Positions 1 through 64,000 of a stretch of 64,000 nucleotides of DNA are shown piece after piece. Origin of the DNA: an uncultured Microbacterium sp. (GTDB taxonomy: Bacteria > Actinomycetota > Actinomycetes > Actinomycetales > Microbacteriaceae); assembly GCA_913774845.1 (NCBI GenBank), contig CAJYJO010000015.1, forward strand, positions 17,866 through 81,865. The letters run 5' to 3'. The notes under the pieces were generated by a model that ran no database searches, was not told where the DNA came from, and saw only the letters and a list, made by a program, of their open reading frames with translations. Position 1 is the first letter of the stretch. Every line of letters begins with the position of its first letter. A program made the position numbers and the translations under genes.

Positions 1-558
1 AATGAGTTACTACGGCAATCCGCGCGACTGAACCCCGCCCTGCGCTTCCGCCGCGAGCGAAAGACCGTTGGCCAGCTTTCTTCGCTCCTCCGCCCCGTCC
101 TCGAGTATCACCGGGGCCGTCTCTCACCAGCCGGAATCGACGTCGTGGTAGACATCGTCAATGACTTCCGGGTGAAGTTTAACGACGGCAAGCTTACGCA
201 GATCGTAGACAACCTGATGCTGAACGCTGAGTACTGGGTTCGTCGGTCTCTTCAGCAGCAGGCCGTAGAACGTGGGCTGATCACTCTCACCGTCGACTCC
301 CCTTGGCTGCTATTTTCCGACAATGGACCTGGCGTAAATCCGTCAGTCCAAGACTCTTTGTTCGACGCGTTCGTGACCACGAAGCCTGAGCTTCAGGGGC
401 GGGGCTTGGGGTTGTTTGTCGTTCGACAGCTAATGGAGTCGGAAGACGGAACTATCGCTCTGCGCTCGGAGCCTGGCGGTGACCGCCTGCCCAGGACTTT
501 CGAGCTTGACCTAAGACGAAGCATTACAAATGAGACCTCGGGGGAGGTGGTCGACTGA
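1..558 (+). CDS. GHKL ATPase / histidine-kinase-like protein, C-terminal part
   Basis: The reading frame is open from base 1, so the start lies outside the window; 185 codons remain. The visible part is a histidine-kinase-type ATPase domain. It has an N box (NLMLNAEYW), a G1 box (DNGPGV), an F box (FDAFVTTK) and a G2 box (GRGLGLF). No sensor, membrane or phospho-accepting histidine segment is visible because the 5' part is missing. It abuts the next gene (stop at 558, ATG at 559), which encodes a receiver-like protein, so the two probably form a phosphorelay pair. Base composition is clearly less GC-rich than genes after 4 kb, which suggests transfer. It could equally be a MutL/MORC-like defence ATPase with a kinase-type end. 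Confidence 0.8.
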   Translation, partial: NELLRQSARLNPALRFRRERKTVGQLSSLLRPVLEYHRGRLSPAGIDVVVDIVNDFRVKFNDGKLTQIVDNLMLNAEYWVRRSLQQQAVERGLITLTVDSPWLLFSDNGPGVNPSVQDSLFDAFVTTKPELQGRGLGLFVVRQLMESEDGTIALRSEPGGDRLPRTFELDLRRSITNETSGEVVD

Positions 559-2376
559 ATGAACGAGGAAGTGAAGGCGACGTCACAGCAGGTCATGCGC
601 GAGCTGCTGGCCGCTCTGAAAATTGAGCGGGTCATCAGCATCGATGATTACAACGCAGATCTCGATGAGTCTCTACAGGTGGAAGACCCCACCGAGGTAA
701 CCAGGGAGTTGGTCACCTCAGACAGTCTGCGCGAGGCGCTCGTCGAGATCCTCACAAACGTTGACGCACAGCTCGGCTTCGACTCAGTGGATTCTTCGGA
801 CGATCTGGTGCTGGCGGAGTACCTCGATGACAACTGGTTCGTCTTTCCCCGGTCGGTCCGGCTGAAGCTGGTTCAGGCCGCCCGGACCCACCGGGACGGC
901 CGCGCCGAGGCTGTTCTGGACCAGGAGATCGCGGACGACGTTCGCGCGCCGGAGCTGCTGCGCGAGTTCCTCGACGGCTCAGTCGAACTCAAGCAATACT
1001 CGCTCGAGGAGTGGAGGGCGGCCAGCGCCCAGGAGATGAGCGACACCCGTCCTGTGTTGGTGCTCATCGACCGAAACTTCACTCGGGAAACCGGTGGCGC
1101 ATCGGACACCGGGGAGCAGCTGCTCGCAGATTTCCTCGACGCTGAGAGACCGCACATTCATGCGGGGCTACTCACTCGGGAGGCACGAGATGACGACGCC
1201 GAGCGCGACTTGACTCGGGCTCTCCGAGCTAAGTTTGAGAGCAGCGCACATCGAGTCCTCGCCATCGGTAAATTTCGCCTTCAGGACCCTAGTCAGTTCC
1301 CAGCAGCAGTGCGCACCCTGCTGCTGGTGGCTGAGGTTAGCGCCTACCGCGAGCTGGCGAAGGCTGCACTCGAATCGGCCCATATGAACGTAGTGGAGCA
1401 CTTCGAGACCCTCGAGGACCACAGCCTACTTGGCGCTATTGCCATGGCCCAGAAGGAGGGTACTTTCGAGCTAGAACATCCTCTTCGATTGGCCCAGCGG
1501 CGTTTCCAGCAAGAGCTGGCAGGGGCCGTTCGCACTCCTGAAGCCGCAGCCCTTCTCCCCAAACTCCGCGAGGGCGGTGTCGCGCAGTACATCAAGTCCG
1601 GCGAGCCGGGAAGGCAAGTCCGAACGCTGCAGCATGCCGACATCTTCGAGCCGTCCAGCACGTTCAACGATCTTGGGCTACCGGTTGAGGTTGGCGACAT
1701 TTTCAAACGGACGTGGCAGCCGCAAGGGGCGGATTCGGGTTCTTCCGAGAAGTTGTATGTCTTGCTGGCGCAGGCGTGCGACCTGTCGCTCCGTAAAGAC
1801 GGGTCGCGCGGGAGCGTGGTCGAGTTGGTCCTTCATCCCGTCGAAATCCTCAGCGAAGCCATCTTCGCAAAGCACGAAGGTAAACGACGGCTGTACCACC
1901 CTCTGGGACACCTGAATCAAGACGACGACGTGTGGGGCGTTAAGTTCACAGACAGCATCGTTGTTCCTACCGAGGCGATCGACGCGACGGTCTTTCGCCG
2001 GGATGGCAAAGCTCTCTTGACGGTTGCCGCCCCAGATGAGCGGCCGATGGCAGGCAGTTGGGTTCGCCGTCAGGAGTGGCTGTTGGACTGGGCGCGAAAG
2101 TCGCTGATTCAATATGCGACCGCCGAGAAGCACCTCAAAGACGTTACGAACGCTCAGGATCACCTAAACCGACTTGCGGCCTCCTATGGTCTTGGCAGCA
2201 CGCAGAAGTCCCGTGGCGTATCTGTGCGGCTGGACACCGCGGCGCAGACCCTGGAGTTCGGTTTGCAGCGGGTTGCCCGCATCCGCGCTGACGTTGCTGT
2301 GAACGTTGCGTCCCTGACGATGAGCTACGCTGCGAGGCCGGCGTTCGAGACGCCCAGTGTGACGATTACTCCTTAA
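559..2376 (+). CDS. Divergent receiver-domain protein, possible effector of the upstream kinase
   Basis: 605 residues. The N-terminal 250 residues read as a response-regulator receiver interrupted by a long insertion. Acidic pair D29/D30 ends the first strand, D171 in VLVLIDRNF fits the phosphoacceptor, T206 in LLTRE fits the switch threonine, and K238 in VLAIGKF fits the conserved lysine. About 130 residues sit between the first and third strands, far more than the usual 40 or so. The rest, about residues 260-605, matches no family I recognise; it has a segment YVLLAQACDL near residue 400 and no transmembrane stretch or DNA-binding helix-turn-helix that I can see. The start ATG directly follows the upstream stop, implying translational coupling. 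Receiver assignment is from motif order only. Codon usage is less GC-rich than in the rest of the window. Confidence 0.7.
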   Translation: MNEEVKATSQQVMRELLAALKIERVISIDDYNADLDESLQVEDPTEVTRELVTSDSLREALVEILTNVDAQLGFDSVDSSDDLVLAEYLDDNWFVFPRSVRLKLVQAARTHRDGRAEAVLDQEIADDVRAPELLREFLDGSVELKQYSLEEWRAASAQEMSDTRPVLVLIDRNFTRETGGASDTGEQLLADFLDAERPHIHAGLLTREARDDDAERDLTRALRAKFESSAHRVLAIGKFRLQDPSQFPAAVRTLLLVAEVSAYRELAKAALESAHMNVVEHFETLEDHSLLGAIAMAQKEGTFELEHPLRLAQRRFQQELAGAVRTPEAAALLPKLREGGVAQYIKSGEPGRQVRTLQHADIFEPSSTFNDLGLPVEVGDIFKRTWQPQGADSGSSEKLYVLLAQACDLSLRKDGSRGSVVELVLHPVEILSEAIFAKHEGKRRLYHPLGHLNQDDDVWGVKFTDSIVVPTEAIDATVFRRDGKALLTVAAPDERPMAGSWVRRQEWLLDWARKSLIQYATAEKHLKDVTNAQDHLNRLAASYGLGSTQKSRGVSVRLDTAAQTLEFGLQRVARIRADVAVNVASLTMSYAARPAFETPSVTITP

Positions 2377-3709
2377 CCATTACCAAGATGTGTTCAGTCG
2401 CCATTGTCGCGCCGATGCTGTTGCGTACGGGCATCCGCTTTCGTCCGCGAGGCAGCTGACGAATGATGGTGCTGACTTCCGTGTGGCCTTGAGCTGCGAG
2501 AAATTCGGCCGTGATTCGGACCAGCGGCAACTCTCTTCCGCCCACCCGGCGTTGACCGAGGGTCCAGAAGCTGAAACCACCAGCGCGCAGAGGCCGAGCG
2601 GTGCGGCTCAGGGCGAGTTCGTAATCGCGGCTGAACGCGAGCACCTTTTTCAACAAGTCGGGTCTGCCTTCTAGAACCGCGTTGAACTCGCGGAGCGCGG
2701 GCGACGCAGTCTCGAGCCGTTCACGGTCCTGGACGTTCAGCGCGTGCACGAGAGAGCCGCCCAGGCTGGCCGTATCTATCCGGTGAGTTGAGCGGAGGAG
2801 ATCGGCGTCGAAGTCGGCGCCGAGGTCCGCGTGGTCAATCCACTGCAGGGGTAGGTAGCTGTGCTGACCGTAAGGCACGGTCGTCTTATTGTCGCCGTAG
2901 GGCGGGGAAGTCATAATGGCGTCCACGCGTGCTGGAATGTTCACGTCGTGAAGCACTGAACCTCGCACGATAGAGATTGCGCGGGCAGCCTGAGAATCGG
3001 GGAGCGCGTGGATTCGCTTCCAATGTTCACCGGCCCGAACTGCGTTGGCAGCTGCCACCCCGGAGAACGTGTCGATCGCTTGAGGTCGTCGGGCTTCAAG
3101 ATCCTCGGCCGCGTACACGTGCAGCTTAAAGGTGGAGGTCCTGGAGTTAGAGACCAACCGGACGGTCTCGGCCAGACACACCCACAGAAAGCGCCTTAGC
3201 CGCTCATCCGCCTCTGCGGATATGGCGGTGCGTAGCCGGGTCAACTCGAGAGCAACATCGTCGCTAAACCACTTGTCACGATTTGGGAACGTGTGCAGCG
3301 TTTTATCTGTAGCAGCTTCCGCCCGGGCGGCCACTCGGCCCACCGCGGCTGTCGCATCGGCTTGAGCAGGCGGGTCAGCCTTTACCCGGCTGAGGAGAGT
3401 CGCCATCGGGTTGATGTCCGTACCAAAGAATGACAAGCCACGGTAGGCCGATTCGAGCAACACTGTCCCGGAACCGAGGAAGGGATCATAAATGGAGGTC
3501 GTGTCCGGGGCTACGGTCAGCAGGTCATCCAGGAGCGTGCCTTGCAGCTCAGGGACCATCATCGCCGGGTACTGGAAGAATGCGTGCCCGCCCTGACGCT
3601 TGTTGGTGACGAAGTCCCAAAACCCCGGTTGCTCGCGCTCATGGCGTTCGAGGGCGAGAGCGAGGACCTCTGACCGCGAGTCCCCTAGCTCAGCGGCTGA
3701 AGTACGCAC
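2366..3709 (-). CDS. DNA adenine/cytosine-N4 methyltransferase
   Basis: 447 residues, GTG start with an AGGAGG four bases upstream. Motif I (DPFLGSGT, residues 75-82) binds S-adenosylmethionine, followed by GTDINP (96-101); the catalytic motif IV is TSPPY (267-271). Motif I before motif IV and the TSPPY form place it in the N6_N4 methyltransferase superfamily; N4-cytosine or N6-adenine cannot be decided. The long segment between the motifs and the C-terminal half probably hold target recognition. It runs convergently against the receiver-like gene and overlaps its end by 11 bases. No restriction endonuclease is visible beside it, so it may be orphan, or the nuclease may be part of the neighbouring proteins or lie outside the window. 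Confidence 0.88.
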   Translation of the reverse strand: MRTSAAELGDSRSEVLALALERHEREQPGFWDFVTNKRQGGHAFFQYPAMMVPELQGTLLDDLLTVAPDTTSIYDPFLGSGTVLLESAYRGLSFFGTDINPMATLLSRVKADPPAQADATAAVGRVAARAEAATDKTLHTFPNRDKWFSDDVALELTRLRTAISAEADERLRRFLWVCLAETVRLVSNSRTSTFKLHVYAAEDLEARRPQAIDTFSGVAAANAVRAGEHWKRIHALPDSQAARAISIVRGSVLHDVNIPARVDAIMTSPPYGDNKTTVPYGQHSYLPLQWIDHADLGADFDADLLRSTHRIDTASLGGSLVHALNVQDRERLETASPALREFNAVLEGRPDLLKKVLAFSRDYELALSRTARPLRAGGFSFWTLGQRRVGGRELPLVRITAEFLAAQGHTEVSTIIRQLPRGRKRMPVRNSIGATMATEHILVMVKE

Positions 3710-4115
3710 TGATCCTCCTGTCTTCGCTGGATTCTATTCCGTGTCCGCTCCGCATCCGTCTGCGACATCCTCGTCCGGCCAAGGAGAGACGTCCGGCTCC
3801 TCAGATCGACGGAGCTACCAACCAAGCAGGGTTGCCCGCCATTCAGGTAACACAACACGGCTCGAACCGCTCTTGGCGAGCGTCGACCGAGAAGAAGGGG
3901 CACGAAACGCCGTCGAGTTCGACCGGTGAACTTGTCCACTCTCATGTAACGCCCACGTAAACTCCCCCTCTCCCCCATCCCCACGGCGGGAGAAACATCT
4001 GTTACCTCCCCGCCCCTCCCGACGCCCTCGCGGGAAACCCCTCCTCCCTACGCTGGCGGCACGCCCAGCCCATGCGGGGCGCTGCACCTCCCCACATCGC
4101 CCACCGGAGGACCCC
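3710..4115. other. Intergenic region between accessory module and nitrate genes
   Basis: 406 bases without a confident gene. It marks the change from lower-GC DNA to about 70% GC. A 99-codon minus-strand frame (3685-3984) has a GIY-YIG-like snatch (CLVGSSVDLRSR) but no convincing start site, and may be a remnant. A GlnR-like site lies at 3946-3962. The segment from about 3960 is pyrimidine-rich on the plus strand and ends in the GGAGG ribosome site for narK at 4106-4110. No tRNA, attachment-site duplication or integrase is visible. Confidence 0.6.
3946..4005 (+). promoter_or_regulatory. Possible GlnR-type nitrogen-regulator sites upstream of narK
   Basis: GTAAC at 3946-3950 is followed after six bases by GTAAA, close to the actinobacterial GlnR half-site pattern gTnAC-n6-GaAAc. 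A further GAAAC-n4-GTTAC lies at 3992-4005. GlnR control of nitrate assimilation is established in several actinobacteria; the match here is imperfect and was judged by eye. Confidence 0.3.
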
Positions 4116-5507
4116 GTGACCGTCACCGACCCGCGCCCCGAAGCAACCACGGCGCCGCCCAAAACAGCCCAGGCCGACGCAACACTGACCCACCGCCCCG
4201 GCCGCTGGATCGACAACTGGAACCCCGAAAACCCCACCCAGTGGGCCAACGAGGGCAAAGCCATCGCCTCGCGCAACCTGCGGTGGTCGATCTTCGCCGA
4301 GTTCCTGGGCTTCGTCGTCTGGCAGCTGTGGTCCGTCGTCGTCGTCTCGCTGCCCGCGGCCGGCTTCCAACTGTCGACGGGTGAGATCTTCTGGCTCATC
4401 TCCATGCCGAGCCTCGTGGGTGCGACGCTGCGCATCCCCTACACGTTCATGGTTCCGCGCTTCGGCGGTCGCAACTGGACGATCGTCTCGGCGGCCCTGC
4501 TGCTCATCCCGAGCATCGGCCTCGCTATCGCGGTCAGCAACCCCGCGACCCCGTTCGGCCTGCTGCTGCTCATCGCCGCGTTCGCCGGCTTCGGAGGCGG
4601 CAACTTCGCCAGCTCGATGGCGAACATCACGTACTTCTACCCGGCCGCGCAGAAGGGATACGCCCTCGGCCTCAACGCCGCCGGCGGCAACCTCGGCGCC
4701 TCGGTCGCGCAATTCGTCGTCCCCATCGTCATCACGGTCGGCGCCGCGGCGACCCTCAACCTGCCGCTCGCGGGTCTCATCTGGGTGCCGCTCATCATCA
4801 TCGCGATGGTCGGCGCCTACTTCCGCATGGACAACCTCTCCAACGCGAAGTCCGACATCACGGCATCCCTCGCCGCCCTCAAAGAGCCGCACCTGTGGAT
4901 CATGGCCGTCCTCTACATCGGCACCTTCGGCTCGTTCATCGGCTTCGCCGGCGTCTTCCCGAAGCTGCTCGCCGACACGTTCCCCGACTTCAAGGGCATC
5001 GCGATCGGGACAGCCACCGTCACCCTCGCCTTCATGGGCGCTCTCGTCGGCTCGCTCGCCCGCCCCTACGGCGGCAAGCTCGCCGACCGCTTCGGCGGCA
5101 CCGTCATCACGATGGGCGCGTTCACGGTCATGGGTCTCGGCATCCTGAGCGTCATCCTGACCCTGCCGATGCAGAACTTCGCCGTCTTCCTCGCGTGCTT
5201 CCTGGTGCTGTTCGCCGCGGCGGGCATCGGCAACGGCTCGACGTACCGCATGATCCCGACGATCTTCACCCTCCGCGCCAACGGCGGCATCGGCGCGCAG
5301 CGCAAGGCGGCCGCGGCCCTCGGCCTCATCTCGGCGATCGGCGCGTACGGCGGCTTCTTCATCCCGCAGCTGCTCGGCTTCTCGAAGACGACGTTCGGCT
5401 CGTACACCCCCGCCCTCGGCTGGTTCGCCCTGGCTTACGTGGCCTTCCTCGCGATCACGGCGAGCGTGTATCTGACGCTGTCGAAGAAGTCCGGCACCCG
5501 CATCTGA
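4116..5507 (+). CDS. narK: Nitrate/nitrite transporter, NarK/NasA family (MFS)
   Basis: 463 residues, GTG start with GGAGG six bases before it. It is a twelve-helix major facilitator of the nitrate/nitrite porter family, working in the cytoplasmic membrane. Two glycine-rich nitrate signature segments are visible: GGGNFASSMAN from residue 160 in the first half and GNGSTYRMIP at 372-381 in the second. An extra charged N-terminus of about 60 residues precedes the first helix. It overlaps the nitrate reductase gene by one base (TGATG), so uptake and reduction are made together. Whether it imports nitrate, exports nitrite or exchanges them cannot be told; the operon favours nitrate uptake for assimilation. 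Confidence 0.93.
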   Translation: MTVTDPRPEATTAPPKTAQADATLTHRPGRWIDNWNPENPTQWANEGKAIASRNLRWSIFAEFLGFVVWQLWSVVVVSLPAAGFQLSTGEIFWLISMPSLVGATLRIPYTFMVPRFGGRNWTIVSAALLLIPSIGLAIAVSNPATPFGLLLLIAAFAGFGGGNFASSMANITYFYPAAQKGYALGLNAAGGNLGASVAQFVVPIVITVGAAATLNLPLAGLIWVPLIIIAMVGAYFRMDNLSNAKSDITASLAALKEPHLWIMAVLYIGTFGSFIGFAGVFPKLLADTFPDFKGIAIGTATVTLAFMGALVGSLARPYGGKLADRFGGTVITMGAFTVMGLGILSVILTLPMQNFAVFLACFLVLFAAAGIGNGSTYRMIPTIFTLRANGGIGAQRKAAAALGLISAIGAYGGFFIPQLLGFSKTTFGSYTPALGWFALAYVAFLAITASVYLTLSKKSGTRI

Positions 5508-7669
5508 TGTCCATGAGCTCCGCCGACACCCACTGCCCCTACTGCGCGCTGCAGTGCGCCATGACCGTCACGCACGACAGCGCCACGACGATCACGGGCC
5601 GCGACTTCCCCACCAACCGGGGAGGACTCTGCGCCAAGGGCTGGACGTCGGCGGAGCTCCTGGCATCCCCCCATCGACTCCGGATGCCGCTGATGCGCCG
5701 CCCCGACGGCACCCTCGCCGAGACCACGTGGGATGAGGCTCTGGATGCCGTGGCCGCGGCGTTCCGCGACACGAAAGCCACCCACGGACCCGACGCCAAC
5801 GCCATCTTCGGCGGCGGCGGACTGACCAACGAGAAGGCGTACCAGCTCGGCAAGTTCGCCCGCGTCGCGCTCGGCACCTCGCGCATCGACTACAACGGCC
5901 GGTTCTGCATGTCGTCGGCGGCAGCGGCATCCAATCGGGCCTTCGGGATGGACCGGGGCCTGCCTTTCCCCGTCACCGACCTCGACGACGCGCGGACCAT
6001 CCTGCTGCTCGGCTCGAACGTCGCCGCGACCATGCCGCCGTTCCTCGCCCACCTCGCCGGGGCGCGTGCCGCGGGCGGCCTGATCGTCGTCGACCCGCGC
6101 CGCTCCGCCACCGCGCGCCTCACCGAAGACGGCGCCGGCACCCACCTGCAGCCCGCACCCGGCACCGACCTGCCGCTGCTGCTCGGCCTCACCCACATCG
6201 TCATCGCCGAAGGCCTCGCCGACAGCGCGTATATAGAGGAGCGCACGAGCGGCTTCGACGCCCTGCGCCGATCGGTCGCCGCGTGGTGGCCCGAGCGCAC
6301 CTCCTCGACCACCGGCATCCCCGTCGCCCAGCTCCGCGAGACCGCACGGCGTCTCGGCGCGGGCGGCGCGTACATCCTCACGGGCCGCGGCGTCGAGCAG
6401 CACGTCGACGGCACCGCCACCGCGACCGCCGCGATCAACCTCGCGCTCGTGCTCGGCCTCGTCGGCCGCGACGGCTCGGGCTACGGCACCCTCACCGGCC
6501 AGGGCAACGGCCAGGGCGGACGCGAGCACGGCCAGAAGGCCGACCAGCTGCCCGGCTACCGTTCCATCCGAGACTCCGAAGCGCGCCGACACGTGGCCGG
6601 GGTGTGGGGCGTGGATGCCGACGAGCTTCCGGATGCCGGCATCCCGGCCACCGCCCTGCTCGGCGAACTGGGCGGGCCGGTGAAGACGCTGCTGGTCGCC
6701 GGCTCCAACGTCGTCGTCTCGGCGCCTGACGTCGACGCGCTGCGGGAGCGACTCCTGGCCCTCGACACCCTCGTCGTGTGCGACTTCTTCCTCAGCGAGA
6801 CCGCGGAGCTCGCCGACATCGTCCTTCCCGTGTTGCAGTGGGCCGAGGAGGAGGGAACGATGACCTCGCTCGAGGGCCGGGTCATCCGCCGCCGCCGCGC
6901 GCTGGCCGCGCCCGAGGGAGCCCGCAGCGAACTGTGGATCATGGCCGAGATCGCGCGGCGCCTGAGCGCGGCATCCACCTGGTCGACCGATCCGGCCGAG
7001 GTGTTCGACGAGCTGGCCCGCGCATCGGAGGGCGGCGTCGCCGACTACTCCGGCCTGTCGCACGCGCTGCTCGATACGGGCGTCGAGGCCTACTGGCCGT
7101 ACCGCTCCGAGAGCACCCCGCGGCCCTTCACCGAGCGCTTCGCCCATGCCGACGGCCGGGCTCGTCTCGTGCCGGTGGATGCCACTCCCCCAGCGCCCAC
7201 CGACCGCGGCGCCGAGCTGACCCTCGTCACCGGCCGCTACCTGCAGCAGTACCAGTCGGGCACGCAAACCCGGCGGGTCGGTGAGCTGAACGGCGCGCGC
7301 CCCGAGGCGCGGCTCGAGATCCATCCCGCGACCGCGTCGCGTCTCGGCATCCGGGAGGACGCGCTCGTCGCGGTGTCGAACGAGCGCGGCACGGTGCGGG
7401 CGCGGGCGACGGTGACGACCGACATCCGCCACGACACCGTCTTCCTGCCGTTCCACTACGCCGGCGACGAATGCGCGAACCGCTTGACCGAGGCGATCGT
7501 CGACCCGACGTCGGCGATGCCGGAGTTCAAGCGCACGCGGGTGACCGTGACTCCGGATGCCGCGGTGCCCGTCGCCTTCCCCGCCGCGCACGAGCCGGTC
7601 GGGGTCTCGGTCGTGGGTGGGCCCCTCGGCAGGGCCAGCGCGTCGACGAAGGAGGGTCTGCATGTCTGA
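5507..7669 (+). CDS. nasC: Assimilatory nitrate reductase catalytic subunit (molybdopterin oxidoreductase)
   Basis: 720 residues. The start is set at the ATG overlapping the narK stop, because the iron-sulfur motif begins at residue 10; the frame stays open further upstream only by chance. C10-x2-C13-x3-C17-x24-C42 binds a [4Fe-4S] cluster and K44 follows, as in Nas/Nap enzymes. Next come the molybdopterin-binding domains and a C-terminal dinucleotide-binding domain (from about residue 570) typical of DMSO-reductase-family proteins. There is no twin-arginine signal, so the enzyme is cytoplasmic, which fits assimilation rather than respiration. The last codons overlap the next gene by eight bases. 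Formate dehydrogenase is a distant alternative, made unlikely by the narK and nasB-like neighbours. Confidence 0.92.
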   Translation: MSMSSADTHCPYCALQCAMTVTHDSATTITGRDFPTNRGGLCAKGWTSAELLASPHRLRMPLMRRPDGTLAETTWDEALDAVAAAFRDTKATHGPDANAIFGGGGLTNEKAYQLGKFARVALGTSRIDYNGRFCMSSAAAASNRAFGMDRGLPFPVTDLDDARTILLLGSNVAATMPPFLAHLAGARAAGGLIVVDPRRSATARLTEDGAGTHLQPAPGTDLPLLLGLTHIVIAEGLADSAYIEERTSGFDALRRSVAAWWPERTSSTTGIPVAQLRETARRLGAGGAYILTGRGVEQHVDGTATATAAINLALVLGLVGRDGSGYGTLTGQGNGQGGREHGQKADQLPGYRSIRDSEARRHVAGVWGVDADELPDAGIPATALLGELGGPVKTLLVAGSNVVVSAPDVDALRERLLALDTLVVCDFFLSETAELADIVLPVLQWAEEEGTMTSLEGRVIRRRRALAAPEGARSELWIMAEIARRLSAASTWSTDPAEVFDELARASEGGVADYSGLSHALLDTGVEAYWPYRSESTPRPFTERFAHADGRARLVPVDATPPAPTDRGAELTLVTGRYLQQYQSGTQTRRVGELNGARPEARLEIHPATASRLGIREDALVAVSNERGTVRARATVTTDIRHDTVFLPFHYAGDECANRLTEAIVDPTSAMPEFKRTRVTVTPDAAVPVAFPAAHEPVGVSVVGGPLGRASASTKEGLHV

Positions 7670-9227
7670 GCGTGTGGTGCTGGTGGGCTACGGTCCCGTC
7701 GGAGCGCGGCTCATCGAGGGGCTGCTGCCCGCGGTCCGCGAGGGGCGCATCGACCTCACGGTGGTCGGTGCCGAGACTCATGACGTCTACAACCGCGTTC
7801 TGCTCGCCGAATATGCCGTCGGGCGCATGGAGCGCGAAAGCCTCGATATGGACGACCGCCGCATCGCCGAAGAGGCAGGAGTGCGTTTCGTGTTGGGGTC
7901 GGCGGTGGTGGGCGTGGACCGTCACCGTCGCATGGTGCGCCTGCACAATGGCATCCGCCTCGACTACGACCGGCTCGTGCTCGCGACCGGCGCCCGGGCG
8001 AACGTCCCCACCCTCGCGGGGATGGAACGGGCGCGGCGCGATCGGGCGTCGGTAGCGGCCACCCCCGCGGACCTCGACCTCGGCGGCGCGCCGCTCCCCC
8101 GCGGAGTCGTCGCGCTCCGCGACCTCGCCGACGCCGAGCACGTGCGCGCGGCCGTGTCGGCCGGGCAGCGGATCGTCGTGCTCGGCGCGGGCGTGCTCGG
8201 GATGGAACTCGCGCTGGCCGCCGCCGAAGCCGGCGCCGAGGTGGTGGTCGCGTACCACTCCGCCGCCCCGATGAATCGCACCCTCGACGAGAACGGCGGA
8301 CGCGTGCTCGCCGCCGCGGCCGAGGCCGCCGGCGTCGAGATGGCGCATCACGCGCGCGCCGAGAGCATCCTGCTCCGCTACGACGACCACGGCCACGCCT
8401 GGTTCGACGGTCTCGTGTGCGCCGACGGCAAGGTGCTCGCCGGTGACCTGCTCGTGCTGTCGTGCGGGGTCGCGGCGCGCACCGAGGTGGCATCGCTCGC
8501 CGGCCTCGCCACCTCGACCGGCATCCTCGTCGACGGCTCGTCGCGCTCGTGGACCGACCCGAACGTCTTCGCGATCGGCGACTGCGCCCACGTCGCCGAC
8601 CCCGCCGACGCGGGCGACGACGGCCGCGTGCCGGGCGGCCCGAGCGGCCTCGTCGGTCCGGGCTGGCGCCAGGCCGACCGGCTCGCCGCGCTGCTGTCGA
8701 CGGGTACCGAGGCACCTGCCGCCGCCGAGCGGCCCAGCGTCGTCATGCTCAAGGCCGAGGGCATCGACGTCGTCGCCGGAGGCGCGGTCGACGCCGACCC
8801 GTTCTCGCACGCCCCCGGATGCCACGGCCCCCAGGTCACGCTCTGGGCCGACCCCGCGCGCGGCGCCTACGTCAAACTCGTCACGGTCGACGGCGTGCTT
8901 TCCGGCTTCGTCGCGGTCGGGATGCCGCGCACCGGCGCCGAACTGACGCTGCTGTTCGAACGCGGGTCGGAACTGCCCGCCGACCGCTCCTCGCTGCTGC
9001 GGCTCGACGCGCCGGATGCCGGGATGGCGGTGGTGGCGGACCCCTTCGCCGCCGACGCCACGGTGTGCTGGTGCAACGGCGTCAGCGCCGGAGCCATCCG
9101 CGAGGCGGCGGCGGCCGGCGAGCCGACCGTGGCGTGTGTGAAAGCCGCGACCCGCGCGGGCACCGGCTGCGGCGGCTGCGTCGGCCGGATCACCGAGCTG
9201 CTGGCCCGGGAGGCCGTGCCGGCGTGA
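7662..9227 (+). CDS. nasB: FAD-dependent electron-transfer subunit of nitrate reductase (NasB/NirB-N-like)
   Basis: 521 residues. The N-terminal 400 residues form a pyridine-nucleotide-disulfide-oxidoreductase fold: a first GxGxxG (GYGPVG) for FAD, a second (VLGAGVLGME) for NAD(P)H, and the FAD-closing motif FAIGDCAHV. The C-terminus is a BFD-like [2Fe-2S] domain with C469, C471, C503 and C506 (CxC-x31-CxxC). This is the architecture of the front half of NirB without the sirohaem reductase half, and of NasB proteins that pass electrons from NADH to the nitrate reductase. It starts eight bases inside nasC. No nitrite reductase follows in the window, so nitrite must be reduced by a protein encoded elsewhere. 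Confidence 0.88.
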   Translation: MSERVVLVGYGPVGARLIEGLLPAVREGRIDLTVVGAETHDVYNRVLLAEYAVGRMERESLDMDDRRIAEEAGVRFVLGSAVVGVDRHRRMVRLHNGIRLDYDRLVLATGARANVPTLAGMERARRDRASVAATPADLDLGGAPLPRGVVALRDLADAEHVRAAVSAGQRIVVLGAGVLGMELALAAAEAGAEVVVAYHSAAPMNRTLDENGGRVLAAAAEAAGVEMAHHARAESILLRYDDHGHAWFDGLVCADGKVLAGDLLVLSCGVAARTEVASLAGLATSTGILVDGSSRSWTDPNVFAIGDCAHVADPADAGDDGRVPGGPSGLVGPGWRQADRLAALLSTGTEAPAAAERPSVVMLKAEGIDVVAGGAVDADPFSHAPGCHGPQVTLWADPARGAYVKLVTVDGVLSGFVAVGMPRTGAELTLLFERGSELPADRSSLLRLDAPDAGMAVVADPFAADATVCWCNGVSAGAIREAAAAGEPTVACVKAATRAGTGCGGCVGRITELLAREAVPA

Positions 9228-9266
9228 TGCGGGTCGCCCCGCGTGTTCTCGGCCCGGCGCGTGCCG

Positions 9267-9350
9267 CGCTCCGGAAAAACGGCCGCGATCTCGCCGCCCG
9301 ACACCCGAGCACTCCGGCAGAACCGGCGACGCTCCGGAGCCCGGCACACC
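9267..9350. repeat. Diverged copy of an inverted-repeat intergenic element
   Basis: The segment starts CTCCGGAAAAACGGC and ends CTCCGGAGCCCGGCAC, matching the ends of the two near-identical elements at 40336-40435 and 40499-40598. The interior is only loosely similar. It lies between nasB and the LysE-family gene (244-base gap). Confidence 0.55.
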
Positions 9351-9459
9351 CACCCGACCGACACCACCGGACCACCCGGCCACCACCCGCCCAGACGACC
9401 GTGCGTCGAGCGACCGGCCCGCAGGTCGAGTCCGCGAGAGACGCGGAACGCCCAGGCAG

Positions 9460-9471
9460 TACAGTTCACGC
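9460..9471 (+). promoter_or_regulatory. -10 box of a probable leaderless promoter
   Basis: TACAGT (9460-9465) stands six bases before the ATG of the LysE-family gene and no Shine-Dalgarno sequence is present. Transcription starting at the A of the start codon would give a leaderless mRNA. The same spacing recurs before many genes here. Confidence 0.5.
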
Positions 9472-10104
9472 ATGCCTCCGATCGAGACCCTCCTGGCGTT
9501 CGTCGCCGCGGCGGTCGTGCTCATCGTCATCCCGGGTCCGGGCGTGCTCTTCGTGATCGGGCGTTCGCTCGCGCTCGGCCGCCGCGCGGGACTGCTGAGC
9601 GTTCTCGGCAATGCGCTCGGCAACATCCCCGCGATCCTCGCCGTCGCGTTCGGCATCGGCGCTCTCGTGGCGTCGTCGATCGTCGCCTTCACGATCCTCA
9701 AGGTCGTCGGGGCCGCGTACCTCGTGTACCTCGGCATCCAGGCCATCCGTCATCGCCACGACCACGTCTCCGCTCCCACGCGCGTGCCGACCTCGCGCTG
9801 GACGCTGCTGCGTCAAGGCTTCGTGGTCGGCGTGACCAACCCGAAGACCATCGCGTTCTTCGTCGCGGTGCTGCCGCAGTTCGTCGATCCGCACGCGGGC
9901 GCCGTGTGGCTGCAGCTTCTCGAGCTCGGCCTGATCTTCCAGGTGCTCGCCGTCATCTGCGACTCGATCTGGGCGGTGGCGGCGGGAACCGCGCGCACCT
10001 GGTTCGCCCGCTCCCCCCGGCGTCTCTCGGCACTGTCGGGAACCGGCGGCTTCCTCATGATCGGCCTCGGCGGCGCGCTCGCGCTGTCGGGCGCGAAGAG
10101 CTGA
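9472..10104 (+). CDS. LysE/RhtB-family amino-acid exporter
   Basis: 210 residues with six hydrophobic segments. The N-terminus has the family signature (IPGPGVLFVIG after the first helix) and the middle has the conserved GVTNPKT motif before the fourth helix. Members export amino acids or derivatives such as lysine, homoserine or threonine through the cytoplasmic membrane. It stands alone between the nitrate operon and a convergent oxidoreductase gene, and has a probable leaderless promoter. The substrate cannot be inferred. Confidence 0.9.
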   Translation: MPPIETLLAFVAAAVVLIVIPGPGVLFVIGRSLALGRRAGLLSVLGNALGNIPAILAVAFGIGALVASSIVAFTILKVVGAAYLVYLGIQAIRHRHDHVSAPTRVPTSRWTLLRQGFVVGVTNPKTIAFFVAVLPQFVDPHAGAVWLQLLELGLIFQVLAVICDSIWAVAAGTARTWFARSPRRLSALSGTGGFLMIGLGGALALSGAKS

Positions 10105-10202
10105 CGGCCGACTCGCCTGGGTTGACGGAGGCTGAGCGCCGATTGTCGTCGGGGAATCGAGTAGGCGCGCGTGGCGGTCCGGCGCAGCGTCGCGGCTCGT
10201 CG

Positions 10203-10287
10203 AACTCCTGAGCCTTCACGCCCCGGCACTGCTGCGCCGCGGCAGCGTCCGGCATTGGCCCCGCCGACCAGCGATTGCTCAGGAGTT
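10203..10287. repeat. 85-base element with 11-base terminal inverted repeats
   Basis: AACTCCTGAGC (10203-10213) is repeated exactly in inverse at 10277-10287. The right arm contains the stop codon of the oxidoreductase gene that ends at 10279. A related sequence supplies the stop codon of the GDPD gene at 40666. It could also work as a weak bidirectional terminator between convergent genes. Confidence 0.65.
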
Positions 10288-11772
10288 GCGCGAGCCGCCC
10301 CGCACGCCCAGGTCCGCGGATGCCGCGCCCTCGAGCCGCGCCCCGTCGGGGGCGTAGCGCGAGCCGTCGACGGGGCTGTCCCACGAGCGTTCCGCGTCGT
10401 TCCAGGTCAGCGGGGCCGGGGCGACGACGGCGCGCGTCTGCCCGTCGATGGTCGACACCGCGGCCGTGCGCAGCCCTTGGCGCGACACCACGCCGGCGCC
10501 CTCGGCCGGACGCCTGGTCGGCGCGGGAGCCGCCGCGGCGAGCGCGCGGGCTGCGACGCCGAAACGACGCCCCGCCTCGCCGATCCCCCGGCCCAGGTCG
10601 GCCGGGACCGTCAGGCGCGTGCCTATCGTGCGCATCCACTGCGGCCGGTCGCCGCGCGAGACGCCCCGGATCTCGTCGCTCAACCGCATCGCCGCGGCGG
10701 GTGCATTGGTGAGCCCCCACCCCGCGTATCCGGTGGCGAATCGCAGTCGGCCCAGGCCCCGCGGCATCCCCCCGATGAACGGCACGAGGTTGTGCGACTG
10801 GTAATCCTGTCCGGACCAGCGCGCGATCTCGTCGCCGACCGGGAGGGTGCGTCGCGCCCACGCGGCGAGTCCCTCGGCGAGCGCGACCTCGGACCGCGCC
10901 GACCCGACCGGATGCCGAGCCCCGGTCACGACGAGCGCGGTGCGCCCCGAAGAGGTCGGGGTGGCGACGACGCTGCGGCCGTCGGTGCCGACCTCGCTCC
11001 ACATGCCGCCCGGGGCTTCGGCGTCGCCCTCCATTTCGAACGCGATCGCCCACGAGCGCAGCGCGCGCGTTTTGAGGTCGTAGAGTCCGCGACGCGTGAT
11101 CGGCGTTCCCGTCGCGAGCACGATCGTGTCGCCGTGGAGCGGTCCCTTGGCGGTCTCGACGCGACCGGCGGGCAGTGCGCGCACGTCGTCGACACGGACG
11201 CCGGTGTGCAGCACCGCCCCCGCCGCCACGGCCGCGCGGGCGAGGTCTGCGGTGAGCCGCGCCGGGTCGAGGGCCAGCTGGTCGTCGAGGGCGACCGCGC
11301 GCACGGGGGTACGCCCGCCGAAGTCGCCGGGGGCGTCCTCGCGGATGCCGAGGCCCGCCTCACGAGCCGCGTCGCGCACGGCGTCGAGCGCGGAATCGGT
11401 GGCCAGCCCCCGCCCGAAGGTGAAGGCGGTGCGGCGGTCGGCGGCACCCCCGGCCCGGTCGGCGAGCCACTCCAGGCCCGCGCGGTTCGCGTCGACGTAA
11501 GCGCGCACGAGGCTCGCCGGGTGGTGGGCGCGCAGCGCCGCAAGAGTGGTGCCCTGCAGAACGGATGCCATCCCCACCGACGCCCCGGTCGCGCCCTGTC
11601 CCACCTCGCCGGCGTCGACCACCGCGACGTCGACGCCCGCCTCGGCGAGCATCACGGCGGTCGAGAGCCCGGTGATCCCCGCGCCGACGATGACGACGTC
11701 GTGCCGCGCGTCGGGCTCGAAGGCGGAGCCCTGCACGGGCGTCTGGTCGCGGTGCCACAGCGGAGAGGTCAT
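10279..11772 (-). CDS. FAD-dependent oxidoreductase (DAO family) with a degenerate Rieske domain
   Basis: 497 residues. Residues 20-390 form a glycine/D-amino-acid-oxidase-type flavoprotein: the FAD motif VVIVGAGITGLSTA near the N-terminus, VVDAGEVGQGATGAS, and a late GYAGWGLTNAPAAA segment. Family members of this architecture usually end in a Rieske [2Fe-2S] domain with CTH and CPCHGS motifs. Here the corresponding end is preserved in outline (PLTWNDAERSWDSPVDGSRY, from residue 454), but the cluster cysteines and histidines are replaced. The protein should bind FAD but not the cluster. The substrate is unknown. The start chosen is the ATG at 11772, just before the flavin domain; the frame is open much further upstream but without family similarity. 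Confidence 0.82.
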   Translation of the reverse strand: MTSPLWHRDQTPVQGSAFEPDARHDVVIVGAGITGLSTAVMLAEAGVDVAVVDAGEVGQGATGASVGMASVLQGTTLAALRAHHPASLVRAYVDANRAGLEWLADRAGGAADRRTAFTFGRGLATDSALDAVRDAAREAGLGIREDAPGDFGGRTPVRAVALDDQLALDPARLTADLARAAVAAGAVLHTGVRVDDVRALPAGRVETAKGPLHGDTIVLATGTPITRRGLYDLKTRALRSWAIAFEMEGDAEAPGGMWSEVGTDGRSVVATPTSSGRTALVVTGARHPVGSARSEVALAEGLAAWARRTLPVGDEIARWSGQDYQSHNLVPFIGGMPRGLGRLRFATGYAGWGLTNAPAAAMRLSDEIRGVSRGDRPQWMRTIGTRLTVPADLGRGIGEAGRRFGVAARALAAAAPAPTRRPAEGAGVVSRQGLRTAAVSTIDGQTRAVVAPAPLTWNDAERSWDSPVDGSRYAPDGARLEGAASADLGVRGGSRNS

Positions 11773-12000
11773 GCGTTCATCCCATCGCGGGCGTCGAGGG
11801 CTCGGCATCCGCTTGCCTCGCTCCGCGTGATCGTCTAACGCTGCCGGGGCGGCGCCGCGCGACGTGGAGTGGGGCGCGGCCGGAGCCATCGGCGAGGCGG
11901 TGCCGCACAGCGTGGCGCGGCGTGGCCGGGGCCTGGCCGGGCGACGTGGGCCGCGGCACGATCGGGCGGTGCCGGGCGGTGGCCGCAGCCGCGTGACGAC

Positions 12001-12012
12001 TAGGCTCGCAGC
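12001..12012 (+). promoter_or_regulatory. -10 box of a probable leaderless promoter for the TetR gene
   Basis: TAGGCT (12001-12006) is followed after six bases by the GTG start. No ribosome-binding site is present. Confidence 0.5.
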
Positions 12013-12681
12013 GTGACCGACAGCGCCGCGCCCTCCAGCCGTACGGCGGTGGTGGCCGCCGCGATCGATCTCTTCGTCGAGCACGGGTACGACCAGACCT
12101 CGGTCGAGCAGATCGCACAGGCGGCGGGAGTGTCGCGCTCGACGTTCTTCCGCCAGTTCGGCGGCAAGGAAGACGTCGTCTTCGCCGACCACGAGGTGCT
12201 GCTCGACGAGACGCGCGCCTATCTCGCGCAGCAGCACGACGACCCGTGGGCGGCCGTGTGCGAGGCGTCGGTGCGGGTGTTCCGACACTTCGCCGCCGAC
12301 CCCGAACTCGCCCGCCGCCGGTACAAGATCGTGCGCGAGATCCCGGGGCTCCGCGACCGCGAGATCGTCACGGTGTTCCGCTACGAGCGCCTCTTCGACC
12401 AGTACCTGCGCGAGGCGCTTCCCGGCATCGATCCTTTGGATGCCGTCGGCTTCGCCGCCCTCGTCACAGCCGTGCACAACCATGTGCTGCGCCGGCTGAT
12501 GCGGGGCGCCCGGGTGCCGGCATCCGTTCTGCGTCGCGCTCTCGACGATGCCCTGCGCCGCTACGGCGTGCACCCCGACGGCGATGACGCGGCCGCCGAC
12601 GACCTGATCGTCGCCGCCTTCCCCCGCCGGATGCCCGCCGCCGAGGTCACCCGGCGCCTGCGCGCGTCGCTCGGCGACTGA
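12013..12681 (+). CDS. TetR-family transcriptional regulator
   Basis: 222 residues, GTG start. Residues about 12-58 form the TetR helix-turn-helix: AIDLFVEHGYDQTSVEQIA followed by AGVSRSTFFRQFGGKEDVV. The C-terminal ligand domain is alpha-helical without a recognisable ligand family. It precedes an acyl-CoA dehydrogenase gene in the same orientation and stands back to back with the FAD oxidoreductase gene. Acyl-CoA-responsive TetR proteins often control such dehydrogenases, and the promoter at 12895 carries a dyad it could bind; this link is inference. Confidence 0.9.
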   Translation: MTDSAAPSSRTAVVAAAIDLFVEHGYDQTSVEQIAQAAGVSRSTFFRQFGGKEDVVFADHEVLLDETRAYLAQQHDDPWAAVCEASVRVFRHFAADPELARRRYKIVREIPGLRDREIVTVFRYERLFDQYLREALPGIDPLDAVGFAALVTAVHNHVLRRLMRGARVPASVLRRALDDALRRYGVHPDGDDAAADDLIVAAFPRRMPAAEVTRRLRASLGD

Positions 12682-12745
12682 CGCCCGCCGCGCCCGTCGT
12701 GCGCCGGGCGGCGCCCCCGCGTCCCCGCGCTCCTTTCCCTCGAAT

Positions 12746-12792
12746 GTCCAAGACACCCGGACGTCTCGAGAATCCGTCCGGGTGTTGTGGAC
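12746..12792 (+). terminator. Strong hairpin after the TetR gene
   Basis: An 18-base arm at 12746-12763 pairs with 12775-12792 with only two mismatches, around an 11-base loop. It contains the shared core ACACCCGGACG. It lacks a clear T run, as usual in this high-GC genome. It could also act as an operator because both arms are long and regular. Confidence 0.55.
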
Positions 12793-12894
12793 AGTCAACG
12801 TGGGGTGAGCCGCAAGCCCGTCCCGTCGGGTCCCGCGCGCCCTGACCTGCCGGCGCCCGTGGCGGACGTTCGACGGGACTAAGCGTCCACCCGC

Positions 12895-12927
12895 GTGACA
12901 CCCAGTACCAACATGAGCGATACTGGG
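12895..12927 (+). promoter_or_regulatory. Promoter with overlapping dyad before the acyl-CoA dehydrogenase gene
   Basis: GTGACA (12895-12900) and GATACT (12919-12924) are spaced by 18 bases and resemble -35 and -10 boxes. The inverted repeat CCCAGTA (12901-12907) / TACTGGG (12921-12927) covers the spacer and the -10 box, a typical repressor position. The ATG is seven bases after the -10 box, so the transcript is probably leaderless. Confidence 0.5.
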
Positions 12928-12931
12928 AACC

Positions 12932-14173
12932 ATGACCATCGACGCCGATGCCCGCACGCTCCCCGGAGAGCGCGTCGCGCACTACGACCTGTTGGGCCGC
13001 CGCGACACCGACTACTACGCGGTCTTCGCCGACATCCCCGACGCCGACCGTGCCGTCTGGGACGCCGCCAAGACCTTCGCCGACGAGGTCGGCACGCGCA
13101 TGCAGGGCGAATGGGATGCCGCGACCTACCCCATCGATCTCGTTCGGCGGATGGGCGAGCTCGAGCTCTTCACCGACGGCATCGAGCACCCCGAGCTGCC
13201 GCACACCTCGCCGCTGGCAGCGGGTCTGGTCAACATGGAGATCTCGCGCCACGACGGCTCGCTCGCCACAGCGCTCGCCGTGCAGGGCGGGCTCGCGCTG
13301 CGCACGCTCGCTTTCTACGGCTCCCCCGAGCAGCAGCAGCGCTGGCTGAAGCCCCTCGCCGACGGCACTGTCCTCGGCGCCTTCGCGCTGACCGAGCCCG
13401 ACCACGGCTCCGACTCCGTCTCGCTCGAGACCACCGCCACCCGCACCGACGACGGCTGGTCGCTGAGCGGAACGAAGAAGTGGATCGGCAACGGCGCCTC
13501 CGGCGGCATCACCTTCGTCTGGGCTCGGGTCGAGAACGAGGGTGGCGACGACCACGGCAACGTCCGCTGCTTCCTCGTGGAGCAGGACACCCCGGGCTAC
13601 ACGGGCACCGTCATCACCGGCAAGGTGTCGCTTCGCGGCATCCATCAGGCTCACATCGCGATGGATGACGTGCGCCTTCCCGCGGATGCCGTGCTGCCCG
13701 GCACCCACACCTTCAAGGACGCGTCGGTCGTGCTGTTCGCCACCCGCTCGGGCGTCGCCTGGTCGGCGCTCGGCCACGCGACCGCCTGCTACGAGATCGC
13801 GCGCACGTATGCCACCGAGCGCATGCAGTTCGGAAAGCCCCTCGCGAAGTTCCAGATGGTGCAGGAGCGGCTCGCCCAGATGCTCGACGAGCTCACCGCG
13901 ATGCAGCTGTACTGCCGCCGTCTGGCCGATCTCGAATCGTCCGGCGGCCTGCGCCCCACCCAGGCGTCGCTGGCGAAGTACCACAACACCCGCGCCGCGC
14001 GCCGGGTCGCCGCGATCGCCCGCGACCTGCTCGGCGGAAACGGCATCCTTCTCGAGAACGGCGTCATGCAGCACATGGCCGACATCGAAGCGATCCACAC
14101 GTACGAGGGGACCGAGAGCGTGCAGGCGCTTCTGCTCGGCCGCGACATCACCGGCATGAGCGCGTTCGTCTGA
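12932..14173 (+). CDS. Acyl-CoA dehydrogenase, glutaryl-CoA-dehydrogenase-like
   Basis: 413 residues, the usual size. It is a flavoprotein that introduces a double bond into an acyl-CoA and passes electrons to electron-transfer flavoprotein. The FAD-binding segment FALTEPDHGSDS (about residue 150), GTKKWIGNG, and the C-terminal YEGTESVQALLLGRDITG segment with the catalytic glutamate are all present. The DHGSD form and overall pattern are nearest to glutaryl-CoA dehydrogenase-type proteins, which oxidise and decarboxylate; substrate specificity is not certain. It stands alone with its own promoter downstream of a TetR gene that may repress it. Confidence 0.9.
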   Translation: MTIDADARTLPGERVAHYDLLGRRDTDYYAVFADIPDADRAVWDAAKTFADEVGTRMQGEWDAATYPIDLVRRMGELELFTDGIEHPELPHTSPLAAGLVNMEISRHDGSLATALAVQGGLALRTLAFYGSPEQQQRWLKPLADGTVLGAFALTEPDHGSDSVSLETTATRTDDGWSLSGTKKWIGNGASGGITFVWARVENEGGDDHGNVRCFLVEQDTPGYTGTVITGKVSLRGIHQAHIAMDDVRLPADAVLPGTHTFKDASVVLFATRSGVAWSALGHATACYEIARTYATERMQFGKPLAKFQMVQERLAQMLDELTAMQLYCRRLADLESSGGLRPTQASLAKYHNTRAARRVAAIARDLLGGNGILLENGVMQHMADIEAIHTYEGTESVQALLLGRDITGMSAFV

Positions 14174-14406
14174 CCCCGGATGCCGCTGTGTCGGCGCCCA
14201 CGGTCAAGGACGCGAGACCGCAGTCGTTCGCCGAGAACGCTCGCGATACGCCGCGATCGCCTGTGGTCTCGACGATCGCGGGCGGTTTCGCGGCGGTTAT
14301 CACGTGGCGTAGGGCCACGCGGGAGCGCGGCCTCGGGCCCTAATCCCGCGCCCGGGCGTGCGCAAGACGCGTGAGCGATGTCGGGGCCTCCCGCTAACGT
14401 CGTCGC

Positions 14407-15579
14407 ATGGGCCTCTTCTCTCGCCATCCCGCCCCGCGTCGCGCGGTCGAATCCGTCGCCGAAGCTGTGCAGACGCCGCCGAAGAGCCTGTGGGCCGACG
14501 GTTTCGGTCGTCTCGCCGTCCGTGCGGTGCAGATCATCGTCGTGGTGGTGCTGGTCGCGGGGCTCATCTGGGGCATCCGGCAGGTGACGCTCGTCATCAT
14601 CCCGCTGATCCTCGCGCTCATCTTCGCCTCGGCGTTCGGCCCGGTCACCATGTGGATGCGCCGCAAGGGCGTCCCCTCGGTCCTGGCGACGGTGCTCACC
14701 CTCCTCGCCGTGGTCGTCGTGCTCACCGCGCTGGGCTGGCTCGTCGTGAACGCGGTCATCGACCAGTGGGACACGCTCAGCTCGCAGGCCGTGAAGGGCT
14801 TCGAGCAGGCGCAGGACTGGTACCACACCCTGCCCTTCGCGATCTCACCCGACCAGGTCAACGAGGCCGTCAACGCGATCGGCGACTTCGTCACGAGCGC
14901 CCGGTTCGGCACCGGCGCCCTCGCCGGGGTCAGCGCCATCGCGTCCTTCGTCACCGGCTTCGTGCTGATGGTCGTCATCCTGTTCTTCTTCCTCAAAGAC
15001 GGCCCGCGCATGTGGGAGTTCGTCCTGCGGCCCTTCCACGGCAGCGACTACGACCGGGCGCGCCGCATCGGCGACAAGACGGTGACCGTGCTCGGCGCGT
15101 ACGTGCGCGGAACGGCGTCTGTCGCCGCGGTCGACGCGATCGGCATCGGCATCGGGCTCGCCATCCTGCAAGTGCCGCTCGCGCTCCCGCTGGCGGTGCT
15201 GGTGTTCCTCCTGGCCTTCATCCCGATCGTCGGAGCGGTGACCGCGGGCATCCTCGCGGCCCTGGTCGCGCTCGTCACCAACGGGTGGGTCGTCGCGCTG
15301 ATCGTCGTCGGCATCGTCGTGCTGGTCAACCAGCTCGAGGGCAACTTCCTGCAGCCGGTGCTCATGGGCCGCTCGATGCAGCTGCACTCGTTCGTCGTGC
15401 TGGTCGTGCTGGCGGGCGGCACCGCGATCGGCGGCATCCTGGGTACGCTCCTCGCTGTGCCGCTCACCGCGGTCGCGTGGGGCATCATCACCGTGTGGAA
15501 CGGCCCTGACAAGCCCGCCGAGTGGGCGCGCCGCAAGAAGCGGAAGAACCCCGTCCCGCTCGCGGGTGACGAGAGCTGA
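14407..15579 (+). CDS. AI-2E family (PerM-like) membrane permease
   Basis: 390 residues with about eight transmembrane segments arranged as in the PerM/YdiK/TqsA family: two or three near residues 35-125, a cytoplasmic stretch with amphipathic helices, then a cluster from about 175 with the conserved FIPIVGAV segment and a final pair. The C-terminus is basic. Members have been linked to autoinducer-2 export or Na+/H+ antiport, and a specific function cannot be assigned. TAACGT stands six bases before the ATG (14395-14400), indicating a leaderless promoter. The next gene starts four bases after its stop, so the two are probably co-transcribed. Confidence 0.88.
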   Translation: MGLFSRHPAPRRAVESVAEAVQTPPKSLWADGFGRLAVRAVQIIVVVVLVAGLIWGIRQVTLVIIPLILALIFASAFGPVTMWMRRKGVPSVLATVLTLLAVVVVLTALGWLVVNAVIDQWDTLSSQAVKGFEQAQDWYHTLPFAISPDQVNEAVNAIGDFVTSARFGTGALAGVSAIASFVTGFVLMVVILFFFLKDGPRMWEFVLRPFHGSDYDRARRIGDKTVTVLGAYVRGTASVAAVDAIGIGIGLAILQVPLALPLAVLVFLLAFIPIVGAVTAGILAALVALVTNGWVVALIVVGIVVLVNQLEGNFLQPVLMGRSMQLHSFVVLVVLAGGTAIGGILGTLLAVPLTAVAWGIITVWNGPDKPAEWARRKKRKNPVPLAGDES

Positions 15580-15583
15580 CGTC

Positions 15584-16627
15584 ATGGCCTACGACATCCC
15601 CGCGCCGATGCTGGCGAAGTCGGTCCCTGAGATCCCCGAGCACGGCAAGGTCGCGGGCGGCTTCAGCTATGAGCCCAAGTGGGACGGCTTCCGCGCCCTG
15701 ATCTCGTGGGACGGCACCGACGTCGAGATCGGCAGCCGCGGCGCCAAACCGCTCACGCGCTACTTCCCCGAGCTCGTGGAGGCGTTCGCGCGCCTCCTCC
15801 CCGAGCCGTGCCTGATCGATGGCGAGGTCGTCGTCGCCCGGGGCGAGCCGGGAGCGCAGCGGCTGGACTGGGAGTCGCTGTCGCAGCGCATCCACCCGGC
15901 GGCGTCCCGCGTCAACATGCTCGCCGAAGAGACCCCGGCGATGTTCATCGCCTTCGACCTGCTCGCCCGGGGCGACCGCGACCTCCAGTCCGAGCCGTTC
16001 TCCGAGCGCCGGGCGCAGCTCGAGGATCTGCTGGGCGACGTGCCGCACCCCGTGCACGTCACTCGTACGACCGACGACCCCGACCTCGCCCGTCGGTGGC
16101 TCGCCGAGTTCGAGGGCGCGGGGCTCGACGGTGTGATCGCCAAGCCCCTCGCCCAGCCCTACGCACCGAACAAGCGCACGATGTTCAAGATCAAGCACGC
16201 GCGCACGGCCGATGTGGTGCTGCTCGGCTACCGCATCCACAAGTCGGGAGAGGGCGTCGGCTCTCTGCTGCTGGGGCTGTACGACGACGACGGCCGACTG
16301 CACGGGGTCGGCGGCGCCTCGGCGTTCACCGACAAGAGGCGTCGTGAGCTGATTGAAGAACTCGCCCCGCTCGTCGAACGCGACGAAGACGGTGAGGCCG
16401 TCACGGGCGAGACCGACCGCTCCCGCTTCTCGGCCTCCAAAGACGTCTCGTTCGTGCGCCTCCGCCCCGAGCGCGTGCTCGAAGTGCGTTACGACCAGCT
16501 CGAGGGCATGAGGTTCCGCCACACGGTGCAGTTCGACCGGTGGCGCCCCGACCGCGAGGCGCGTTCGTGTACGTTCGCGCAGCTCGAGAGCGTCGCTGCC
16601 TACGACCTCGGAGACGTTCTCGACTGA
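15584..16627 (+). CDS. ligC: ATP-dependent DNA ligase, LigC type
   Basis: 347 residues. It joins DNA nicks through an enzyme-AMP intermediate. Motif I is EPKWDGFR with the nucleotidyl lysine K32; motif III-like FIAFDLLA, motif IV-like GLDGVIAKP and motif V-like MFKIKH follow. A C-terminal OB domain completes the protein, and no nuclease or polymerase domains are fused. This matches the actinobacterial LigC group, which serves as a backup ligase in end joining or base-excision repair. Two stand-alone LigD-type polymerases are encoded in the same window (20.2 and 42.9 kb). The start at 15584 follows the upstream stop by four bases; an earlier in-frame GTG overlaps the upstream gene. Confidence 0.92.
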   Translation: MAYDIPAPMLAKSVPEIPEHGKVAGGFSYEPKWDGFRALISWDGTDVEIGSRGAKPLTRYFPELVEAFARLLPEPCLIDGEVVVARGEPGAQRLDWESLSQRIHPAASRVNMLAEETPAMFIAFDLLARGDRDLQSEPFSERRAQLEDLLGDVPHPVHVTRTTDDPDLARRWLAEFEGAGLDGVIAKPLAQPYAPNKRTMFKIKHARTADVVLLGYRIHKSGEGVGSLLLGLYDDDGRLHGVGGASAFTDKRRRELIEELAPLVERDEDGEAVTGETDRSRFSASKDVSFVRLRPERVLEVRYDQLEGMRFRHTVQFDRWRPDREARSCTFAQLESVAAYDLGDVLD

Positions 16628-16765
16628 GCCGCCCTGCGGGTTGCGCGGGGCCGAACCGCGCCCCCCAGGCGCCTCGCAGAGCGGCGTGCCGACCGGCGGA
16701 TTGCGCGGGGATGCAGCGCACACACACCTCCGCGTCCGCAGCGTGAGGCGCTCCGCGCGACCCGC

Positions 16766-17950
16766 CTACCGCGCGCTCGCGTCGACCGGCTCTCCCGCTC
16801 GCCCACCCTCGGTCGAAGCCAGCCCCTCCTCCGGCGTCTCCGGGGATGTCGTGGTCGGGGCAGCGGCATCCAGGCCCCTCGTGCGACGGCGAGCGACGAT
16901 CAGTGCGACGACCGCTCCGACGACGAGCGCGAGAAGCGCCAGGCCGGTCCACGACGGCGCCGCCGCCACGAACTCCCGGGCGGTCGGTTCGGGCACCTGG
17001 ACGGTGTCGTCGCCGAGGGTGACCGCGCGCACCTCGACCGCGCCGGAGAGGGCCAGGATCGGCCAGGCCGAGGTCTCGGCGACGACGGTCGCGGAGTCGC
17101 CCGGGAGCAGTTCCGCCGGCTCCCCCGCGAGGGAGGCGCTCGCGATGCCCGTGCCGGCCACGCGCGCGAAGGCGCCGAGCCGGACGTTCCCGGTGTTGAC
17201 GACGGTCGTCTCGACCCGGAGGATGCCCGGGGCGAACGGGATCCACGACGGCTCGAAGCTCGCGCGGACCCCGTCGATCGCGAGTGCCGGAGTGATCTCG
17301 CCGGTGACCTGCAGGTGAGCGCGGACCCCCACGCGGTTCGTGACCGTGACGCCGTCGTCGTCACGGCTGACACCCACGACGATGCCCGCCGGGTGGTCGC
17401 CGGGGGTGACACCGGCCGGGACGTCGATGCGGACGGGCAGGATTCGCGTCTCGCCCGGCGCCATCGAGACGGAGCCGTCCTGCAGACCCTCGACGGTGAT
17501 CCAGGTCCCGGAGTCCTGCGGGTCGCCCGCCGCGATGTCGAACGCGCCGTCGGCGCCGACGATCCCGTCACCGGCGGCGACGACGAAGGTCGCGGGATCG
17601 CTGCCCAGGTTGCTGACGGCGATCGCGTCGGTGACGCTCGCCCCGGGATCGACGGAGTGACGCAGGGAGATCCGGCCGTCCGGGCCGGCGACGCCGGCGG
17701 GCACGACGCTCCACCGGGCGGCGGCGTCCGCAGTCGGCGATTCGACGACGACGGCGGGTCGCGGAAGGACACCCCTCTTCGCGACAGCGGCCGGAGCGGA
17801 AGCGGGGACAGGCACGGCGACGGTGGCCGCCACCGGGACGGACGCCGAGACGGCGGCGATCGCCGGAGCGACGGAGATGAGACCGAGGGTCAGACCGCCC
17901 ATGACGGCGGCGGCGACGAGAACGGACGGACGAGGGGCGCGGGGGGACAC
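16766..17950 (-). CDS. DUF916-like surface protein, probable partner of WxL-type proteins
   Basis: 394 residues. GTG start with GAAGGA in front. Basic residues followed by a hydrophobic stretch to about residue 35 form a signal peptide. The middle carries two Ig-like parts: SLRHSVDPGASVTDAIAVSN and later APGETRILPVRIDVPAGV / GDHPAGIVVGV, the pattern of DUF916 (WxL-protein, peptidoglycan-binding). A late transmembrane helix (about residues 345-370) is followed by a basic stop-transfer tail. In Firmicutes such proteins are encoded with WxL-domain proteins. Here the next gene upstream encodes an alkaline phosphatase whose C-terminus looks WxL-like, so the pair may form a wall-associated complex. 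Confidence 0.7.
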   Translation of the reverse strand: MSPRAPRPSVLVAAAVMGGLTLGLISVAPAIAAVSASVPVAATVAVPVPASAPAAVAKRGVLPRPAVVVESPTADAAARWSVVPAGVAGPDGRISLRHSVDPGASVTDAIAVSNLGSDPATFVVAAGDGIVGADGAFDIAAGDPQDSGTWITVEGLQDGSVSMAPGETRILPVRIDVPAGVTPGDHPAGIVVGVSRDDDGVTVTNRVGVRAHLQVTGEITPALAIDGVRASFEPSWIPFAPGILRVETTVVNTGNVRLGAFARVAGTGIASASLAGEPAELLPGDSATVVAETSAWPILALSGAVEVRAVTLGDDTVQVPEPTAREFVAAAPSWTGLALLALVVGAVVALIVARRRTRGLDAAAPTTTSPETPEEGLASTEGGRAGEPVDASAR

Positions 17951-18018
17951 GGGATTCCTTCGGGGTGGGAAGACGGAGGGCCGGTGCGCCCCGGCGGGGA
18001 CGCACCGGCCGGGCTGGA

Positions 18019-19896
18019 TCAGTCCTTCGCGAAGAGCGTCAGGGTGATCTCGCTGCCGTAGCGGCCGCTCTCGGCGGTCGCGGGGATGGTCAGCGTCAGG
18101 TCGGCGGCGACGGCCGTCTCGCCCACGCGCTCGACGCGACCGGCGTCGGCCAGGGTGGCGGGCTTGTCGAGAGTGGCGGTTCCGCCGGCGACGGCGCCTC
18201 CGGCCGAGCGCACGACCTTCGGCGTCCAGGCGAGGTTCTCGGCGCCGAACGAGCGGTTGCCCGCGACGAACGCCGAGGCCGAGCCCGAGAGCGTCCACCC
18301 GCGACCCTGCGCCTGCGCCTCGTTGCGGGTGTCGTTCACGACGACCTGCGGGAGCACCGCCTGCTGGGCCGAGGCGTCACCGGCGAAAGCGACCGGGCCC
18401 TCGACGGCGGGGAGCGCGAGGCTCAGCTGGCCGGCCTGGGCGGGCAGCGGCACGGAGGCCTCGACGCCGATCGCGTCGCCCTCGACCGGCGCGTGTCCGA
18501 TCAGGTCGAAGATCGTCTTGCCGAGGTCGGTGTTGTCGAGATACGCCCCGCGCACGAAGTCCCACTTCGTCGCACGAGCCTGCAGCATCTCGGCGCCGGC
18601 CCCCTGCGCGAACAGCGGGACGAGGGCGTTGGTGTGGTTGCCTGAGTGCCACGACACGTTCGGGAGCTGTCCGGCGGTTCCGGTGAGGGCCGTCCAGCCC
18701 TTCTCCGTGCCCGCCCCGGGTCCGGCGAGGTAGCCGGTCTCGTGATCGGCGGTGACGATCACGAGGGTCTCGTCCCAGTTCGAGTGGGTCTCGACCCAGT
18801 CGGTGACGGCGTCGACCGATTCGTTGAACGACAGCTGCTCCTCGACGATACGGGTGGTCTGGTTGGCGTGACCGGCCCAGTCGACCGCGCCGCCCTCGAC
18901 CATCAGGAAGAAGCCGTCGTCGTCCTTCTCGAGGACGTTCAGCGCGGCCTTCGCCGAGGTGGCGAGCGAGGGGACGTCGGCGTTCGCCTTGTCGGTACCG
19001 GGCAGCACGTTCTTGTTGCCGACGCCGGGACGGTTGTACTGGAACGTCTCGGCGACCCGGGCCAGGCCGAACAGCTTGTCGGGGACGCTCTCGCCGGCGG
19101 CGATCTTCTCGAAGTCGCTCTTGCTCTCGATGTACGAGAAGGGCGTCTTGCCCTGCGTGACGCGCTCGAAGTCCGGCTGCGAGATCCACGAGCCCGAACC
19201 GAAGTGCGAGGCGCGGGGCGTGTTGGCATCCGTGTAGTTCGGGTGTCCCCCGCCGATCAGCACGTCGACGCCGGAGTCGATCATCTCGGTCGCGAGACCG
19301 TGGTAGTCGTTGCGACTCTTGTTGTGCGCGATGAAGCCGGCGGGGGTGGCGTGGTTGAACGGCACCGTCGTGACCAGCCCGACCTTCTTGCCCGCCTCGA
19401 GGGCCTGCTCGCCCACGGTCAGCAGGCGCGTGCCGTCGGCGGCGAAGCCCAGGGTTCCGTTGGTGGTCTTCACGCCGGTGCCGAGCGCGGTGCCCGCCGC
19501 GGCGGAGTCGGTGGCACCGGATGCCACCCAGCTGAAGTCGCCCCACGCCTTCTCGGGCTCGTACGCGGCGCGTCCTCCGGCGGAGTAGTGCGACTGGGCG
19601 ATTTGGACGGCGAAGTCGTCGTAGACCTCGCTCTTCGTGCCGGGGACCTTCGTCGCGGTGCCCGCGTTCGGGGCGACCTCGACCTGCTGGTAGCTCCGTC
19701 CGGTCTCGTACAGACGGGCGGCGTCGAACTGGTTGTAGCCACCGCCGTCCGAGATGAGGACGATGACGTTCTTCGGCGTGGGGGCTGCGTCGGTCTCCGC
19801 CGACGCGGCCACGGCGGGAGTGGCACCGAGGGCGACGCCCGCCACGGTGCTCATGACGATCAGACGGCGTGAGCGTCCGGTCGTGCGAGGGTTCAT
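18019..19896 (-). CDS. phoA: Secreted alkaline phosphatase with WxL-like C-terminal domain
   Basis: 625 residues from the ATG at 19896, chosen because GGAAGAG lies just upstream. An N-terminal signal peptide ends near AASAET (about residue 34). The PhoA-type catalytic domain follows: metal ligand D50 in VLISDGGG, the nucleophile S131 in ATDSAAAG, and TADHETGYL. It releases phosphate from esters outside the cell. The last 120 residues are not part of the phosphatase; they end in LTLTIPATAESG and YGSEITLTL, which resemble the second half of the WxL cell-wall-binding domain. The next gene encodes a DUF916-like protein. Upstream direct repeats could be Pho boxes. Confidence 0.88.
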   Translation of the reverse strand: MNPRTTGRSRRLIVMSTVAGVALGATPAVAASAETDAAPTPKNVIVLISDGGGYNQFDAARLYETGRSYQQVEVAPNAGTATKVPGTKSEVYDDFAVQIAQSHYSAGGRAAYEPEKAWGDFSWVASGATDSAAAGTALGTGVKTTNGTLGFAADGTRLLTVGEQALEAGKKVGLVTTVPFNHATPAGFIAHNKSRNDYHGLATEMIDSGVDVLIGGGHPNYTDANTPRASHFGSGSWISQPDFERVTQGKTPFSYIESKSDFEKIAAGESVPDKLFGLARVAETFQYNRPGVGNKNVLPGTDKANADVPSLATSAKAALNVLEKDDDGFFLMVEGGAVDWAGHANQTTRIVEEQLSFNESVDAVTDWVETHSNWDETLVIVTADHETGYLAGPGAGTEKGWTALTGTAGQLPNVSWHSGNHTNALVPLFAQGAGAEMLQARATKWDFVRGAYLDNTDLGKTIFDLIGHAPVEGDAIGVEASVPLPAQAGQLSLALPAVEGPVAFAGDASAQQAVLPQVVVNDTRNEAQAQGRGWTLSGSASAFVAGNRSFGAENLAWTPKVVRSAGGAVAGGTATLDKPATLADAGRVERVGETAVAADLTLTIPATAESGRYGSEITLTLFAKD

Positions 19897-19999
19897 GATG
19901 TCTCTTCCGTTTCGTATGGGATTCACCGACCGTCGGGGGCCGGTCGCCGTCCACGCTCGCGGAAGGTCCTCTCGTGAGAACGAATCTCAGGTCACTCAC

Positions 20000-20038
20000 G
20001 GGTGAACGTTCGCCCGGGTTTCTCACCGTCGGGTGAAC
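20000..20038 (-). promoter_or_regulatory. Possible Pho-type repeats upstream of alkaline phosphatase
   Basis: GTTCACCC occurs twice on the minus strand (20031-20038 and 20000-20007), 31 bases apart, with a looser GGTGAGAAACC between. Actinobacterial PhoP boxes are built from GTTCACC repeats at 11-base steps; the spacing here does not fit exactly. The rest of the 292-base gap 19897-20188 shows a TGAGA/TCTCA dyad and nothing else clear. Confidence 0.3.
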
Positions 20039-20188
20039 AGTCGGTCAGGTGGTGGCATCCCTGCCGGGAAGATGCGACGATGCCGGCCGTGATCGCGGCG
20101 GGGCCGCCGCGGCAGCCCCTTGTTCCCGTCGCATCCGCTCTTCCGACGCCGCCCCGGCACCCCGAGGCGCCGGCGCGGGATCGACGGC

Positions 20189-21217
20189 TCAGTGGAACGC
20201 CGGGTTCTTCGCCCGCGACGGCTGCACGCGGGGCGGCTCCCCCGGCATCTTCGGGAACTCGGGAGGGAACGGCAGCTCGCCGAGACCGTTCTCGAGGTCG
20301 CGCTCCCACCACTCCAGCAGCGTGTCGATCCGACCGGGCGCGTCGCCGAAGCCCGCCCACGGATCGCCGATGGATGCCAGTCGACCGGGGATCGAGCGCA
20401 CGGTGAACGCGAGCGGGTCGAGACCGTCGAGCTCGTCCCAGGTCACGGGCGTCGACACCGTCGCGGTCGGAAGCGCTCGGGGCGAATAGGCGCCCGCCAT
20501 CGTCCGGTCGCGATTGGCCTGGTTGAAGTCGACGAAGATGCGCCGACCCCGTTCTTCCTTCCACCAGCTGGTGGTCACGGCATCCGGCATCCGTCGCTCC
20601 AGCTCACGAGCGGCGGCGATCACGGCGTGCCGCACGTCGAGGAACTCGTGGGTCGGCTCGATGGGGCAGAACACGTGCAGGCCGCGGTTGCCGCTGGTCT
20701 TGATCCAGGCCTCGAGACCCGCTTCGCGCAGCACCGTGCGCAACTCGTGCGCCGCGGTGACCGCCTCGGCGATGCCCGTCCCCGGCTGCGGGTCGAGGTC
20801 GATGCGCAGCTCGACGGGGTGGTCGGCGTCGCTCGCGAGCGAGGCCCACGGGTGGAACACGATCGTGTTCATCTGCGCGGCCCACACCGCCGAGGCGATC
20901 TCGCCGAGGAAGAGCTGCGGATGCCGGCGCCCGCTGTTGTACGTCACCGTCACCGACTCGACGAAGGCCGGCGCCCCCTTCGGCGGGTTCTTCGAGAAGA
21001 ACGCCTCGCCGCCCACGCCCTCGGGGAAGCGTTCGAGCGACACCGGCCGGTGCCCGTTCGCAGCGATGAACGGGGCGGCGACGGCGACGAGATACTCGGC
21101 GAGTTCGCGCTTGGTGATGCCCACCTCGGGCCACAGCACGCGATCCGGGTTCGAGATGCCCACCTCGCGATCGCCCTCGGGGCCCGGCACGGTCAGCGTG
21201 ATACGGGGGGATGCCAT
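20189..21217 (-). CDS. LigD-type DNA primase-polymerase (stand-alone), first copy
   Basis: 342 residues. It belongs to the archaeo-eukaryotic primase superfamily branch found as the polymerase domain of LigD; it adds ribonucleotides or deoxynucleotides at double-strand breaks. The metal-binding DxD is D140/D142 in RIDLDPQPG. Other family marks are KTSGNRGLHVF, TTSWWKEER and VDFNQANRDRT. There is no ligase or nuclease domain. The C-terminal 60 residues are proline-rich. A TAGCGT box stands six bases upstream of the ATG (21224-21229), giving a probable leaderless transcript. The gene is back to back with the DUF1684 gene. Confidence 0.9.
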   Translation of the reverse strand: MASPRITLTVPGPEGDREVGISNPDRVLWPEVGITKRELAEYLVAVAAPFIAANGHRPVSLERFPEGVGGEAFFSKNPPKGAPAFVESVTVTYNSGRRHPQLFLGEIASAVWAAQMNTIVFHPWASLASDADHPVELRIDLDPQPGTGIAEAVTAAHELRTVLREAGLEAWIKTSGNRGLHVFCPIEPTHEFLDVRHAVIAAARELERRMPDAVTTSWWKEERGRRIFVDFNQANRDRTMAGAYSPRALPTATVSTPVTWDELDGLDPLAFTVRSIPGRLASIGDPWAGFGDAPGRIDTLLEWWERDLENGLGELPFPPEFPKMPGEPPRVQPSRAKNPAFH

Positions 21218-21299
21218 GCCCCGACGCTAGTGCGCGCGCCGGAGTCGTGTCTGCCCCGTTGCGGGCGTCGGGTGGGGGCGCGTCCCCGGGTTGCCCTAT

Positions 21300-21540
21300 C
21301 GACGGGCGCCTTCGTGGCCCCGGGGCGACACAAGTGGCCCCGGGGCCACCCGCGAACACGGCCGAGACGCCGCACGACGCGTATGTCCAGCCCAAGCCAC
21401 GGCATCCGACACCCTCCCCGCGCCGACGGGCACCTTCGTGGCCCCGGGGCGACACAAGTGGCCCCGGGGCCACCCGCGTGCACGGCCGAGACGCCACGCG
21501 ACGCGCCTGTCCAGCCCGAGGCACGGCATCCGGCGTCCGC
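21300..21540. repeat. Tandem 124-base repeat carrying paired 16-base palindromes
   Basis: Two copies, starting at 21300 and 21424, about 90% identical. Each has GTGGCCCCGGGGCGAC and, 20 bases later, the perfect palindrome GTGGCCCCGGGGCCAC (21314 and 21334; 21438 and 21458). The same pair with the same 20-base step recurs at 26258-26382 and 45686-45721. The 336-base gap 21218-21553 holds only this and the divergent promoters, so the repeat is not a terminator. Confidence 0.8.
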
Positions 21541-21541
21541 C

Positions 21542-21553
21542 TACGCTCGGATC
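21542..21553 (+). promoter_or_regulatory. -10 box of a probable leaderless promoter
   Basis: TACGCT (21542-21547) precedes the ATG of the DUF1684 gene by six bases, with no ribosome-binding site. Confidence 0.5.
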
Positions 21554-22180
21554 ATGACCTCCGCCGCTGCCCGGACCGCCCTCGACATCGCCGACTGGCG
21601 TCGCCGCGTCTTCGCCCTCTACGACGCCGTGCGCGAGGCCGACGACCCCGAAGAGGCCCACGAGCTGTGGCGCATCGAGCGAGACGCGCTCTTCGCCGAT
21701 CACCCGGCGACTCCCCTCCTGCCGGAGCAGCGGGACGGCTTCGTCGGCCTGCCTCTCGCACCGTACGACGCCGCATGGCGCTTCGAGGTGCCGCTGCTCG
21801 ACGCCGACGAGGCGTCGTTCGTCGCCACGACCGGCACCGACGGCGAGGTCGGCTTCGAACGCATCGGCCGGGTCGAGCTGCCCGACACCGGTTCCCTCGA
21901 CGTCTGGCGTCTCACCTCTTACGGCGGGGGTCTGTTCGTCCCCGTTCGCGACGCGTCCGCGGGACGTCCCGGTGGCACGTACGGCGGGGGTCGCTACCTG
22001 CTCGACACGATCAAGGGCGCCGATCTGGGCCGCGGCGCCACCCCCGAGAGCCTCGTGATCGACTTCAACTTCGCGTACAACCCCTCGTGCGCGTACGACC
22101 CGATGTGGGCCTGTCCGCTGGCCCCGGCCGGGAACGTGCTGCCGGTGGCGGTCCCGGTCGGCGAGCTGTACGGGGTCTGA
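21554..22180 (+). CDS. DUF1684 protein
   Basis: 208 residues, cytoplasmic by appearance. The C-terminal segment DFNFAYNPSCAYDPMWACPL followed by NVLPVAVPVGE is the hallmark of DUF1684, where three conserved cysteines or tyrosines cluster near the end. The middle shows LTSYGGGLFVPVRDAS and GGRYLLDTIKGADLG. No biochemical role is established for the family to my knowledge. The frame is open far upstream through the repeats, but family similarity begins only at the chosen ATG, which also has the leaderless-type promoter. It is convergent with the SseB-like gene. Confidence 0.85.
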   Translation: MTSAAARTALDIADWRRRVFALYDAVREADDPEEAHELWRIERDALFADHPATPLLPEQRDGFVGLPLAPYDAAWRFEVPLLDADEASFVATTGTDGEVGFERIGRVELPDTGSLDVWRLTSYGGGLFVPVRDASAGRPGGTYGGGRYLLDTIKGADLGRGATPESLVIDFNFAYNPSCAYDPMWACPLAPAGNVLPVAVPVGELYGV

Positions 22181-22216
22181 CCTCCTCCGCGGCCGGGCGA
22201 GCGGCATCCGGAGACG

Positions 22217-22252
22217 ACGACGGGCCGCTCCCCGTGGGGAACGGCCCGTCGT
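22217..22252. terminator. Bidirectional hairpin terminator
   Basis: ACGACGGGCCG (22217-22227) pairs perfectly with CGGCCCGTCGT (22242-22252). It lies between the convergent DUF1684 and SseB-like genes. Confidence 0.7.
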
Positions 22253-22261
22253 GTCATCGCG

Positions 22262-23359
22262 TCAGGCGCTCGGCGGCTCCTCGTCCGCGAGGGCGATCAC
22301 GGGTGCGAGCTCGTCGCGGGTGAGGCGGATCCAGGGACCGGCCGCATCGACCAGGATGCCGGTGAGCCCGGCGTCTACGGCGAGGGCCTTAGCGAGCTGG
22401 ATCTTCTTGATCGGCAGCGGCTGGTCGCCGCGTCCGAGGGCGAGCAGTTCGAGCGGGTGCGAGAAGACCTCGAGGAATCGCTCCCCCGCGGCTGATCGCG
22501 ACTCCGCGACGCCGACGGGGCCGCCCTCCTCGGTCTGATTCACGGCGATCCACAGCGGTGCGTCGGCGACGACGGCGTCGACGACCGTGGACGCCGTCTC
22601 TTCGGTGCGAGCCTCGACGAGAGCCGTCTTGATGCGCAGTTCGGGGTCGGCTTCGGCGAGCATCCGCTCGAGCAGCGCCGTCGGCAGCACGGCGCGGTTG
22701 TCGCCGGACGCCGGGTCGAGCACGAGACCGCCGTAGGGTCCCGACAGCACGTGACGCAGCAGCGCCATGATCGGCTGGCCCATGGCGGAGGTGTCGCGGT
22801 CGCCGTCGACCTCGACGCTCGCGCGCAGCGCCGTGCCGCTGCTGTAGGCGAGAACGAGCTGCTCGTCGCCGCGGTTCGCGACGGCGAGCGGCAGGTCTTT
22901 GCCCTCGGCGAGGAGCGCGCGGGCGTCGCCCTTCACGCGCAGGAAGACGTGACCCTGCAGGAGCTGACGCGCGATGTTGAGCAGCTGCGCGGGCTCGGGC
23001 TGGCCGGTGATCTCGGCGAGAGCGTTGCCGAGCAGCACGTTGTCGCGGAGCCCCGGGACCGTCTCGGGGGCTTCCGGCGCGACCATCTCGCCCGGCTGCC
23101 GCGCCGAGGGACGGGCCGCCACCGGCGGAGCCGAGGGGTCGACGGGGGCAGCACCGACGCCACGGAACGACGACATCGAGATGCCGACCGTGGGCGCGAC
23201 CTCGGCGGGGGCGACCGCGTCCGGGCCCACCGCGTCGGCGGGGGCATCGCTGGGTCCGGCGGGATCGACGGGCTGCTCGCCCGGCTCGATCGTGGTGTCG
23301 GGCCGGTCGACCGATGCGTCGTCGGAGTCGGACTTCTTGCGGCGCGAGAAGAGAGCCAT
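22262..23359 (-). CDS. SseB-like protein with two N-terminal-type domains
   Basis: 365 residues. After a low-complexity acidic and alanine/proline-rich stretch (residues 10-95), two alpha/beta modules follow, the first around 110-235 (LLQGHVFLRVKGDARALL, LPLAVANRGDEQLVLAYSS) and the second around 240-360. This resembles the SseB N-terminal domain, found in type III secretion enhancers and in many actinobacterial proteins of unknown role. No membrane segments. TAGGCT six bases before the ATG (23366-23371) gives a leaderless-type promoter. Family assignment is from overall pattern; function is unknown. Confidence 0.65.
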   Translation of the reverse strand: MALFSRRKKSDSDDASVDRPDTTIEPGEQPVDPAGPSDAPADAVGPDAVAPAEVAPTVGISMSSFRGVGAAPVDPSAPPVAARPSARQPGEMVAPEAPETVPGLRDNVLLGNALAEITGQPEPAQLLNIARQLLQGHVFLRVKGDARALLAEGKDLPLAVANRGDEQLVLAYSSGTALRASVEVDGDRDTSAMGQPIMALLRHVLSGPYGGLVLDPASGDNRAVLPTALLERMLAEADPELRIKTALVEARTEETASTVVDAVVADAPLWIAVNQTEEGGPVGVAESRSAAGERFLEVFSHPLELLALGRGDQPLPIKKIQLAKALAVDAGLTGILVDAAGPWIRLTRDELAPVIALADEEPPSA

Positions 23360-23442
23360 TCAGCAAGCCTATCCGGGTGGTCCCCGGCCGGGCGCGTGGG
23401 CCTGGACTCATGCACCTGTCATGGGCGGCGGGGGAAGTGCGC

Positions 23443-23660
23443 GAACAGATGCGGACCGATGCACCGAATGCGGATGCCAAGGCTCACGGCATCCGCATCC
23501 CGTGAAACGTTCCGAGCCCGCAGCACCAACCGCGGAACCAGCACGTGCCACAGCAGCGAGGTGGACTGCCACGAACAGACGCGGACCGACGCACCGAATG
23601 CGGATGCCAAGGCTCACGGCATCCGCATCCGATGAAACGTTCCGAGCCCACGGCACCGGC
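23443..23660. repeat. Tandem 130-base repeat with internal hairpins
   Basis: Two copies begin at 23443 and 23573 and stay over 90% identical for about 85 bases. Each contains the perfect 11-base inverted repeat ATGCGGATGCC / GGCATCCGCAT around a nine-base loop (first copy 23468-23498). The 400-base gap between the SseB-like gene and pcrA has no coding signal otherwise. Confidence 0.8.
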
Positions 23661-23759
23661 CCCGCGCCGAACACGACGCAGCACTGGTCAACGACGGCAC
23701 GCACGAGCACTCCGACCGAGGCCATGACTCTCGGCGCGGCCCCGGGACCGGCCCCCGCG

Positions 23760-26192
23760 CTACAGCTTGGTGATCGGCGCGATCTTGACGAGCAGCTTCT
23801 TCGGGCCGACGGTGTCGAAGCGCACGTGCGCGACGCGCTTCGCGCCCTCGCCGGTGACGGCGTCGACGCGGCCCTCGCCGAAGTCGTCGTGGCGGATGCG
23901 ATCGCCGGCGGCGAGCACCATGTCGCCGTTGTCGCGCACCTTCGCCGGGATGCGGTTGGGGAACTTGCTCGGGTCGGCCGGGGCGCGCTTGGGCAGCGGC
24001 ACGAGGTCGTCACCGTAGCGGTTGCCCCCGCCGGCCTGACCGGGGCGACGGCCGCGGGCGTTGAGCGCACGCGACTGCGACCCTCCGCGACCGTTGACGT
24101 CGCCGGGCGACTGCCGCCAATCGATGAGGTCGGCCGGGATCTCCTGCAGGAAACGGCTGGGCATGGCGACGGTGACCTCGCCGAACTGCGCCCGGGTCAT
24201 CGCGAGCGACACGTGCAGGCGCTTGCGCGCGCGCGTGATGCCGACGTAGAACAAGCGGCGCTCCTCCTGGGGGCCGCCGGGCTCGTTCGCCGAGATGCGG
24301 TGCGGCAGCAGATCTTCTTCGACGCCGGTGAGGAACACCGCGTCGTACTCGAGTCCCTTGGCGGTGTGCAGGGTCATGAGCGACACCGAGCCCGACGCGT
24401 CGTCGAGGTCGTCGGCATCCGCCACGAGGGTGACCTCGGTGAGGAAGTCGATGATCGTGCCCTCGGGGTTGTTGCGCGCGAATTCGCGGGTCACCGCCAC
24501 GAGCTCGTCGAGGTTCTCGAGGCGCGCTTCGTCTTGCGGGTCTTTGCTCGCGCGCAGCGCGTCGAAGTACCCGCTCTTGTTGAGCAGCAGGGTGAGCCCC
24601 TCGGTGACCGAGGTGGAGGGGGCGAGCTCTCCGGATGCCGGGAGCATGACCGCCGTGGCCTCGGTGAGCACCGCATCGAGCTGATCGATGGCCTTCTGCA
24701 GCTTCGGGCCGACGCCGAGCTGCGCGGAGTTGGCGAGGGCGTCGCGGAAGGTGATGTCGTGCTCGGCGGCGTACCGCGCGATGGCCGTCTCGGTGACGTC
24801 GCCGATACCGCGGCGCGGGCGGTTCAGGATGCGCCGCAGGGCCATGGAGTCGGCGGGATTGGCGACCGCGACGAGGTACGCGAGGGCGTCTTTGATCTCG
24901 GCGCGCTCGTAGAACTTGGTGCCGCCCATGATCTTGTACGGCACGGCCGAGCGGATGAAGATCTCTTCGAGCGCTCGCGACTGCGAGTTGGTGCGGTAGA
25001 ACACCGCGACGCCCGAGTAGTCGACGCCCTTCTTGTGTAGCGCCTCGATCTCGTCGGCGACGAACTGCGCCTCGTCATGCTGCGAGTACCCGGTGAAGCC
25101 GATGATCGGGTCGCCCGCCCCGACGTCGGTCCACAGCTTTTTGTCTTTGCGGTCGAAGTTGTTCGAGATGACGGCGTTGGCGGCCGACAGGATGTTCTGC
25201 GTCGAGCGGTAGTTCTGCTCGAGCAGCACGACCTTGGCGCCGGGGTAATCGCGTTCGAACTCGCTGATGTTGCGGATGTCGGCGCCGCGGAACGCGTAGA
25301 TCGACTGGTCGGAATCACCGACCACGGTCAACGAGGCGGCGTCTTCGCCCGGGGGCTCGGCGTCGAAGATCATCATGCCGCCGGACGAGAAGGGCTCGGC
25401 GTCGGACCCCACGGGCCGCGTGAGCTCGTGGATGAGCGCGTACTGGGCGTGGTTCGTGTCTTGGTACTCGTCGACGAGGATGTGCCGGAACCGCTTGCGG
25501 TACCGGTCGGCGACCTGCGGGAAGGCGCGGAAGAGGTAGACCGTCTGAGCGATGAGGTCGTCGAAGTCAAAGGCGTTGGCCCGCTGCAGCTCACGCTGGT
25601 ACGAGCCGAAAATCTCGACGAACACGCGCTCGGCCGGGTCGCTCATGTTGGCGGACCGCGCGTAGGACTCGGCATCCGCCAGCTCGTTCTTCAGCTTCGA
25701 GATGCGGCTCTGCGTGCCGGCCGGCGTGAGACCGAACGAATCGCCCTCGTGCTCTTTCACGAGGCGCTTGATGAGCGCGCGCGAATCGCCGGAGTCGTAG
25801 ATGGTGAACGACTTGGTGAAGCCGAACTGCTCGGCCTCGCGACGCAGGATGCGCACGCACGCGGAGTGGAACGTCGAGATCCACATGCCGTCGGCCTTCT
25901 GCCCGATGAGCTGGTGCACGCGCTCGCGCATCTCGCCGGCGGCCTTATTGGTGAAGGTGATGGCGAGGATCTGGCTGGGGTACGCCTCGCGCGTGCTTAG
26001 CAGCGACGCGATGCGCCGCGTGAGCACGCTCGTCTTGCCCGAGCCGGCGCCCGCGACGATGAGCAGCGCCTGGCCGCGGTAGGTGACGGCCTCGCGCTGC
26101 GGACCGTTCAGCCCCTCGAGGAGGTCGGCGTCGGGTCGGGATGCCGACGGTCCGGGACCATCGACGATGAGGGGCGTGGAGGCGTCGGTCAT
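23760..26192 (-). CDS. pcrA: ATP-dependent DNA helicase PcrA/UvrD
   Basis: 810 residues, superfamily 1A helicase that unwinds DNA 3' to 5' in nucleotide-excision and mismatch-related repair and in clearing replication blocks. Walker A AGAGSGKT is at residues 47-54, the DExx-like box is VDEYQDTNHAQY, and later motifs include VVGDSDQSIYAFRGAD and LMTLHTAKGLEYDAVFLTG. The C-terminus after a basic linker (GDRIRHDDFGEGRV) is the Tudor-like fold that in PcrA contacts RNA polymerase. The start is the ATG at 26192; the frame is open upstream only through repeats. TAGACT lies 11 bases before it. Confidence 0.95.
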   Translation of the reverse strand: MTDASTPLIVDGPGPSASRPDADLLEGLNGPQREAVTYRGQALLIVAGAGSGKTSVLTRRIASLLSTREAYPSQILAITFTNKAAGEMRERVHQLIGQKADGMWISTFHSACVRILRREAEQFGFTKSFTIYDSGDSRALIKRLVKEHEGDSFGLTPAGTQSRISKLKNELADAESYARSANMSDPAERVFVEIFGSYQRELQRANAFDFDDLIAQTVYLFRAFPQVADRYRKRFRHILVDEYQDTNHAQYALIHELTRPVGSDAEPFSSGGMMIFDAEPPGEDAASLTVVGDSDQSIYAFRGADIRNISEFERDYPGAKVVLLEQNYRSTQNILSAANAVISNNFDRKDKKLWTDVGAGDPIIGFTGYSQHDEAQFVADEIEALHKKGVDYSGVAVFYRTNSQSRALEEIFIRSAVPYKIMGGTKFYERAEIKDALAYLVAVANPADSMALRRILNRPRRGIGDVTETAIARYAAEHDITFRDALANSAQLGVGPKLQKAIDQLDAVLTEATAVMLPASGELAPSTSVTEGLTLLLNKSGYFDALRASKDPQDEARLENLDELVAVTREFARNNPEGTIIDFLTEVTLVADADDLDDASGSVSLMTLHTAKGLEYDAVFLTGVEEDLLPHRISANEPGGPQEERRLFYVGITRARKRLHVSLAMTRAQFGEVTVAMPSRFLQEIPADLIDWRQSPGDVNGRGGSQSRALNARGRRPGQAGGGNRYGDDLVPLPKRAPADPSKFPNRIPAKVRDNGDMVLAAGDRIRHDDFGEGRVDAVTGEGAKRVAHVRFDTVGPKKLLVKIAPITKL

Positions 26193-26257
26193 GGCGGGAT
26201 CAAGTCTAGGCGGGGCCTCCGACATCGGCCCCGCCGGGAGATCGGGCGCGTGCGCCG

Positions 26258-26382
26258 GTGGCCCCGGGGCCACACACGACGCCCCGGGGCCACCCGCAAC
26301 GCCCCACAGCGACGCCACGTCAACGAAGCGGGTTTCGCGTGCGCAGGTGGCCCCGGGGCCACACCCGACGCCCCGGGGCCAC
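26258..26382. repeat. Two copies of the paired GTGGCCCCGGGGCCAC palindrome
   Basis: Perfect palindromes at 26258-26273 and 26347-26362 are each followed 20 bases later by GACGCCCCGGGGCCAC. The unit repeats with an 89-base period. The 229-base gap between the stress protein gene and pcrA contains nothing else recognisable. Confidence 0.8.
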
Positions 26383-26421
26383 CCGCAACGCCCCGAAACG
26401 AGGCCCAGCGAAGCGCGGCGG

Positions 26422-26901
26422 TCAGACCCGGTCTTCGCCCGCGGCGCCCGACGACAGCAGCGATTGCGCGCGGGCGAGGTGCTCGGCATCCACCGTCACG
26501 TCCCACCGCTCGGCCTCGAAGCCCTTGACGGACGAGAAGTCACGGCGACCGCGGGTGAGGGCGTGACCGGCGAAACCGAAGACGGCGCCCCACACCGCGC
26601 CGAGGACGAGGCCCCACAGCAGCAGCGCGATCCAGGTGCCGAAGGGGGCGAGCAGACCGAACAACAGACCGATCAGCAGGCCGAACCAGGCGCCCGAGGC
26701 GGCGCCGTAGAGAGCGGCGCGACCGCGGGTGAGACGGCCCGTGACCTGCTCGACGATGCGCACGTCGTGTCCGACGATGGCGGTGTGCTCGACGGGGAAG
26801 CCGGCGTCGGAGAGGCGATCGACGGCGGCCTGCGCACCGGTGTAGTCGGTGAAGCTCGACAGGATGCGACGTTCGGGGGTGGCGCGGGTGATGTCGGACA
26901 T
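26422..26901 (-). CDS. General-stress-protein-17M-like membrane protein
   Basis: 159 residues. Residues 10-50 have the pattern of the general stress protein 17M (YflT) domain: ILSSFTDYTGAQAAVDRLSDAGF and HTAIVGHDVRIVEQVTGRL. A glycine-rich hydrophobic middle (about residues 67-112) forms two membrane segments, and the C-terminal part resumes a soluble alpha/beta element (WDVTVDAEHLARAQSLL). A good ribosome site (GGAAGGAA) lies upstream. Members are induced by general stress in Gram-positive bacteria; the mechanism is unknown. Confidence 0.75.
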   Translation of the reverse strand: MSDITRATPERRILSSFTDYTGAQAAVDRLSDAGFPVEHTAIVGHDVRIVEQVTGRLTRGRAALYGAASGAWFGLLIGLLFGLLAPFGTWIALLLWGLVLGAVWGAVFGFAGHALTRGRRDFSSVKGFEAERWDVTVDAEHLARAQSLLSSGAAGEDRV

Positions 26902-27036
26902 GATGGGTTCCTTCCCTCGGTGGCCTCACGGTAGTGCGGCGAGCCGTGCCGTCGAGGGCGCTTGCGTCGCCGTGGAACGGGCGTTACCGCTGTCAAACCC
27001 CGGATGCCGCACAGGCGCGGCCGCGATGATGGGGCG

Positions 27037-27444
27037 ATGCGCCTGATCCTCAACGTCCTCTGGCTCGTGCTCTCGGGTTTCTGGCTCTTCCTCGGCTATC
27101 TGGCCGCCGGGATCGTGCTGTGCATCCTCATCGTCACGATCCCGTGGGGCATCGCGTCGTTCCGCGTGGGCATGTACACGCTGTGGCCGTTCGGGCGCGA
27201 GGTCGTCGCGAAGCCCACCGCCGGAGTGGGCTCGTCCCTCGGCAACGTCGTGTGGGTCGTGCTCGCCGGGTGGTGGCTGGCCCTCGGGCACATCGTCACC
27301 GGGCTCCTGCTGTGCGTGACGATCATCGGCATCCCCCTCGGGATCGCCAATTTCAAGCTCGTAGCGGTGTCTCTCATGCCGCTCGGCAAGGAGATCCGCG
27401 AGGTGGGCCGCGGCGGTCCGTTCGATCGGACCCTCGGCCGCTGA
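27037..27444 (+). CDS. YccF-family inner-membrane protein
   Basis: 135 residues. Two repeats of the YccF pattern: a hydrophobic helix pair, then TIPWGIASFRVGMYTLWPFGREVV and later TIIGIPLGIANFKLVAVSLMP. Four membrane segments are expected. The family is widespread and its function is not known. The ATG at 27037 was chosen because the first membrane helix starts immediately; the frame is open 25 codons upstream. GATGAT six bases before the start may be a weak -10 box. Confidence 0.85.
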   Translation: MRLILNVLWLVLSGFWLFLGYLAAGIVLCILIVTIPWGIASFRVGMYTLWPFGREVVAKPTAGVGSSLGNVVWVVLAGWWLALGHIVTGLLLCVTIIGIPLGIANFKLVAVSLMPLGKEIREVGRGGPFDRTLGR

Positions 27445-27522
27445 CGCGGCGCGACCCCCGTCCTCCCGCCGAACAGCATCGCCGCGACCCGGTCCGGCCC
27501 TCAGACGCCGGGCACGGCGCCG

Positions 27523-28461
27523 TCAGCGCACGCGTCGGTACACGCGCTCGGGGAGGGCGAGCAGGATGCCGGCGACCGTCGCCACCGCACCGATCACCGC
27601 GGTCACGGTGATGACCTCGATCGGGAACGCGGCGTCCCGCACGCCGGTGAGCCGTGCGAGGTCCCACGGCAGGATGCCGATCTGCTCGTTCCAGGAGCGC
27701 AGCGCATCGCGCGCGCCGATCATCGCGATGGTCGCGGCGGGAAGCGCGTAGCCGATGCCGATGCCGGCGACGGCGATCCCGGCCGCGCGACGGCGGCCGA
27801 GCTGAGCGGACAGCGACCACCCCGCCGCGACGAAGACCCACGCGACGAGGGCGATCGCGACCGCGAGGTAGATGATGCGTAGTGCGGGTGAGCCCCAGAG
27901 CGCGTGCCAGATCCCCTCGGGCCCCGACAGCGCGACCGCACCGAGTGCGACGACACAGCGCAGCACGAGCGCTCCCCCCACCGCGGCGATGATCGGCCAG
28001 GGCGAGCGGCGTCCGAGCAGCAGGCGCACGGCGACGGCGAAGAGCAGCCATCCGGCCATCGCGACGGCGACGCCCCACATGCCGTCGCGCGGCGTCTGCA
28101 CGACACGGGTGGCGACGAGCAGACCGCCGGGGACGACGATCATCAGCCACCGGTCCAGCGGCAGCACCCCGAGGCTCGACTCACGCGCCCGCCAGGGCCG
28201 GGTCGCTGCGATCCAGGTCGCGCGCGCGGCGGCCGCGCCGGGTCGTCGCACCAAGCGGGTGCGCGCGGCGACCATGCCGATCACGAGCCACGCGGCACCG
28301 AGAAAGAAGAGGAACGTCGCGAGCCACTCCGTGGTGGAGCTGACCCTCATCGGCATCCTGGTGTACGGGTCGACGATCACCGCGATGATCGCGCCGAAGG
28401 CGAGCAGGATGCCGGCGATGCCGAGGGCCAGGATGCCGCGTCCCGCTGCCCTCGTCGCCAT
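27523..28461 (-). CDS. Hypothetical multi-pass membrane protein
   Basis: 312 residues with about eight hydrophobic segments and short arginine-rich loops. No family motif is recognisable to me. Loops are short and there is no binding-site signature or signal for secretion. TAACGT stands six bases before the ATG (28468-28473), which fits a leaderless promoter and supports the gene being real. The next gene upstream (28507-28878) is also a small membrane protein in the same direction, about 45 bases away. Confidence 0.75.
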   Translation of the reverse strand: MATRAAGRGILALGIAGILLAFGAIIAVIVDPYTRMPMRVSSTTEWLATFLFFLGAAWLVIGMVAARTRLVRRPGAAAARATWIAATRPWRARESSLGVLPLDRWLMIVVPGGLLVATRVVQTPRDGMWGVAVAMAGWLLFAVAVRLLLGRRSPWPIIAAVGGALVLRCVVALGAVALSGPEGIWHALWGSPALRIIYLAVAIALVAWVFVAAGWSLSAQLGRRRAAGIAVAGIGIGYALPAATIAMIGARDALRSWNEQIGILPWDLARLTGVRDAAFPIEVITVTAVIGAVATVAGILLALPERVYRRVR

Positions 28462-28506
28462 GCACCTACGTTACCCGGCGCGCGGCTGATGGCCGGCCGG
28501 GAGCGT

Positions 28507-28878
28507 TCAGGCGCGGTTCCAGGGCGGGAGCGGGTACTGCTCGCCGACCGGCGGCACCGACAGCACCGCGATGACCGCCCCCAGAACGACGGCGGCACTC
28601 AGCCCCACGAGGATGGAGGCGAGCACGGGGCGTCGGCGCGCCTGCCCGAGGAGAAGGGCGAAGAACGCGGTGACGGCGAGCACCAGCCAGACCACGAGCG
28701 CGGAGACGCCGAACCTCACGCTGAACTCGCGTTCGGCATCCCACTGCGGGGAGTCTTCCAAGACGGTCGACGGCTTCGAAAAGCTCCAGTCGAGCCCCGT
28801 CTCGAGGAAGGCGAAGGCGCCGACGAGACCGATCACCGTCCCCACGATCAGCAGGATGATTCCGGTCACGGTGCGCAT
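28507..28878 (-). CDS. Small hypothetical membrane protein
   Basis: 123 residues with three hydrophobic segments: one at the N-terminus, and two between about residues 57 and 107, separated by a soluble stretch with STVLEDSPQWDAE. The short C-terminal tail ends in PLPPWNRA. The start is the ATG at 28878 rather than the upstream in-frame GTG, because the first helix begins at once. No known family. It is divergent from the EamA gene; their starts are 60 bases apart, so promoters overlap. Confidence 0.7.
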   Translation of the reverse strand: MRTVTGIILLIVGTVIGLVGAFAFLETGLDWSFSKPSTVLEDSPQWDAEREFSVRFGVSALVVWLVLAVTAFFALLLGQARRRPVLASILVGLSAAVVLGAVIAVLSVPPVGEQYPLPPWNRA

Positions 28879-28915
28879 GCCCCCATCATGCCGGGTGGAT
28901 CGGAACACCAAGATC

Positions 28916-28932
28916 TAGAATTGTGTAACAAT
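28916..28932 (+). promoter_or_regulatory. -10 box and GntR/FadR-type operator of the EamA-gntR operon
   Basis: TAGAAT (28916-28921) is a good -10 box. The perfect dyad ATTGTgtaACAAT (28920-28932) covers its end and the predicted start of transcription. Its core fits the FadR-subfamily operator pattern TNGTNNNACNA exactly, and the second gene of the operon encodes a GntR regulator. Autorepression is the natural reading. Confidence 0.65.
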
Positions 28933-28938
28933 CCATCC

Positions 28939-29844
28939 ATGCTCCCCGCGATCGCCATCCTCGCCGCGGCGCTGTGCTTCTCCACCACCGGCACCGCGCA
29001 GGCGCTGGCCGGGGTCGATGCCTCGCCCCTCGCGGTCGGTGCCGCGCGGATCGTCGTGGGCGGCGGCATCCTGGGTTTGATCGCGCTTCTCCCCCGGCGG
29101 GCCGCTGTCCGTCGACCGCCCCGGGGCGGACGCACGGCGCTGCTCATCGCCATCGGCGCGATCGGTGTGCTCGCCTACCAGCCGCTCTTCTTCCTCGGCA
29201 CGCGCGACAACGGCGTGGCGGTCGGCACGGTCGTCGCGCTCGGTTCCGCTCCGATCGCGACGGGGATCGTGGATGCCGTGCGCCTGCGCCGTCCGCCGTC
29301 GGTGCGGTGGATGACCGCCACCGCCCTCGCGCTGGCCGGCGTCGTCCTCGTCTCGGGCGTCGTCGGCGGAGCGGTGGCCCTCTCCCCCGCGGGCCTTCTC
29401 GGTTCGGCCGGGGCGGGGATGTCGTACGCCCTCTATACGGTGTGCGGGAAGACGCTGATCGAGAGGGGGTGGAACTCGACGCGCGTGATGGGCGCGGTCT
29501 TCGGCGTCGCCGCCGTCGCGAGTGTCCCGGTGCTGCTCCTCGCCGGGACGGCCTGGCTGTTCACGTCCGAGGGACTGTCCCTCGCACTCTGGCTCGGCGT
29601 CGTGACCACCGCCGTGGCCTACTTACTGTTCGGCTGGGGCCTCGCGCGCCTCAGCGCCGTCACCGTGGCGACTCTGACCCTCGCCGAGCCGCTCGCCGCG
29701 ACCCTGCTCGGGCTGTTCGTGCTGAGCGAGCGGCTGACGCTCGTCAGCGGGATCGGCCTGGCGCTCATCGCGGTGGGTCTCGCCGTCGTCTCCGTCCCGT
29801 CGCGCCGACGTGAGGAGGTTCCGGATGCCGCACCCCGACCCTGA
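28939..29844 (+). CDS. EamA/DMT-family transporter
   Basis: 301 residues with ten hydrophobic segments in two homologous halves, the drug/metabolite transporter fold. The first half begins FSTTGTAQALAG and the second has the typical late LAEPLAATLLGLFVLSE. Such proteins export small metabolites, amino acids or nucleosides. The stop lies 20 bases inside the following gntR gene, so both are one operon, probably repressed by that regulator. Substrate unknown. Confidence 0.88.
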   Translation: MLPAIAILAAALCFSTTGTAQALAGVDASPLAVGAARIVVGGGILGLIALLPRRAAVRRPPRGGRTALLIAIGAIGVLAYQPLFFLGTRDNGVAVGTVVALGSAPIATGIVDAVRLRRPPSVRWMTATALALAGVVLVSGVVGGAVALSPAGLLGSAGAGMSYALYTVCGKTLIERGWNSTRVMGAVFGVAAVASVPVLLLAGTAWLFTSEGLSLALWLGVVTTAVAYLLFGWGLARLSAVTVATLTLAEPLAATLLGLFVLSERLTLVSGIGLALIAVGLAVVSVPSRRREEVPDAAPRP

Positions 29845-30478
29845 GCCCTCATCCGCGCCCACCCCGGGCCCGCGCACCGCCGACCTCGTCGCCGACGCCG
29901 TTCGCGGCGGCATCCTCTCGGGCGACCTGCCACCCGGGACGCCGCTGCGCGAGGAGGAGCTCAGCGCCACGTACGGCGTCTCCCGCCACACCGCCCGCAC
30001 CGCGCTCGCGCGCCTCACCGCCGAACGTCTCGCGACCGCCGAGCCCTACCGCGGGGTGCGCGTGTCACTGCTCGACGATGCCGCGCTCGTCGCCCTGCAG
30101 CAGCTGCGGTGCGCTCTCGAGACCGAGGCGCTGCGGATCGTGCGCGAGCGCGGCATCCATCCGCCGGGGATCGACGCCGCCCTGGACGACCTCGCCCGCG
30201 CGGAGGACTCCGGCGACTGGCCCGCCACCCTCGACGCGCATGCCCGCGTGCATCTGGCACTCGTCGACGCGGCCGGATCGCCGCGCATCGCCGAGGAGTA
30301 TCGCCGTCTCGACGGCGAGATGCATCTGCTGCTGACGCACGTGCGCCCCGCCTACGGACCCGGCGCGCTGACCCTCGAGCACCGCGCCTACGTGACAGCC
30401 GTCCTGGCCGATCCCCAGAAGGCGGTGCGAGCGCACCTCGATCATTCGACGCGGGCGATCCTCGACAGCCGACGGTGA
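29825..30478 (+). CDS. GntR-family regulator, FadR/FCD type
   Basis: 217 residues. The ATG at 29825 is preferred because GAGGAGG ends seven bases before it. Residues about 15-80 form the winged helix: ADAVRGGILSGDLPPG, EEELSATYGVSRHTARTALA. The rest is all-helical with the FCD pattern, including DAHARVHLALVDAAGS, where FCD proteins have metal-binding histidines, and a late RAHLDHSTRAIL. It probably senses the substrate or product related to the EamA exporter with which it overlaps, and binds the dyad at 28920-28932. Confidence 0.88.
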   Translation: MPHPDPEPSSAPTPGPRTADLVADAVRGGILSGDLPPGTPLREEELSATYGVSRHTARTALARLTAERLATAEPYRGVRVSLLDDAALVALQQLRCALETEALRIVRERGIHPPGIDAALDDLARAEDSGDWPATLDAHARVHLALVDAAGSPRIAEEYRRLDGEMHLLLTHVRPAYGPGALTLEHRAYVTAVLADPQKAVRAHLDHSTRAILDSRR

Positions 30479-30560
30479 GCCGCCACACGGCGACACATCC
30501 CGTCACCTCGCGCAACGCACCGTCGCGCCTTCTGCCGCGCGGACTAGCGTGAGAACACAT

Positions 30561-30633
30561 CGCGGCGATCCGGGCGGTCCCGGGCCTCGGCTCATAACCG
30601 AAGGCGTGGCGGGTTCGACTCCCGCCGTCGCGT
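30561..30633 (+). tRNA. tRNA-Met(CAT)-like cloverleaf, atypical
   Basis: CGCGGCG (30561-30567) pairs along all seven positions with CGTCGCG (30626-30632), one pair being G-U. Inside are a D stem CCGG/CCGG with a short six-base loop, an anticodon arm with loop CTCATAA (30591-30597; anticodon CAT, stem 4 of 5 paired), a six-base variable loop, and a T arm with stem GCGGG/CCCGC and loop TTCGACT. U33, A37 and the T-loop consensus are present; the usual T8-A14 pair is missing and the D loop is short. CCA is not encoded. Either a divergent tRNA or a decayed copy. Confidence 0.4.
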
Positions 30634-30766
30634 CGAACCGACGGCGTGCGGTGCAGGGTCCGCCGCGCCGACGGACGACGTGGACGTCGTTCTCGCGTCG
30701 ACCACGACCGCGGGGCGCGTCACCTTCCAGCCCGACGAGGTGCTCCGACGCGCGGGATGAGCGAGC

Positions 30767-31231
30767 TCAGTCCGCGCGGTGAGGGTCGTCGGGCACATCC
30801 GCCCCACATTCCACTGGCGCCACCGATACGCGCCCGTCCACACCGAGGGTGTACTCGAAGCATGCTCGCCCCCAGTAGTCCGCCCCGACCAGCACGGGCC
30901 CACTCGCTCTGACGTGAACGTAGGAGGCGACGGTGAAGGTGGAGTCTCGCGCGGACAGCAACGAGAGGTGGAAGGGAGACAACGACCCGAGTTCATCCTC
31001 CGGCGACGCGAAGAACTCGAGGACCGCGCGAGCGGGATCACTCGCGTCCGAAGCGAGCTGCTGCGCATGCGCGAGCACCTCGCCCTGCGCGAAGGCAGCA
31101 GCGGAACGATCGCCTTCCCTCATCAACGGAGCCGGTGGTTCTCCGAAAGCTCGCGCCGCGAACGCAGCACTCAGGACCACGACGGACAGAACCGCCAACG
31201 TGATGCGCTTTCGTCGACTGACCGCGATCAT
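30767..31231 (-). CDS. Hypothetical exported or membrane-anchored protein
   Basis: 154 residues from the ATG at 31231, which overlaps the stop of a small upstream gene (ATGA). Basic residues SRRKR and a hydrophobic stretch to about residue 27 form a signal peptide or anchor. The remaining domain has a possible pair of cysteines (GRACFEYTLG and VECGADV near the end) and ends in an acidic tail. No family recognised. Base composition is slightly lower in GC than neighbours. The 288-base gap downstream holds the tRNA-like element and little else. Confidence 0.6.
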   Translation of the reverse strand: MIAVSRRKRITLAVLSVVVLSAAFAARAFGEPPAPLMREGDRSAAAFAQGEVLAHAQQLASDASDPARAVLEFFASPEDELGSLSPFHLSLLSARDSTFTVASYVHVRASGPVLVGADYWGRACFEYTLGVDGRVSVAPVECGADVPDDPHRAD

Positions 31232-31404
31232 TCGGCACGCCCCTCGCACGCCGGCGCGCCGCCGACGTACCCGATGAATCGGGCGTCGGCACGGTCGCGA
31301 CCGATGAAGAGTGGCTCCCCGCGATTCGCCTCGAGATCGAAATCAGGATGAATCCCGCCGACCCACGTCGAGGGGGGCGTCTCATCTTCTCGAGGGCTCG
31401 CCAT
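31228..31404 (-). CDS. Small hypothetical protein, 58 residues, coupled to the exported protein
   Basis: ATG at 31404 with GGAGGA immediately before it, stop at 31228-31230 overlapping the next start by four bases. The sequence is soluble-looking, with GGIHPDFDLEANRGEPLFIG followed by ARFIGYVGG; this regular pattern and the ATGA coupling argue for a real gene. No family recognised. It may belong to a larger family in which GRDRADARFIGYV is part of a beta-rich domain. Function unknown. Confidence 0.5.
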   Translation of the reverse strand: MASPREDETPPSTWVGGIHPDFDLEANRGEPLFIGRDRADARFIGYVGGAPACEGRAE

Positions 31405-31556
31405 TCCTCCACCCTGCCATCGACAACGGCCCGAACCCTACCGGCCGCTCATTCATCACCTGCCCCTTTGCGTCACCGTCCATAGGCTTCCTCGGAGACC
31501 ATTCGTCGCGCCGGGCGTCTCGGTCCGGAACGATGGAGGCGAGGAGGGCACCACGC

Positions 31557-32177
31557 ATGACGGCACCGACCCGCGACGCCACCGCCCTCCTCCGCACCAT
31601 CGCTTCGACCTCCGACCGCCCCGCGGATGACGTGCGCGGCGCCGGGCTCGTCGAACGGATCCCCGAGCTCGCCGACCTCGCGGGTGTCGCCCAGGACGCC
31701 GTCTGGCATCCGGAGGGCGACGTGCTGACGCACAGCCTTCTGGCGATGGATGCCGCAGCCTCCGCCTGGCGGTCGGCGCGACGCCCCGACATCCGGCGCG
31801 AGGTCGTGGTACTGGCAGCCCTCCTGCACGACATCGGCAAACCGGCCACCACCCGACTCATCGACGGTCGCCTCACCTCGCGGGGGCACGCGGAGCACGG
31901 GGCCGACCTCGTCGCCGTGCTGGCGAAGCGGGCGGGGTGGCCGGCATCCCTCTTCCGACCGGTCGCGGCGATCGTCCGCACCCACATGGTCACGACGTCG
32001 GTCACCGGCGAGCCGTCGCGGCGTGCCGTGCGCCGACTGGAGCAACGCCTCCTCGAGCACGGGGCGACGCTGGAGGAGTGGGCCGTCGTCGTCGACGCCG
32101 ACGGACAGGCGCGGGCGGGGGCGGCGATCGCGGGTCGCTCCGCGCCGTGGATGGAGGCCGCGACGCGGGGACGGTAG
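31557..32177 (+). CDS. HD-domain phosphohydrolase-like protein
   Basis: 206 residues; the ATG at 31557 follows GAGGAGGG by nine bases. The HD metal-binding pattern is present: an early H in WHPEGDVLTHSLLAMD, then LLHDIGKP with the HD pair, and later RGHAEHG and VRTHMVT. It resembles the HD part of bacterial tRNA nucleotidyltransferases and related stand-alone phosphodiesterases. No nucleotidyltransferase domain is fused. Substrate unknown; likely a phosphomonoesterase or phosphodiesterase in the cytoplasm. Confidence 0.82.
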   Translation: MTAPTRDATALLRTIASTSDRPADDVRGAGLVERIPELADLAGVAQDAVWHPEGDVLTHSLLAMDAAASAWRSARRPDIRREVVVLAALLHDIGKPATTRLIDGRLTSRGHAEHGADLVAVLAKRAGWPASLFRPVAAIVRTHMVTTSVTGEPSRRAVRRLEQRLLEHGATLEEWAVVVDADGQARAGAAIAGRSAPWMEAATRGR

Positions 32178-32229
32178 GGAGAGCCGGGAGCCGGGCGAGG
32201 AGGAGCTCCTCCCGACCGAGGCACGCCCG

Positions 32230-32571
32230 TCAGCGCGAAGGACCTTCCGTCTCGACTTTCGTCGCGGGCCTCCGCTTCCGCACCTCGCGAAGCACGATCT
32301 GCTCGGGACAGACCGTCGACAAGAAGTCGCCCACCGACAGAGCCAGACGCTCCCCGACGAGCGAATACAGGATCCGGTTCGCGTCGCGCCGTTCGGTGAT
32401 CAGACCGGCTTGGCGCAGCACCCCGAGGTGCCGAGAGATGGTCGGTCCGCTCGCGTCGAACCGGGCCGCGATCTCGCCCGCGGCCATCTCGCCGTCTTTC
32501 AGGTCCTGCAGAATCTGACGACGCGTCGGGTGCGCGAGCGCCGTGAAGATGTCGGATGCCGCGTCGGTCAT
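32230..32571 (-). CDS. ArsR-family regulator, SdpR/YvdT-like autorepressor type
   Basis: 113 residues. A winged helix fills the first 85 residues: FTALAHPTRRQILQDL, then GEIAARFDASGPTISRHLGVL and AGLITERRDANRILYSL. There is no metal-binding cysteine pair or SmtB-type histidine site, so it is not a metal sensor. It is divergent from the DUF2071 gene, and the AT-rich stretch between them has two similar GCTAAAT sites. TAGATT lies seven bases before the ATG (32579-32584), giving a leaderless-type transcript. Confidence 0.88.
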   Translation of the reverse strand: MTDAASDIFTALAHPTRRQILQDLKDGEMAAGEIAARFDASGPTISRHLGVLRQAGLITERRDANRILYSLVGERLALSVGDFLSTVCPEQIVLREVRKRRPATKVETEGPSR

Positions 32572-32590
32572 GGCATCGAATCTAGCACTG

Positions 32591-32629
32591 TAGCTAAATT
32601 GCGTGTAGCTTCTTCGCTAAATAGCGAAG
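32591..32629. promoter_or_regulatory. Operator region between divergent arsR and DUF2071 genes
   Basis: The palindrome CTTCGCTAAATAGCGAAG has perfect seven-base arms (32612-32629). A related half, TAGCTAAATTGCG, lies at 32591-32603. This is one of the few AT-rich patches in the window, directly upstream of the ribosome site AGGAGG of the DUF2071 gene. Likely bound by the ArsR protein. Confidence 0.6.
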
Positions 32630-32637
32630 GAGGCCCC

Positions 32638-33408
32638 ATGCGGGGAGAACACGAGGTCCGAGACCGCACGAACGTCGCGCCGCCCATCCCGCCGATGGCG
32701 GCGAGGATCGCGCAGCGTGTCCTCGTCAACTATCGCGTCGACCCCACGGTCGCGCAGTCGCTGCTCCCCCGGGGTCTGCGCCCCCAGCTCATCGCCGGCC
32801 AGGCGGTGGCGGGCATCTGCCTGATCCACCTCACCGCGTTCCGCCCCGCGTGGTTCGCACTCGAAATCGGGCACCGCAGCCGGAACGCCGCTCACCGCAT
32901 CGCGGTCGAGTGGGACACCGCCGACGGCCCGGCAACGGGTGTCTACATCCCCCGCCGCCACAGCTCCTCGCGGCTCGCGCGCCTGGCCGGCGGCCGCGTC
33001 TTCCCCGGCACGCACCTCCCCGCGGCGGTCGTTTTCCGCACCACCGACAGCGACCTCACGGTCGACGTCGGCGCGGACGACCTGCGCGTTCACGTCGCGG
33101 GTCGCCGGGGTGCCGGCATCCCGTTTCGCAGTCGCCTTTTCGACACACTCGAGGAGTCGTCGACGTTCTTCCGGAAGGATGCCGTCGGCTGGTCGCCCTC
33201 GCGCTCGGGACGACTCGAGGGACTTCGACTCAGCACCGACGCGTGGCGTGTGGAGCCCCTGGTCGTCACAGACCTGGCGTCGACCTTCTTCGAGGCCCTC
33301 CCCGCCGGATCCGCCGAGTTCGACCATGCCCTCTTCATGCACGACGTGCCGACGCGCTGGAGCGGAGTCTCCACGCCCGCACCGAGTCCGCGACTGCTGC
33401 AAGATTGA
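32638..33408 (+). CDS. DUF2071 (YqjF-like) protein
   Basis: 256 residues, ATG with AGGAGG in front. The pattern of DUF2071/YqjF is visible: RIAQRVLVNYRVDPTVAQSL near the N-terminus, GICLIHLTAFRP, and a late part with STFFRKDAVGWSPS and DHALFMHDVPTRWSG. The fold resembles acetoacetate decarboxylase-like beta barrels, but activity is not established. It is divergent from an ArsR gene, which probably represses it, and is followed after four bases by a small S4-domain gene. Confidence 0.82.
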   Translation: MRGEHEVRDRTNVAPPIPPMAARIAQRVLVNYRVDPTVAQSLLPRGLRPQLIAGQAVAGICLIHLTAFRPAWFALEIGHRSRNAAHRIAVEWDTADGPATGVYIPRRHSSSRLARLAGGRVFPGTHLPAAVVFRTTDSDLTVDVGADDLRVHVAGRRGAGIPFRSRLFDTLEESSTFFRKDAVGWSPSRSGRLEGLRLSTDAWRVEPLVVTDLASTFFEALPAGSAEFDHALFMHDVPTRWSGVSTPAPSPRLLQD

Positions 33409-33412
33409 CACC

Positions 33413-33637
33413 ATGACCGCTTCCGCCCCCCAGGACGTCCCCGTCGGCAGCGAGAGCATCCGCCTCGGCCCGTTCATGAAGTTCGCCGGCGTCCTCGACT
33501 CGGGAGGCGACGTCAAGGAGGCCATCATCGACGGCTACGTCGAGGTCAACGGAGAGGTCGATCGCCGACGCGGGCGGCAGCTCCAGGTCGGAGACGTCGT
33601 GACCTTCGAGGGGCGCTCCTTCCGCGTCCAGGCCTGA
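33413..33637 (+). CDS. S4-domain RNA-binding protein
   Basis: 74 residues, consisting of one S4 domain: IRLGPFMKFAGVLDSGGDVK, then IIDGYVEVNGEVDRRRGRQL and GDVVTFEGRSFRV. It resembles YbcJ/YaaA-type small S4 proteins that bind structured RNA, perhaps ribosomal. The start ATG lies four bases after the DUF2071 stop, so they share a transcript. Two hairpins follow the stop codon. Confidence 0.88.
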   Translation: MTASAPQDVPVGSESIRLGPFMKFAGVLDSGGDVKEAIIDGYVEVNGEVDRRRGRQLQVGDVVTFEGRSFRVQA

Positions 33638-33653
33638 GCCCAGGAACACGAAT

Positions 33654-33681
33654 GGCCCGCCACCCCGGAGGGAAGCGGGCC
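33654..33681. terminator. Hairpin after the S4 gene
   Basis: GGCCCGC (33654-33660) and GCGGGCC (33675-33681) form a perfect seven-base stem between convergent genes. Confidence 0.6.
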
Positions 33682-33685
33682 CCAC

Positions 33686-33714
33686 GGCATCCTGCGCTCG
33701 TGACACAGGATGCC
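33686..33714. terminator. Second hairpin with inverted GGCATCC/GGATGCC
   Basis: GGCATCCTG (33686-33694) and CAGGATGCC (33706-33714) form a perfect nine-base stem. The arms contain the genome-typical GCATCC/GGATGC hexamer in inverse orientation. It may terminate the His-rich gene's operon on the minus strand. Confidence 0.6.
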
Positions 33715-33722
33715 GCTCGAGC

Positions 33723-34019
33723 TCAGTGCTCGTCGTAGTGGTCGGTGTGCAGCGCGTGCCGGTGACCGTCGTGCACGTAGTCGGCGTGGTCGCCGTGCTC
33801 GATCTTCTCGTGACCGCAGTCGTCGCCGTGACGGTGCTCGTCGACGCCGTGCTCGGCCTTCGACTCGTGCTCGTCGTAGTGGTCGCCGTGCAGCGCGTGG
33901 TGGTGGGTGCCGTGCACGTAGTCGACGTGGTCGCCGTGCTCGATCTTCTGGTGGCCGCAGTCGTCGCCGTGCGCGTGCTCGTCGACGGAGTGCTCGGCGT
34001 GGGTCTCGGCAGTGCTCAT
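33723..34019 (-). CDS. Histidine-rich metal-binding protein with internal duplication
   Basis: 98 residues, of which 26 are histidine and two are cysteine (both in GDDCGH). Residues 10-51 and 57-98 are near-identical repeats offset by 47 residues, each with DDCGH, KIEHGDH, DYVH and HYDEH. It lacks a signal peptide and is very acidic, so a cytoplasmic zinc (or nickel) buffer is likely. The start overlaps the stop of an SmtB-like zinc sensor by four bases, so metal excess would induce both. The repeat is also clear at DNA level, showing a recent duplication. Confidence 0.82.
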   Translation of the reverse strand: MSTAETHAEHSVDEHAHGDDCGHQKIEHGDHVDYVHGTHHHALHGDHYDEHESKAEHGVDEHRHGDDCGHEKIEHGDHADYVHDGHRHALHTDHYDEH

Positions 34020-34369
34020 TCTTCGTTCCCCTGGTCGGTCGGTTCGGTGACGTGGGCGATCGCGTCGAGCACGACGTGAGCGACATGCTGATCCGCGAGG
34101 GCGTAGCGGATCTCTTTGCCCTCGCGCTCGGACGTCACGAGACCCGCCTGCCGCAAGGTGCGCAGATGCTGCGACACCAACGGTTGCGACAGGCCGGCGC
34201 GCTCGGCGAGAGAGCCAACCGTGAGCTGTTCACGGCTCAGCAGCCAGACGAGCGCGAGACGCGACTCGCTGCCGAGGACCTTGAACAACTCCGCCGCGTC
34301 GTCGAGCCCGGCGATCGTTTCCACGGCATCTACATCACCACACGCATAAACGAATTGCAATATGTTCAC
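34016..34369 (-). CDS. Zinc-sensing ArsR/SmtB-family repressor
   Basis: 117 residues from the GTG at 34369. The winged helix covers residues 27-92 (GSESRLALVWLL, LAERAGLSQPLVSQHLRTL). The last helix has D93-x-H95-x10-H106-x2-E109, exactly the spacing of the alpha-5 zinc site of SmtB/CzrA. It should leave DNA when zinc is in excess and derepress itself and the His-rich gene it overlaps. The start is uncertain: the GTG at 34369 lies inside the probable operator, so the in-frame GTG at 34324 may be the true start (102 residues). Confidence 0.9.
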   Translation of the reverse strand: MNILQFVYACGDVDAVETIAGLDDAAELFKVLGSESRLALVWLLSREQLTVGSLAERAGLSQPLVSQHLRTLRQAGLVTSEREGKEIRYALADQHVAHVVLDAIAHVTEPTDQGNEE

Positions 34370-34389
34370 TCAAGTGGGAACGGTTCTCG
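34344..34389 (-). promoter_or_regulatory. Operator region of the zinc-sensor gene, with a Zur-like box
   Basis: An AT-rich imperfect dyad on the minus strand (TGAACATATTGC ... GTTTATGC, about 34344-34368) resembles SmtB-family operators (TGAACATAT...TTCA). Next to it TGGGAACGGTTCTCG (34375-34389) is a weaker relative of the Zur box at 34544. Confidence 0.4.
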
Positions 34390-34406
34390 TTTCCGTTATC
34401 GCGCGG

Positions 34407-34529
34407 CTACCCCTGACGCCCCTTGAACCGGGGGTTGAGCTTGTTGATGACGAAGACCTTGCCGCGGCGGCGCACCACTTGTGCACCGGGCTGCTTCTTC
34501 AGCGACTTGATCGACGCGCGCACCTTCAT
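34407..34529 (-). CDS. rpmJ: Ribosomal protein L36, zinc-independent paralogue
   Basis: 40 residues, [20 protein letters not shown] at the start and NPRFKGRQG at the end. Standard L36 has a zinc ribbon (three cysteines and one histidine); here none of the ligands is present, the C-minus form that replaces the zinc protein when zinc is scarce. AGGAGG lies seven bases before the ATG. The gene reads away from a Zur-type box at 34544-34558 that it shares with the divergent CobW-like gene. Expression would be expected only under zinc limitation. Confidence 0.93.
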
Positions 34530-34543
34530 GGCATCCTCCTTGT

Positions 34544-34558
34544 TGATAACCGTTCTCA
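34544..34558. promoter_or_regulatory. Zur box between rpmJ paralogue and CobW-like gene
   Basis: TGATAACCGTTCTCA (reverse TGAGAACGGTTATCA) has the 7-1-7 dyad layout of actinobacterial Zur sites. It starts 15 bases upstream of rpmJ and 52 bases before the CobW-like gene, and overlaps a possible -35 box TTGATA (34543-34548) of the plus-strand promoter. Confidence 0.72.
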
Positions 34559-34609
34559 GTAACAGGTTAGAGTGCTGGTGACCCGCTGACCAAACGAGAG
34601 GTGGATGCC

Positions 34610-35605
34610 ATGCCCCGCCCGATCGCGATCATGGGCGTGTGCGCTCCCGAGCGCCGCGCCTACGCCGAGCGCGCCGCCGCCGCGCTGCGTCGCCCCCTGC
34701 ACACGCTGCGCCACACCGACCTGCGCTCATCGCACGCCCTGCCGCACCCCCGCACCCGCACCGACAGCGACATCGCGATCGTCGACATGGGCACCGACGC
34801 CGACCTGATCCACGGGCTCACCGCCCGGGGCGGCAGCGAGGTCGAGGCGGTGTGCATCGTCGACGCCCGGCACATGATCGGCGACCTGCTCGACGACGCT
34901 CCGCTCGCGGCATCCGTCCGTCCCGGCGACACCCGCGGCGACGTCGGCGCCCGCGCCCGTCAGGCCGCCCTCGCGATCGAGCTCGCCACCCGTGTCGTCT
35001 GGATCAACTGGGAGACGGTGCCGACCGCGGCCCTGTCCGTGCAGATGGCCCTCGCCTCGCACCTCAACCCGACCGCCGTCGTGCGGCTCTCGCGCGACCC
35101 GGTGGACGACCTCCGATCGCCGGCGCAGCACGACGGCGAACTGCTGGAGCGGGCCGGCTGGGTGCGCGCACTCAACGACGAGCACGACCCGTTCATGCGC
35201 GACAACCGGGTCGCGACGGTGCGCTACGAGCAGGTCCGTCCGTTCCACCCCGCTCGCTTGTCGAACGCACTCGACCGACTCGACGACGGCGCCGCCGGAC
35301 GCCTCGTGCGCTCGGCCGGATTCTGCCGACTGGCGTCTCGTCCCGGCATCCTGGCCAAGTGGGAGCACGTCGGTTCGGCCATGTGGATCGAACCGCTCGG
35401 CACCGACGACGGCCGCATGGGCCTCGGCCAGGAGCTCGTCTTCACGGGCCTCGACATGTCCATCCCCCGTCTCGTCCACCTGCTCGACGCCGCCGCGGTC
35501 ACCGACGACGAGCTCGCGGCCGGGCCCTCGGCGTGGCTGACCTTCGACGACCCGCTGCCCGCCTGGCCCGCCGTGGAGTCCTCGATTCCGGATGCCACGG
35601 ACTGA
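34610..35605 (+). CDS. CobW/COG0523-like zinc metallochaperone with degenerate P-loop
   Basis: 331 residues; ATG at 34610 chosen because AGGTGG lies six bases before it. The C-terminal third is a CobW_C domain: [33 protein letters not shown] and [12 protein letters not shown]. The N-terminal region corresponds to the COG0523 GTPase domain, but the Walker A site is replaced by [13 protein letters not shown] with no GKT, and no CxCC metal motif is visible. Such degenerate CobW proteins occur next to zinc-free ribosomal protein genes in actinobacteria. The Zur box and the divergent rpmJ paralogue support a role in zinc limitation. GTP hydrolysis is doubtful. Confidence 0.78.
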
Positions 35606-35800
35606 GGAGCCCGCGGGTCGGCGGCGTCTCCACGGCGAGGTCCGGCAGGTTGGCGAGGGTTTGGGGCGGATTCAACGGGTCGGGGCGAGAAATTCACGCC
35701 TCGAGCGGCCGATCGCGCCCCGAACGGTGGAGTGGAGCGGTGCGACCGGCACCCTGTCAAGCCGGTCGTCCGGGCGCGTGGAGAGGAGCACCGTGGTGAC

Positions 35801-36007
35801 ATGAGCACTCCTGACATCCCCTCCCGTCACGCCGACGACGCCCGTGCCGACTCGGCCGCCCCGACCGATGCCGTGACCGACGAGGTCCGCGAGGACGCCG
35901 CCGAAGCCGAGGAGAACGTCGACCTCGACGACCACACCGGCGACGCGATCGACGGCGAGACACCCGTCCCCGAGCCCGGCTTCCCCGCCGCCGAGGGTCA
36001 CGCCTGA
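35801..36007 (+). CDS. Small acidic hypothetical protein
   Basis: 68 residues, strongly acidic, with EDAAEAEENVDLDDHTGDAI in the middle and a proline-rich end. Probably unstructured and cytoplasmic. GAGAGGAG lies about 12 bases before the ATG. Its stop codon overlaps the apparent start of the DUF72 gene. The 195-base gap before it shows no clear promoter. No family recognised; similar acidic small proteins are common in Microbacterium-like genomes. Confidence 0.6.
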   Translation: MSTPDIPSRHADDARADSAAPTDAVTDEVREDAAEAEENVDLDDHTGDAIDGETPVPEPGFPAAEGHA

Positions 36008-36840
36008 CCTCTTCGGCGTTCGTCGGCATCTCGGGGTGGCGGTATCCGCGGTGGCGCGGCGACTTCTACCCGCGCGGGCTCGCGCAGAGGCGTGAGTTGG
36101 CGTTCGTCGGCGAGCGCCTGCCGAGCGTCGAGCTCAACGGGTCGTTCTCCTCGCTGCAGCGGCCCACGAGCTACCTGAAAGGGCGGGCGGACGTGCCCGG
36201 CGACTTCGTCTTCGCGGTGAAGGGGTCGCGCTACGTCACCCACATGCTGCGTCTCAACGGCGTGCATACGGCGCTGGCGAACTTCTTCGCGTCGGGCGTG
36301 CTCGCACTCGGACCCGCGCTGGGGCCGTTCCTGTGGCAGCTGCCGGAGCGCGTCGAGTTCGACGCCGACCTGCTCGATGACTTCCTGAACCAGTTGCCGC
36401 GGACGACGGGCGGGGCTCTCGCTCTCGCGCGCGACCACGACCAGCGTCTCGACGGGCGCGACTGGCTCGAGATCGACGCCGACGTGCCGGTGCGGCACGC
36501 GCTGGAGCCGCGGTCGGACTCGTTCCGCGATCCCCGCGCTCTCGAGATCCTCCGCGCACACGGCGTCGCCCTCGTCTACGCCGACACCGCCGGACGCTGG
36601 CCGACGTTCGACGCGATCACGGCCGACCACGTCTACATCCGGCTGCACGGCGCGCACGAGCTGTACGCCAGCGGATACACCGACGCCGAGCTCGACGCCT
36701 GGGCCGACCGGATCCGCGGCTGGCTCGACGGCTCGGCGGCGGACGACGGGATGCCGCGCGACACCTACGTCTACTTCGACAACGACGCTCGCGGCCGGGC
36801 CCCGTGGGACGCGATGGCCCTGGCGGAACGCCTGCGCTGA
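36004..36840 (+). CDS. DUF72 protein, apparently started at CTG
   Basis: 278 residues. The DUF72 domain (TIM-barrel-like, YecE family) begins AFVGISGWRYPRWRGDFYPR and continues without interruption; later marks are ELNGSFSSLQRPTSY, FVFAVKGSRYVTH, and HVYIRLHGAHELYASGY. The conserved N-terminus lies upstream of any ATG, GTG or TTG: the first such codon is the TTG at 36097, which would delete the first beta-strand. The CTG at 36004 overlaps the previous stop (CTGA) and has GAGGG seven bases before it, so it is the likely start. Function of the family is unknown, with suggested links to nucleotide or tRNA repair. Confidence 0.75.
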   Translation: MTSSAFVGISGWRYPRWRGDFYPRGLAQRRELAFVGERLPSVELNGSFSSLQRPTSYLKGRADVPGDFVFAVKGSRYVTHMLRLNGVHTALANFFASGVLALGPALGPFLWQLPERVEFDADLLDDFLNQLPRTTGGALALARDHDQRLDGRDWLEIDADVPVRHALEPRSDSFRDPRALEILRAHGVALVYADTAGRWPTFDAITADHVYIRLHGAHELYASGYTDAELDAWADRIRGWLDGSAADDGMPRDTYVYFDNDARGRAPWDAMALAERLR

Positions 36841-36896
36841 CGGCCCTGGCGCGGTGCTGTGCGGTGCGGCCCCTCCTCTCCCGCACCGCCGAACCG

Positions 36897-37985
36897 TTAG
36901 GCGATACGCGTCCCCGGCGGCAGGCGCTTCGCGGGGGTCCGCGTGCGAGCCACCCCCCAGGCGAGGAGAGCGCCCGCGAGGATCAGCTGCACGAGCAGCC
37001 CCAAGAACCAGCTCGGGGTGGTCCCTTCGACGCGCTCCTGGACGCTCGGGTACTCGTCGGCGTACCACTGCGCCGACCGCGCGCACCCGTCATACGTGGT
37101 GGGCTCCTCCGGGGGCAGTTGAGCCAGACGGACGCCCGATGCGAACTGCGTGAACAGGTCGGTGGGGTTTCCGCCGACGTACGTGGGCGGGGTCGCGTCG
37201 GCGAGGATGACGAAGGGATTCGCCGCGAGCAGCCACCACACGCGGTCGAATCGCGGCTGCTCGTAGACCGTCGTCGACTCGACGCACGGCAGGTCGTCGT
37301 AGCTCGGGCAGTCGCTCGATCGCACCGGTGCGCTGGGATCGCATCCCGCAGGCACCGCGCTCCAGTCGACGTCGCGCGAGACGGTCGTCGCCTCGGTGCG
37401 CAGCGCGGCCCCGCCGAGCCCGAAGGCGATCAGCGTGCCCAGGGTCAGCGCGGCGACGAGCAGATACGTCGAGGCCACCGAGAAGATCGGCCGCGCGATG
37501 ACCGCGCTCAGACCGACGCCGATCGCCGCCACGACGCCGACCTCGATGACGAGGATGCCGAGCGAAGTGACGATCGCTGCCGGGTTCAGCTCGCCGGCGA
37601 GAGTGGCGATGACGAGGAACGGTGCCGCCACCACCAGGAACGCCAGACCCGAGATCCACGCGGCCAGGAACTTGCCGAGGACGATCTCGCCGGTCGTCGC
37701 GAGCGTGACCTGCACCGGCGCGAGGGTCGCGGCATCCCGATCGCCGTTGACCGCGCTCCCGCTCAGGGTCGGCGAGACGAGCAGCGTCAGCAGCAGGACG
37801 AGCATGATGACGAGCGAGAAGAACCACTCGCTGCCGCCCGTCGTGAGCGAGAACGCGGCGAAAGACAGGCCCAGCAGCCCGATCAGGATGACGGCGAAAA
37901 CGCCCAGGAGCACGTACCAGCCGACGGAGCGCACGCGCTGGCGCAGCTCGATACCGATGATGGTGCGCAGTCGGTGCATGTTCAC
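36897..37985 (-). CDS. ABC transporter permease (ABC-2 type)
   Basis: 362 residues with six hydrophobic segments: one at 20-45, five between 55 and 200, and one near 335-355. A large extracellular loop (about residues 205-325) with four cysteines (CDPS, DCPSYDDLPC, GCARS) lies before the last helix. GTG start overlaps the ATPase stop by four bases, so the two make one exporter. Substrate unknown; such two-gene ABC-2 pairs commonly export lipids, peptides or antibiotics. Confidence 0.85.
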   Translation of the reverse strand: MNMHRLRTIIGIELRQRVRSVGWYVLLGVFAVILIGLLGLSFAAFSLTTGGSEWFFSLVIMLVLLLTLLVSPTLSGSAVNGDRDAATLAPVQVTLATTGEIVLGKFLAAWISGLAFLVVAAPFLVIATLAGELNPAAIVTSLGILVIEVGVVAAIGVGLSAVIARPIFSVASTYLLVAALTLGTLIAFGLGGAALRTEATTVSRDVDWSAVPAGCDPSAPVRSSDCPSYDDLPCVESTTVYEQPRFDRVWWLLAANPFVILADATPPTYVGGNPTDLFTQFASGVRLAQLPPEEPTTYDGCARSAQWYADEYPSVQERVEGTTPSWFLGLLVQLILAGALLAWGVARTRTPAKRLPPGTRIA

Positions 37986-39034
37986 GAGGCGCTCCCGTCG
38001 TCGGCGCGGTCGGCGGGCGGCGCTGCGGGTGGTCGCCAGGAGCCGGGCGGCGCGGGGTCGGTCGTGGCGGTTCCGCCCGCGTCCGCGGGCTTCGGGGGCG
38101 CGGCGTCGGCCCGGAGATCGAGGAACGCGTGTTCGAGGTCGCCCACGGCCGGCGCGAACTCCACGATCGGGAGGCCGGCGCTCACGAGCGAGCGCAGGCC
38201 CGCGACCGCGCCCGCCTCATCCGAGAACGGCACGAGGACGTCACGGCGGTCGATGCCCACCTCGGTCGCCGCGCGCCCGAGGGCGGCCGCGACATCGAGG
38301 CGCACGGCATCCGTCGACCGGGCGACATCGGCGGGAACGCGCACGCGCCACACCCGCATACGGGTCGCCGCCGCAGCGACACGGTCGGTCCCGACCGTGC
38401 GGCCGTCGACCATGAAGACGGCGTCGTCAACCACCTCTTCGAGCTCGGACAGCACGTGGCTCGAGATGAGGATCGTCCGCCCCTCGCCCGCCAGGCGCCG
38501 CAGGAGCACGCGCAGGGAGATGCGGGCCTGGGGATCGAGGCCAGACGCCGGCTCGTCGAGCAGCAGCACCCGCGGATCGTGCACCAGGGCACGCGCGAGC
38601 GCGAGGCGCTGCTTCTGCCCGCGCGACAGCACCCGCGCCGGCGACGCGGCGAGCGCGCCGAGGTCGACCAGCTCCAGCAGGTGGTCGGCCCGGGATCGTG
38701 CGTCGTCACGCGACAGGTCGTAGAGCTGCCCGGTGGCCACCAGGACCTCGCGCGAGGTGAGGCTCGGCCACGCGCCCAGGGAGTCCGGCATCCACCCGAG
38801 AAGACGTCGCGCCCCGGCCGGATCGGTCACGGGGTCGACGCCCCCGATGCGCATCTCGCCCTCGTCGGGCCGGAGGAGCGACGCGAGCATGAGCATCAGC
38901 GTCGTCTTGCCGGAGCCGTTGGGCCCGACGAGTCCGGTGACCCGGCCTGGAGAGGCGGTGAAGGTCACCTGCTGCACGGCGTGCACCGCACCGAAAGACC
39001 GTTTCACCCCTGCGACGTCGATACCGGCATCCAT
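37982..39034 (-). CDS. ABC transporter ATP-binding protein
   Basis: 350 residues. Walker A GPNGSGKT, signature LSRGQKQR (with arginine in place of glycine) and Walker B VLLLDEPASGLDP are complete, followed by the switch histidine in LISSHVLSELEEV. An extra C-terminal part of about 110 residues after the nucleotide domain is typical of ABC-2 exporters. TAGGGT stands six bases before the ATG (39041-39046), suggesting leaderless transcription. It powers the permease encoded next. Confidence 0.9.
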   Translation of the reverse strand: MDAGIDVAGVKRSFGAVHAVQQVTFTASPGRVTGLVGPNGSGKTTLMLMLASLLRPDEGEMRIGGVDPVTDPAGARRLLGWMPDSLGAWPSLTSREVLVATGQLYDLSRDDARSRADHLLELVDLGALAASPARVLSRGQKQRLALARALVHDPRVLLLDEPASGLDPQARISLRVLLRRLAGEGRTILISSHVLSELEEVVDDAVFMVDGRTVGTDRVAAAATRMRVWRVRVPADVARSTDAVRLDVAAALGRAATEVGIDRRDVLVPFSDEAGAVAGLRSLVSAGLPIVEFAPAVGDLEHAFLDLRADAAPPKPADAGGTATTDPAPPGSWRPPAAPPADRADDGSAS

Positions 39035-39157
39035 GGCCCCACCCTAGGGGGACCCTCCGACACGGCTCGGGCGCGGTGAGCGCTCCGACCCCGCGATTCC
39101 GCGGCAGGCCCGCGTTCCTCGGACGCTCGACTCCCGCGCGTGTCCCGCACGCACGGT

Positions 39158-40087
39158 TCAGGATGCCGCGAGCACCTTCCCCAGCTCATCGCCCGACGTC
39201 CACGCGGTGCGCACCGCCGCACTCTCGCCCCACGCGTCGCCGCACGCGGAGAGCCCCGGGGAGCGGAAGAACGGCCGGCCGGTCGTCTCGACGGGACGCG
39301 CGAAGGTCCAGCGATGCGCGTGCGTCGCGACGGGCTCGGCGTCGATGCGCAGGAGTCGGCGGGTCGCGGCGAGCACGGGCGCGATCGCCGCGTCGGGGTC
39401 GTCGAGGTGCTGCCGGGCGCGGTCGGCGGTCGTGTGCACCACGAGCACGGGAGCGCCGTCGCCCCGACGGTCGCCGTCGTCGGCGAGGAACGACACGTCG
39501 GCGTCGCCGTCGGCGAAGGCCCCGTGCAGATCGGCATCCCACTGGCGCTCGTCCCACCGGAGCACGACGGCGATCACCGGTTCCCACTCCTGGGCGCCGC
39601 CGGGCGCCTCCCCCATCAGGCGAGCGGCCTGCGGTGCGGGCATCGCGAGCACGACCTCGCCCGCTTCCTGCCCGTCGACGCGGAACGGCTCCGCTTTCTC
39701 GACGACGTGCTCCGACGTCACGTCGAGGCCCTCGGCGAGGTCGAGGGCGAGCGAGCGGAGACCCGCGGGAGCCGCCCACCGCATGGGCCCGGGCTTCGGC
39801 GTTCGACCGCCCTCGGCGTCGATCACCTGGAACGTGTCGGTCCACGGCCGGGCGAGCTCGCGCTCCTCCCAGTCAGCGACGACGTGGCCGAAGCCCTCCG
39901 CCTCCCCGACCACGAAATACGACGCCCCCAGGTCGACCGGGCGACCGTCGATCGTGCGGCTCGACAGACGCCCGCCCACCCGGCGCCCGCGGTCGAGCAC
40001 GCGCACCGAGCGTCCGGCATCCCGAGCCGCTCGCGCGCACGCGAGTCCCGAGATGCCGCCGCCGACCACCGTCACGTCCACCGTCAT
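39158..40087 (-). CDS. NAD(P)/FAD-dependent amine-oxidase-like protein (renalase-like)
   Basis: 309 residues. The N-terminus has a complete FAD-binding fold: TVVGGGISGLACARA, VLDRGRRVGGRLSSRT and DLGASYF. The middle and C-terminal part end in GLSACGDAWGESAAVRTAWTSG, the FAD-closing motif of renalase and protoporphyrinogen/amine oxidase-like proteins. No signal peptide. Reaction not known; bacterial renalases oxidise off-target dihydro-nicotinamide isomers. Downstream lies the ABC operon, 123 bases away. Confidence 0.82.
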   Translation of the reverse strand: MTVDVTVVGGGISGLACARAARDAGRSVRVLDRGRRVGGRLSSRTIDGRPVDLGASYFVVGEAEGFGHVVADWEERELARPWTDTFQVIDAEGGRTPKPGPMRWAAPAGLRSLALDLAEGLDVTSEHVVEKAEPFRVDGQEAGEVVLAMPAPQAARLMGEAPGGAQEWEPVIAVVLRWDERQWDADLHGAFADGDADVSFLADDGDRRGDGAPVLVVHTTADRARQHLDDPDAAIAPVLAATRRLLRIDAEPVATHAHRWTFARPVETTGRPFFRSPGLSACGDAWGESAAVRTAWTSGDELGKVLAAS

Positions 40088-40335
40088 GGCGTCATCCTCG
40101 CGCGAGGTCCGAAGCGGCGGGGCGGGGTTGCGCGGCGTGCGGGACGGGGTTGTGCGGCGGGGTCGGGCGGCGCGTGGGCCGGGGTGGGCGTGCGGGGTGG
40201 GGGCGTGACGTGCAGGTGGAGCTGCGGGCGGTCGGGGCCGCGCGAGGGGCGGCGGGGGCGCGCCGTTGCGCGGACGGGCGGTGCGCGGCCGGGCGATGCG
40301 CGGCCGGGCGGTGCGCGGCCGTTGCGCGACCGGGA

Positions 40336-40598
40336 GTGCGCCGAACTCCGGAAAAACGGCGCCCGAGCGGCGGAAACACCGCTGAATCCCGGGCGACGAC
40401 CCGGAATCTCCGGAGTCCGGCACGGCCCGGCTCCGCTTGGGACCGAGCGACGCACGGCCTGTGGGCGGCCGGGGGACGCGGCCGTTACGCGGCCAGGGGT
40501 GCGCCGAACTCCGGAAAAACGGCGCCCGAGCGGCGGAAACACCGCTGAATCCCGGGCGACGACCCGGAATCTCCGGAGTCCGGCACGGCCCGGCTCCC
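40336..40598. repeat. Two identical 100-base elements with inverted ends
   Basis: Copies at 40336-40435 and 40499-40598 are essentially identical. In each, ACTCCGGA near the start is repeated in inverse (TCCGGAGT) 56 bases later. They are followed by partial copies with related ends (ACTCAGCAG, CTCAGGAGTTCGG) up to 40670. The 578-base gap 40088-40665 holds these and a G-rich stretch (40105-40330) of GGGCGG-type runs, with no gene. Confidence 0.8.
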
Positions 40599-40665
40599 CG
40601 ACTCAGCAGTCCGGCGCAGCCCGCCTCCCGAACTCAGCAGCCCGGCACGGCCCGCGTCCCGAGCC

Positions 40666-41664
40666 TCAGGAGTTCGGCGAGCCTGCGGTGCGCGGCCCGC
40701 CCCGGAAGAAGTCCACGCCCAGGTCGGGATGGTCGACGAAGACGCCGTCGAGCTCCGCGTCGCGCAGCACCGCCCACTCCGACCGGTAGTCACCGAAGGC
40801 GGCGTCACCCCCGGGCCGCCGATACGCGGGGAGGAGGAACGCGTTCTCGGGGCGACACGTCCACGTGAACACCCGCAGGCCGAGCCGCTGCGCCTCGGCG
40901 ACGAAGCGCGTGGGGCCGCTCGCCCGGCCGCTTCGGTCCGGCGCGAGGACGAGCCGTCGGTCGGGGCTGATGCCCTCGACCTCCTCGGCGAGCGCCGTCA
41001 GCCCCGCGGGCCGGAGCATGTCGGCGTAGGTCGGCTCGCCGTCACGATGGTCCGCGGGCACCCCGTCCGCCTCGATCAGCTGCACGAGCGGAATCCGGAT
41101 GCCACGCTCCCGCAGCCGCGCGAGCACTCGCGGCTCGAACGACTCGATGACGAGGGTGTCCTCGGCATCCCGCCAACCCGCCGCGCGCAGCTCGGCGTCG
41201 ACGAGCTCGGCCAGGTCGAATCCGAGTCGGGCGAAGGATGCCGCGTGCTTGATCTCGAGGACGACACCGACGCCGCGCTCGCGCGCGAGGTCGAGGACCT
41301 CGCGCAGGGACAGCACCGGCTCGGTGTCGTCGTGCGCCGCGCTGGCCGGGCGGAGCGCCGGGATGCGCTCGCGACAGCGGAGGGTCCGCACCTCGTCCCA
41401 GGTGAAGTCCTCGGCGAAGAACCCGGTGAGCAGCTCGCCGTCGACGACCTTCGAGGTGAAGCGGTGGGCGAATTCCGGACGCGTCGAGACGTCCGTCGTC
41501 GCAGAGATCTCGTTCTCGTGACGCACGACCAGCACGCCGTCCCGGGTGGGCACGACGTCGGGCTCGACGGCATCCACTCCCGCCTCGATCGCGCGCAGAT
41601 ACGAACCGCGGGAGTGCTCGGGCAGATATCCGGGGGCACCGCGATGACCGATCACGACAGGCAC
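40666..41664 (-). CDS. Glycerophosphodiester phosphodiesterase
   Basis: 332 residues, GTG start with TAGCGT six bases upstream (41671-41676), a leaderless-type promoter. It hydrolyses glycerophosphodiesters to glycerol-3-phosphate and an alcohol. Catalytic marks: VIGHRGAPGYLPEHS at the N-terminus with the HR and E...H pairs, EPDVVPTRDGVLVVRHE, and later VVLEIKH. A TIM barrel, cytoplasmic, as no signal is present. The final codons AAC TCC TGA lie in the arm of a repeat element, so the C-terminus was probably altered by its insertion. Confidence 0.92.
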   Translation of the reverse strand: MPVVIGHRGAPGYLPEHSRGSYLRAIEAGVDAVEPDVVPTRDGVLVVRHENEISATTDVSTRPEFAHRFTSKVVDGELLTGFFAEDFTWDEVRTLRCRERIPALRPASAAHDDTEPVLSLREVLDLARERGVGVVLEIKHAASFARLGFDLAELVDAELRAAGWRDAEDTLVIESFEPRVLARLRERGIRIPLVQLIEADGVPADHRDGEPTYADMLRPAGLTALAEEVEGISPDRRLVLAPDRSGRASGPTRFVAEAQRLGLRVFTWTCRPENAFLLPAYRRPGGDAAFGDYRSEWAVLRDAELDGVFVDHPDLGVDFFRGGPRTAGSPNS

Positions 41665-41751
41665 GTCGACACGCTAGCCAGCGCGGGTGAACGGAGGGTC
41701 CGCTCTGAGCAGAATCCCAGTCAACACGGGGATTCTCGCGGGGCCCTCGGC

Positions 41752-41778
41752 TAGTGTTGTCTGACAGCACGGTGCTGT
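41752..41778 (+). promoter_or_regulatory. Promoter with dyad before the Bax-inhibitor family gene
   Basis: TAGTGT (41752-41757) could be a -10 box. Directly after it the perfect dyad ACAGCAcggTGCTGT (41764-41778) covers the predicted transcription start. The gene has its own ribosome site (GGAG) further down. Confidence 0.4.
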
Positions 41779-41806
41779 GATCACCATCTTTGGAGTGTGA
41801 GTTCCC

Positions 41807-42679
41807 GTGGCCCTCAACAACCCGGCATTCAATACCCCGGCGTTCCAGGACCCTCGAGCCGGTGGCGCTAACACGCGCTACAGCCCGCCCCCGGCCGTCG
41901 ACCCCGCCGCCGCCGCGACCATCGAAGGCGCCTACGCGGCCCCGTCCGCGAGCGCCGTCGACACCGGCCGCATGACGGTCGAAGACACCGTCATGAAGAC
42001 GCTGGCCCTGTTCGGCATCCTCGTCGTGACCGCCGTCGTCGGCTGGATCTGGACGATGAGCGGCGTCACCGCCGCCAACCCGCAGCCCAGCGCGCTGCCC
42101 ATGATCATCGGCGGCCTCGGCGGCTTCGTGCTCGCCATGGTCGCGATCTTCAAGAAGAAGCCCTCCGTCCCCGTCTTCGTCGCCTACGCGGCGTTCGAGG
42201 GTCTGTTCATCGGTGGCATCTCGGCCTTCTTCGAGATGATGTTCCCCGGCATCGTCCTGCAGGCCACGCTCGGCACGCTGTCGGTCGTCGGCGTGACGCT
42301 CGCGCTCTTCGCCAGCGGCAAGGTCCGCGCCTCGGCCCGCGCCACCAAGATCTTCATGATCGCGATGGTCGGCTACCTGGTTTTCAGCCTGCTGAACCTC
42401 GGCCTCATGCTGTTCAACGTGCCTCTCGCGGGCGGCGCCTTCGGCCTCCGCAGCGGCATCGAGATCTTCGGCATCCCGCTCGGCGTCATCATCGGCGTGG
42501 TCGTGGTCATCATGGCCGCCTACTCGCTGGTGCTCGACTTCGACCAGATCCAGCGCGGCGTCCGCAACGGCGCCCCGCGCGTGTACGGCTGGGTCGGCGC
42601 CTTCGGCATCATGGTCACCGTCGTGTGGCTGTACGTCGAGATCCTCCGCCTCATCGCGATCGTGCGCGGCAACAACTGA
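41807..42679 (+). CDS. Bax inhibitor-1/YccA family membrane protein
   Basis: 290 residues, GTG start. A polar N-terminus of about 60 residues rich in alanine, asparagine and proline is followed by seven membrane segments. The family pattern is clear: VPVFVAYAAFEGLFIGGIS in the third helix region and LVLDFDQIQRGVRNGAP before the last helix, with the aspartates that in BsYetJ control pH-sensitive calcium leak. Likely an ion leak channel or stress membrane protein. A perfect hairpin follows. Confidence 0.9.
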   Translation: MALNNPAFNTPAFQDPRAGGANTRYSPPPAVDPAAAATIEGAYAAPSASAVDTGRMTVEDTVMKTLALFGILVVTAVVGWIWTMSGVTAANPQPSALPMIIGGLGGFVLAMVAIFKKKPSVPVFVAYAAFEGLFIGGISAFFEMMFPGIVLQATLGTLSVVGVTLALFASGKVRASARATKIFMIAMVGYLVFSLLNLGLMLFNVPLAGGAFGLRSGIEIFGIPLGVIIGVVVVIMAAYSLVLDFDQIQRGVRNGAPRVYGWVGAFGIMVTVVWLYVEILRLIAIVRGNN

Positions 42680-42693
42680 CGCACCGACTCGCA

Positions 42694-42726
42694 CGAAGGG
42701 CCGTCCCGTTCCGGGGCGGCCCTTCG
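42694..42726 (+). terminator. Hairpin terminator after the Bax-inhibitor family gene
   Basis: CGAAGGGCCG (42694-42703) pairs perfectly with CGGCCCTTCG (42717-42726), followed by a short T-containing stretch. Confidence 0.75.
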
Positions 42727-42906
42727 TCGTTCCCGTCCCGATTCGCCCGCCGGCACCGCCCCGTTGAGTGTCACCACGGACCCGCGCACCGGGTGGTGCG
42801 GACACCCGACGCGCACGACGGGTCCATGAACCGCGCGCCGACCCCCGATCCGCCCGCGCGCCGCAAGGGGCAGCTGGCGCGCGCGGCCCGGCGCTAGCCT
42901 CGCGCC

Positions 42907-44139
42907 ATGAGCCCCTCGAAGACTCCCCCCGAGATCCTCGACATCGACGGCCACGAGGTGCGCGTCACGAGCCCCGACCGGGTCGTCTTCACCGAGCCCG
43001 GCCTCACCAAACTCGACCTCGTGCGGTACTACCTCTCGGTCGCCGAGGGCGCGTTGCGCGGTGCCGGCGGTCGGCCCATGGTGCTCAAGCGCTTCTCGAA
43101 GGGTCTCGACCAGGAGCCGTTCTTCCAGAAGCGGGTGCCCGACACGCATCCCGACTTCATCGACACCGCGACCCTGCACTATGCCTCCGGCACCTCCGCG
43201 GAGGAGACGGTGATCCGGGATGCCGCCGGCCTGGCGTGGGTCGTCAACCTCGGCTGCCTCGATCTGAACCCGCACCCCGTCCGCGCCGAGGACCTCGACC
43301 ACCCCGATGAGCTCCGCGTCGACCTCGATCCGATGCCCGGGGTCGACTGGGCGCAGATCGTCGACGTCGCGTTCATCGCCCGCGAGGTGCTCGAGGACCA
43401 CGGGCTCGTCGGATGGCCCAAGACCTCCGGGTCACGGGGCCTCCACATCCTCGTGCGCATCCGTCCCGAGTGGGACTACGCCGACGTGCGCCTCGCCGCC
43501 GAGACGCTCGCTCGCGAGGTCGAGAACCGCGCGCCCGGCCTGGCGACCGCCCGCTGGTGGAAGGAGGAGCGCGGTGAGAGCGTCTTCGTCGACTTCAACC
43601 AGAACGCCAAGGACCGCACGGTCGCCTCCGCCTACTCGATCCGGGCGCTCCCCGACGCCCGCGTCTCGACGCCGCTGACCTGGGATGAGGTCCGCGACCG
43701 ACGCCCCGAGGAGTTCACCGTCCTCACCGTGCCCGGGCGCTTCCGCACGGTCGGCGATCCGCACGCCGGCATCGACGACGCCGCCGGCTCCCTCGATGCC
43801 CTCCTCGCCCTGGCGAAGCAGCTCGGCCCCGCCGAGAAGCCCCCGCGCGGGTCCGACGGATCCGGTCGCCGCACCTCCACCATGCCGCTCATCGAGGTCG
43901 CCCGCACCAAGACCAAGCCCGAGGCGCTCGAGGCTCTCGAGACGTGGCGGCAACGGCATCCCGACGCGGCGGCGCAGCTCCACCCCGCCGATGTGCTCGT
44001 CGACGGTATGCGGGGGTCGAGCTCGCTCTGGTACCGCGTGCGCGTGAATCTGCAGCACATCCCGGATGCCGAGCGCCCCGCGCAAGAGGATCTGATCGCC
44101 GACTACGACCCCTGGGCCGGCCGTTCCGGACCGGCCTGA
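42907..44139 (+). CDS. LigD-type DNA primase-polymerase (stand-alone), second copy
   Basis: 410 residues. DxD metal site D139/D141 in RVDLDPMPGVD, and the family marks KTSGSRGLHILVRI, WWKEERGESVFVDFNQ and KDRTVASAYS. It differs from the first copy by an additional C-terminal region of about 110 residues with TRTKPEALEALETW-like helices (here KTKPEALEALETW) and a late SSLWYRVRVNLQHIP. This pattern fits the PolD/PrimPol-C group that partners LigC in mycobacteria. TAGCCT six bases before the ATG (42895-42900) indicates a leaderless transcript. Confidence 0.9.
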   Translation: MSPSKTPPEILDIDGHEVRVTSPDRVVFTEPGLTKLDLVRYYLSVAEGALRGAGGRPMVLKRFSKGLDQEPFFQKRVPDTHPDFIDTATLHYASGTSAEETVIRDAAGLAWVVNLGCLDLNPHPVRAEDLDHPDELRVDLDPMPGVDWAQIVDVAFIAREVLEDHGLVGWPKTSGSRGLHILVRIRPEWDYADVRLAAETLAREVENRAPGLATARWWKEERGESVFVDFNQNAKDRTVASAYSIRALPDARVSTPLTWDEVRDRRPEEFTVLTVPGRFRTVGDPHAGIDDAAGSLDALLALAKQLGPAEKPPRGSDGSGRRTSTMPLIEVARTKTKPEALEALETWRQRHPDAAAQLHPADVLVDGMRGSSSLWYRVRVNLQHIPDAERPAQEDLIADYDPWAGRSGPA

Positions 44140-44184
44140 CCCGAGGACACGGCGCCAGGCGGGACCCGGAGGACGCCGTCCGGC

Positions 44185-45552
44185 TCAGCGCCGCCGCTCA
44201 CGCCCCAGCGCCTCCCGACAGGCCGCCGCCAGCGTCCGCATGGCCCGGGCCGGACTCAGCGTCGTCGCGGCCTCGCGGGCCTCGCGTGACAGACGCTCGC
44301 GCAGCGCGGCATCCGTCGACACCCGCCGCAGCGCACCGGCGAGCGCGTCCTCGTCGCCGTCCGGCACCAGGATGCCACCGCCCCCGGCCAGCATGTCGCG
44401 CGGGCCGTAGCGGATGTCGTAGGCGACGACGGGCGTCCCGTGCGCGAGGGCCTCGGCGAGAGCGAGCCCCTGCCCCTCGAACGCCGAGGTGGTGAGGTAC
44501 ACCGCGGCCCGGTCGAGGACGGCACCCGGGTCGGTGGTCAGCCCGGGGAGAGCGACGGAGTCCGTGAGGTCCAGCTGCTCCACGAGCGCCTCGAGCGCAC
44601 CGCGCTGCGCACCCTCGCCCCACAGCTCCAGGCGCGCGCCGGTGATGTCGGCGGCCGCGTGCGCGAAGGCGCGGACGGCGTGGTCCAGCCGCTTGCCGGG
44701 GGCCAGACGACCGAGGACGACCACCCGTCCCGCGTCGCGCTCGGCCGACGGCACGACCACGTCGGGCACGGGAACCGCGTGCGGAGCGACGAGATCGTTG
44801 GCCGCGTCGCCGAAGCGGTCGCGCACATCGGCGCGCTGATGGGCCGTCGGCCACAGCACCGCGTCGAAGCGCGGCGAGATCTCGAACCAGCGTCGCCACA
44901 GGGCGTTGAGGTCGGAATCCTCGCGGTAGGGCGGCTCCAGATGAATGGTGTGGACGGTGTGCAGGATCCGCACGCGGTCGTCGCCCCAGCCCACGATGAG
45001 TTCGCCGAGCTGCCGCGACTCGCAGATGACGACGATCGGACGGTCGTTCTCGGCCCGGAGCTCCGACGCGAGATGCGTCAGCCACGCCCGATAAAGGGCG
45101 CCAAATCCGTCGACGATGCCCACCGGCTCCCCCGTGGTGTCGCGCACGACGATCGGCGCCGTCGTCAGGTGCCAGTCCGGGTCGACGACGATCGGCAGCG
45201 ACACCGTGCCCCCCGCGACGTCGCGGTACTCCAGGGCGGGATCGGGCCGCCCGTCGTGAGCGGCCTCGCGCAGCCAGTCCGCCGCACCGCCCGCGGGCGC
45301 GACCGCCTCGTCGAAGAGGTTCCGGAAGACCTCGGATGCCGCCGCGGCCCCGCGCTCCACGAAGGTCGCCCGGTGTATCGCGTGGGCGTCGACCGCACCC
45401 GGGTCGACCGTGAGCAGCAGCGGTGCCGCACCGGCATCCGTCATCTGACGCGCGCGGGCGAGCGTGGAGATCGTGTACCCGCCGTCGAGGTCGGGGATGA
45501 GCCGGCTCGAGAGGATGAGATACCAGGCGTCGGGGAACTCGGCGTCGCTCAC
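44185..45552 (-). CDS. Family-4-type glycosyltransferase, teichoic-acid glucosyltransferase-like
   Basis: 455 residues from GTG at 45552, supported by GGGAGG upstream. The N-terminal half has a GT-B fold with a beta-rich insertion (about residues 95-165). The C-terminal half shows VVVLGRLAPGKRLDHAVRAF, LELWGEGAQRGALE, and the nucleotide-sugar site EGQGLALAEALAHGTPVVAY followed by YGPRDMLAGGGG. The latter resembles poly(glycerol-phosphate) or poly(ribitol-phosphate) alpha-glucosyltransferases (TarM/GtfA-like). Probable role: adding hexose or N-acetylhexosamine to a wall polymer or glycoprotein from UDP-sugar in the cytoplasm. Confidence 0.85.
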   Translation of the reverse strand: MSDAEFPDAWYLILSSRLIPDLDGGYTISTLARARQMTDAGAAPLLLTVDPGAVDAHAIHRATFVERGAAAASEVFRNLFDEAVAPAGGAADWLREAAHDGRPDPALEYRDVAGGTVSLPIVVDPDWHLTTAPIVVRDTTGEPVGIVDGFGALYRAWLTHLASELRAENDRPIVVICESRQLGELIVGWGDDRVRILHTVHTIHLEPPYREDSDLNALWRRWFEISPRFDAVLWPTAHQRADVRDRFGDAANDLVAPHAVPVPDVVVPSAERDAGRVVVLGRLAPGKRLDHAVRAFAHAAADITGARLELWGEGAQRGALEALVEQLDLTDSVALPGLTTDPGAVLDRAAVYLTTSAFEGQGLALAEALAHGTPVVAYDIRYGPRDMLAGGGGILVPDGDEDALAGALRRVSTDAALRERLSREAREAATTLSPARAMRTLAAACREALGRERRR

Positions 45553-45632
45553 GCCCCCATCCTCCCGCACCCGGCGGCGGGTCCTCGACGTGTCAGGGGT
45601 CGGCGGGCGCGTCGGCTCGATGGGGCGCCCGG

Positions 45633-45721
45633 AATGGCCCCGGGGCGCCGCCCGCGCGGGCCGTCCGCCCTCCGGGGCGCTGCGGGTGGCCCCGGGGCGA
45701 CGGAAGTGGCCCCGGGGCCAC
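45633..45721. repeat. Copies of the paired GTGGCCCCGGGGCCAC palindrome
   Basis: GTGGCCCCGGGGCGAC at 45686-45701 and the perfect palindrome at 45706-45721 keep the 20-base step seen at 21.3 kb; a weaker relative, ATGGCCCCGGGGCGCC, lies about 50 bases before. They are in the gap upstream of the glycosyltransferase gene. Confidence 0.75.
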
Positions 45722-45789
45722 CTCGCCACACGACACGCGGAGTCTTCCGAGGCCCGGTGGTGGCCGCCGCTTCGCCTCATGCCGCATCG

Positions 45790-46060
45790 ATGCAGAGCGC
45801 CGCCGACGCCGGACGGCGAAGGGGCACCGTCTCCGGGTCGATCGGGGAAGGGGCCCCGCATACCCTCACCGGCTGAGGACAGAGCAACGGCGCCGCCGTC
45901 CGGTGGAGGGGTGTCGTCTTCGAGTCGATCGGGGAAGGGGCCCCGCTCTCCATACCCTCAACGGAAAGACAGAGCGCCGCCGACGCCGGACGGCAGAGGG
46001 GCACCGTCTCCGGGTCGATCGGGGAAGGGGCCCCGCTCTCGACCCGGAGGCGGTGCCCCG
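45790..46060. repeat. Three imperfect tandem copies of a ~90-base repeat
   Basis: The core TCGATCGGGGAAGGGGCCCC occurs at 45838, 45925 and 46015, at 87- and 90-base steps. Copies one and three are nearly identical over about 70 bases; the middle one is diverged. Together with the palindromes before it this fills the 548-base gap 45553-46100. No gene seen there. Confidence 0.8.
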
Positions 46061-46100
46061 GAGCCGGCCGACGTCGTCGGCGCGGGAGCCGGCTAGACGC

Positions 46101-47677
<1,577 letters not shown>

Positions 47678-47681
<4 letters not shown>

Positions 47682-48199
47682 CGGTTGCCTTCCGAGGCGG
47701 AGACGGGAGCGGAGGCCTGCGCGGCCTCGCGCTCGGCGAGATAGGCGCGCACGCCGCGGGCGGTGCGCACTTCGAGGATGAAGGAGAGGAACGGCACCAC
47801 GCCACCGAGGGCGAGGAACACGAAGCGACGGAACGGCCACCGCATCAGGCTCCACACGCGGAAGCACGAGATGAGGTACACGACGTAGAACCAGCCGTGG
47901 GCGACGAGGATCGCGAGCGAGACGTTCACCCCGTCGCCGGTGGACAGGATCTCGCATCCGTTGCCGCCCGGCACGAACAGCGAGAACCACTGGCAGTCGG
48001 GGCCGGGCACGGCGTCGGCGAACCACAGGAAGCCGCCGGATCCGCCGAGGAACAGCTCCACGTGAATGGGGGTGTACTTCAGGATCATCTCGGCGACCAG
48101 CAGCAGCAGGCCGATACCGGTGATGATCGAGCAGATCTGGTAGAACTTCAGGGCTCCGCGGATCGCCGGGAACGAGGCGAGCTTGGGGGCGCGGGGCAT
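47678..48199 (-). CDS. DUF3817 membrane protein
   Basis: 173 residues with four hydrophobic segments. The DUF3817 pattern is at the C-terminal half: [30 protein letters not shown], then FLSFILEVR. It sits between the SURF1 and guaA genes, as in other Microbacteriaceae and related actinobacteria. The function is unknown; the family is often noted next to guaA. TAGACT lies seven bases before the ATG (48207-48212). It contains four cysteines in an external loop (GPDCQW, NGCEIL). Confidence 0.85.
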
Positions 48200-48209
48200 G
48201 GATGCCAGT

Positions 48210-49079
48210 CTAGTCGCGCGATTCCGCGGCGCCCGCCGCGAGGGCCTCGGACTGCTCGTCCTCGAGATCTTCGACCTCTTTCTCCCAGGCGTCGCGCGCG
48301 AGGCGGTACCAGAGGTAGAGGGCGAACCCCGCGAAGATGGCCCACTCGGCGGCGTAGAAGATGTTCAGCCAGTTGACGCGCGAGCGCTCGTCGGGCGCCG
48401 GCGAGGCGATGGGCTCGAGGGGCCCGATGGCCGTCTGCGAGGTCACGAACTGCCGGTACACGTCGAGGCCCTCGATGTCGTGCCAGCGGCCGAGCAGCAT
48501 GGCCGGCGACATGCGCGTGAGCGTCTGCGGGTCGGCCCCCGACGGCGGCACCGACGGTCCCTCGTCGGAGATGAGACGTCCGGTGATCTGCACGACCGCC
48601 GTGGGATCGGCCTCGGCGGCGGCGCGCAGGTCGGCGGCGGCCGCGTTCGCCGCGTCGCTCGAGGCCGTCCACCCGGTCGCGACGGCGATCGAGGTGGGCG
48701 CGTCGGCACCGGCGACGCGGAGCTGGCCGGTGACCCAGTACCCCTCGACGTCGTTGTTGAAGCGCGACGAGACGACGATGAAATCGGATGCCACCCACGT
48801 GCCGCTGACCTCGACCCGCTGTCCCACGAGGGGCTCGGGCAGATAGTCACCGGGCTGCACGATCTCGGCGAGCGGCTGCACGACCTCGGTCATTCCGGGC
48901 TCGGGCGGCGAGGTGTCGACGGCCCGGCCCAGCTGCCACTGGCCGAGCCAGGCGAGGGCGCCGGCGACCAGCAGCGAGAACGCCAGCAGCGCGATCCATC
49001 GCGGCCGCAGCATGACCTCCCGCAGCGTCGGCGGGAAGACCTGCGGCGGCAGCGGATCGGTCGCGGGGGCGGACGTCAT
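48210..49079 (-). CDS. SURF1-family protein
   Basis: 289 residues. Two membrane helices bracket the protein (about 27-47 and 240-262) and the middle part is extracellular, the SURF1 topology. Family marks are LGQWQLGR after the first helix and the late RVNWLNIFYAAEW before the second. SURF1 proteins help assemble haem A into the aa3-type cytochrome oxidase, which suits an aerobic actinobacterium. It follows the guaB3 gene by 14 bases in the same direction and is likely cotranscribed. Confidence 0.9.
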   Translation of the reverse strand: MTSAPATDPLPPQVFPPTLREVMLRPRWIALLAFSLLVAGALAWLGQWQLGRAVDTSPPEPGMTEVVQPLAEIVQPGDYLPEPLVGQRVEVSGTWVASDFIVVSSRFNNDVEGYWVTGQLRVAGADAPTSIAVATGWTASSDAANAAAADLRAAAEADPTAVVQITGRLISDEGPSVPPSGADPQTLTRMSPAMLLGRWHDIEGLDVYRQFVTSQTAIGPLEPIASPAPDERSRVNWLNIFYAAEWAIFAGFALYLWYRLARDAWEKEVEDLEDEQSEALAAGAAESRD

Positions 49080-49092
49080 GCGGTCTCCGGCG

Positions 49093-50214
49093 TCAGTGGC
49101 CGTAGGGGGCCACGACGACCTCGACGCGTTGGAACTCCTTGAGGTCGGAGTACCCGGTCGTGGCCATCGACTTCTTCAGCGCACCGATGAGGTTGGCGGT
49201 GCCGTCGGCGACGGGCGCCGGGCCGTAGAGCACCTGCTCGAGCGGGCCGACGCGGTCGACGGCGACGCGGCGTCCGCGCGGCAGCTTCGGGTGGTGCGAT
49301 TCGGGACCCCAGTGGAACCCCCGGCCCGGGGCGTCGGTCGCGCGCGCGAGCGCGACGCCGAGCATGACGGCGTCGGCGCCCATGGCGAGAGCCTTCACGA
49401 TGTCTCCGGAGGTGCCCACGCCGCCGTCGGCGATCACGTGCACGTAGCGTCCGCCGGACTCGTCGAGGTAGTCGCGGCGCGCGCCCGCGACGTCGGCGAC
49501 GGCCGTGGCCATGGGGGCGTGCAGGCCCAGGGTGGCGCGGGTGGTGGAGGCGGCTCCGCCGCCGAAGCCGACGAGCACGCCCGCCGCTCCCGTGCGCATG
49601 AGGTGCAGGGCCGCGGTGTAGGTGGCCGCGCCGCCCACGATGACCGGCACGTCGAGGTCGTAGATGAACTTCTTGAGGTTCAGGGGCTCGGCCACGCTCG
49701 ACACGTGCTCGGCCGAGACCGTGGTCCCTCGGATGACGAAGAGGTCGACGCCCGCGGCGACGACGGTCTCGTAGAGGTCGTGCGTGCGCTGCGGGGTGAG
49801 GGCGCCCGCGACGGTGACGCCCGCGGCGCGCACCTCGGCGAGACGGTCGCGCACGAGCTCTGGCTTGATGGGCTCGGCGTAGAGCTCCTGCATGCGACGC
49901 GTGGCGTCGGCCTCGGGCAGGGTGGCGATCTCGGCCAGGAGGGGCTCGGGGTCGTCGTACCGCGTCCATAGACCCTCGAGGTCGAGCACGCCGAGTCCGC
50001 CGAGTCGACCGAGCTCGATCGCGGTGCGCGGGCTCACGACGGAGTCCATCGGCGCGCCCAGCACGGGGATCTCGAACGGGAAGGCGTCGATCGTCCAGGC
50101 CGTCGAGACGTCTTCGGGGTTGCGCGTGCGCCGCGACGGCACGACGGCGATGTCGTCGAAGGTGTAGGCGCGGCGGGCGCGCTTGGCGCGGCCGAGATCG
50201 ATCTCCATGGTCAC
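49093..50214 (-). CDS. guaB3: GuaB3-type IMP dehydrogenase paralogue
   Basis: 373 residues, shorter than IMPDH because the CBS domains are missing. The barrel is IMPDH-like (DDIAVVPSRRTRNPEDV, APMDSVVS, VIADGGVGTSGDI) but the catalytic loop reads GGAASTTRATLG, with serine or alanine where IMPDH has cysteine. In actinobacteria this protein is called GuaB3; recent work on cyanobacterial relatives indicates GMP reductase activity for some GuaB3 proteins, but those keep a catalytic cysteine. The GTG at 50214 is chosen because TAGGCT stands six bases upstream (50221-50226). Confidence 0.88.
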   Translation of the reverse strand: MTMEIDLGRAKRARRAYTFDDIAVVPSRRTRNPEDVSTAWTIDAFPFEIPVLGAPMDSVVSPRTAIELGRLGGLGVLDLEGLWTRYDDPEPLLAEIATLPEADATRRMQELYAEPIKPELVRDRLAEVRAAGVTVAGALTPQRTHDLYETVVAAGVDLFVIRGTTVSAEHVSSVAEPLNLKKFIYDLDVPVIVGGAATYTAALHLMRTGAAGVLVGFGGGAASTTRATLGLHAPMATAVADVAGARRDYLDESGGRYVHVIADGGVGTSGDIVKALAMGADAVMLGVALARATDAPGRGFHWGPESHHPKLPRGRRVAVDRVGPLEQVLYGPAPVADGTANLIGALKKSMATTGYSDLKEFQRVEVVVAPYGH

Positions 50215-50223
50215 CCGCCCAGC

Positions 50224-50916
50224 CTACCCGCGCCCTTCGACATCGCCGTCGGCGGAGTCCGGCCGGGACCCCTCGGCATCCGGGGACGGCGGCGACACCG
50301 GGTCGTCCGCTCCGCGCAGGAGCCGGGTCAGCAGACCGTCGAAGACGAAGATGGCGAACCCGATCGAGCCGATCAGGGGGCTCAGGACCATCGCGATCGC
50401 GCTGAGGATCACGGCGCTCAGGCTCGCGCGCCCGAGCCGGCGGGCGTCGTCGGGTGCGAGATCGACGATCGCCCGCGATCGCACCGCCCACACCCACTGC
50501 AGCCAGCCCAGGACGATCGCGAGGAAGAAGTTGACGGGCAGGAGCACGCGTCCGAGCAGGAGGTCGGAGTGCGTGGTGTCGAGCGAGGAGGTGAAGGGCA
50601 CGAGCACGACGAGCAGGAGCCGGACGCTGTTGATCCACATCCCCGCGTCGTCGATGCGCACGATCCACTCGAACTGCCGCACGTGCGTCATCCACATCAC
50701 GCAGAGGATGAGGAAGCTGATCACGAACGAGAAGACCGGATGAGCGAGACCGAGGAGCGCCGCGGCCAGGTCTTCGTCGGTCCGCGGAGAGCCGAGCGAT
50801 TGGTCCGTGAGCCCGAGCACGAGCAGGGTCGCCGCGATCGCGAACACCCCGTCGGTGAAGGCCTCGGTCCGTCGCGCGGACAGCGACGCCTCGGGGGGAC
50901 GGCGCCGCCGGATCAT
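50224..50916 (-). CDS. TMEM175-family (DUF1211) potassium channel-like protein
   Basis: 230 residues with six hydrophobic segments. The first helix starts with the family motif RTEAFTDGVFAIAATLLVL, where TMEM175 proteins have the (F/Y)SDGVFAIA motif that lines the pore. Other marks: MWMTHVRQFEWI in the third helix and LVPFTSS. The C-terminal tail is acidic and proline-rich. Bacterial TMEM175 proteins form tetrameric potassium channels. TACGAT lies six bases before the ATG (50923-50928). The gene lies between guaB3 and the sugar-acid operon. Confidence 0.85.
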   Translation of the reverse strand: MIRRRRPPEASLSARRTEAFTDGVFAIAATLLVLGLTDQSLGSPRTDEDLAAALLGLAHPVFSFVISFLILCVMWMTHVRQFEWIVRIDDAGMWINSVRLLLVVLVPFTSSLDTTHSDLLLGRVLLPVNFFLAIVLGWLQWVWAVRSRAIVDLAPDDARRLGRASLSAVILSAIAMVLSPLIGSIGFAIFVFDGLLTRLLRGADDPVSPPSPDAEGSRPDSADGDVEGRG

Positions 50917-51000
50917 GCGCACATCGTAGCGACGCGGCCGATCGGAGGACAGACCGGTGCCGACGGGGCGCCCCACCAGCTCCCCGTCGGCACCGGAGCG

Positions 51001-52356
51001 TCAGATCTCTTCGAGCGGGACCGCTTTGGTCTCGCGGGCGAAGAGGTACACGACGCCTCCGACGGCCAGCAGCCCGGCGAAGAGGAAGAACGCCACCGGC
51101 ACCGCCTGGAGCGTGACGTTCTGCTTGATCATGCTGCCCCCGATGAGTCCGCCCATCAGCGCCGGCCCGACGATCTTCGCCGTCGCGCCGATCCCGTAGC
51201 CCAGCCCCAGACCGGTCGCCCGCACGCGGGTGGAGAACTGCTCCGCACCGAAGGCGTTCAGGATGCCGAAGGCGCCGTCGCCGAACATCATCGTGATCAG
51301 GATGCCGATGAAGAACACCCATCCGTTCGGCGCGAGCGCCGCGACGACCGCGCCCGCCGCCCCGAGCAGGCCGAACGAGAACATCACCGCCCGGCGGCCG
51401 ATCACGTCGGCGAGCCACGCGGCGCCAAGACGACCGACGACGTCGGCGAGGGAGACGAGGGTGAACAGCAGGCCGACCGTGGCGACGGTGAACCCGAACC
51501 CCTCCGCGAGCAGCGTCTGGCCCCAGGACTGGACGGTGAAGGTGCCGAGGATGAAGCAGAACGAGCCGAGCGTCACGATCACGAGCGGACGCAGGTGGCC
51601 GCGGAACAGCTCGGCGTACGTCGCCCGCTCGGTGCTCTCGAGCGGGACGAGCGGACCGACCTGCGCGACGGGGATCTGCATCGCCCAGGCGTACGAGGCG
51701 CGCGCGTCGTCGTCGCGACCGACCGATTGAAGGAACCTCGGCGACTCCGGCACGAAACGGAGCCAGACGAGCAGGAACACGGGGATGACGCCGAGGGCGA
51801 TGAGCCCGCGCCATCCGAGCGGCTCGCCCAACCATTGCTGCGCCTGCGCTCCGAGGAAGAGCCCGACGGGGATGAACACCGACGCCAACCCCGCCATGAG
51901 ACCCCGCTGCCGCGCGGGCACGAACTCCTGGACGTACGGGATCGACGAGATGTTCAGTCCGCCCACGCCGATGCCGACGCCGATGCGCAGGACGGCGAGC
52001 ATGAGCCAGCCGCGATCCGGCGTGAACAGCGACAGGAGCGTGAGCGCGACGAACGTGAGCACGCACCAGAAGAAGGCTCTTCGGCGCCCGATCCGGTCGG
52101 CGAGCCGGCCCCAGACGATCGCCCCCAGCACGGTGCCGAGTCCGGATCCGGCGAGGATGACGCCCGCTTCGAACCCCGTCAGGTTCCAGGGCTTGGTCAG
52201 CAGCGACACCACGAAGCCGATCAGGAAGAGATCGAAGAACTCCGAGATGTTGCCCGCGATGACGAGGGCGATGAGGTTGCGTTGGTTCCGCGAGAGCGGG
52301 CGCGCGTCGATCTGCGCCGTCGCGGTGGGTGTGGTGGTGCGGACGTCGTCGTCCAT
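51001..52356 (-). CDS. MFS sugar or sugar-acid transporter
   Basis: 451 residues with twelve membrane segments. Typical facilitator motifs are present: GRLADRIGRRRAFF between helices 2 and 3, VPESPRFLQSVGRDD after helix 6, and ADVIGRRAVMFSFG in the second half. This is the sugar porter (SP)-like pattern. It ends the six-gene operon with PfkB kinase, two epimerases, a decarboxylase-like and a lactonase-like enzyme, so it most likely imports the unphosphorylated substrate. AAAGG six bases before the ATG. The gap to the kinase gene is 40 bases, the only gap in the operon. Confidence 0.85.
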   Translation of the reverse strand: MDDDVRTTTPTATAQIDARPLSRNQRNLIALVIAGNISEFFDLFLIGFVVSLLTKPWNLTGFEAGVILAGSGLGTVLGAIVWGRLADRIGRRRAFFWCVLTFVALTLLSLFTPDRGWLMLAVLRIGVGIGVGGLNISSIPYVQEFVPARQRGLMAGLASVFIPVGLFLGAQAQQWLGEPLGWRGLIALGVIPVFLLVWLRFVPESPRFLQSVGRDDDARASYAWAMQIPVAQVGPLVPLESTERATYAELFRGHLRPLVIVTLGSFCFILGTFTVQSWGQTLLAEGFGFTVATVGLLFTLVSLADVVGRLGAAWLADVIGRRAVMFSFGLLGAAGAVVAALAPNGWVFFIGILITMMFGDGAFGILNAFGAEQFSTRVRATGLGLGYGIGATAKIVGPALMGGLIGGSMIKQNVTLQAVPVAFFLFAGLLAVGGVVYLFARETKAVPLEEI

Positions 52357-52396
52357 GGTCGACCTTTCGATGGAGGGTGGTGCGCCGGGGCGCGGG

Positions 52397-53344
52397 TCAG
52401 CGGATGATGTCGGTCGTCGTCGTCTGCGCGAGGTCGGGCCGACCGATGTGCGTGAGGTCGCCGTGGTGCGTGAGGGCGTACGTCGCGACGCGCATCCCGC
52501 GCTGAACCCCCGCCCGCACGTCGTCGGCGAGGTAGCCGTCGATCACACCGGCGACGAAGGAGTCCCCGGCGCCGGGCCGATCGACGATCGGCACGACCGA
52601 CACCGGGAACCGCGCCACTCCGCCCTCGTCGGCGACATAGACGTCGGCGGTCTGATCGGTGGAGACGACGTGGCGCGCCCCGAAGCGGTCGCGCAGTTCC
52701 TCGACGCAACCCGCGCCCTCGCGCGCGATGCCGAACACCGTGGCCGCGTCGCGGCGCGAACACAGCAGCAGGTCGGCGCGCGCCGCGATCGGCGAGAGCA
52801 CGCGGCGGGCGCGCTCGGCATCCCACAGCAGGGATCGGTAGTTGACGTCGAGCACGATCCGCACGCCCGCGCGTTCGGCGCGGGCCGTGAACTCCTCGAC
52901 AACGGCGGCCGTGCTGTCGGTGAGCGCCGCGGTGATGCCCGTGACGAACACCGTCCGCGTGTCGAGGAGCAGGTCCCAGTCGATGGCCGAGGGGTCGATC
53001 TCGCGGAAGGGCGTCCCGAGGCGGTCGTACGTCACGCGGGACGGCATCGGCGACTCCCCCGGTTCGAGGAAGTACAGCGCGACGCGGCCGGTGTCGGTGC
53101 GCACCACCGCGGACAGGTCGACGCCGACCGCGCGGTACTCGGCCAGGCAGCGCTCGGTCAGGTCGCCTCGCGGCATGACGGTGCACCACGACGTCGCGCG
53201 CCCGAACTGGGCGAGCACCCCCGCGACGTTCGCCTCGGATCCCGCCGGCGACAGACGCAGCTCGCGCGTGCTCGAGAGCCGATCCCCCGCGGGCACGGTG
53301 AGGCGGATCTGGCCCTCCCCGATGGTCGTCAGATCGAACCTCAC
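52397..53344 (-). CDS. PfkB-family carbohydrate kinase
   Basis: 315 residues, ribokinase fold. The second PfkB signature DRPGAGDSFVAG contains the catalytic aspartate near residue 262; early marks are PAGSEANVAGVLAQFG. It phosphorylates a sugar or sugar acid with ATP; relatives include 2-keto-3-deoxygluconate kinase. In this operon it replaces the phosphotransferase system of the classical L-ascorbate pathway, and would make the 5- or 6-phosphate used by the downstream enzymes. GTG start overlaps the aldolase-type gene stop by four bases. Confidence 0.88.
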   Translation of the reverse strand: MRFDLTTIGEGQIRLTVPAGDRLSSTRELRLSPAGSEANVAGVLAQFGRATSWCTVMPRGDLTERCLAEYRAVGVDLSAVVRTDTGRVALYFLEPGESPMPSRVTYDRLGTPFREIDPSAIDWDLLLDTRTVFVTGITAALTDSTAAVVEEFTARAERAGVRIVLDVNYRSLLWDAERARRVLSPIAARADLLLCSRRDAATVFGIAREGAGCVEELRDRFGARHVVSTDQTADVYVADEGGVARFPVSVVPIVDRPGAGDSFVAGVIDGYLADDVRAGVQRGMRVATYALTHHGDLTHIGRPDLAQTTTTDIIR

Positions 53345-54012
53345 GAGCGCACCCCCGTCGACGCGGCGGCCGTGCCATAGCGGTGCAGATAGCGGTCGTG
53401 GTTCGCGGCGATCTCGGCGTCGGGCAGCCGCTCGAGCGGCCCGAGCGCGAGGGCGGCGTGCACGGTGGCGGCGATGTCCTCGACCATGACCGCCGCCTTG
53501 AGGGCGGCCTCGATCGTCGCCCCGAGGGTGAAGACACCGTGCTGTTTCAGGAGGATGGCGGGGGAAGAGCCGATGGATGCCACGATCTCGCGGCCGATCT
53601 CCTCCCCGCCGATCGACGCGTAGCCGCCGCACGGCACGTCTCCGCCGAACTCGTCGGCCACCGCCGTGAGGACGCACGGGATGGGGCGTCCCGCCGCGGC
53701 GAAGGCGGTGGCGTACCGCGAGTGCGTGTGGACGACGGAGCCGACGTCGGGGCGGCGGGCGTAGACGGCGAGGTGCGAGGCCGTGTCGGACGAGGGGCCG
53801 CGGTGGCCTTCGACGACCGTGCCGTCGAGGGCCACCACGACGAGGTCGTCGACGCCCATGTGCTCGTAGCGCACTCCGGACGGCTTGATGACGATCGCAT
53901 CCCGGTCGGGCGTGATGGCCGACAGGTTGCCACCGGTCCATGCGACGAGTCCGGCGCGGGCGAGCGCGAGGTTGCCCTCGAGCACCTCCTCGCGCAGCTG
54001 ACGCAGGGTCAT
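53341..54012 (-). CDS. L-ribulose-5-phosphate 4-epimerase (AraD/UlaF/SgbE-like)
   Basis: 223 residues, class II aldolase/epimerase fold. H95 and H97 in VVHTHSRY and H158 in LKQHGVF provide the zinc site; D76 in PSSDT, D120 and E142 agree with the AraD active site. It interconverts L-ribulose-5-phosphate and D-xylulose-5-phosphate, the last step into the pentose phosphate pathway. Start and stop overlap the neighbours by four bases each. A fuculose- or rhamnulose-phosphate aldolase is less likely because the acidic residues at 120 and 142 fit epimerases and the context is ula-like. Confidence 0.85.
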   Translation of the reverse strand: MTLRQLREEVLEGNLALARAGLVAWTGGNLSAITPDRDAIVIKPSGVRYEHMGVDDLVVVALDGTVVEGHRGPSSDTASHLAVYARRPDVGSVVHTHSRYATAFAAAGRPIPCVLTAVADEFGGDVPCGGYASIGGEEIGREIVASIGSSPAILLKQHGVFTLGATIEAALKAAVMVEDIAATVHAALALGPLERLPDAEIAANHDRYLHRYGTAAASTGVRS

Positions 54013-54959
54013 GGGGTCTTCTCCTTCTCTCGGCGGGCGTCGTCGCCCGGGGGGTTCTCATCGACGGATGCCGCCCCGTCGGTCGCGGTCCGTGGACCGG
54101 GGCCGCCGCCGATGACGGCGATGCCCGCGCGGGCCAGCCGCTGCGCGACGAAGGCGCGAGCGGCGACGCAGCGCTCCCGGGCATCGGCCGGGTCGTTCCA
54201 CATCTCGATCAGCACGCGCCCCGCCCAGCGCTGACGGGCGAGCTCGGCGAACGCGGCGTCGAAGTCGGCGTCGCCGGCGCCGAACGGCACGCGTCGGGGC
54301 TCGCCGGGCCGGGCGTCCTTGACGTGCAGGGCGAGGATCCGCCCCCGGGCGGAGGCGAGCTCGGCGGTCACGTCGCCGCCGTGCTCGGCGACGTTGCCGA
54401 TGTCGGGATAGACCTGCAGCCAAGGACTGCCGATCTCGTCGACGATCGCGACGGCGTCGCCGATCGTGCGCACGTCGTGACCGTCGACGTTCTCGATGCC
54501 CAGGACGACGCCGGCGCGGGCGGCGTAGGGCACCGCCGCCGCCAGGGTGTCGAGGTAGCGCCGACGGGCTCCCGGGTCGGCGGGTTCGTAGTGGGCGTAG
54601 TAGCCCGCGACCTGCACGACGGCCACCCCCAGGTCGGCGGCCAGATCGATGCCGCGCCGGAAGACCTCCGCCGCGCGCGCCCGGATGCCGGCATCCACCG
54701 ATCCGGGCATCACGCGCCGGTGCAGGCTCAGGCAGAGCCCGCCGATGTCGACGCCGGCGCGGGCGGCCGCGGCCCGCACGCCCTCGCGGTGCGCCGCGCT
54801 CCACGTGAGCCGCCGCGACCGCTCGTCGCTCTCGTCGATCGACAGGTCGGTGAAGGAGAACCCGGTCCGTGAGACGTCGGCGAAGAAGGCATCCCAGTCG
54901 CTGATCGGGGGCAGCGCCTTCTCGTAGACGCCGAGCGCGACGCCCGACGCGGGGGTCAT
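54009..54959 (-). CDS. L-xylulose-5-phosphate 3-epimerase-like protein (UlaE family)
   Basis: 316 residues, AP-endonuclease-2-type TIM barrel. Marks of UlaE/SgbU are the N-terminal LGVYEKALP, GLCLSLHRRVMPGS, and the metal ligands E in LGIENVDGH, D/H in YPDIGNVAEH, H in LALHVKDA and E in VLIEMWND. It would convert L-xylulose-5-phosphate to L-ribulose-5-phosphate. The last 35 residues are an acidic, charged tail not typical of the family. Overlaps by four bases at both ends show tight coupling. Confidence 0.86.
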   Translation of the reverse strand: MTPASGVALGVYEKALPPISDWDAFFADVSRTGFSFTDLSIDESDERSRRLTWSAAHREGVRAAAARAGVDIGGLCLSLHRRVMPGSVDAGIRARAAEVFRRGIDLAADLGVAVVQVAGYYAHYEPADPGARRRYLDTLAAAVPYAARAGVVLGIENVDGHDVRTIGDAVAIVDEIGSPWLQVYPDIGNVAEHGGDVTAELASARGRILALHVKDARPGEPRRVPFGAGDADFDAAFAELARQRWAGRVLIEMWNDPADARERCVAARAFVAQRLARAGIAVIGGGPGPRTATDGAASVDENPPGDDARREKEKTP

Positions 54960-55609
54960 GACCACACCTCCCGCATCGCCGCGCGCAGCGACGCGGCCGC
55001 GGACGAGGGGTCGGCGGCCGACACGATCGACCGGCCCGCGATGACCACGCCGACCGGCGCGCCGGCGAGCGCGGGCAGGTCGCGCGGACCGATGCCCCCG
55101 GTCACCGTCACGGTGAATCCGAGGGCGTCGAGCGCGGCGATGCGGTCGACGTCCTCGGCCCCCCAGGAGAGCTCGCCCGCGGCCTCCCGGTCGCGCGAAC
55201 GCTTGACGATGACGTGTTCGACGCCGAGCTCGCGCCAGGCGCGGGCACGATCGGGATCGTAGGTCTCGCCCAGCTCGACCTGCACGGCGCCCCCGTGCCG
55301 GTGCGCGGCGGCGACGGTCTGCTCGATCGTCGTGAGCGAGGCGCCGGCCACGCAGCTGACCCAGTCGGCACCCGCCGAGAAGAACGGCGGAGCGAGGACC
55401 GATCCGGCCTCCGCGATCCGGGCGTCGGCGAGGATGGTGTGCTCGGGAGCGATCGCGCGGATCGCACGGATCGCGTGCAGACCCTCGGCGAAGAGCAGGA
55501 CGGTGCCGACCTCGATGACGTCGATGTCGGCCGCGCACCGCGCCAGCGGCGCCAGGGCCGCGGGCAGGTCGGCGCAGTCGAGCGCGAGCTGCAGGCGCGG
55601 GGTGCTCAC
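54956..55609 (-). CDS. 3-keto-L-gulonate-6-phosphate decarboxylase-like protein with altered active site
   Basis: 217 residues, OMP decarboxylase superfamily; aligned by eye the numbering matches UlaD. D11, E33, D62 and R139 are kept. The invariant lysine of DxKxxD is arginine (R64) and its last aspartate is glutamate (E67): LADARIAEAG. The histidine at 136 is lysine (VKRSRD). The phosphate-binding TVTGG and VVIAGRSI segments are intact. UlaD makes L-xylulose-5-phosphate and CO2 from 3-keto-L-gulonate-6-phosphate. The fold is therefore clear, but the reaction may differ. GTG start, four-base overlaps at both ends. Confidence 0.82.
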   Translation of the reverse strand: MSTPRLQLALDCADLPAALAPLARCAADIDVIEVGTVLLFAEGLHAIRAIRAIAPEHTILADARIAEAGSVLAPPFFSAGADWVSCVAGASLTTIEQTVAAAHRHGGAVQVELGETYDPDRARAWRELGVEHVIVKRSRDREAAGELSWGAEDVDRIAALDALGFTVTVTGGIGPRDLPALAGAPVGVVIAGRSIVSAADPSSAAASLRAAMREVWS

Positions 55610-56592
55610 GCCTGGTCCCGGAACGCGAAGAAGGTCTGGCCGTTGCCGGAGAGCAGCCGTTCCACGTCGGCACGGTCGAAGCCCTCGTCGAGCATGCGCG
55701 GACCGTCGACTCCGGCGTTGAAGTCCATACCGGTGACCGCCCCGTACGCCTTCTGGTACCCGCGCTTGCCCGAATCGGTGCCGAGCAGCAACCGGTCGCC
55801 GTACCCACGCGCGATCAGCTCGCGGAACTCCATGATGCGGTTGGAGTCGGGCTGGTACTTGATGCGGTACGTGCCGTCGAGCTCCAGGTAGGCGCCGAGA
55901 TCGAGGATCTGCTGCAGGTAGTACACATCGGCGTTGCGCTGGATGTGCCCGACCGCGATGTGGTCGGCCGGGACGCCGTACCCCGTGAGCAGTTCGACCT
56001 GCTCGAGGCCGCACGTGCCGTAGGTGGTGTGCGTGTTGATCGGGCAGCCCGTCTCGAGCGAGGCGATCGAGGCCGCCTCCATGCACTTGTTCTCGAACGG
56101 CGTGATGCGTCCGTACTCGGAGGCCACCTTGATCACGCCGGCGCGCACCGTGGTGCGCTCGACGATCGGCCCGGAGTAGTCGTGCCGGTCGATCCCCTCG
56201 GTGATGTCGGCGATCAGCAGTTCGGCGATCGTGTCGACCGAGTAGCGGTTGACCCAGTGCGAGCGGGTCTCGAGGTACATCTTCTCGCGGTGGAAGCCGG
56301 TGGCGGCGATCACCTGCAGCCCCGGCACCCGCCGGTTGACCTCGACGAGCTTGTCGACGTCGCGCCCGCAATTGGCGGGGCACATGTCGACGACGGTCCC
56401 GCCGTCGGCCCACCTCCTGCTCGCCTCGACGAAGTACTCGGCCTCCTCGACCGCCTTGTCGACGTCGTCGAGCAGATGGTCGGCGTCGAGATACACCTCT
56501 CCGGCGCCGGTGCGGATGAGGTGGTCGTGGCTGTTGACGACGCCCAGGGTCGAGGGGGCGACGTCGCCGAGGATGGTGCGCGCGAAGGTCAC
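55606..56592 (-). CDS. Phosphotriesterase-family lactonase-like hydrolase
   Basis: 328 residues, COG1735. The binuclear metal site is complete: H22 and H24 (NSHDHL), the carboxylated lysine K155 (GVIKVAS), H188 (NTHTTYG), H216 (VGHIQRN) and D273 (GTDSGK). Relatives encoded in sugar operons hydrolyse phosphorylated 1,4-lactones of pentonates, so it may take the place of UlaG, the L-ascorbate-6-phosphate lactonase. First gene of the operon; GTG start with AAGGAG six bases before. Organophosphate hydrolysis is unlikely as natural role. Confidence 0.87.
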   Translation of the reverse strand: MTFARTILGDVAPSTLGVVNSHDHLIRTGAGEVYLDADHLLDDVDKAVEEAEYFVEASRRWADGGTVVDMCPANCGRDVDKLVEVNRRVPGLQVIAATGFHREKMYLETRSHWVNRYSVDTIAELLIADITEGIDRHDYSGPIVERTTVRAGVIKVASEYGRITPFENKCMEAASIASLETGCPINTHTTYGTCGLEQVELLTGYGVPADHIAVGHIQRNADVYYLQQILDLGAYLELDGTYRIKYQPDSNRIMEFRELIARGYGDRLLLGTDSGKRGYQKAYGAVTGMDFNAGVDGPRMLDEGFDRADVERLLSGNGQTFFAFRDQA

Positions 56593-56693
56593 GTGATGCT
56601 CCTTGTGTCGAGCGGAGCGTCGGACTCGGCACGCTCCGCGGGGCCGGTATCGCCGACGTTAGGAAGACCTGTCGCCGGCGCGGTGGTCGCATG

Positions 56694-56707
56694 TAAACAT
56701 ATGTTCA
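56694..56707. promoter_or_regulatory. SorC-type operator between the regulator and the sugar-acid operon
   Basis: TAAACATATGTTCA is a 14-base dyad with one mismatch (TGAACATATGTTCA would be perfect), in an otherwise GC-rich divergent promoter region of 190 bases. It lies 102 bases before the operon's first gene and 76 before the regulator. Typical target for SorC/DeoR-type sugar-phosphate sensors. Confidence 0.6.
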
Positions 56708-56782
56708 GGCTCGATCCACCGACGGCCTCCCCGGCGACCGAGAATCGGCTCCTGCCGGGGTTTCGCGAGGGAGGTCACCGCC

Positions 56783-57775
56783 ATGAGCCACAGAGAATCC
56801 GCACACGTGTTCACCCGTGACGACGACCGGGATCACCTGCGACTGCTCCTGCGGATCGCCCGCCTGTACTGGATCGACGGACTCGACCAGAAGGAGGTCG
56901 CAGCGGCGGTCGGGTACTCGCGGCCCACCGTGTCGCGGCTGCTCGCCCAGGCCCGCGCCCGCGGGATCGTCACCGTGCAGGTCTCGCACCCGGTGGAATC
57001 GGCCCTCGCGTGCGAGACCCGGCTGCGCTCGCGCTTCGGACTGACGGAGGCGGCCGTCGCGCTCGACCGCGGGGGCGGTTCGGCCGCGGCCGTCGGCGGG
57101 ATCGCCGCGCGGCTGATCGTCCGCCGCGGCGGCGAGCGCGCGGTCGTGGCCCTCTCGAACGGGTCGTCCCTCTCCGCTCTGGTCTCGGCGATGCCGCCGC
57201 AGCGATGGCCGGGATCCCACGTCGTGCAGATGATCGGCGCGATCGCGGGCGCCGACACAGACGCGCAGCTCGTGGACAGCCCGGAGCTGTGCCGCCGCCT
57301 GGCCGATCGCCTCGGCGGCGCCCATCGCCCGCTGCCGGTGCCGATCGTCGTGTCGAGCGCGACGATGGCCCGCGCGATGGCGCGCGAGGAATCGGTGCGG
57401 ACCACCCTCGAGCTCGCCGGCCGTGCCGATATCGCCGCGTGCGGGGTGGGGGCGGTGGATGCCGACGGCTCGTCGGGACGGATCCTCCGGGCCTACGCGA
57501 CTCCCGCCGTCGACGCGGAGGTGCGCCGGGGAGGCGGCATCGCGCACCTGGCCGGGCACCATTTCGACGCGCAGGGGCGGCACGTGCCGACGTCGTTGTG
57601 CGAGCGCCTCATCGCCCTCGATCCGGCGCGGCTGGCCGATGTCGCCGTGAGCCTCGCGGTGGCCTGGGGACGTGAGAAGGTCGCCGCACTGCACGCCATC
57701 CTGCGGACGGGTTACGTCAACGCCCTCGCCACCGACGAGCCGACGGCGCGAGCACTGCTGGACTTCCGCCCCTGA
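56783..57775 (+). CDS. SorC-family transcriptional regulator
   Basis: 330 residues, ATG with GAGGGAGG upstream. N-terminal helix-turn-helix: LRIARLYWIDGLDQKEVAAA, YSRPTVSRLLAQARARGIV. The rest is the SorC sugar-phosphate-binding domain: SNGSSLSALVSAMP, QMIGAIAGADTDAQ, ADIAACGVGAVDADGSSGRIL, and a late AVAWGREKVAALHAILRTGYVNALATDE. It is divergent from the sugar-acid operon and almost certainly controls it in response to one of its phosphorylated intermediates. A perfect hairpin follows. Confidence 0.92.
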   Translation: MSHRESAHVFTRDDDRDHLRLLLRIARLYWIDGLDQKEVAAAVGYSRPTVSRLLAQARARGIVTVQVSHPVESALACETRLRSRFGLTEAAVALDRGGGSAAAVGGIAARLIVRRGGERAVVALSNGSSLSALVSAMPPQRWPGSHVVQMIGAIAGADTDAQLVDSPELCRRLADRLGGAHRPLPVPIVVSSATMARAMAREESVRTTLELAGRADIAACGVGAVDADGSSGRILRAYATPAVDAEVRRGGGIAHLAGHHFDAQGRHVPTSLCERLIALDPARLADVAVSLAVAWGREKVAALHAILRTGYVNALATDEPTARALLDFRP

Positions 57776-57781
57776 CGACGG

Positions 57782-57815
57782 CGAAGGGGCCGGGCCTCAC
57801 GGCCCGGCCCCTTCG
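57782..57815. terminator. Bidirectional hairpin terminator
   Basis: A perfect 15-base stem (57782-57796 with 57801-57815) and a TCAC loop, between the convergent SorC and guaB genes. Confidence 0.85.
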
Positions 57816-57822
57816 GACCGAT

Positions 57823-59582
<1,760 letters not shown>

Positions 59583-59687
59583 TATCGTTCTGGCATCGAC
59601 TGCCGCGGTGGAAACACCACGGCAATATTCCCGGACTACGGTGTCCGGGCGGCGACGGGCCACGTCGTCGAATAACCAGGAGGTTTC
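59583..59687 (+). promoter_or_regulatory. Promoter and structured leader of the liv operon
   Basis: TATCGT (59583-59588) may be a -10 box. Three hairpins then follow in a row: TGCCGcGGTG-GAAA-CACCaCGGCA (59601-59624, GNRA-type loop), CCGGAC/GTCCGG (59631-59648), and CGACG/CGTCG (59653-59667). AGGAGG (59678-59683) and the GTG start come right after. A structured 5' leader with possible regulatory role; no known riboswitch class recognised. Confidence 0.4.
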
Positions 59688-61004
59688 GTGACCACTCGGC
59701 AAGCATCCCCACGGGTGCCTCGCCGTCGACGTTCTATCTTGACGCTGTTGTCAGGGTTCTTCGCTGCCGCCCTGGTGCTCGGGTTCGCCCCGGCATCGTC
59801 GGCAGCCGTCAACGATGAGGATCTTCCCTACTCGATCACGGTCAACGTGCGCTCCGAAGGCGAGCCCGTCGCGCAGGCGAAGGTCACCGCGACGGACGGC
59901 TCGTTCTCCGGCGAGGCCACCACCGACGACCGCGGTCGGGCCACGATCAAGGTCCCCACCAAGGACGGCGCCTGGACGGTCGAGCTCGATCGCACCTCGC
60001 TCCCCGCGGGAGTGACGGTGCCCGACGGGCAGGAGTTCGAGCGCACGGTGGAGTTCGGCAGCTCCAGCACGGTGTCGAGCAACTTCACCCTCGGCGCGGC
60101 GGAACGGCAGACGACGAGCTTCGTCGATCAGCTGCTCTCCCGCACGGTGAACGGCCTCAACTTCGGTCTCATGCTCGCGCTGGCCGCGATCGGCCTCTCG
60201 CTGGTCTTCGGCACGACGGGCCTGTCGAACTTCGCGCACGGTGAGATGGTGACGTTCGGTGCCATCGCCGCGTTGTTCCTCAGCGCCGGCACGGGGTGGT
60301 CGATCTGGATCGCCATTCCGCTCGCGATCATCCTGTCGGGCTTGTTCGGGCTCGCGATGGATGCCGGGATCTGGCGGCCCCTGCGTCGACGGGGCCTGGG
60401 GATCGTGCAGCTCATGATCGTCTCGATCGGTCTGTCGCTGGCCCTGCGCTACATCTTCCAGATCTTCATCGGCGGCGGCACGCAGCAGCTGCCCGGCGCC
60501 TCGAGCGAGATCATCCCGGGGCTCGGGCCGGTGCGCATCAGCCTCACCGACGTCACGAGCATGGCGATCTCGATCGTCGTGATCGGCGCCTTCGCCTGGT
60601 GGCTGACCCGCACCCGCCTCGGTCGCGCCACGCGCGCCGTGTCGGACAACCCGTCTCTGGCGGCGGCGAGCGGTATCGACGTCGACAACGTCGTCCGCAT
60701 CGTCTGGGTGCTGGCATCCGCTCTCGCCGGTCTCGCCGGCGTCCTGTGGGCCTACTTCCGCCCGGGCATCCGCTGGGACATGGGTTCGGGCATCCTGCTG
60801 CTCATGTTCGCGGCCGTCGTGCTCGGCGGACTCGGCACCGCGTTCGGCGCCCTCATCGGCTCGATCGTGGTCGGCCTCCTCGTCGAGGTGTCCACCCTGT
60901 GGATCCCCTCCGACATGAAGTATGTGGGCGCCCTCGTCGTGCTCATCGTCATCCTCCTCTTCCGGCCGCAGGGCATCCTCGGTCGTCGAGAGCGAATCGG
61001 GTAG
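59688..61004 (+). CDS. livH: Branched-chain amino-acid-type ABC permease LivH with extracellular Ig-like domain
   Basis: 438 residues, about 140 more than usual. Residues 1-40 look like a signal peptide (basic start, hydrophobic stretch to SSAAV). Residues 45-135 form a carboxypeptidase-regulatory-like or Ig-like domain (YSITVNVRSEGEPVAQAKVT, DRGRATIKVPTKDG). The permease follows from about residue 150 with eight membrane segments and marks GLSNFAHGEMVTFGA and FRPGIRWDMGSGILL. It forms the channel with LivM and the two ATPases. The extra domain would face outside and could contact the binding protein, which is not in the window. Confidence 0.88.
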   Translation: MTTRQASPRVPRRRRSILTLLSGFFAAALVLGFAPASSAAVNDEDLPYSITVNVRSEGEPVAQAKVTATDGSFSGEATTDDRGRATIKVPTKDGAWTVELDRTSLPAGVTVPDGQEFERTVEFGSSSTVSSNFTLGAAERQTTSFVDQLLSRTVNGLNFGLMLALAAIGLSLVFGTTGLSNFAHGEMVTFGAIAALFLSAGTGWSIWIAIPLAIILSGLFGLAMDAGIWRPLRRRGLGIVQLMIVSIGLSLALRYIFQIFIGGGTQQLPGASSEIIPGLGPVRISLTDVTSMAISIVVIGAFAWWLTRTRLGRATRAVSDNPSLAAASGIDVDNVVRIVWVLASALAGLAGVLWAYFRPGIRWDMGSGILLLMFAAVVLGGLGTAFGALIGSIVVGLLVEVSTLWIPSDMKYVGALVVLIVILLFRPQGILGRRERIG

Positions 61005-61011
61005 GTACACC

Positions 61012-61995
61012 ATGGACTTCCTGCAGATCCTCTCCAACACGGCGTCGCAGATCCTCGCCCCGGCGACCTTCGGCTACGCCCTCGCCGCGATCGGCCTGTC
61101 GATGCACTTCGGCTTCGCCGGACTGCTCAACATGGGCGTCGCCGGCTTCATGGCCATCGGCGCGTACGGCTTCGCGATCTCGATCCTCACGTTCGGCATC
61201 GCCTGGCCCCTCGCGGCCCTCATCGGCTTCGCCGCCGCGGTCGTGTTCGCGCTCATCATGGGCATCCCGACGCTGCGCCTGCGCGGCGACTACCTCGCGA
61301 TCGTCACGATCGCCGCGGCCGAGATCCTGCGCCTGGTCTTCCTCACGTCGACCTTCCGCAGCGTCACCGGTTCGGCGGACGGCCTGTTCAACTTCCAGTC
61401 GGGCTGGCGCGGCGAGAACAACCCTCTCCCCGCGGGCGACTACGGCCTCGGCCCGTGGACGTACAACGCCAACCGCTGGTACGTCATCATCCTGGGCCTG
61501 GTCGCCGTGGCATTGGCGGTCCTGCTCGTGTGGATGCTGATGCGCAGCCCGTGGGGCCGCGTCATCCGCGGCATCCGAGAAGACGAGGACGCCGTCCGCG
61601 CGCTCGGCAAGAACGTGTTCGCCTTCAAGATGCAGGCGCTCGTCATCGGCGGTGTGATCATCGCCGCCGGCGGCATCATCACCGCGATGGACACCAACGT
61701 GAACCCGAACGTGTACGTCACGTCGCAGACGTTCTTCGTCTATACCGCGCTGCTGCTCGGTGGGGCGGCGACGATCTTCGGTCCGGTGCTCGGCGCCGTG
61801 CTGTTCTGGGTCGTTCGCGCGTTCCTGTCGAACCTCCTGCCGGCGCTGTCCTCGATCGGACTGCTGCCGTTCCTCACCGCCGACCAGTCGCAGATGCTCG
61901 TCTTCGTGATCGTCGGCGTCGCACTGATGCTGCTCGTGATCTTCCGCCCCCAGGGCATCCTGGGCAGCAAGAAGGAGATGACCTTTGTCCGATGA
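61012..61995 (+). CDS. livM: Branched-chain amino-acid-type ABC permease LivM
   Basis: 327 residues with about nine membrane segments. Family marks: GLSMHFGFAGLLNMGVAGFM near the N-terminus, LRLRGDYLAIVTIAAAEILR, and RSPWGRVIRGIREDEDAVRA in the large cytoplasmic loop that touches the ATPase. It starts seven bases after the livH stop. The last codons overlap livG. Substrates of the family include leucine, isoleucine, valine, other amino acids, amides and urea. Confidence 0.92.
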   Translation: MDFLQILSNTASQILAPATFGYALAAIGLSMHFGFAGLLNMGVAGFMAIGAYGFAISILTFGIAWPLAALIGFAAAVVFALIMGIPTLRLRGDYLAIVTIAAAEILRLVFLTSTFRSVTGSADGLFNFQSGWRGENNPLPAGDYGLGPWTYNANRWYVIILGLVAVALAVLLVWMLMRSPWGRVIRGIREDEDAVRALGKNVFAFKMQALVIGGVIIAAGGIITAMDTNVNPNVYVTSQTFFVYTALLLGGAATIFGPVLGAVLFWVVRAFLSNLLPALSSIGLLPFLTADQSQMLVFVIVGVALMLLVIFRPQGILGSKKEMTFVR

Positions 61996-63048
61996 GTCCA
62001 CGCCGGTCGCACCCAGCGCTTCGGCGCCGCGGGTGAAGGCGACCGGACTGCACAAGGGCGAGATCGGCCCCGGCGTCGCGAAGGTCGACCCGATCATCGT
62101 CGCCGACAACGTGCGTCGCGACTTCGGCGGCAACACCGCCGTGAACGTCGACCATCTCGAGATCCCGCGCAACGCCATCACGGCGCTGATCGGACCGAAC
62201 GGTGCCGGCAAGACGACGCTGTTCAACCTGCTCACCGGCTTCGACAAGCCCAACAGCGGCCAGTGGTCGTTCGACGGGAAGAACCTCGCCGGCATCCCCG
62301 CGTTCAAGGCGGCCCGCATGGGTCAGGTGCGCACGTTCCAGCTCACCAAGGCGCTGGGCCTGCTCACCGTGCTCGAGAACATGAAGCTCGGCGCGACGAA
62401 GCAGAAGGGCGAGGGCCTGCTCTCGAGCATCCTCCCCTTCGTCTGGCGCAAGCAGGAGGCCGACAACGACGCCAAGGCGCGCGATCTGCTCAAGCGTTTC
62501 AAGCTGGATGCCAAGGAGGCCGACTTCGCCGCCTCCCTCTCGGGCGGTCAGCGCAAGCTCCTCGAGATGGCGCGGGCGCTCATGAGCGACCCGACGCTGG
62601 TCATGCTCGACGAGCCGATGGCCGGGGTCAACCCGGCGCTGACGCAGTCGCTGCTGGACCACATCCTCGACCTCAAGGACCTCGGCATGACCGTGCTCTT
62701 CGTCGAGCACGACATGCACATGGTCCGCCACATCGCCGACTGGGTCGTCGTGATGGCCGAGGGCAAGATCGTCGCCGAGGGCCCGCCCGACACGGTCATG
62801 AAGGACCAGGCCGTGATCGACGCGTACCTCGGCGCCCACCAGGACGTCGACCTCGGCGTCGTCACCGGTCGGCACGAGGGGACGGTCGACTCGGCCGCCG
62901 CCGCCGAGCTGCTCGAGACCGCGCAGCAGATGGATGTCGCGATCGAGAGCGAGTCGTCGACGGCGCACGGGTCGGCCTCGGCCGACGCGCCGCGCTCGGC
63001 GGACGCGACGGACTCCGCGCGCCCGGCGGATCAGAAGGAGGACGGTCG

Positions 63049-63052
<4 letters not shown>
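61985..63052 (+). CDS. livG: ABC ATPase LivG with long C-terminal tail
   Basis: 355 residues, TTG start; AAGGAG lies seven bases before it and the start is within livM. Walker A GPNGAGKT, signature LSGGQRK, Walker B LVMLDEPMAGVNP, and the LivG-specific VRTFQLTKAL segment are present. About 45 residues precede the nucleotide domain and about 80 low-complexity, acidic and alanine/serine-rich residues follow it (after residue 275). Both extensions exceed the usual 255-residue LivG. ATGA overlap with livF. Confidence 0.92.
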
Positions 63053-63771
<719 letters not shown>

Positions 63772-63785
63772 TCAGGCGCACCGTA

Positions 63786-63823
63786 CAGAAGACCCGAGTC
63801 CCGGTGGGGGCTCGGGTCTTCTG
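63786..63823 (+). terminator. Terminator of the liv operon
   Basis: CAGAAGACCCGAG (63786-63798) pairs perfectly with CTCGGGTCTTCTG (63811-63823). Confidence 0.85.
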
Positions 63824-63837
63824 CGTGTGGAGGGGGT

Positions 63838-64000
63838 GTGGGGGGGCGCTGGTCGCGGCGGGGTGGGGGCGGTGCGGGTGAGGGGCGGTTCGGCCGGGGC
63901 GGTTCGGCCGGGGCTGGAGGCCCCGGACCGGTTCGGTGAGCGCGGCTGGGGCTCGGGAGGCGGGGGGCCGGGGGCCGGGGGGGCGGGGGGCGGGCTGGCC
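63838..64000 (+). other. G-run-rich intergenic tail
   Basis: The last 163 bases carry many runs of three to seven G on the plus strand and very few on the minus strand (for example around 63838-63846 and 63961-63990). A direct repeat GGGGCGGTTCGGCC is present around 63892. G-quadruplex formation is possible. No coding signal. Confidence 0.6.

Follow-up and report, generated by a model that had tools for sequence, protein, structure and literature searches.

Centering a comparative genomic analysis on a 64,000-nucleotide stretch of DNA from an uncultured Microbacterium sp. (hereafter the window), we identify a UlaD-like protein that departs from the canonical 3-keto-L-gulonate-6-phosphate decarboxylases (KGPDC) at three active-site positions. 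We propose that it probably catalyzes their ordinary net reaction, namely the conversion of 3-keto-L-gulonate-6-phosphate to L-xylulose-5-phosphate, by means of an altered catalytic set and as part of a PTS-free operon for L-ascorbate. The basis of this reading is homology, the predicted fold, residue conservation, the operon, and the exchange of two types of lactonase, the PTE-family protein and UlaG, next to the same UlaD. That a single active-site frame can support different chemistries is well known from KGPDC, 3-hexulose-6-phosphate synthase (HPS) and OMPDC. A conserved subfamily that lacks the motif lysine, and for which UlaG allows a substrate to be proposed, makes the need for this lysine directly testable. 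The proposed pathway would be a PTS-free route for L-ascorbate in Actinobacteria, with likely roles for a PfkB-family kinase and a PTE-family lactonase. It also carries a warning to annotators that the loss of a motif need not mean a changed or lost function.

The window protein is a member of the PF00215 family (95.7 bits; Pfam cut-off 27). The top NCBIfam models that it matches are the two KGPDC/UlaD models, and it stays below the curated cut-off of each (PRK13306, 208.6 bits against 250; PRK13305, 205.7 bits against 294), as it does for the HPS model TIGR03128 (132.3 bits against 200); an orthologue (L048) scores 228.3 and 207.5 bits with PRK13306 and PRK13305 respectively. The nearest solved structure is the E. 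coli KGPDC (PDB: 1kv8; e-value = 3.3e-49, residues 2-216), with which it shares 41-42% identity. Foldseek searches with an AlphaFold model (pLDDT 88.5) whose input was the window protein together with an orthologue recovered KGPDC chains at ranks 1-26 among the 50 matches listed, followed by HPS and then OMPDC structures. The TM-scores were 0.90-0.94 with the E. coli KGPDC chains and, among these listed matches, 0.83-0.86 with HPS and 0.74-0.79 with OMPDC. The predicted fold is that of the HUMPS/OMPDC suprafamily, which HPS shares, with KGPDC as the nearest member.

The lysine of the DxKxxD motif is needed in the characterized KGPDC and HPS enzymes, and H136 is part of a proton relay in KGPDC. 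Mutants of E. coli KGPDC at both positions are named in PDB titles (1so4, K64A; 1so3, H136A). In E. coli numbering the window protein reads D11, E33, D62, R64, E67, E112, K136, S138, R139, T169, G191 and R192. Comparison with the KGPDC row for 1xbv, from the available part of Table 1 of PMC5980557, reveals that D11, E33, D62, E112, S138, R139, T169, G191 and R192 of that row are kept, and that K64, D67 and H136 are replaced (K64R, D67E and H136K), converting the motif from DxKxxD to DxRxxE. Several less conserved columns also differ from this row (I37V, C39L, I87V, C88A and T114G). The original prediction had pointed to these three substitutions and to the persistence of D11, E33, D62 and R139; the latter are confirmed by the alignment to the 1xbv row, and the former are real, the same three residues being found in 11 further genes. 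As K64 and D67 are common to the KGPDC, HPS and OMPDC rows seen of this table, the absence of both is a strong departure. The HPS rows seen also keep DxKxxD and have D, A and G where KGPDC has E112, T169 and R192, and the same source presents KGPDC and HPS as related and promiscuous (PMC5980557). In our alignment 20 positions, the sites of the three substitutions included, divide the 12 proteins with R64, E67 and K136 (hereafter R/E/K) from 10 canonical ones, suggesting that changes to the pocket may go beyond these three sites.

To gauge the conservation of these residues the window UlaD was searched against overlapping samples of its family (398 genomes), the class (394), a second family, f4 (186), the phylum (396), the genus Corynebacterium (201) and the order of Corynebacterium (200). 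The family sample yielded 113 places in 112 genomes at an e-value of 1e-20. The motif was read in the 30 places that had loci: the window itself, one further R/E/K gene, one with R64/E67/H136 (REH), four with R64/R67/H136 (RRH) and 23 HPS-type homologues with DLKTMD. Matches at 1e-28 or better came from 18 genomes, all 18 with R64, and no K64 UlaD was found at that level in the sampled family, class, f4, Corynebacterium, order and phylum genomes. R/E/K occurs in 12 genes, those of the window, Corynebacterium phocae and 10 other genomes; the 11 other than the window gene are 50-64% identical to it in protein sequence and constitute all the homologues found at an identity of at least 50%. REH is seen in two genes (46-49% identical to the window UlaD) and RRH in three (39-43%), plus L008. 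The residue table does not count L008, a kin of L007, nor L047, a second copy of L046. The canonical set, consisting of 1kv8 and nine UlaD proteins fetched from the 42 plasmid records with a match, has K64/D67/H136 in 10 of 10 cases. Whether the triple is conserved in PTE-UlaD-UlaE operons, as the original prediction had asked, thus has a divided answer: all 11 homologues at an identity of at least 50% share it, but two distant PTE operons have R64/E67/H136 and three have R64/R67/H136. Given that R64 is found with H136 in both of these groups, the triple is not all-or-none. The same two REH and three RRH genes make it less likely that K136 simply takes the place of K64. The RRH group additionally has A169 and S192 in place of T169 and R192, and judging from these residues its UlaD-like protein may well have another substrate. 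No relatives were found in viral contigs (0 among 85 pattern matches). Eight records of a phage collection did match, the majority of them large records from Salmonella or short pieces without annotation, and were set aside.

The codons for R64, E67 and K136 in the window are CGG, GAG and AAG, and the synonymous codons vary among the orthologues (CGG, CGC, AGG and AGA for R64; GAG and GAA for E67; AAG and AAA for K136). Five close orthologue pairs gave dN/dS values of 0.04-0.14; those between the window gene and its orthologues (0.14-0.54) have dS near or at saturation and are hence uninformative for the window gene itself. No stops were found inside the listed orthologous frames. In a tree computed without the three sites and with HPS omitted, R64 rows split from K64 rows with a support of 99/98, compared to 89/98 in a tree with all sites and the HPS rows, a difference that cautions against long branches. 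The R/E/K rows form one side of a branch supported at 52/34 in the former tree, and their grouping has a support of 87/93 in the latter. Parsimony places a single change to K136 on this R/E/K branch, weakly supported as it is (52/34).

The gene for the window UlaD is the second of a minus-strand series in the order PTE, UlaD-like, UlaE-like, UlaF-like, PfkB and then MFS, with a divergently oriented regulator (Table 1). From PTE through PfkB, adjacent genes overlap by 4 nucleotides at all four junctions, which bears out the earlier description of a tightly coupled, intact operon.

Table 1. Genes of the UlaD-like operon and its regulator in the window
Feature	Position	Strand	Length (aa)	Basis
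MFS transporter, proposed substrate uptake	51001..52356	minus	451	PF07690/PF00083
PfkB-family sugar kinase, proposed L-ascorbate 6-kinase	52397..53344	minus	315	PF00294
UlaF/AraD-like L-ribulose-5-phosphate 4-epimerase	53341..54012	minus	223	PRK06557, 1jdi
UlaE-like L-xylulose-5-phosphate/L-ribulose-5-phosphate 3-epimerase	54009..54959	minus	316	PRK13209, PRK13210, 3cqh
UlaD/KGPDC-like decarboxylase, R64/E67/K136	54956..55609	minus (reads 55609 to 54956)	217	GTG start, TGA stop; translation, NCBIfam, 1kv8 match, AlphaFold model
PTE-family protein, probable sugar-phosphate lactonase replacing UlaG	55606..56592	minus	328	PF02126
SorC/DeoR-type sugar-binding regulator, divergent	56783..57775	plus	330	PF04198

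The UlaE-like protein scores 308.3 bits with PRK13209 (cut-off 317) and 247.6 bits with PRK13210 (cut-off 200), and matches the UlaE structure 3cqh with an e-value of 6e-63. The UlaF-like protein exceeds the cut-off of PRK06557 (299.8 bits against 251) and matches 1jdi (e-value = 7.7e-40). For the PfkB protein the nearest structure is the KDG kinase 2afb; for the PTE protein the nearest structures are 3msr/3ovg and 3pnz, and the nearest NCBIfam model, 'phospho-furanose lactonase' (NF045706), is not reached (239.9 bits against a cut-off of 630). The window proteins, as aligned, have the metal-binding residues of UlaE, AraD/UlaF and PTE. We set 17 neighborhood loci, one of which (L047) is the second copy of L046, against the window operon. 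Homologues of PfkB, UlaE and UlaF were present in all 17, that of the MFS protein in 14 (it is absent from L054, L055 and L056) and that of the regulator in 16 (absent from L055). The same operon recurs in the family of the window (f1), in family f4 and in Corynebacterium. In the window, the operon, its regulator and a gene for a TMEM175-like channel (50224-50976) are flanked by guaB (57823-59325) on one side and by guaB3 and guaA (49093-50214 and 46101-47681) on the other. All three gua genes are on the minus strand (window 46101-59325), and the operon may have been inserted into a gene cluster for guanine nucleotides.

Examination of the lactonase genes across these neighborhoods revealed an exchange that bears directly on the substrate. 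PTE adjoins UlaD in nine of the 12 R/E/K genomes, the window included. The remaining three (G924, G793 and G794) lack it in the neighborhood stretches, which is the scope of this absence, and carry UlaG instead, which scores 608-620 bits against 'L-ascorbate 6-phosphate lactonase', a single-function model (cut-off 306). No UlaG was found in the PTE-bearing neighborhoods. The absence of UlaG was established genome-wide for the window genome, in which none was found, and for family f4, where it occurs in just these three of 186 genomes, and at the level of neighborhoods for the others. The occurrence of UlaG in exactly the three R/E/K loci without a neighboring PTE indicates that PTE and UlaG substitute for one another next to the same UlaD; parsimony gives two changes, in a region of the tree that is weakly resolved. 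The UlaD next to UlaG has a triple identical to that of the window, and the three UlaG loci also hold UlaE and UlaF. This context makes 3-keto-L-gulonate-6-phosphate the most likely substrate of the R/E/K UlaD, and the ordinary decarboxylation its most likely reaction.

Comparison with known systems extends this picture. Like the window, the E. coli KGPDC system has UlaE and UlaF downstream, and its KGPDC has the D11/E33/D62, E112, R139, T169 and R192 of the window protein; unlike it, the window has K64R, D67E and H136K, misses the KGPDC cut-offs, and has a kinase and an MFS protein for the PTS and PTE for UlaG. The E. coli-type ula regulon as seen in Pantoea (L066) codes for the same D-E-F enzymes, with PTS uptake and phosphorylation and a canonical K64 UlaD as differences, and its UlaG is the lactonase that occurs with R64 UlaD in the three actinobacteria. 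The ula-type operon of Mycoplasmopsis (L070 and L074), like that of the window, combines a PTE-family lactonase with UlaD, UlaE and UlaF; it differs in having an ascorbate PTS and a UlaD with K64/D67/H136 (2 of 2 records fetched), and its PTE is only 35% identical to that of the window. As UlaG is also found with K64 UlaD, for example in Pantoea, all four combinations of lactonase type (PTE or UlaG) and residue 64 (K or R) exist. The type of lactonase is thus independent of residue 64, as would be the case if the two lactonases supplied one reaction with one and the same substrate. In the available part of PMC10971088, D-xylono- and L-arabino-1,4-lactone-5-phosphate are given as the substrates of the characterized PTE-type lactonases of Mycoplasma.

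In E. coli, L-ascorbate-6-phosphate is made during import through UlaABC, as given in the accessible part of PMC3219644. NCBIfam and Pfam scans of eight operon-region proteins of the window found no PTS family, and the EIIC-GAT permease (PF03611), the PTS permease of the ascorbate/galactitol type, was not found in the window genome. Nine of the 18 R64 genomes lack it, including that of the window and the UlaG-bearing G924. The other nine, including the UlaG-bearing G793 and G794, have one or two such permeases elsewhere, so ascorbate may be taken up by a PTS there. Uptake of free L-ascorbate followed by its ATP-dependent phosphorylation would be the simplest reading of the operon, though we know of no PfkB-family kinase that phosphorylates ascorbate. 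Each R64 genome has a single place matching at the level of UlaD, other than G924 with its two identical copies. With respect to PF00215, the 18 genomes each have the UlaD gene and one other strong member, presumed to be PyrF, which in G015 is only partly matched; further matches are seen in G244 (48.8 bits) and, as weak partial ones, in G223, G478, G994 and G1015. No second, canonical UlaD was found in the R64 genomes by searches with the window UlaD and PF00215, which makes the R64 protein the most likely KGPDC for this pathway.

Against this background we weighed the alternatives. The concerted change of three catalytic positions, held in near relatives, the 20 positions dividing the R/E/K group from canonical UlaD, the missed UlaD-family cut-offs, and the Mycoplasma PTE relatives, which in the part of PMC10971088 available are characterized on five-carbon lactone phosphates, might all be explained by a different reaction or substrate, such as another 3-keto sugar-acid phosphate derived from a different lactone phosphate, with UlaE and UlaF serving that path. 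We nevertheless consider this unlikely: UlaG, at twice its cut-off, accompanies the same R/E/K UlaD in three genomes, UlaE and UlaF in 17 of 17 neighborhood loci point to an L-pentulose-5-phosphate product, PTE is found with both K64 and R64 UlaD, and no second, canonical UlaD to perform the step was found in the R64 genomes. Hence, the proposal in the original prediction that the substitutions imply a changed reaction finds no support, as far as gene context can tell, in the three loci where the R/E/K UlaD sits with UlaG, UlaE and UlaF.

It is distinctly less probable that the R64 UlaD has no catalytic activity and is retained in some other capacity, decarboxylation taking place elsewhere or spontaneously. 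Beta-keto acids can indeed undergo slow unaided decarboxylation. The protein has also lost a lysine common to the characterized families in the available part of PMC5980557; however, D11, E33, D62, E112, R139, T169 and R192 are kept, close pairs show purifying selection, and the genomes have no second UlaD-level match. An HPS-like aldolase with formaldehyde chemistry appears more improbable still. Going by the portion of PMC5980557 available, the promiscuous KGPDC and HPS enzymes are relatives, and the RRH sister group, with its A169 and S192, is nearer HPS, but E112, R139, T169 and R192 of the window protein differ from the letters of the HPS rows seen, the 23 HPS-type homologues in the same family read DLKTMD, and there is no hexuloisomerase among the eight operon-region proteins scanned. 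The signature letters E112, T169, R139 and R192 and the DxRxxE motif led us to reject an HPS function. Finally, that the three codons reflect an error in sequencing or a decaying gene has a negligible probability. No support for either was found, the same residues are specified by different synonymous codons in 12 genomes, and the listed orthologous frames have no internal stop; the 11 orthologues with R/E/K and varying codons rule both out. The earlier contention that this is not decay therefore stands, given the triple in 11 of 11 homologues at an identity of at least 50%, the dN/dS of 0.04-0.14 in five pairs and the intact operon.

Returning to the ordinary decarboxylation in a PTS-free L-ascorbate operon, the KGPDC rather than HPS letters at positions 112, 139, 169 and 192, judged by the rows seen, count in its favor, and the missed KGPDC cut-offs, the loss of both K64 and D67 and the five-carbon substrates of the Mycoplasma PTE proteins in the available part of their description count against it. 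We infer the substrate, the roles of the kinase, transporter and PTE protein, and what R64, E67 and K136 do in catalysis, as follows. The MFS protein would import L-ascorbate, which the PfkB kinase would convert to L-ascorbate-6-phosphate; the PTE-family protein, or UlaG in some relatives, would open the lactone to give 3-keto-L-gulonate-6-phosphate; the R64 UlaD would decarboxylate this to L-xylulose-5-phosphate; and UlaE and UlaF would lead on to L-ribulose-5-phosphate and D-xylulose-5-phosphate. In the active site, E33, D62, E112, R139 and T169 would stay in place, R64 would provide a positive charge at the enediolate as K64 does, E67 in place of D67 would adjust to R64, and K136 would replace the proton-relay histidine. 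The full combination, in which a KGPDC subfamily performs the same decarboxylation with a rebuilt site where R64 stabilizes the enediolate and K136 delivers the proton, PfkB makes ascorbate-6-phosphate and PTE replaces UlaG without a PTS, we would give an even chance of being correct. Proton delivery by K136 might perhaps entail another stereochemistry or pH dependence. To our knowledge no member of the DxKxxD suprafamily has been demonstrated to function in the absence of the lysine, and an R64 KGPDC would be the first. We found no paper on an R64 KGPDC or on a PTE/PfkB ascorbate operon in the open-licence PMC literature, beyond which such work may be in print.

Some individual loci show further variation. 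An UlaD-annotated K64 gene on a Ligilactobacillus salivarius plasmid (L072:1-9112) occurs with gnd, a fructose-type PTS, fructose-6-phosphate aldolase and transketolase; no UlaE or UlaF is seen in this stretch, and the gene probably serves another pathway. The RRH sister group (L057, L058 and L059, from G199, G085 and G223 respectively) has an operon similar to that of the window, and that of L057 includes a transketolase split in two genes. The draft of G924 has the locus twice (L046 on C81 and L047 on C83) with identical UlaD, reflecting either a recent duplication or an assembly artefact. Behind the R64/E67/H136 operon of G877 (L054:11723-17068) are genes for a solute-binding protein, two ABC-transporter-like frames and a sulfatase, the last scoring 285 bits with choline-sulfatase (cut-off 433), and the compound imported at this locus might be a sulfate ester. 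In G015 (L055), a one-contig genome of 927,303 bases, the operon is kept and is adjoined by another type of MFS transporter.
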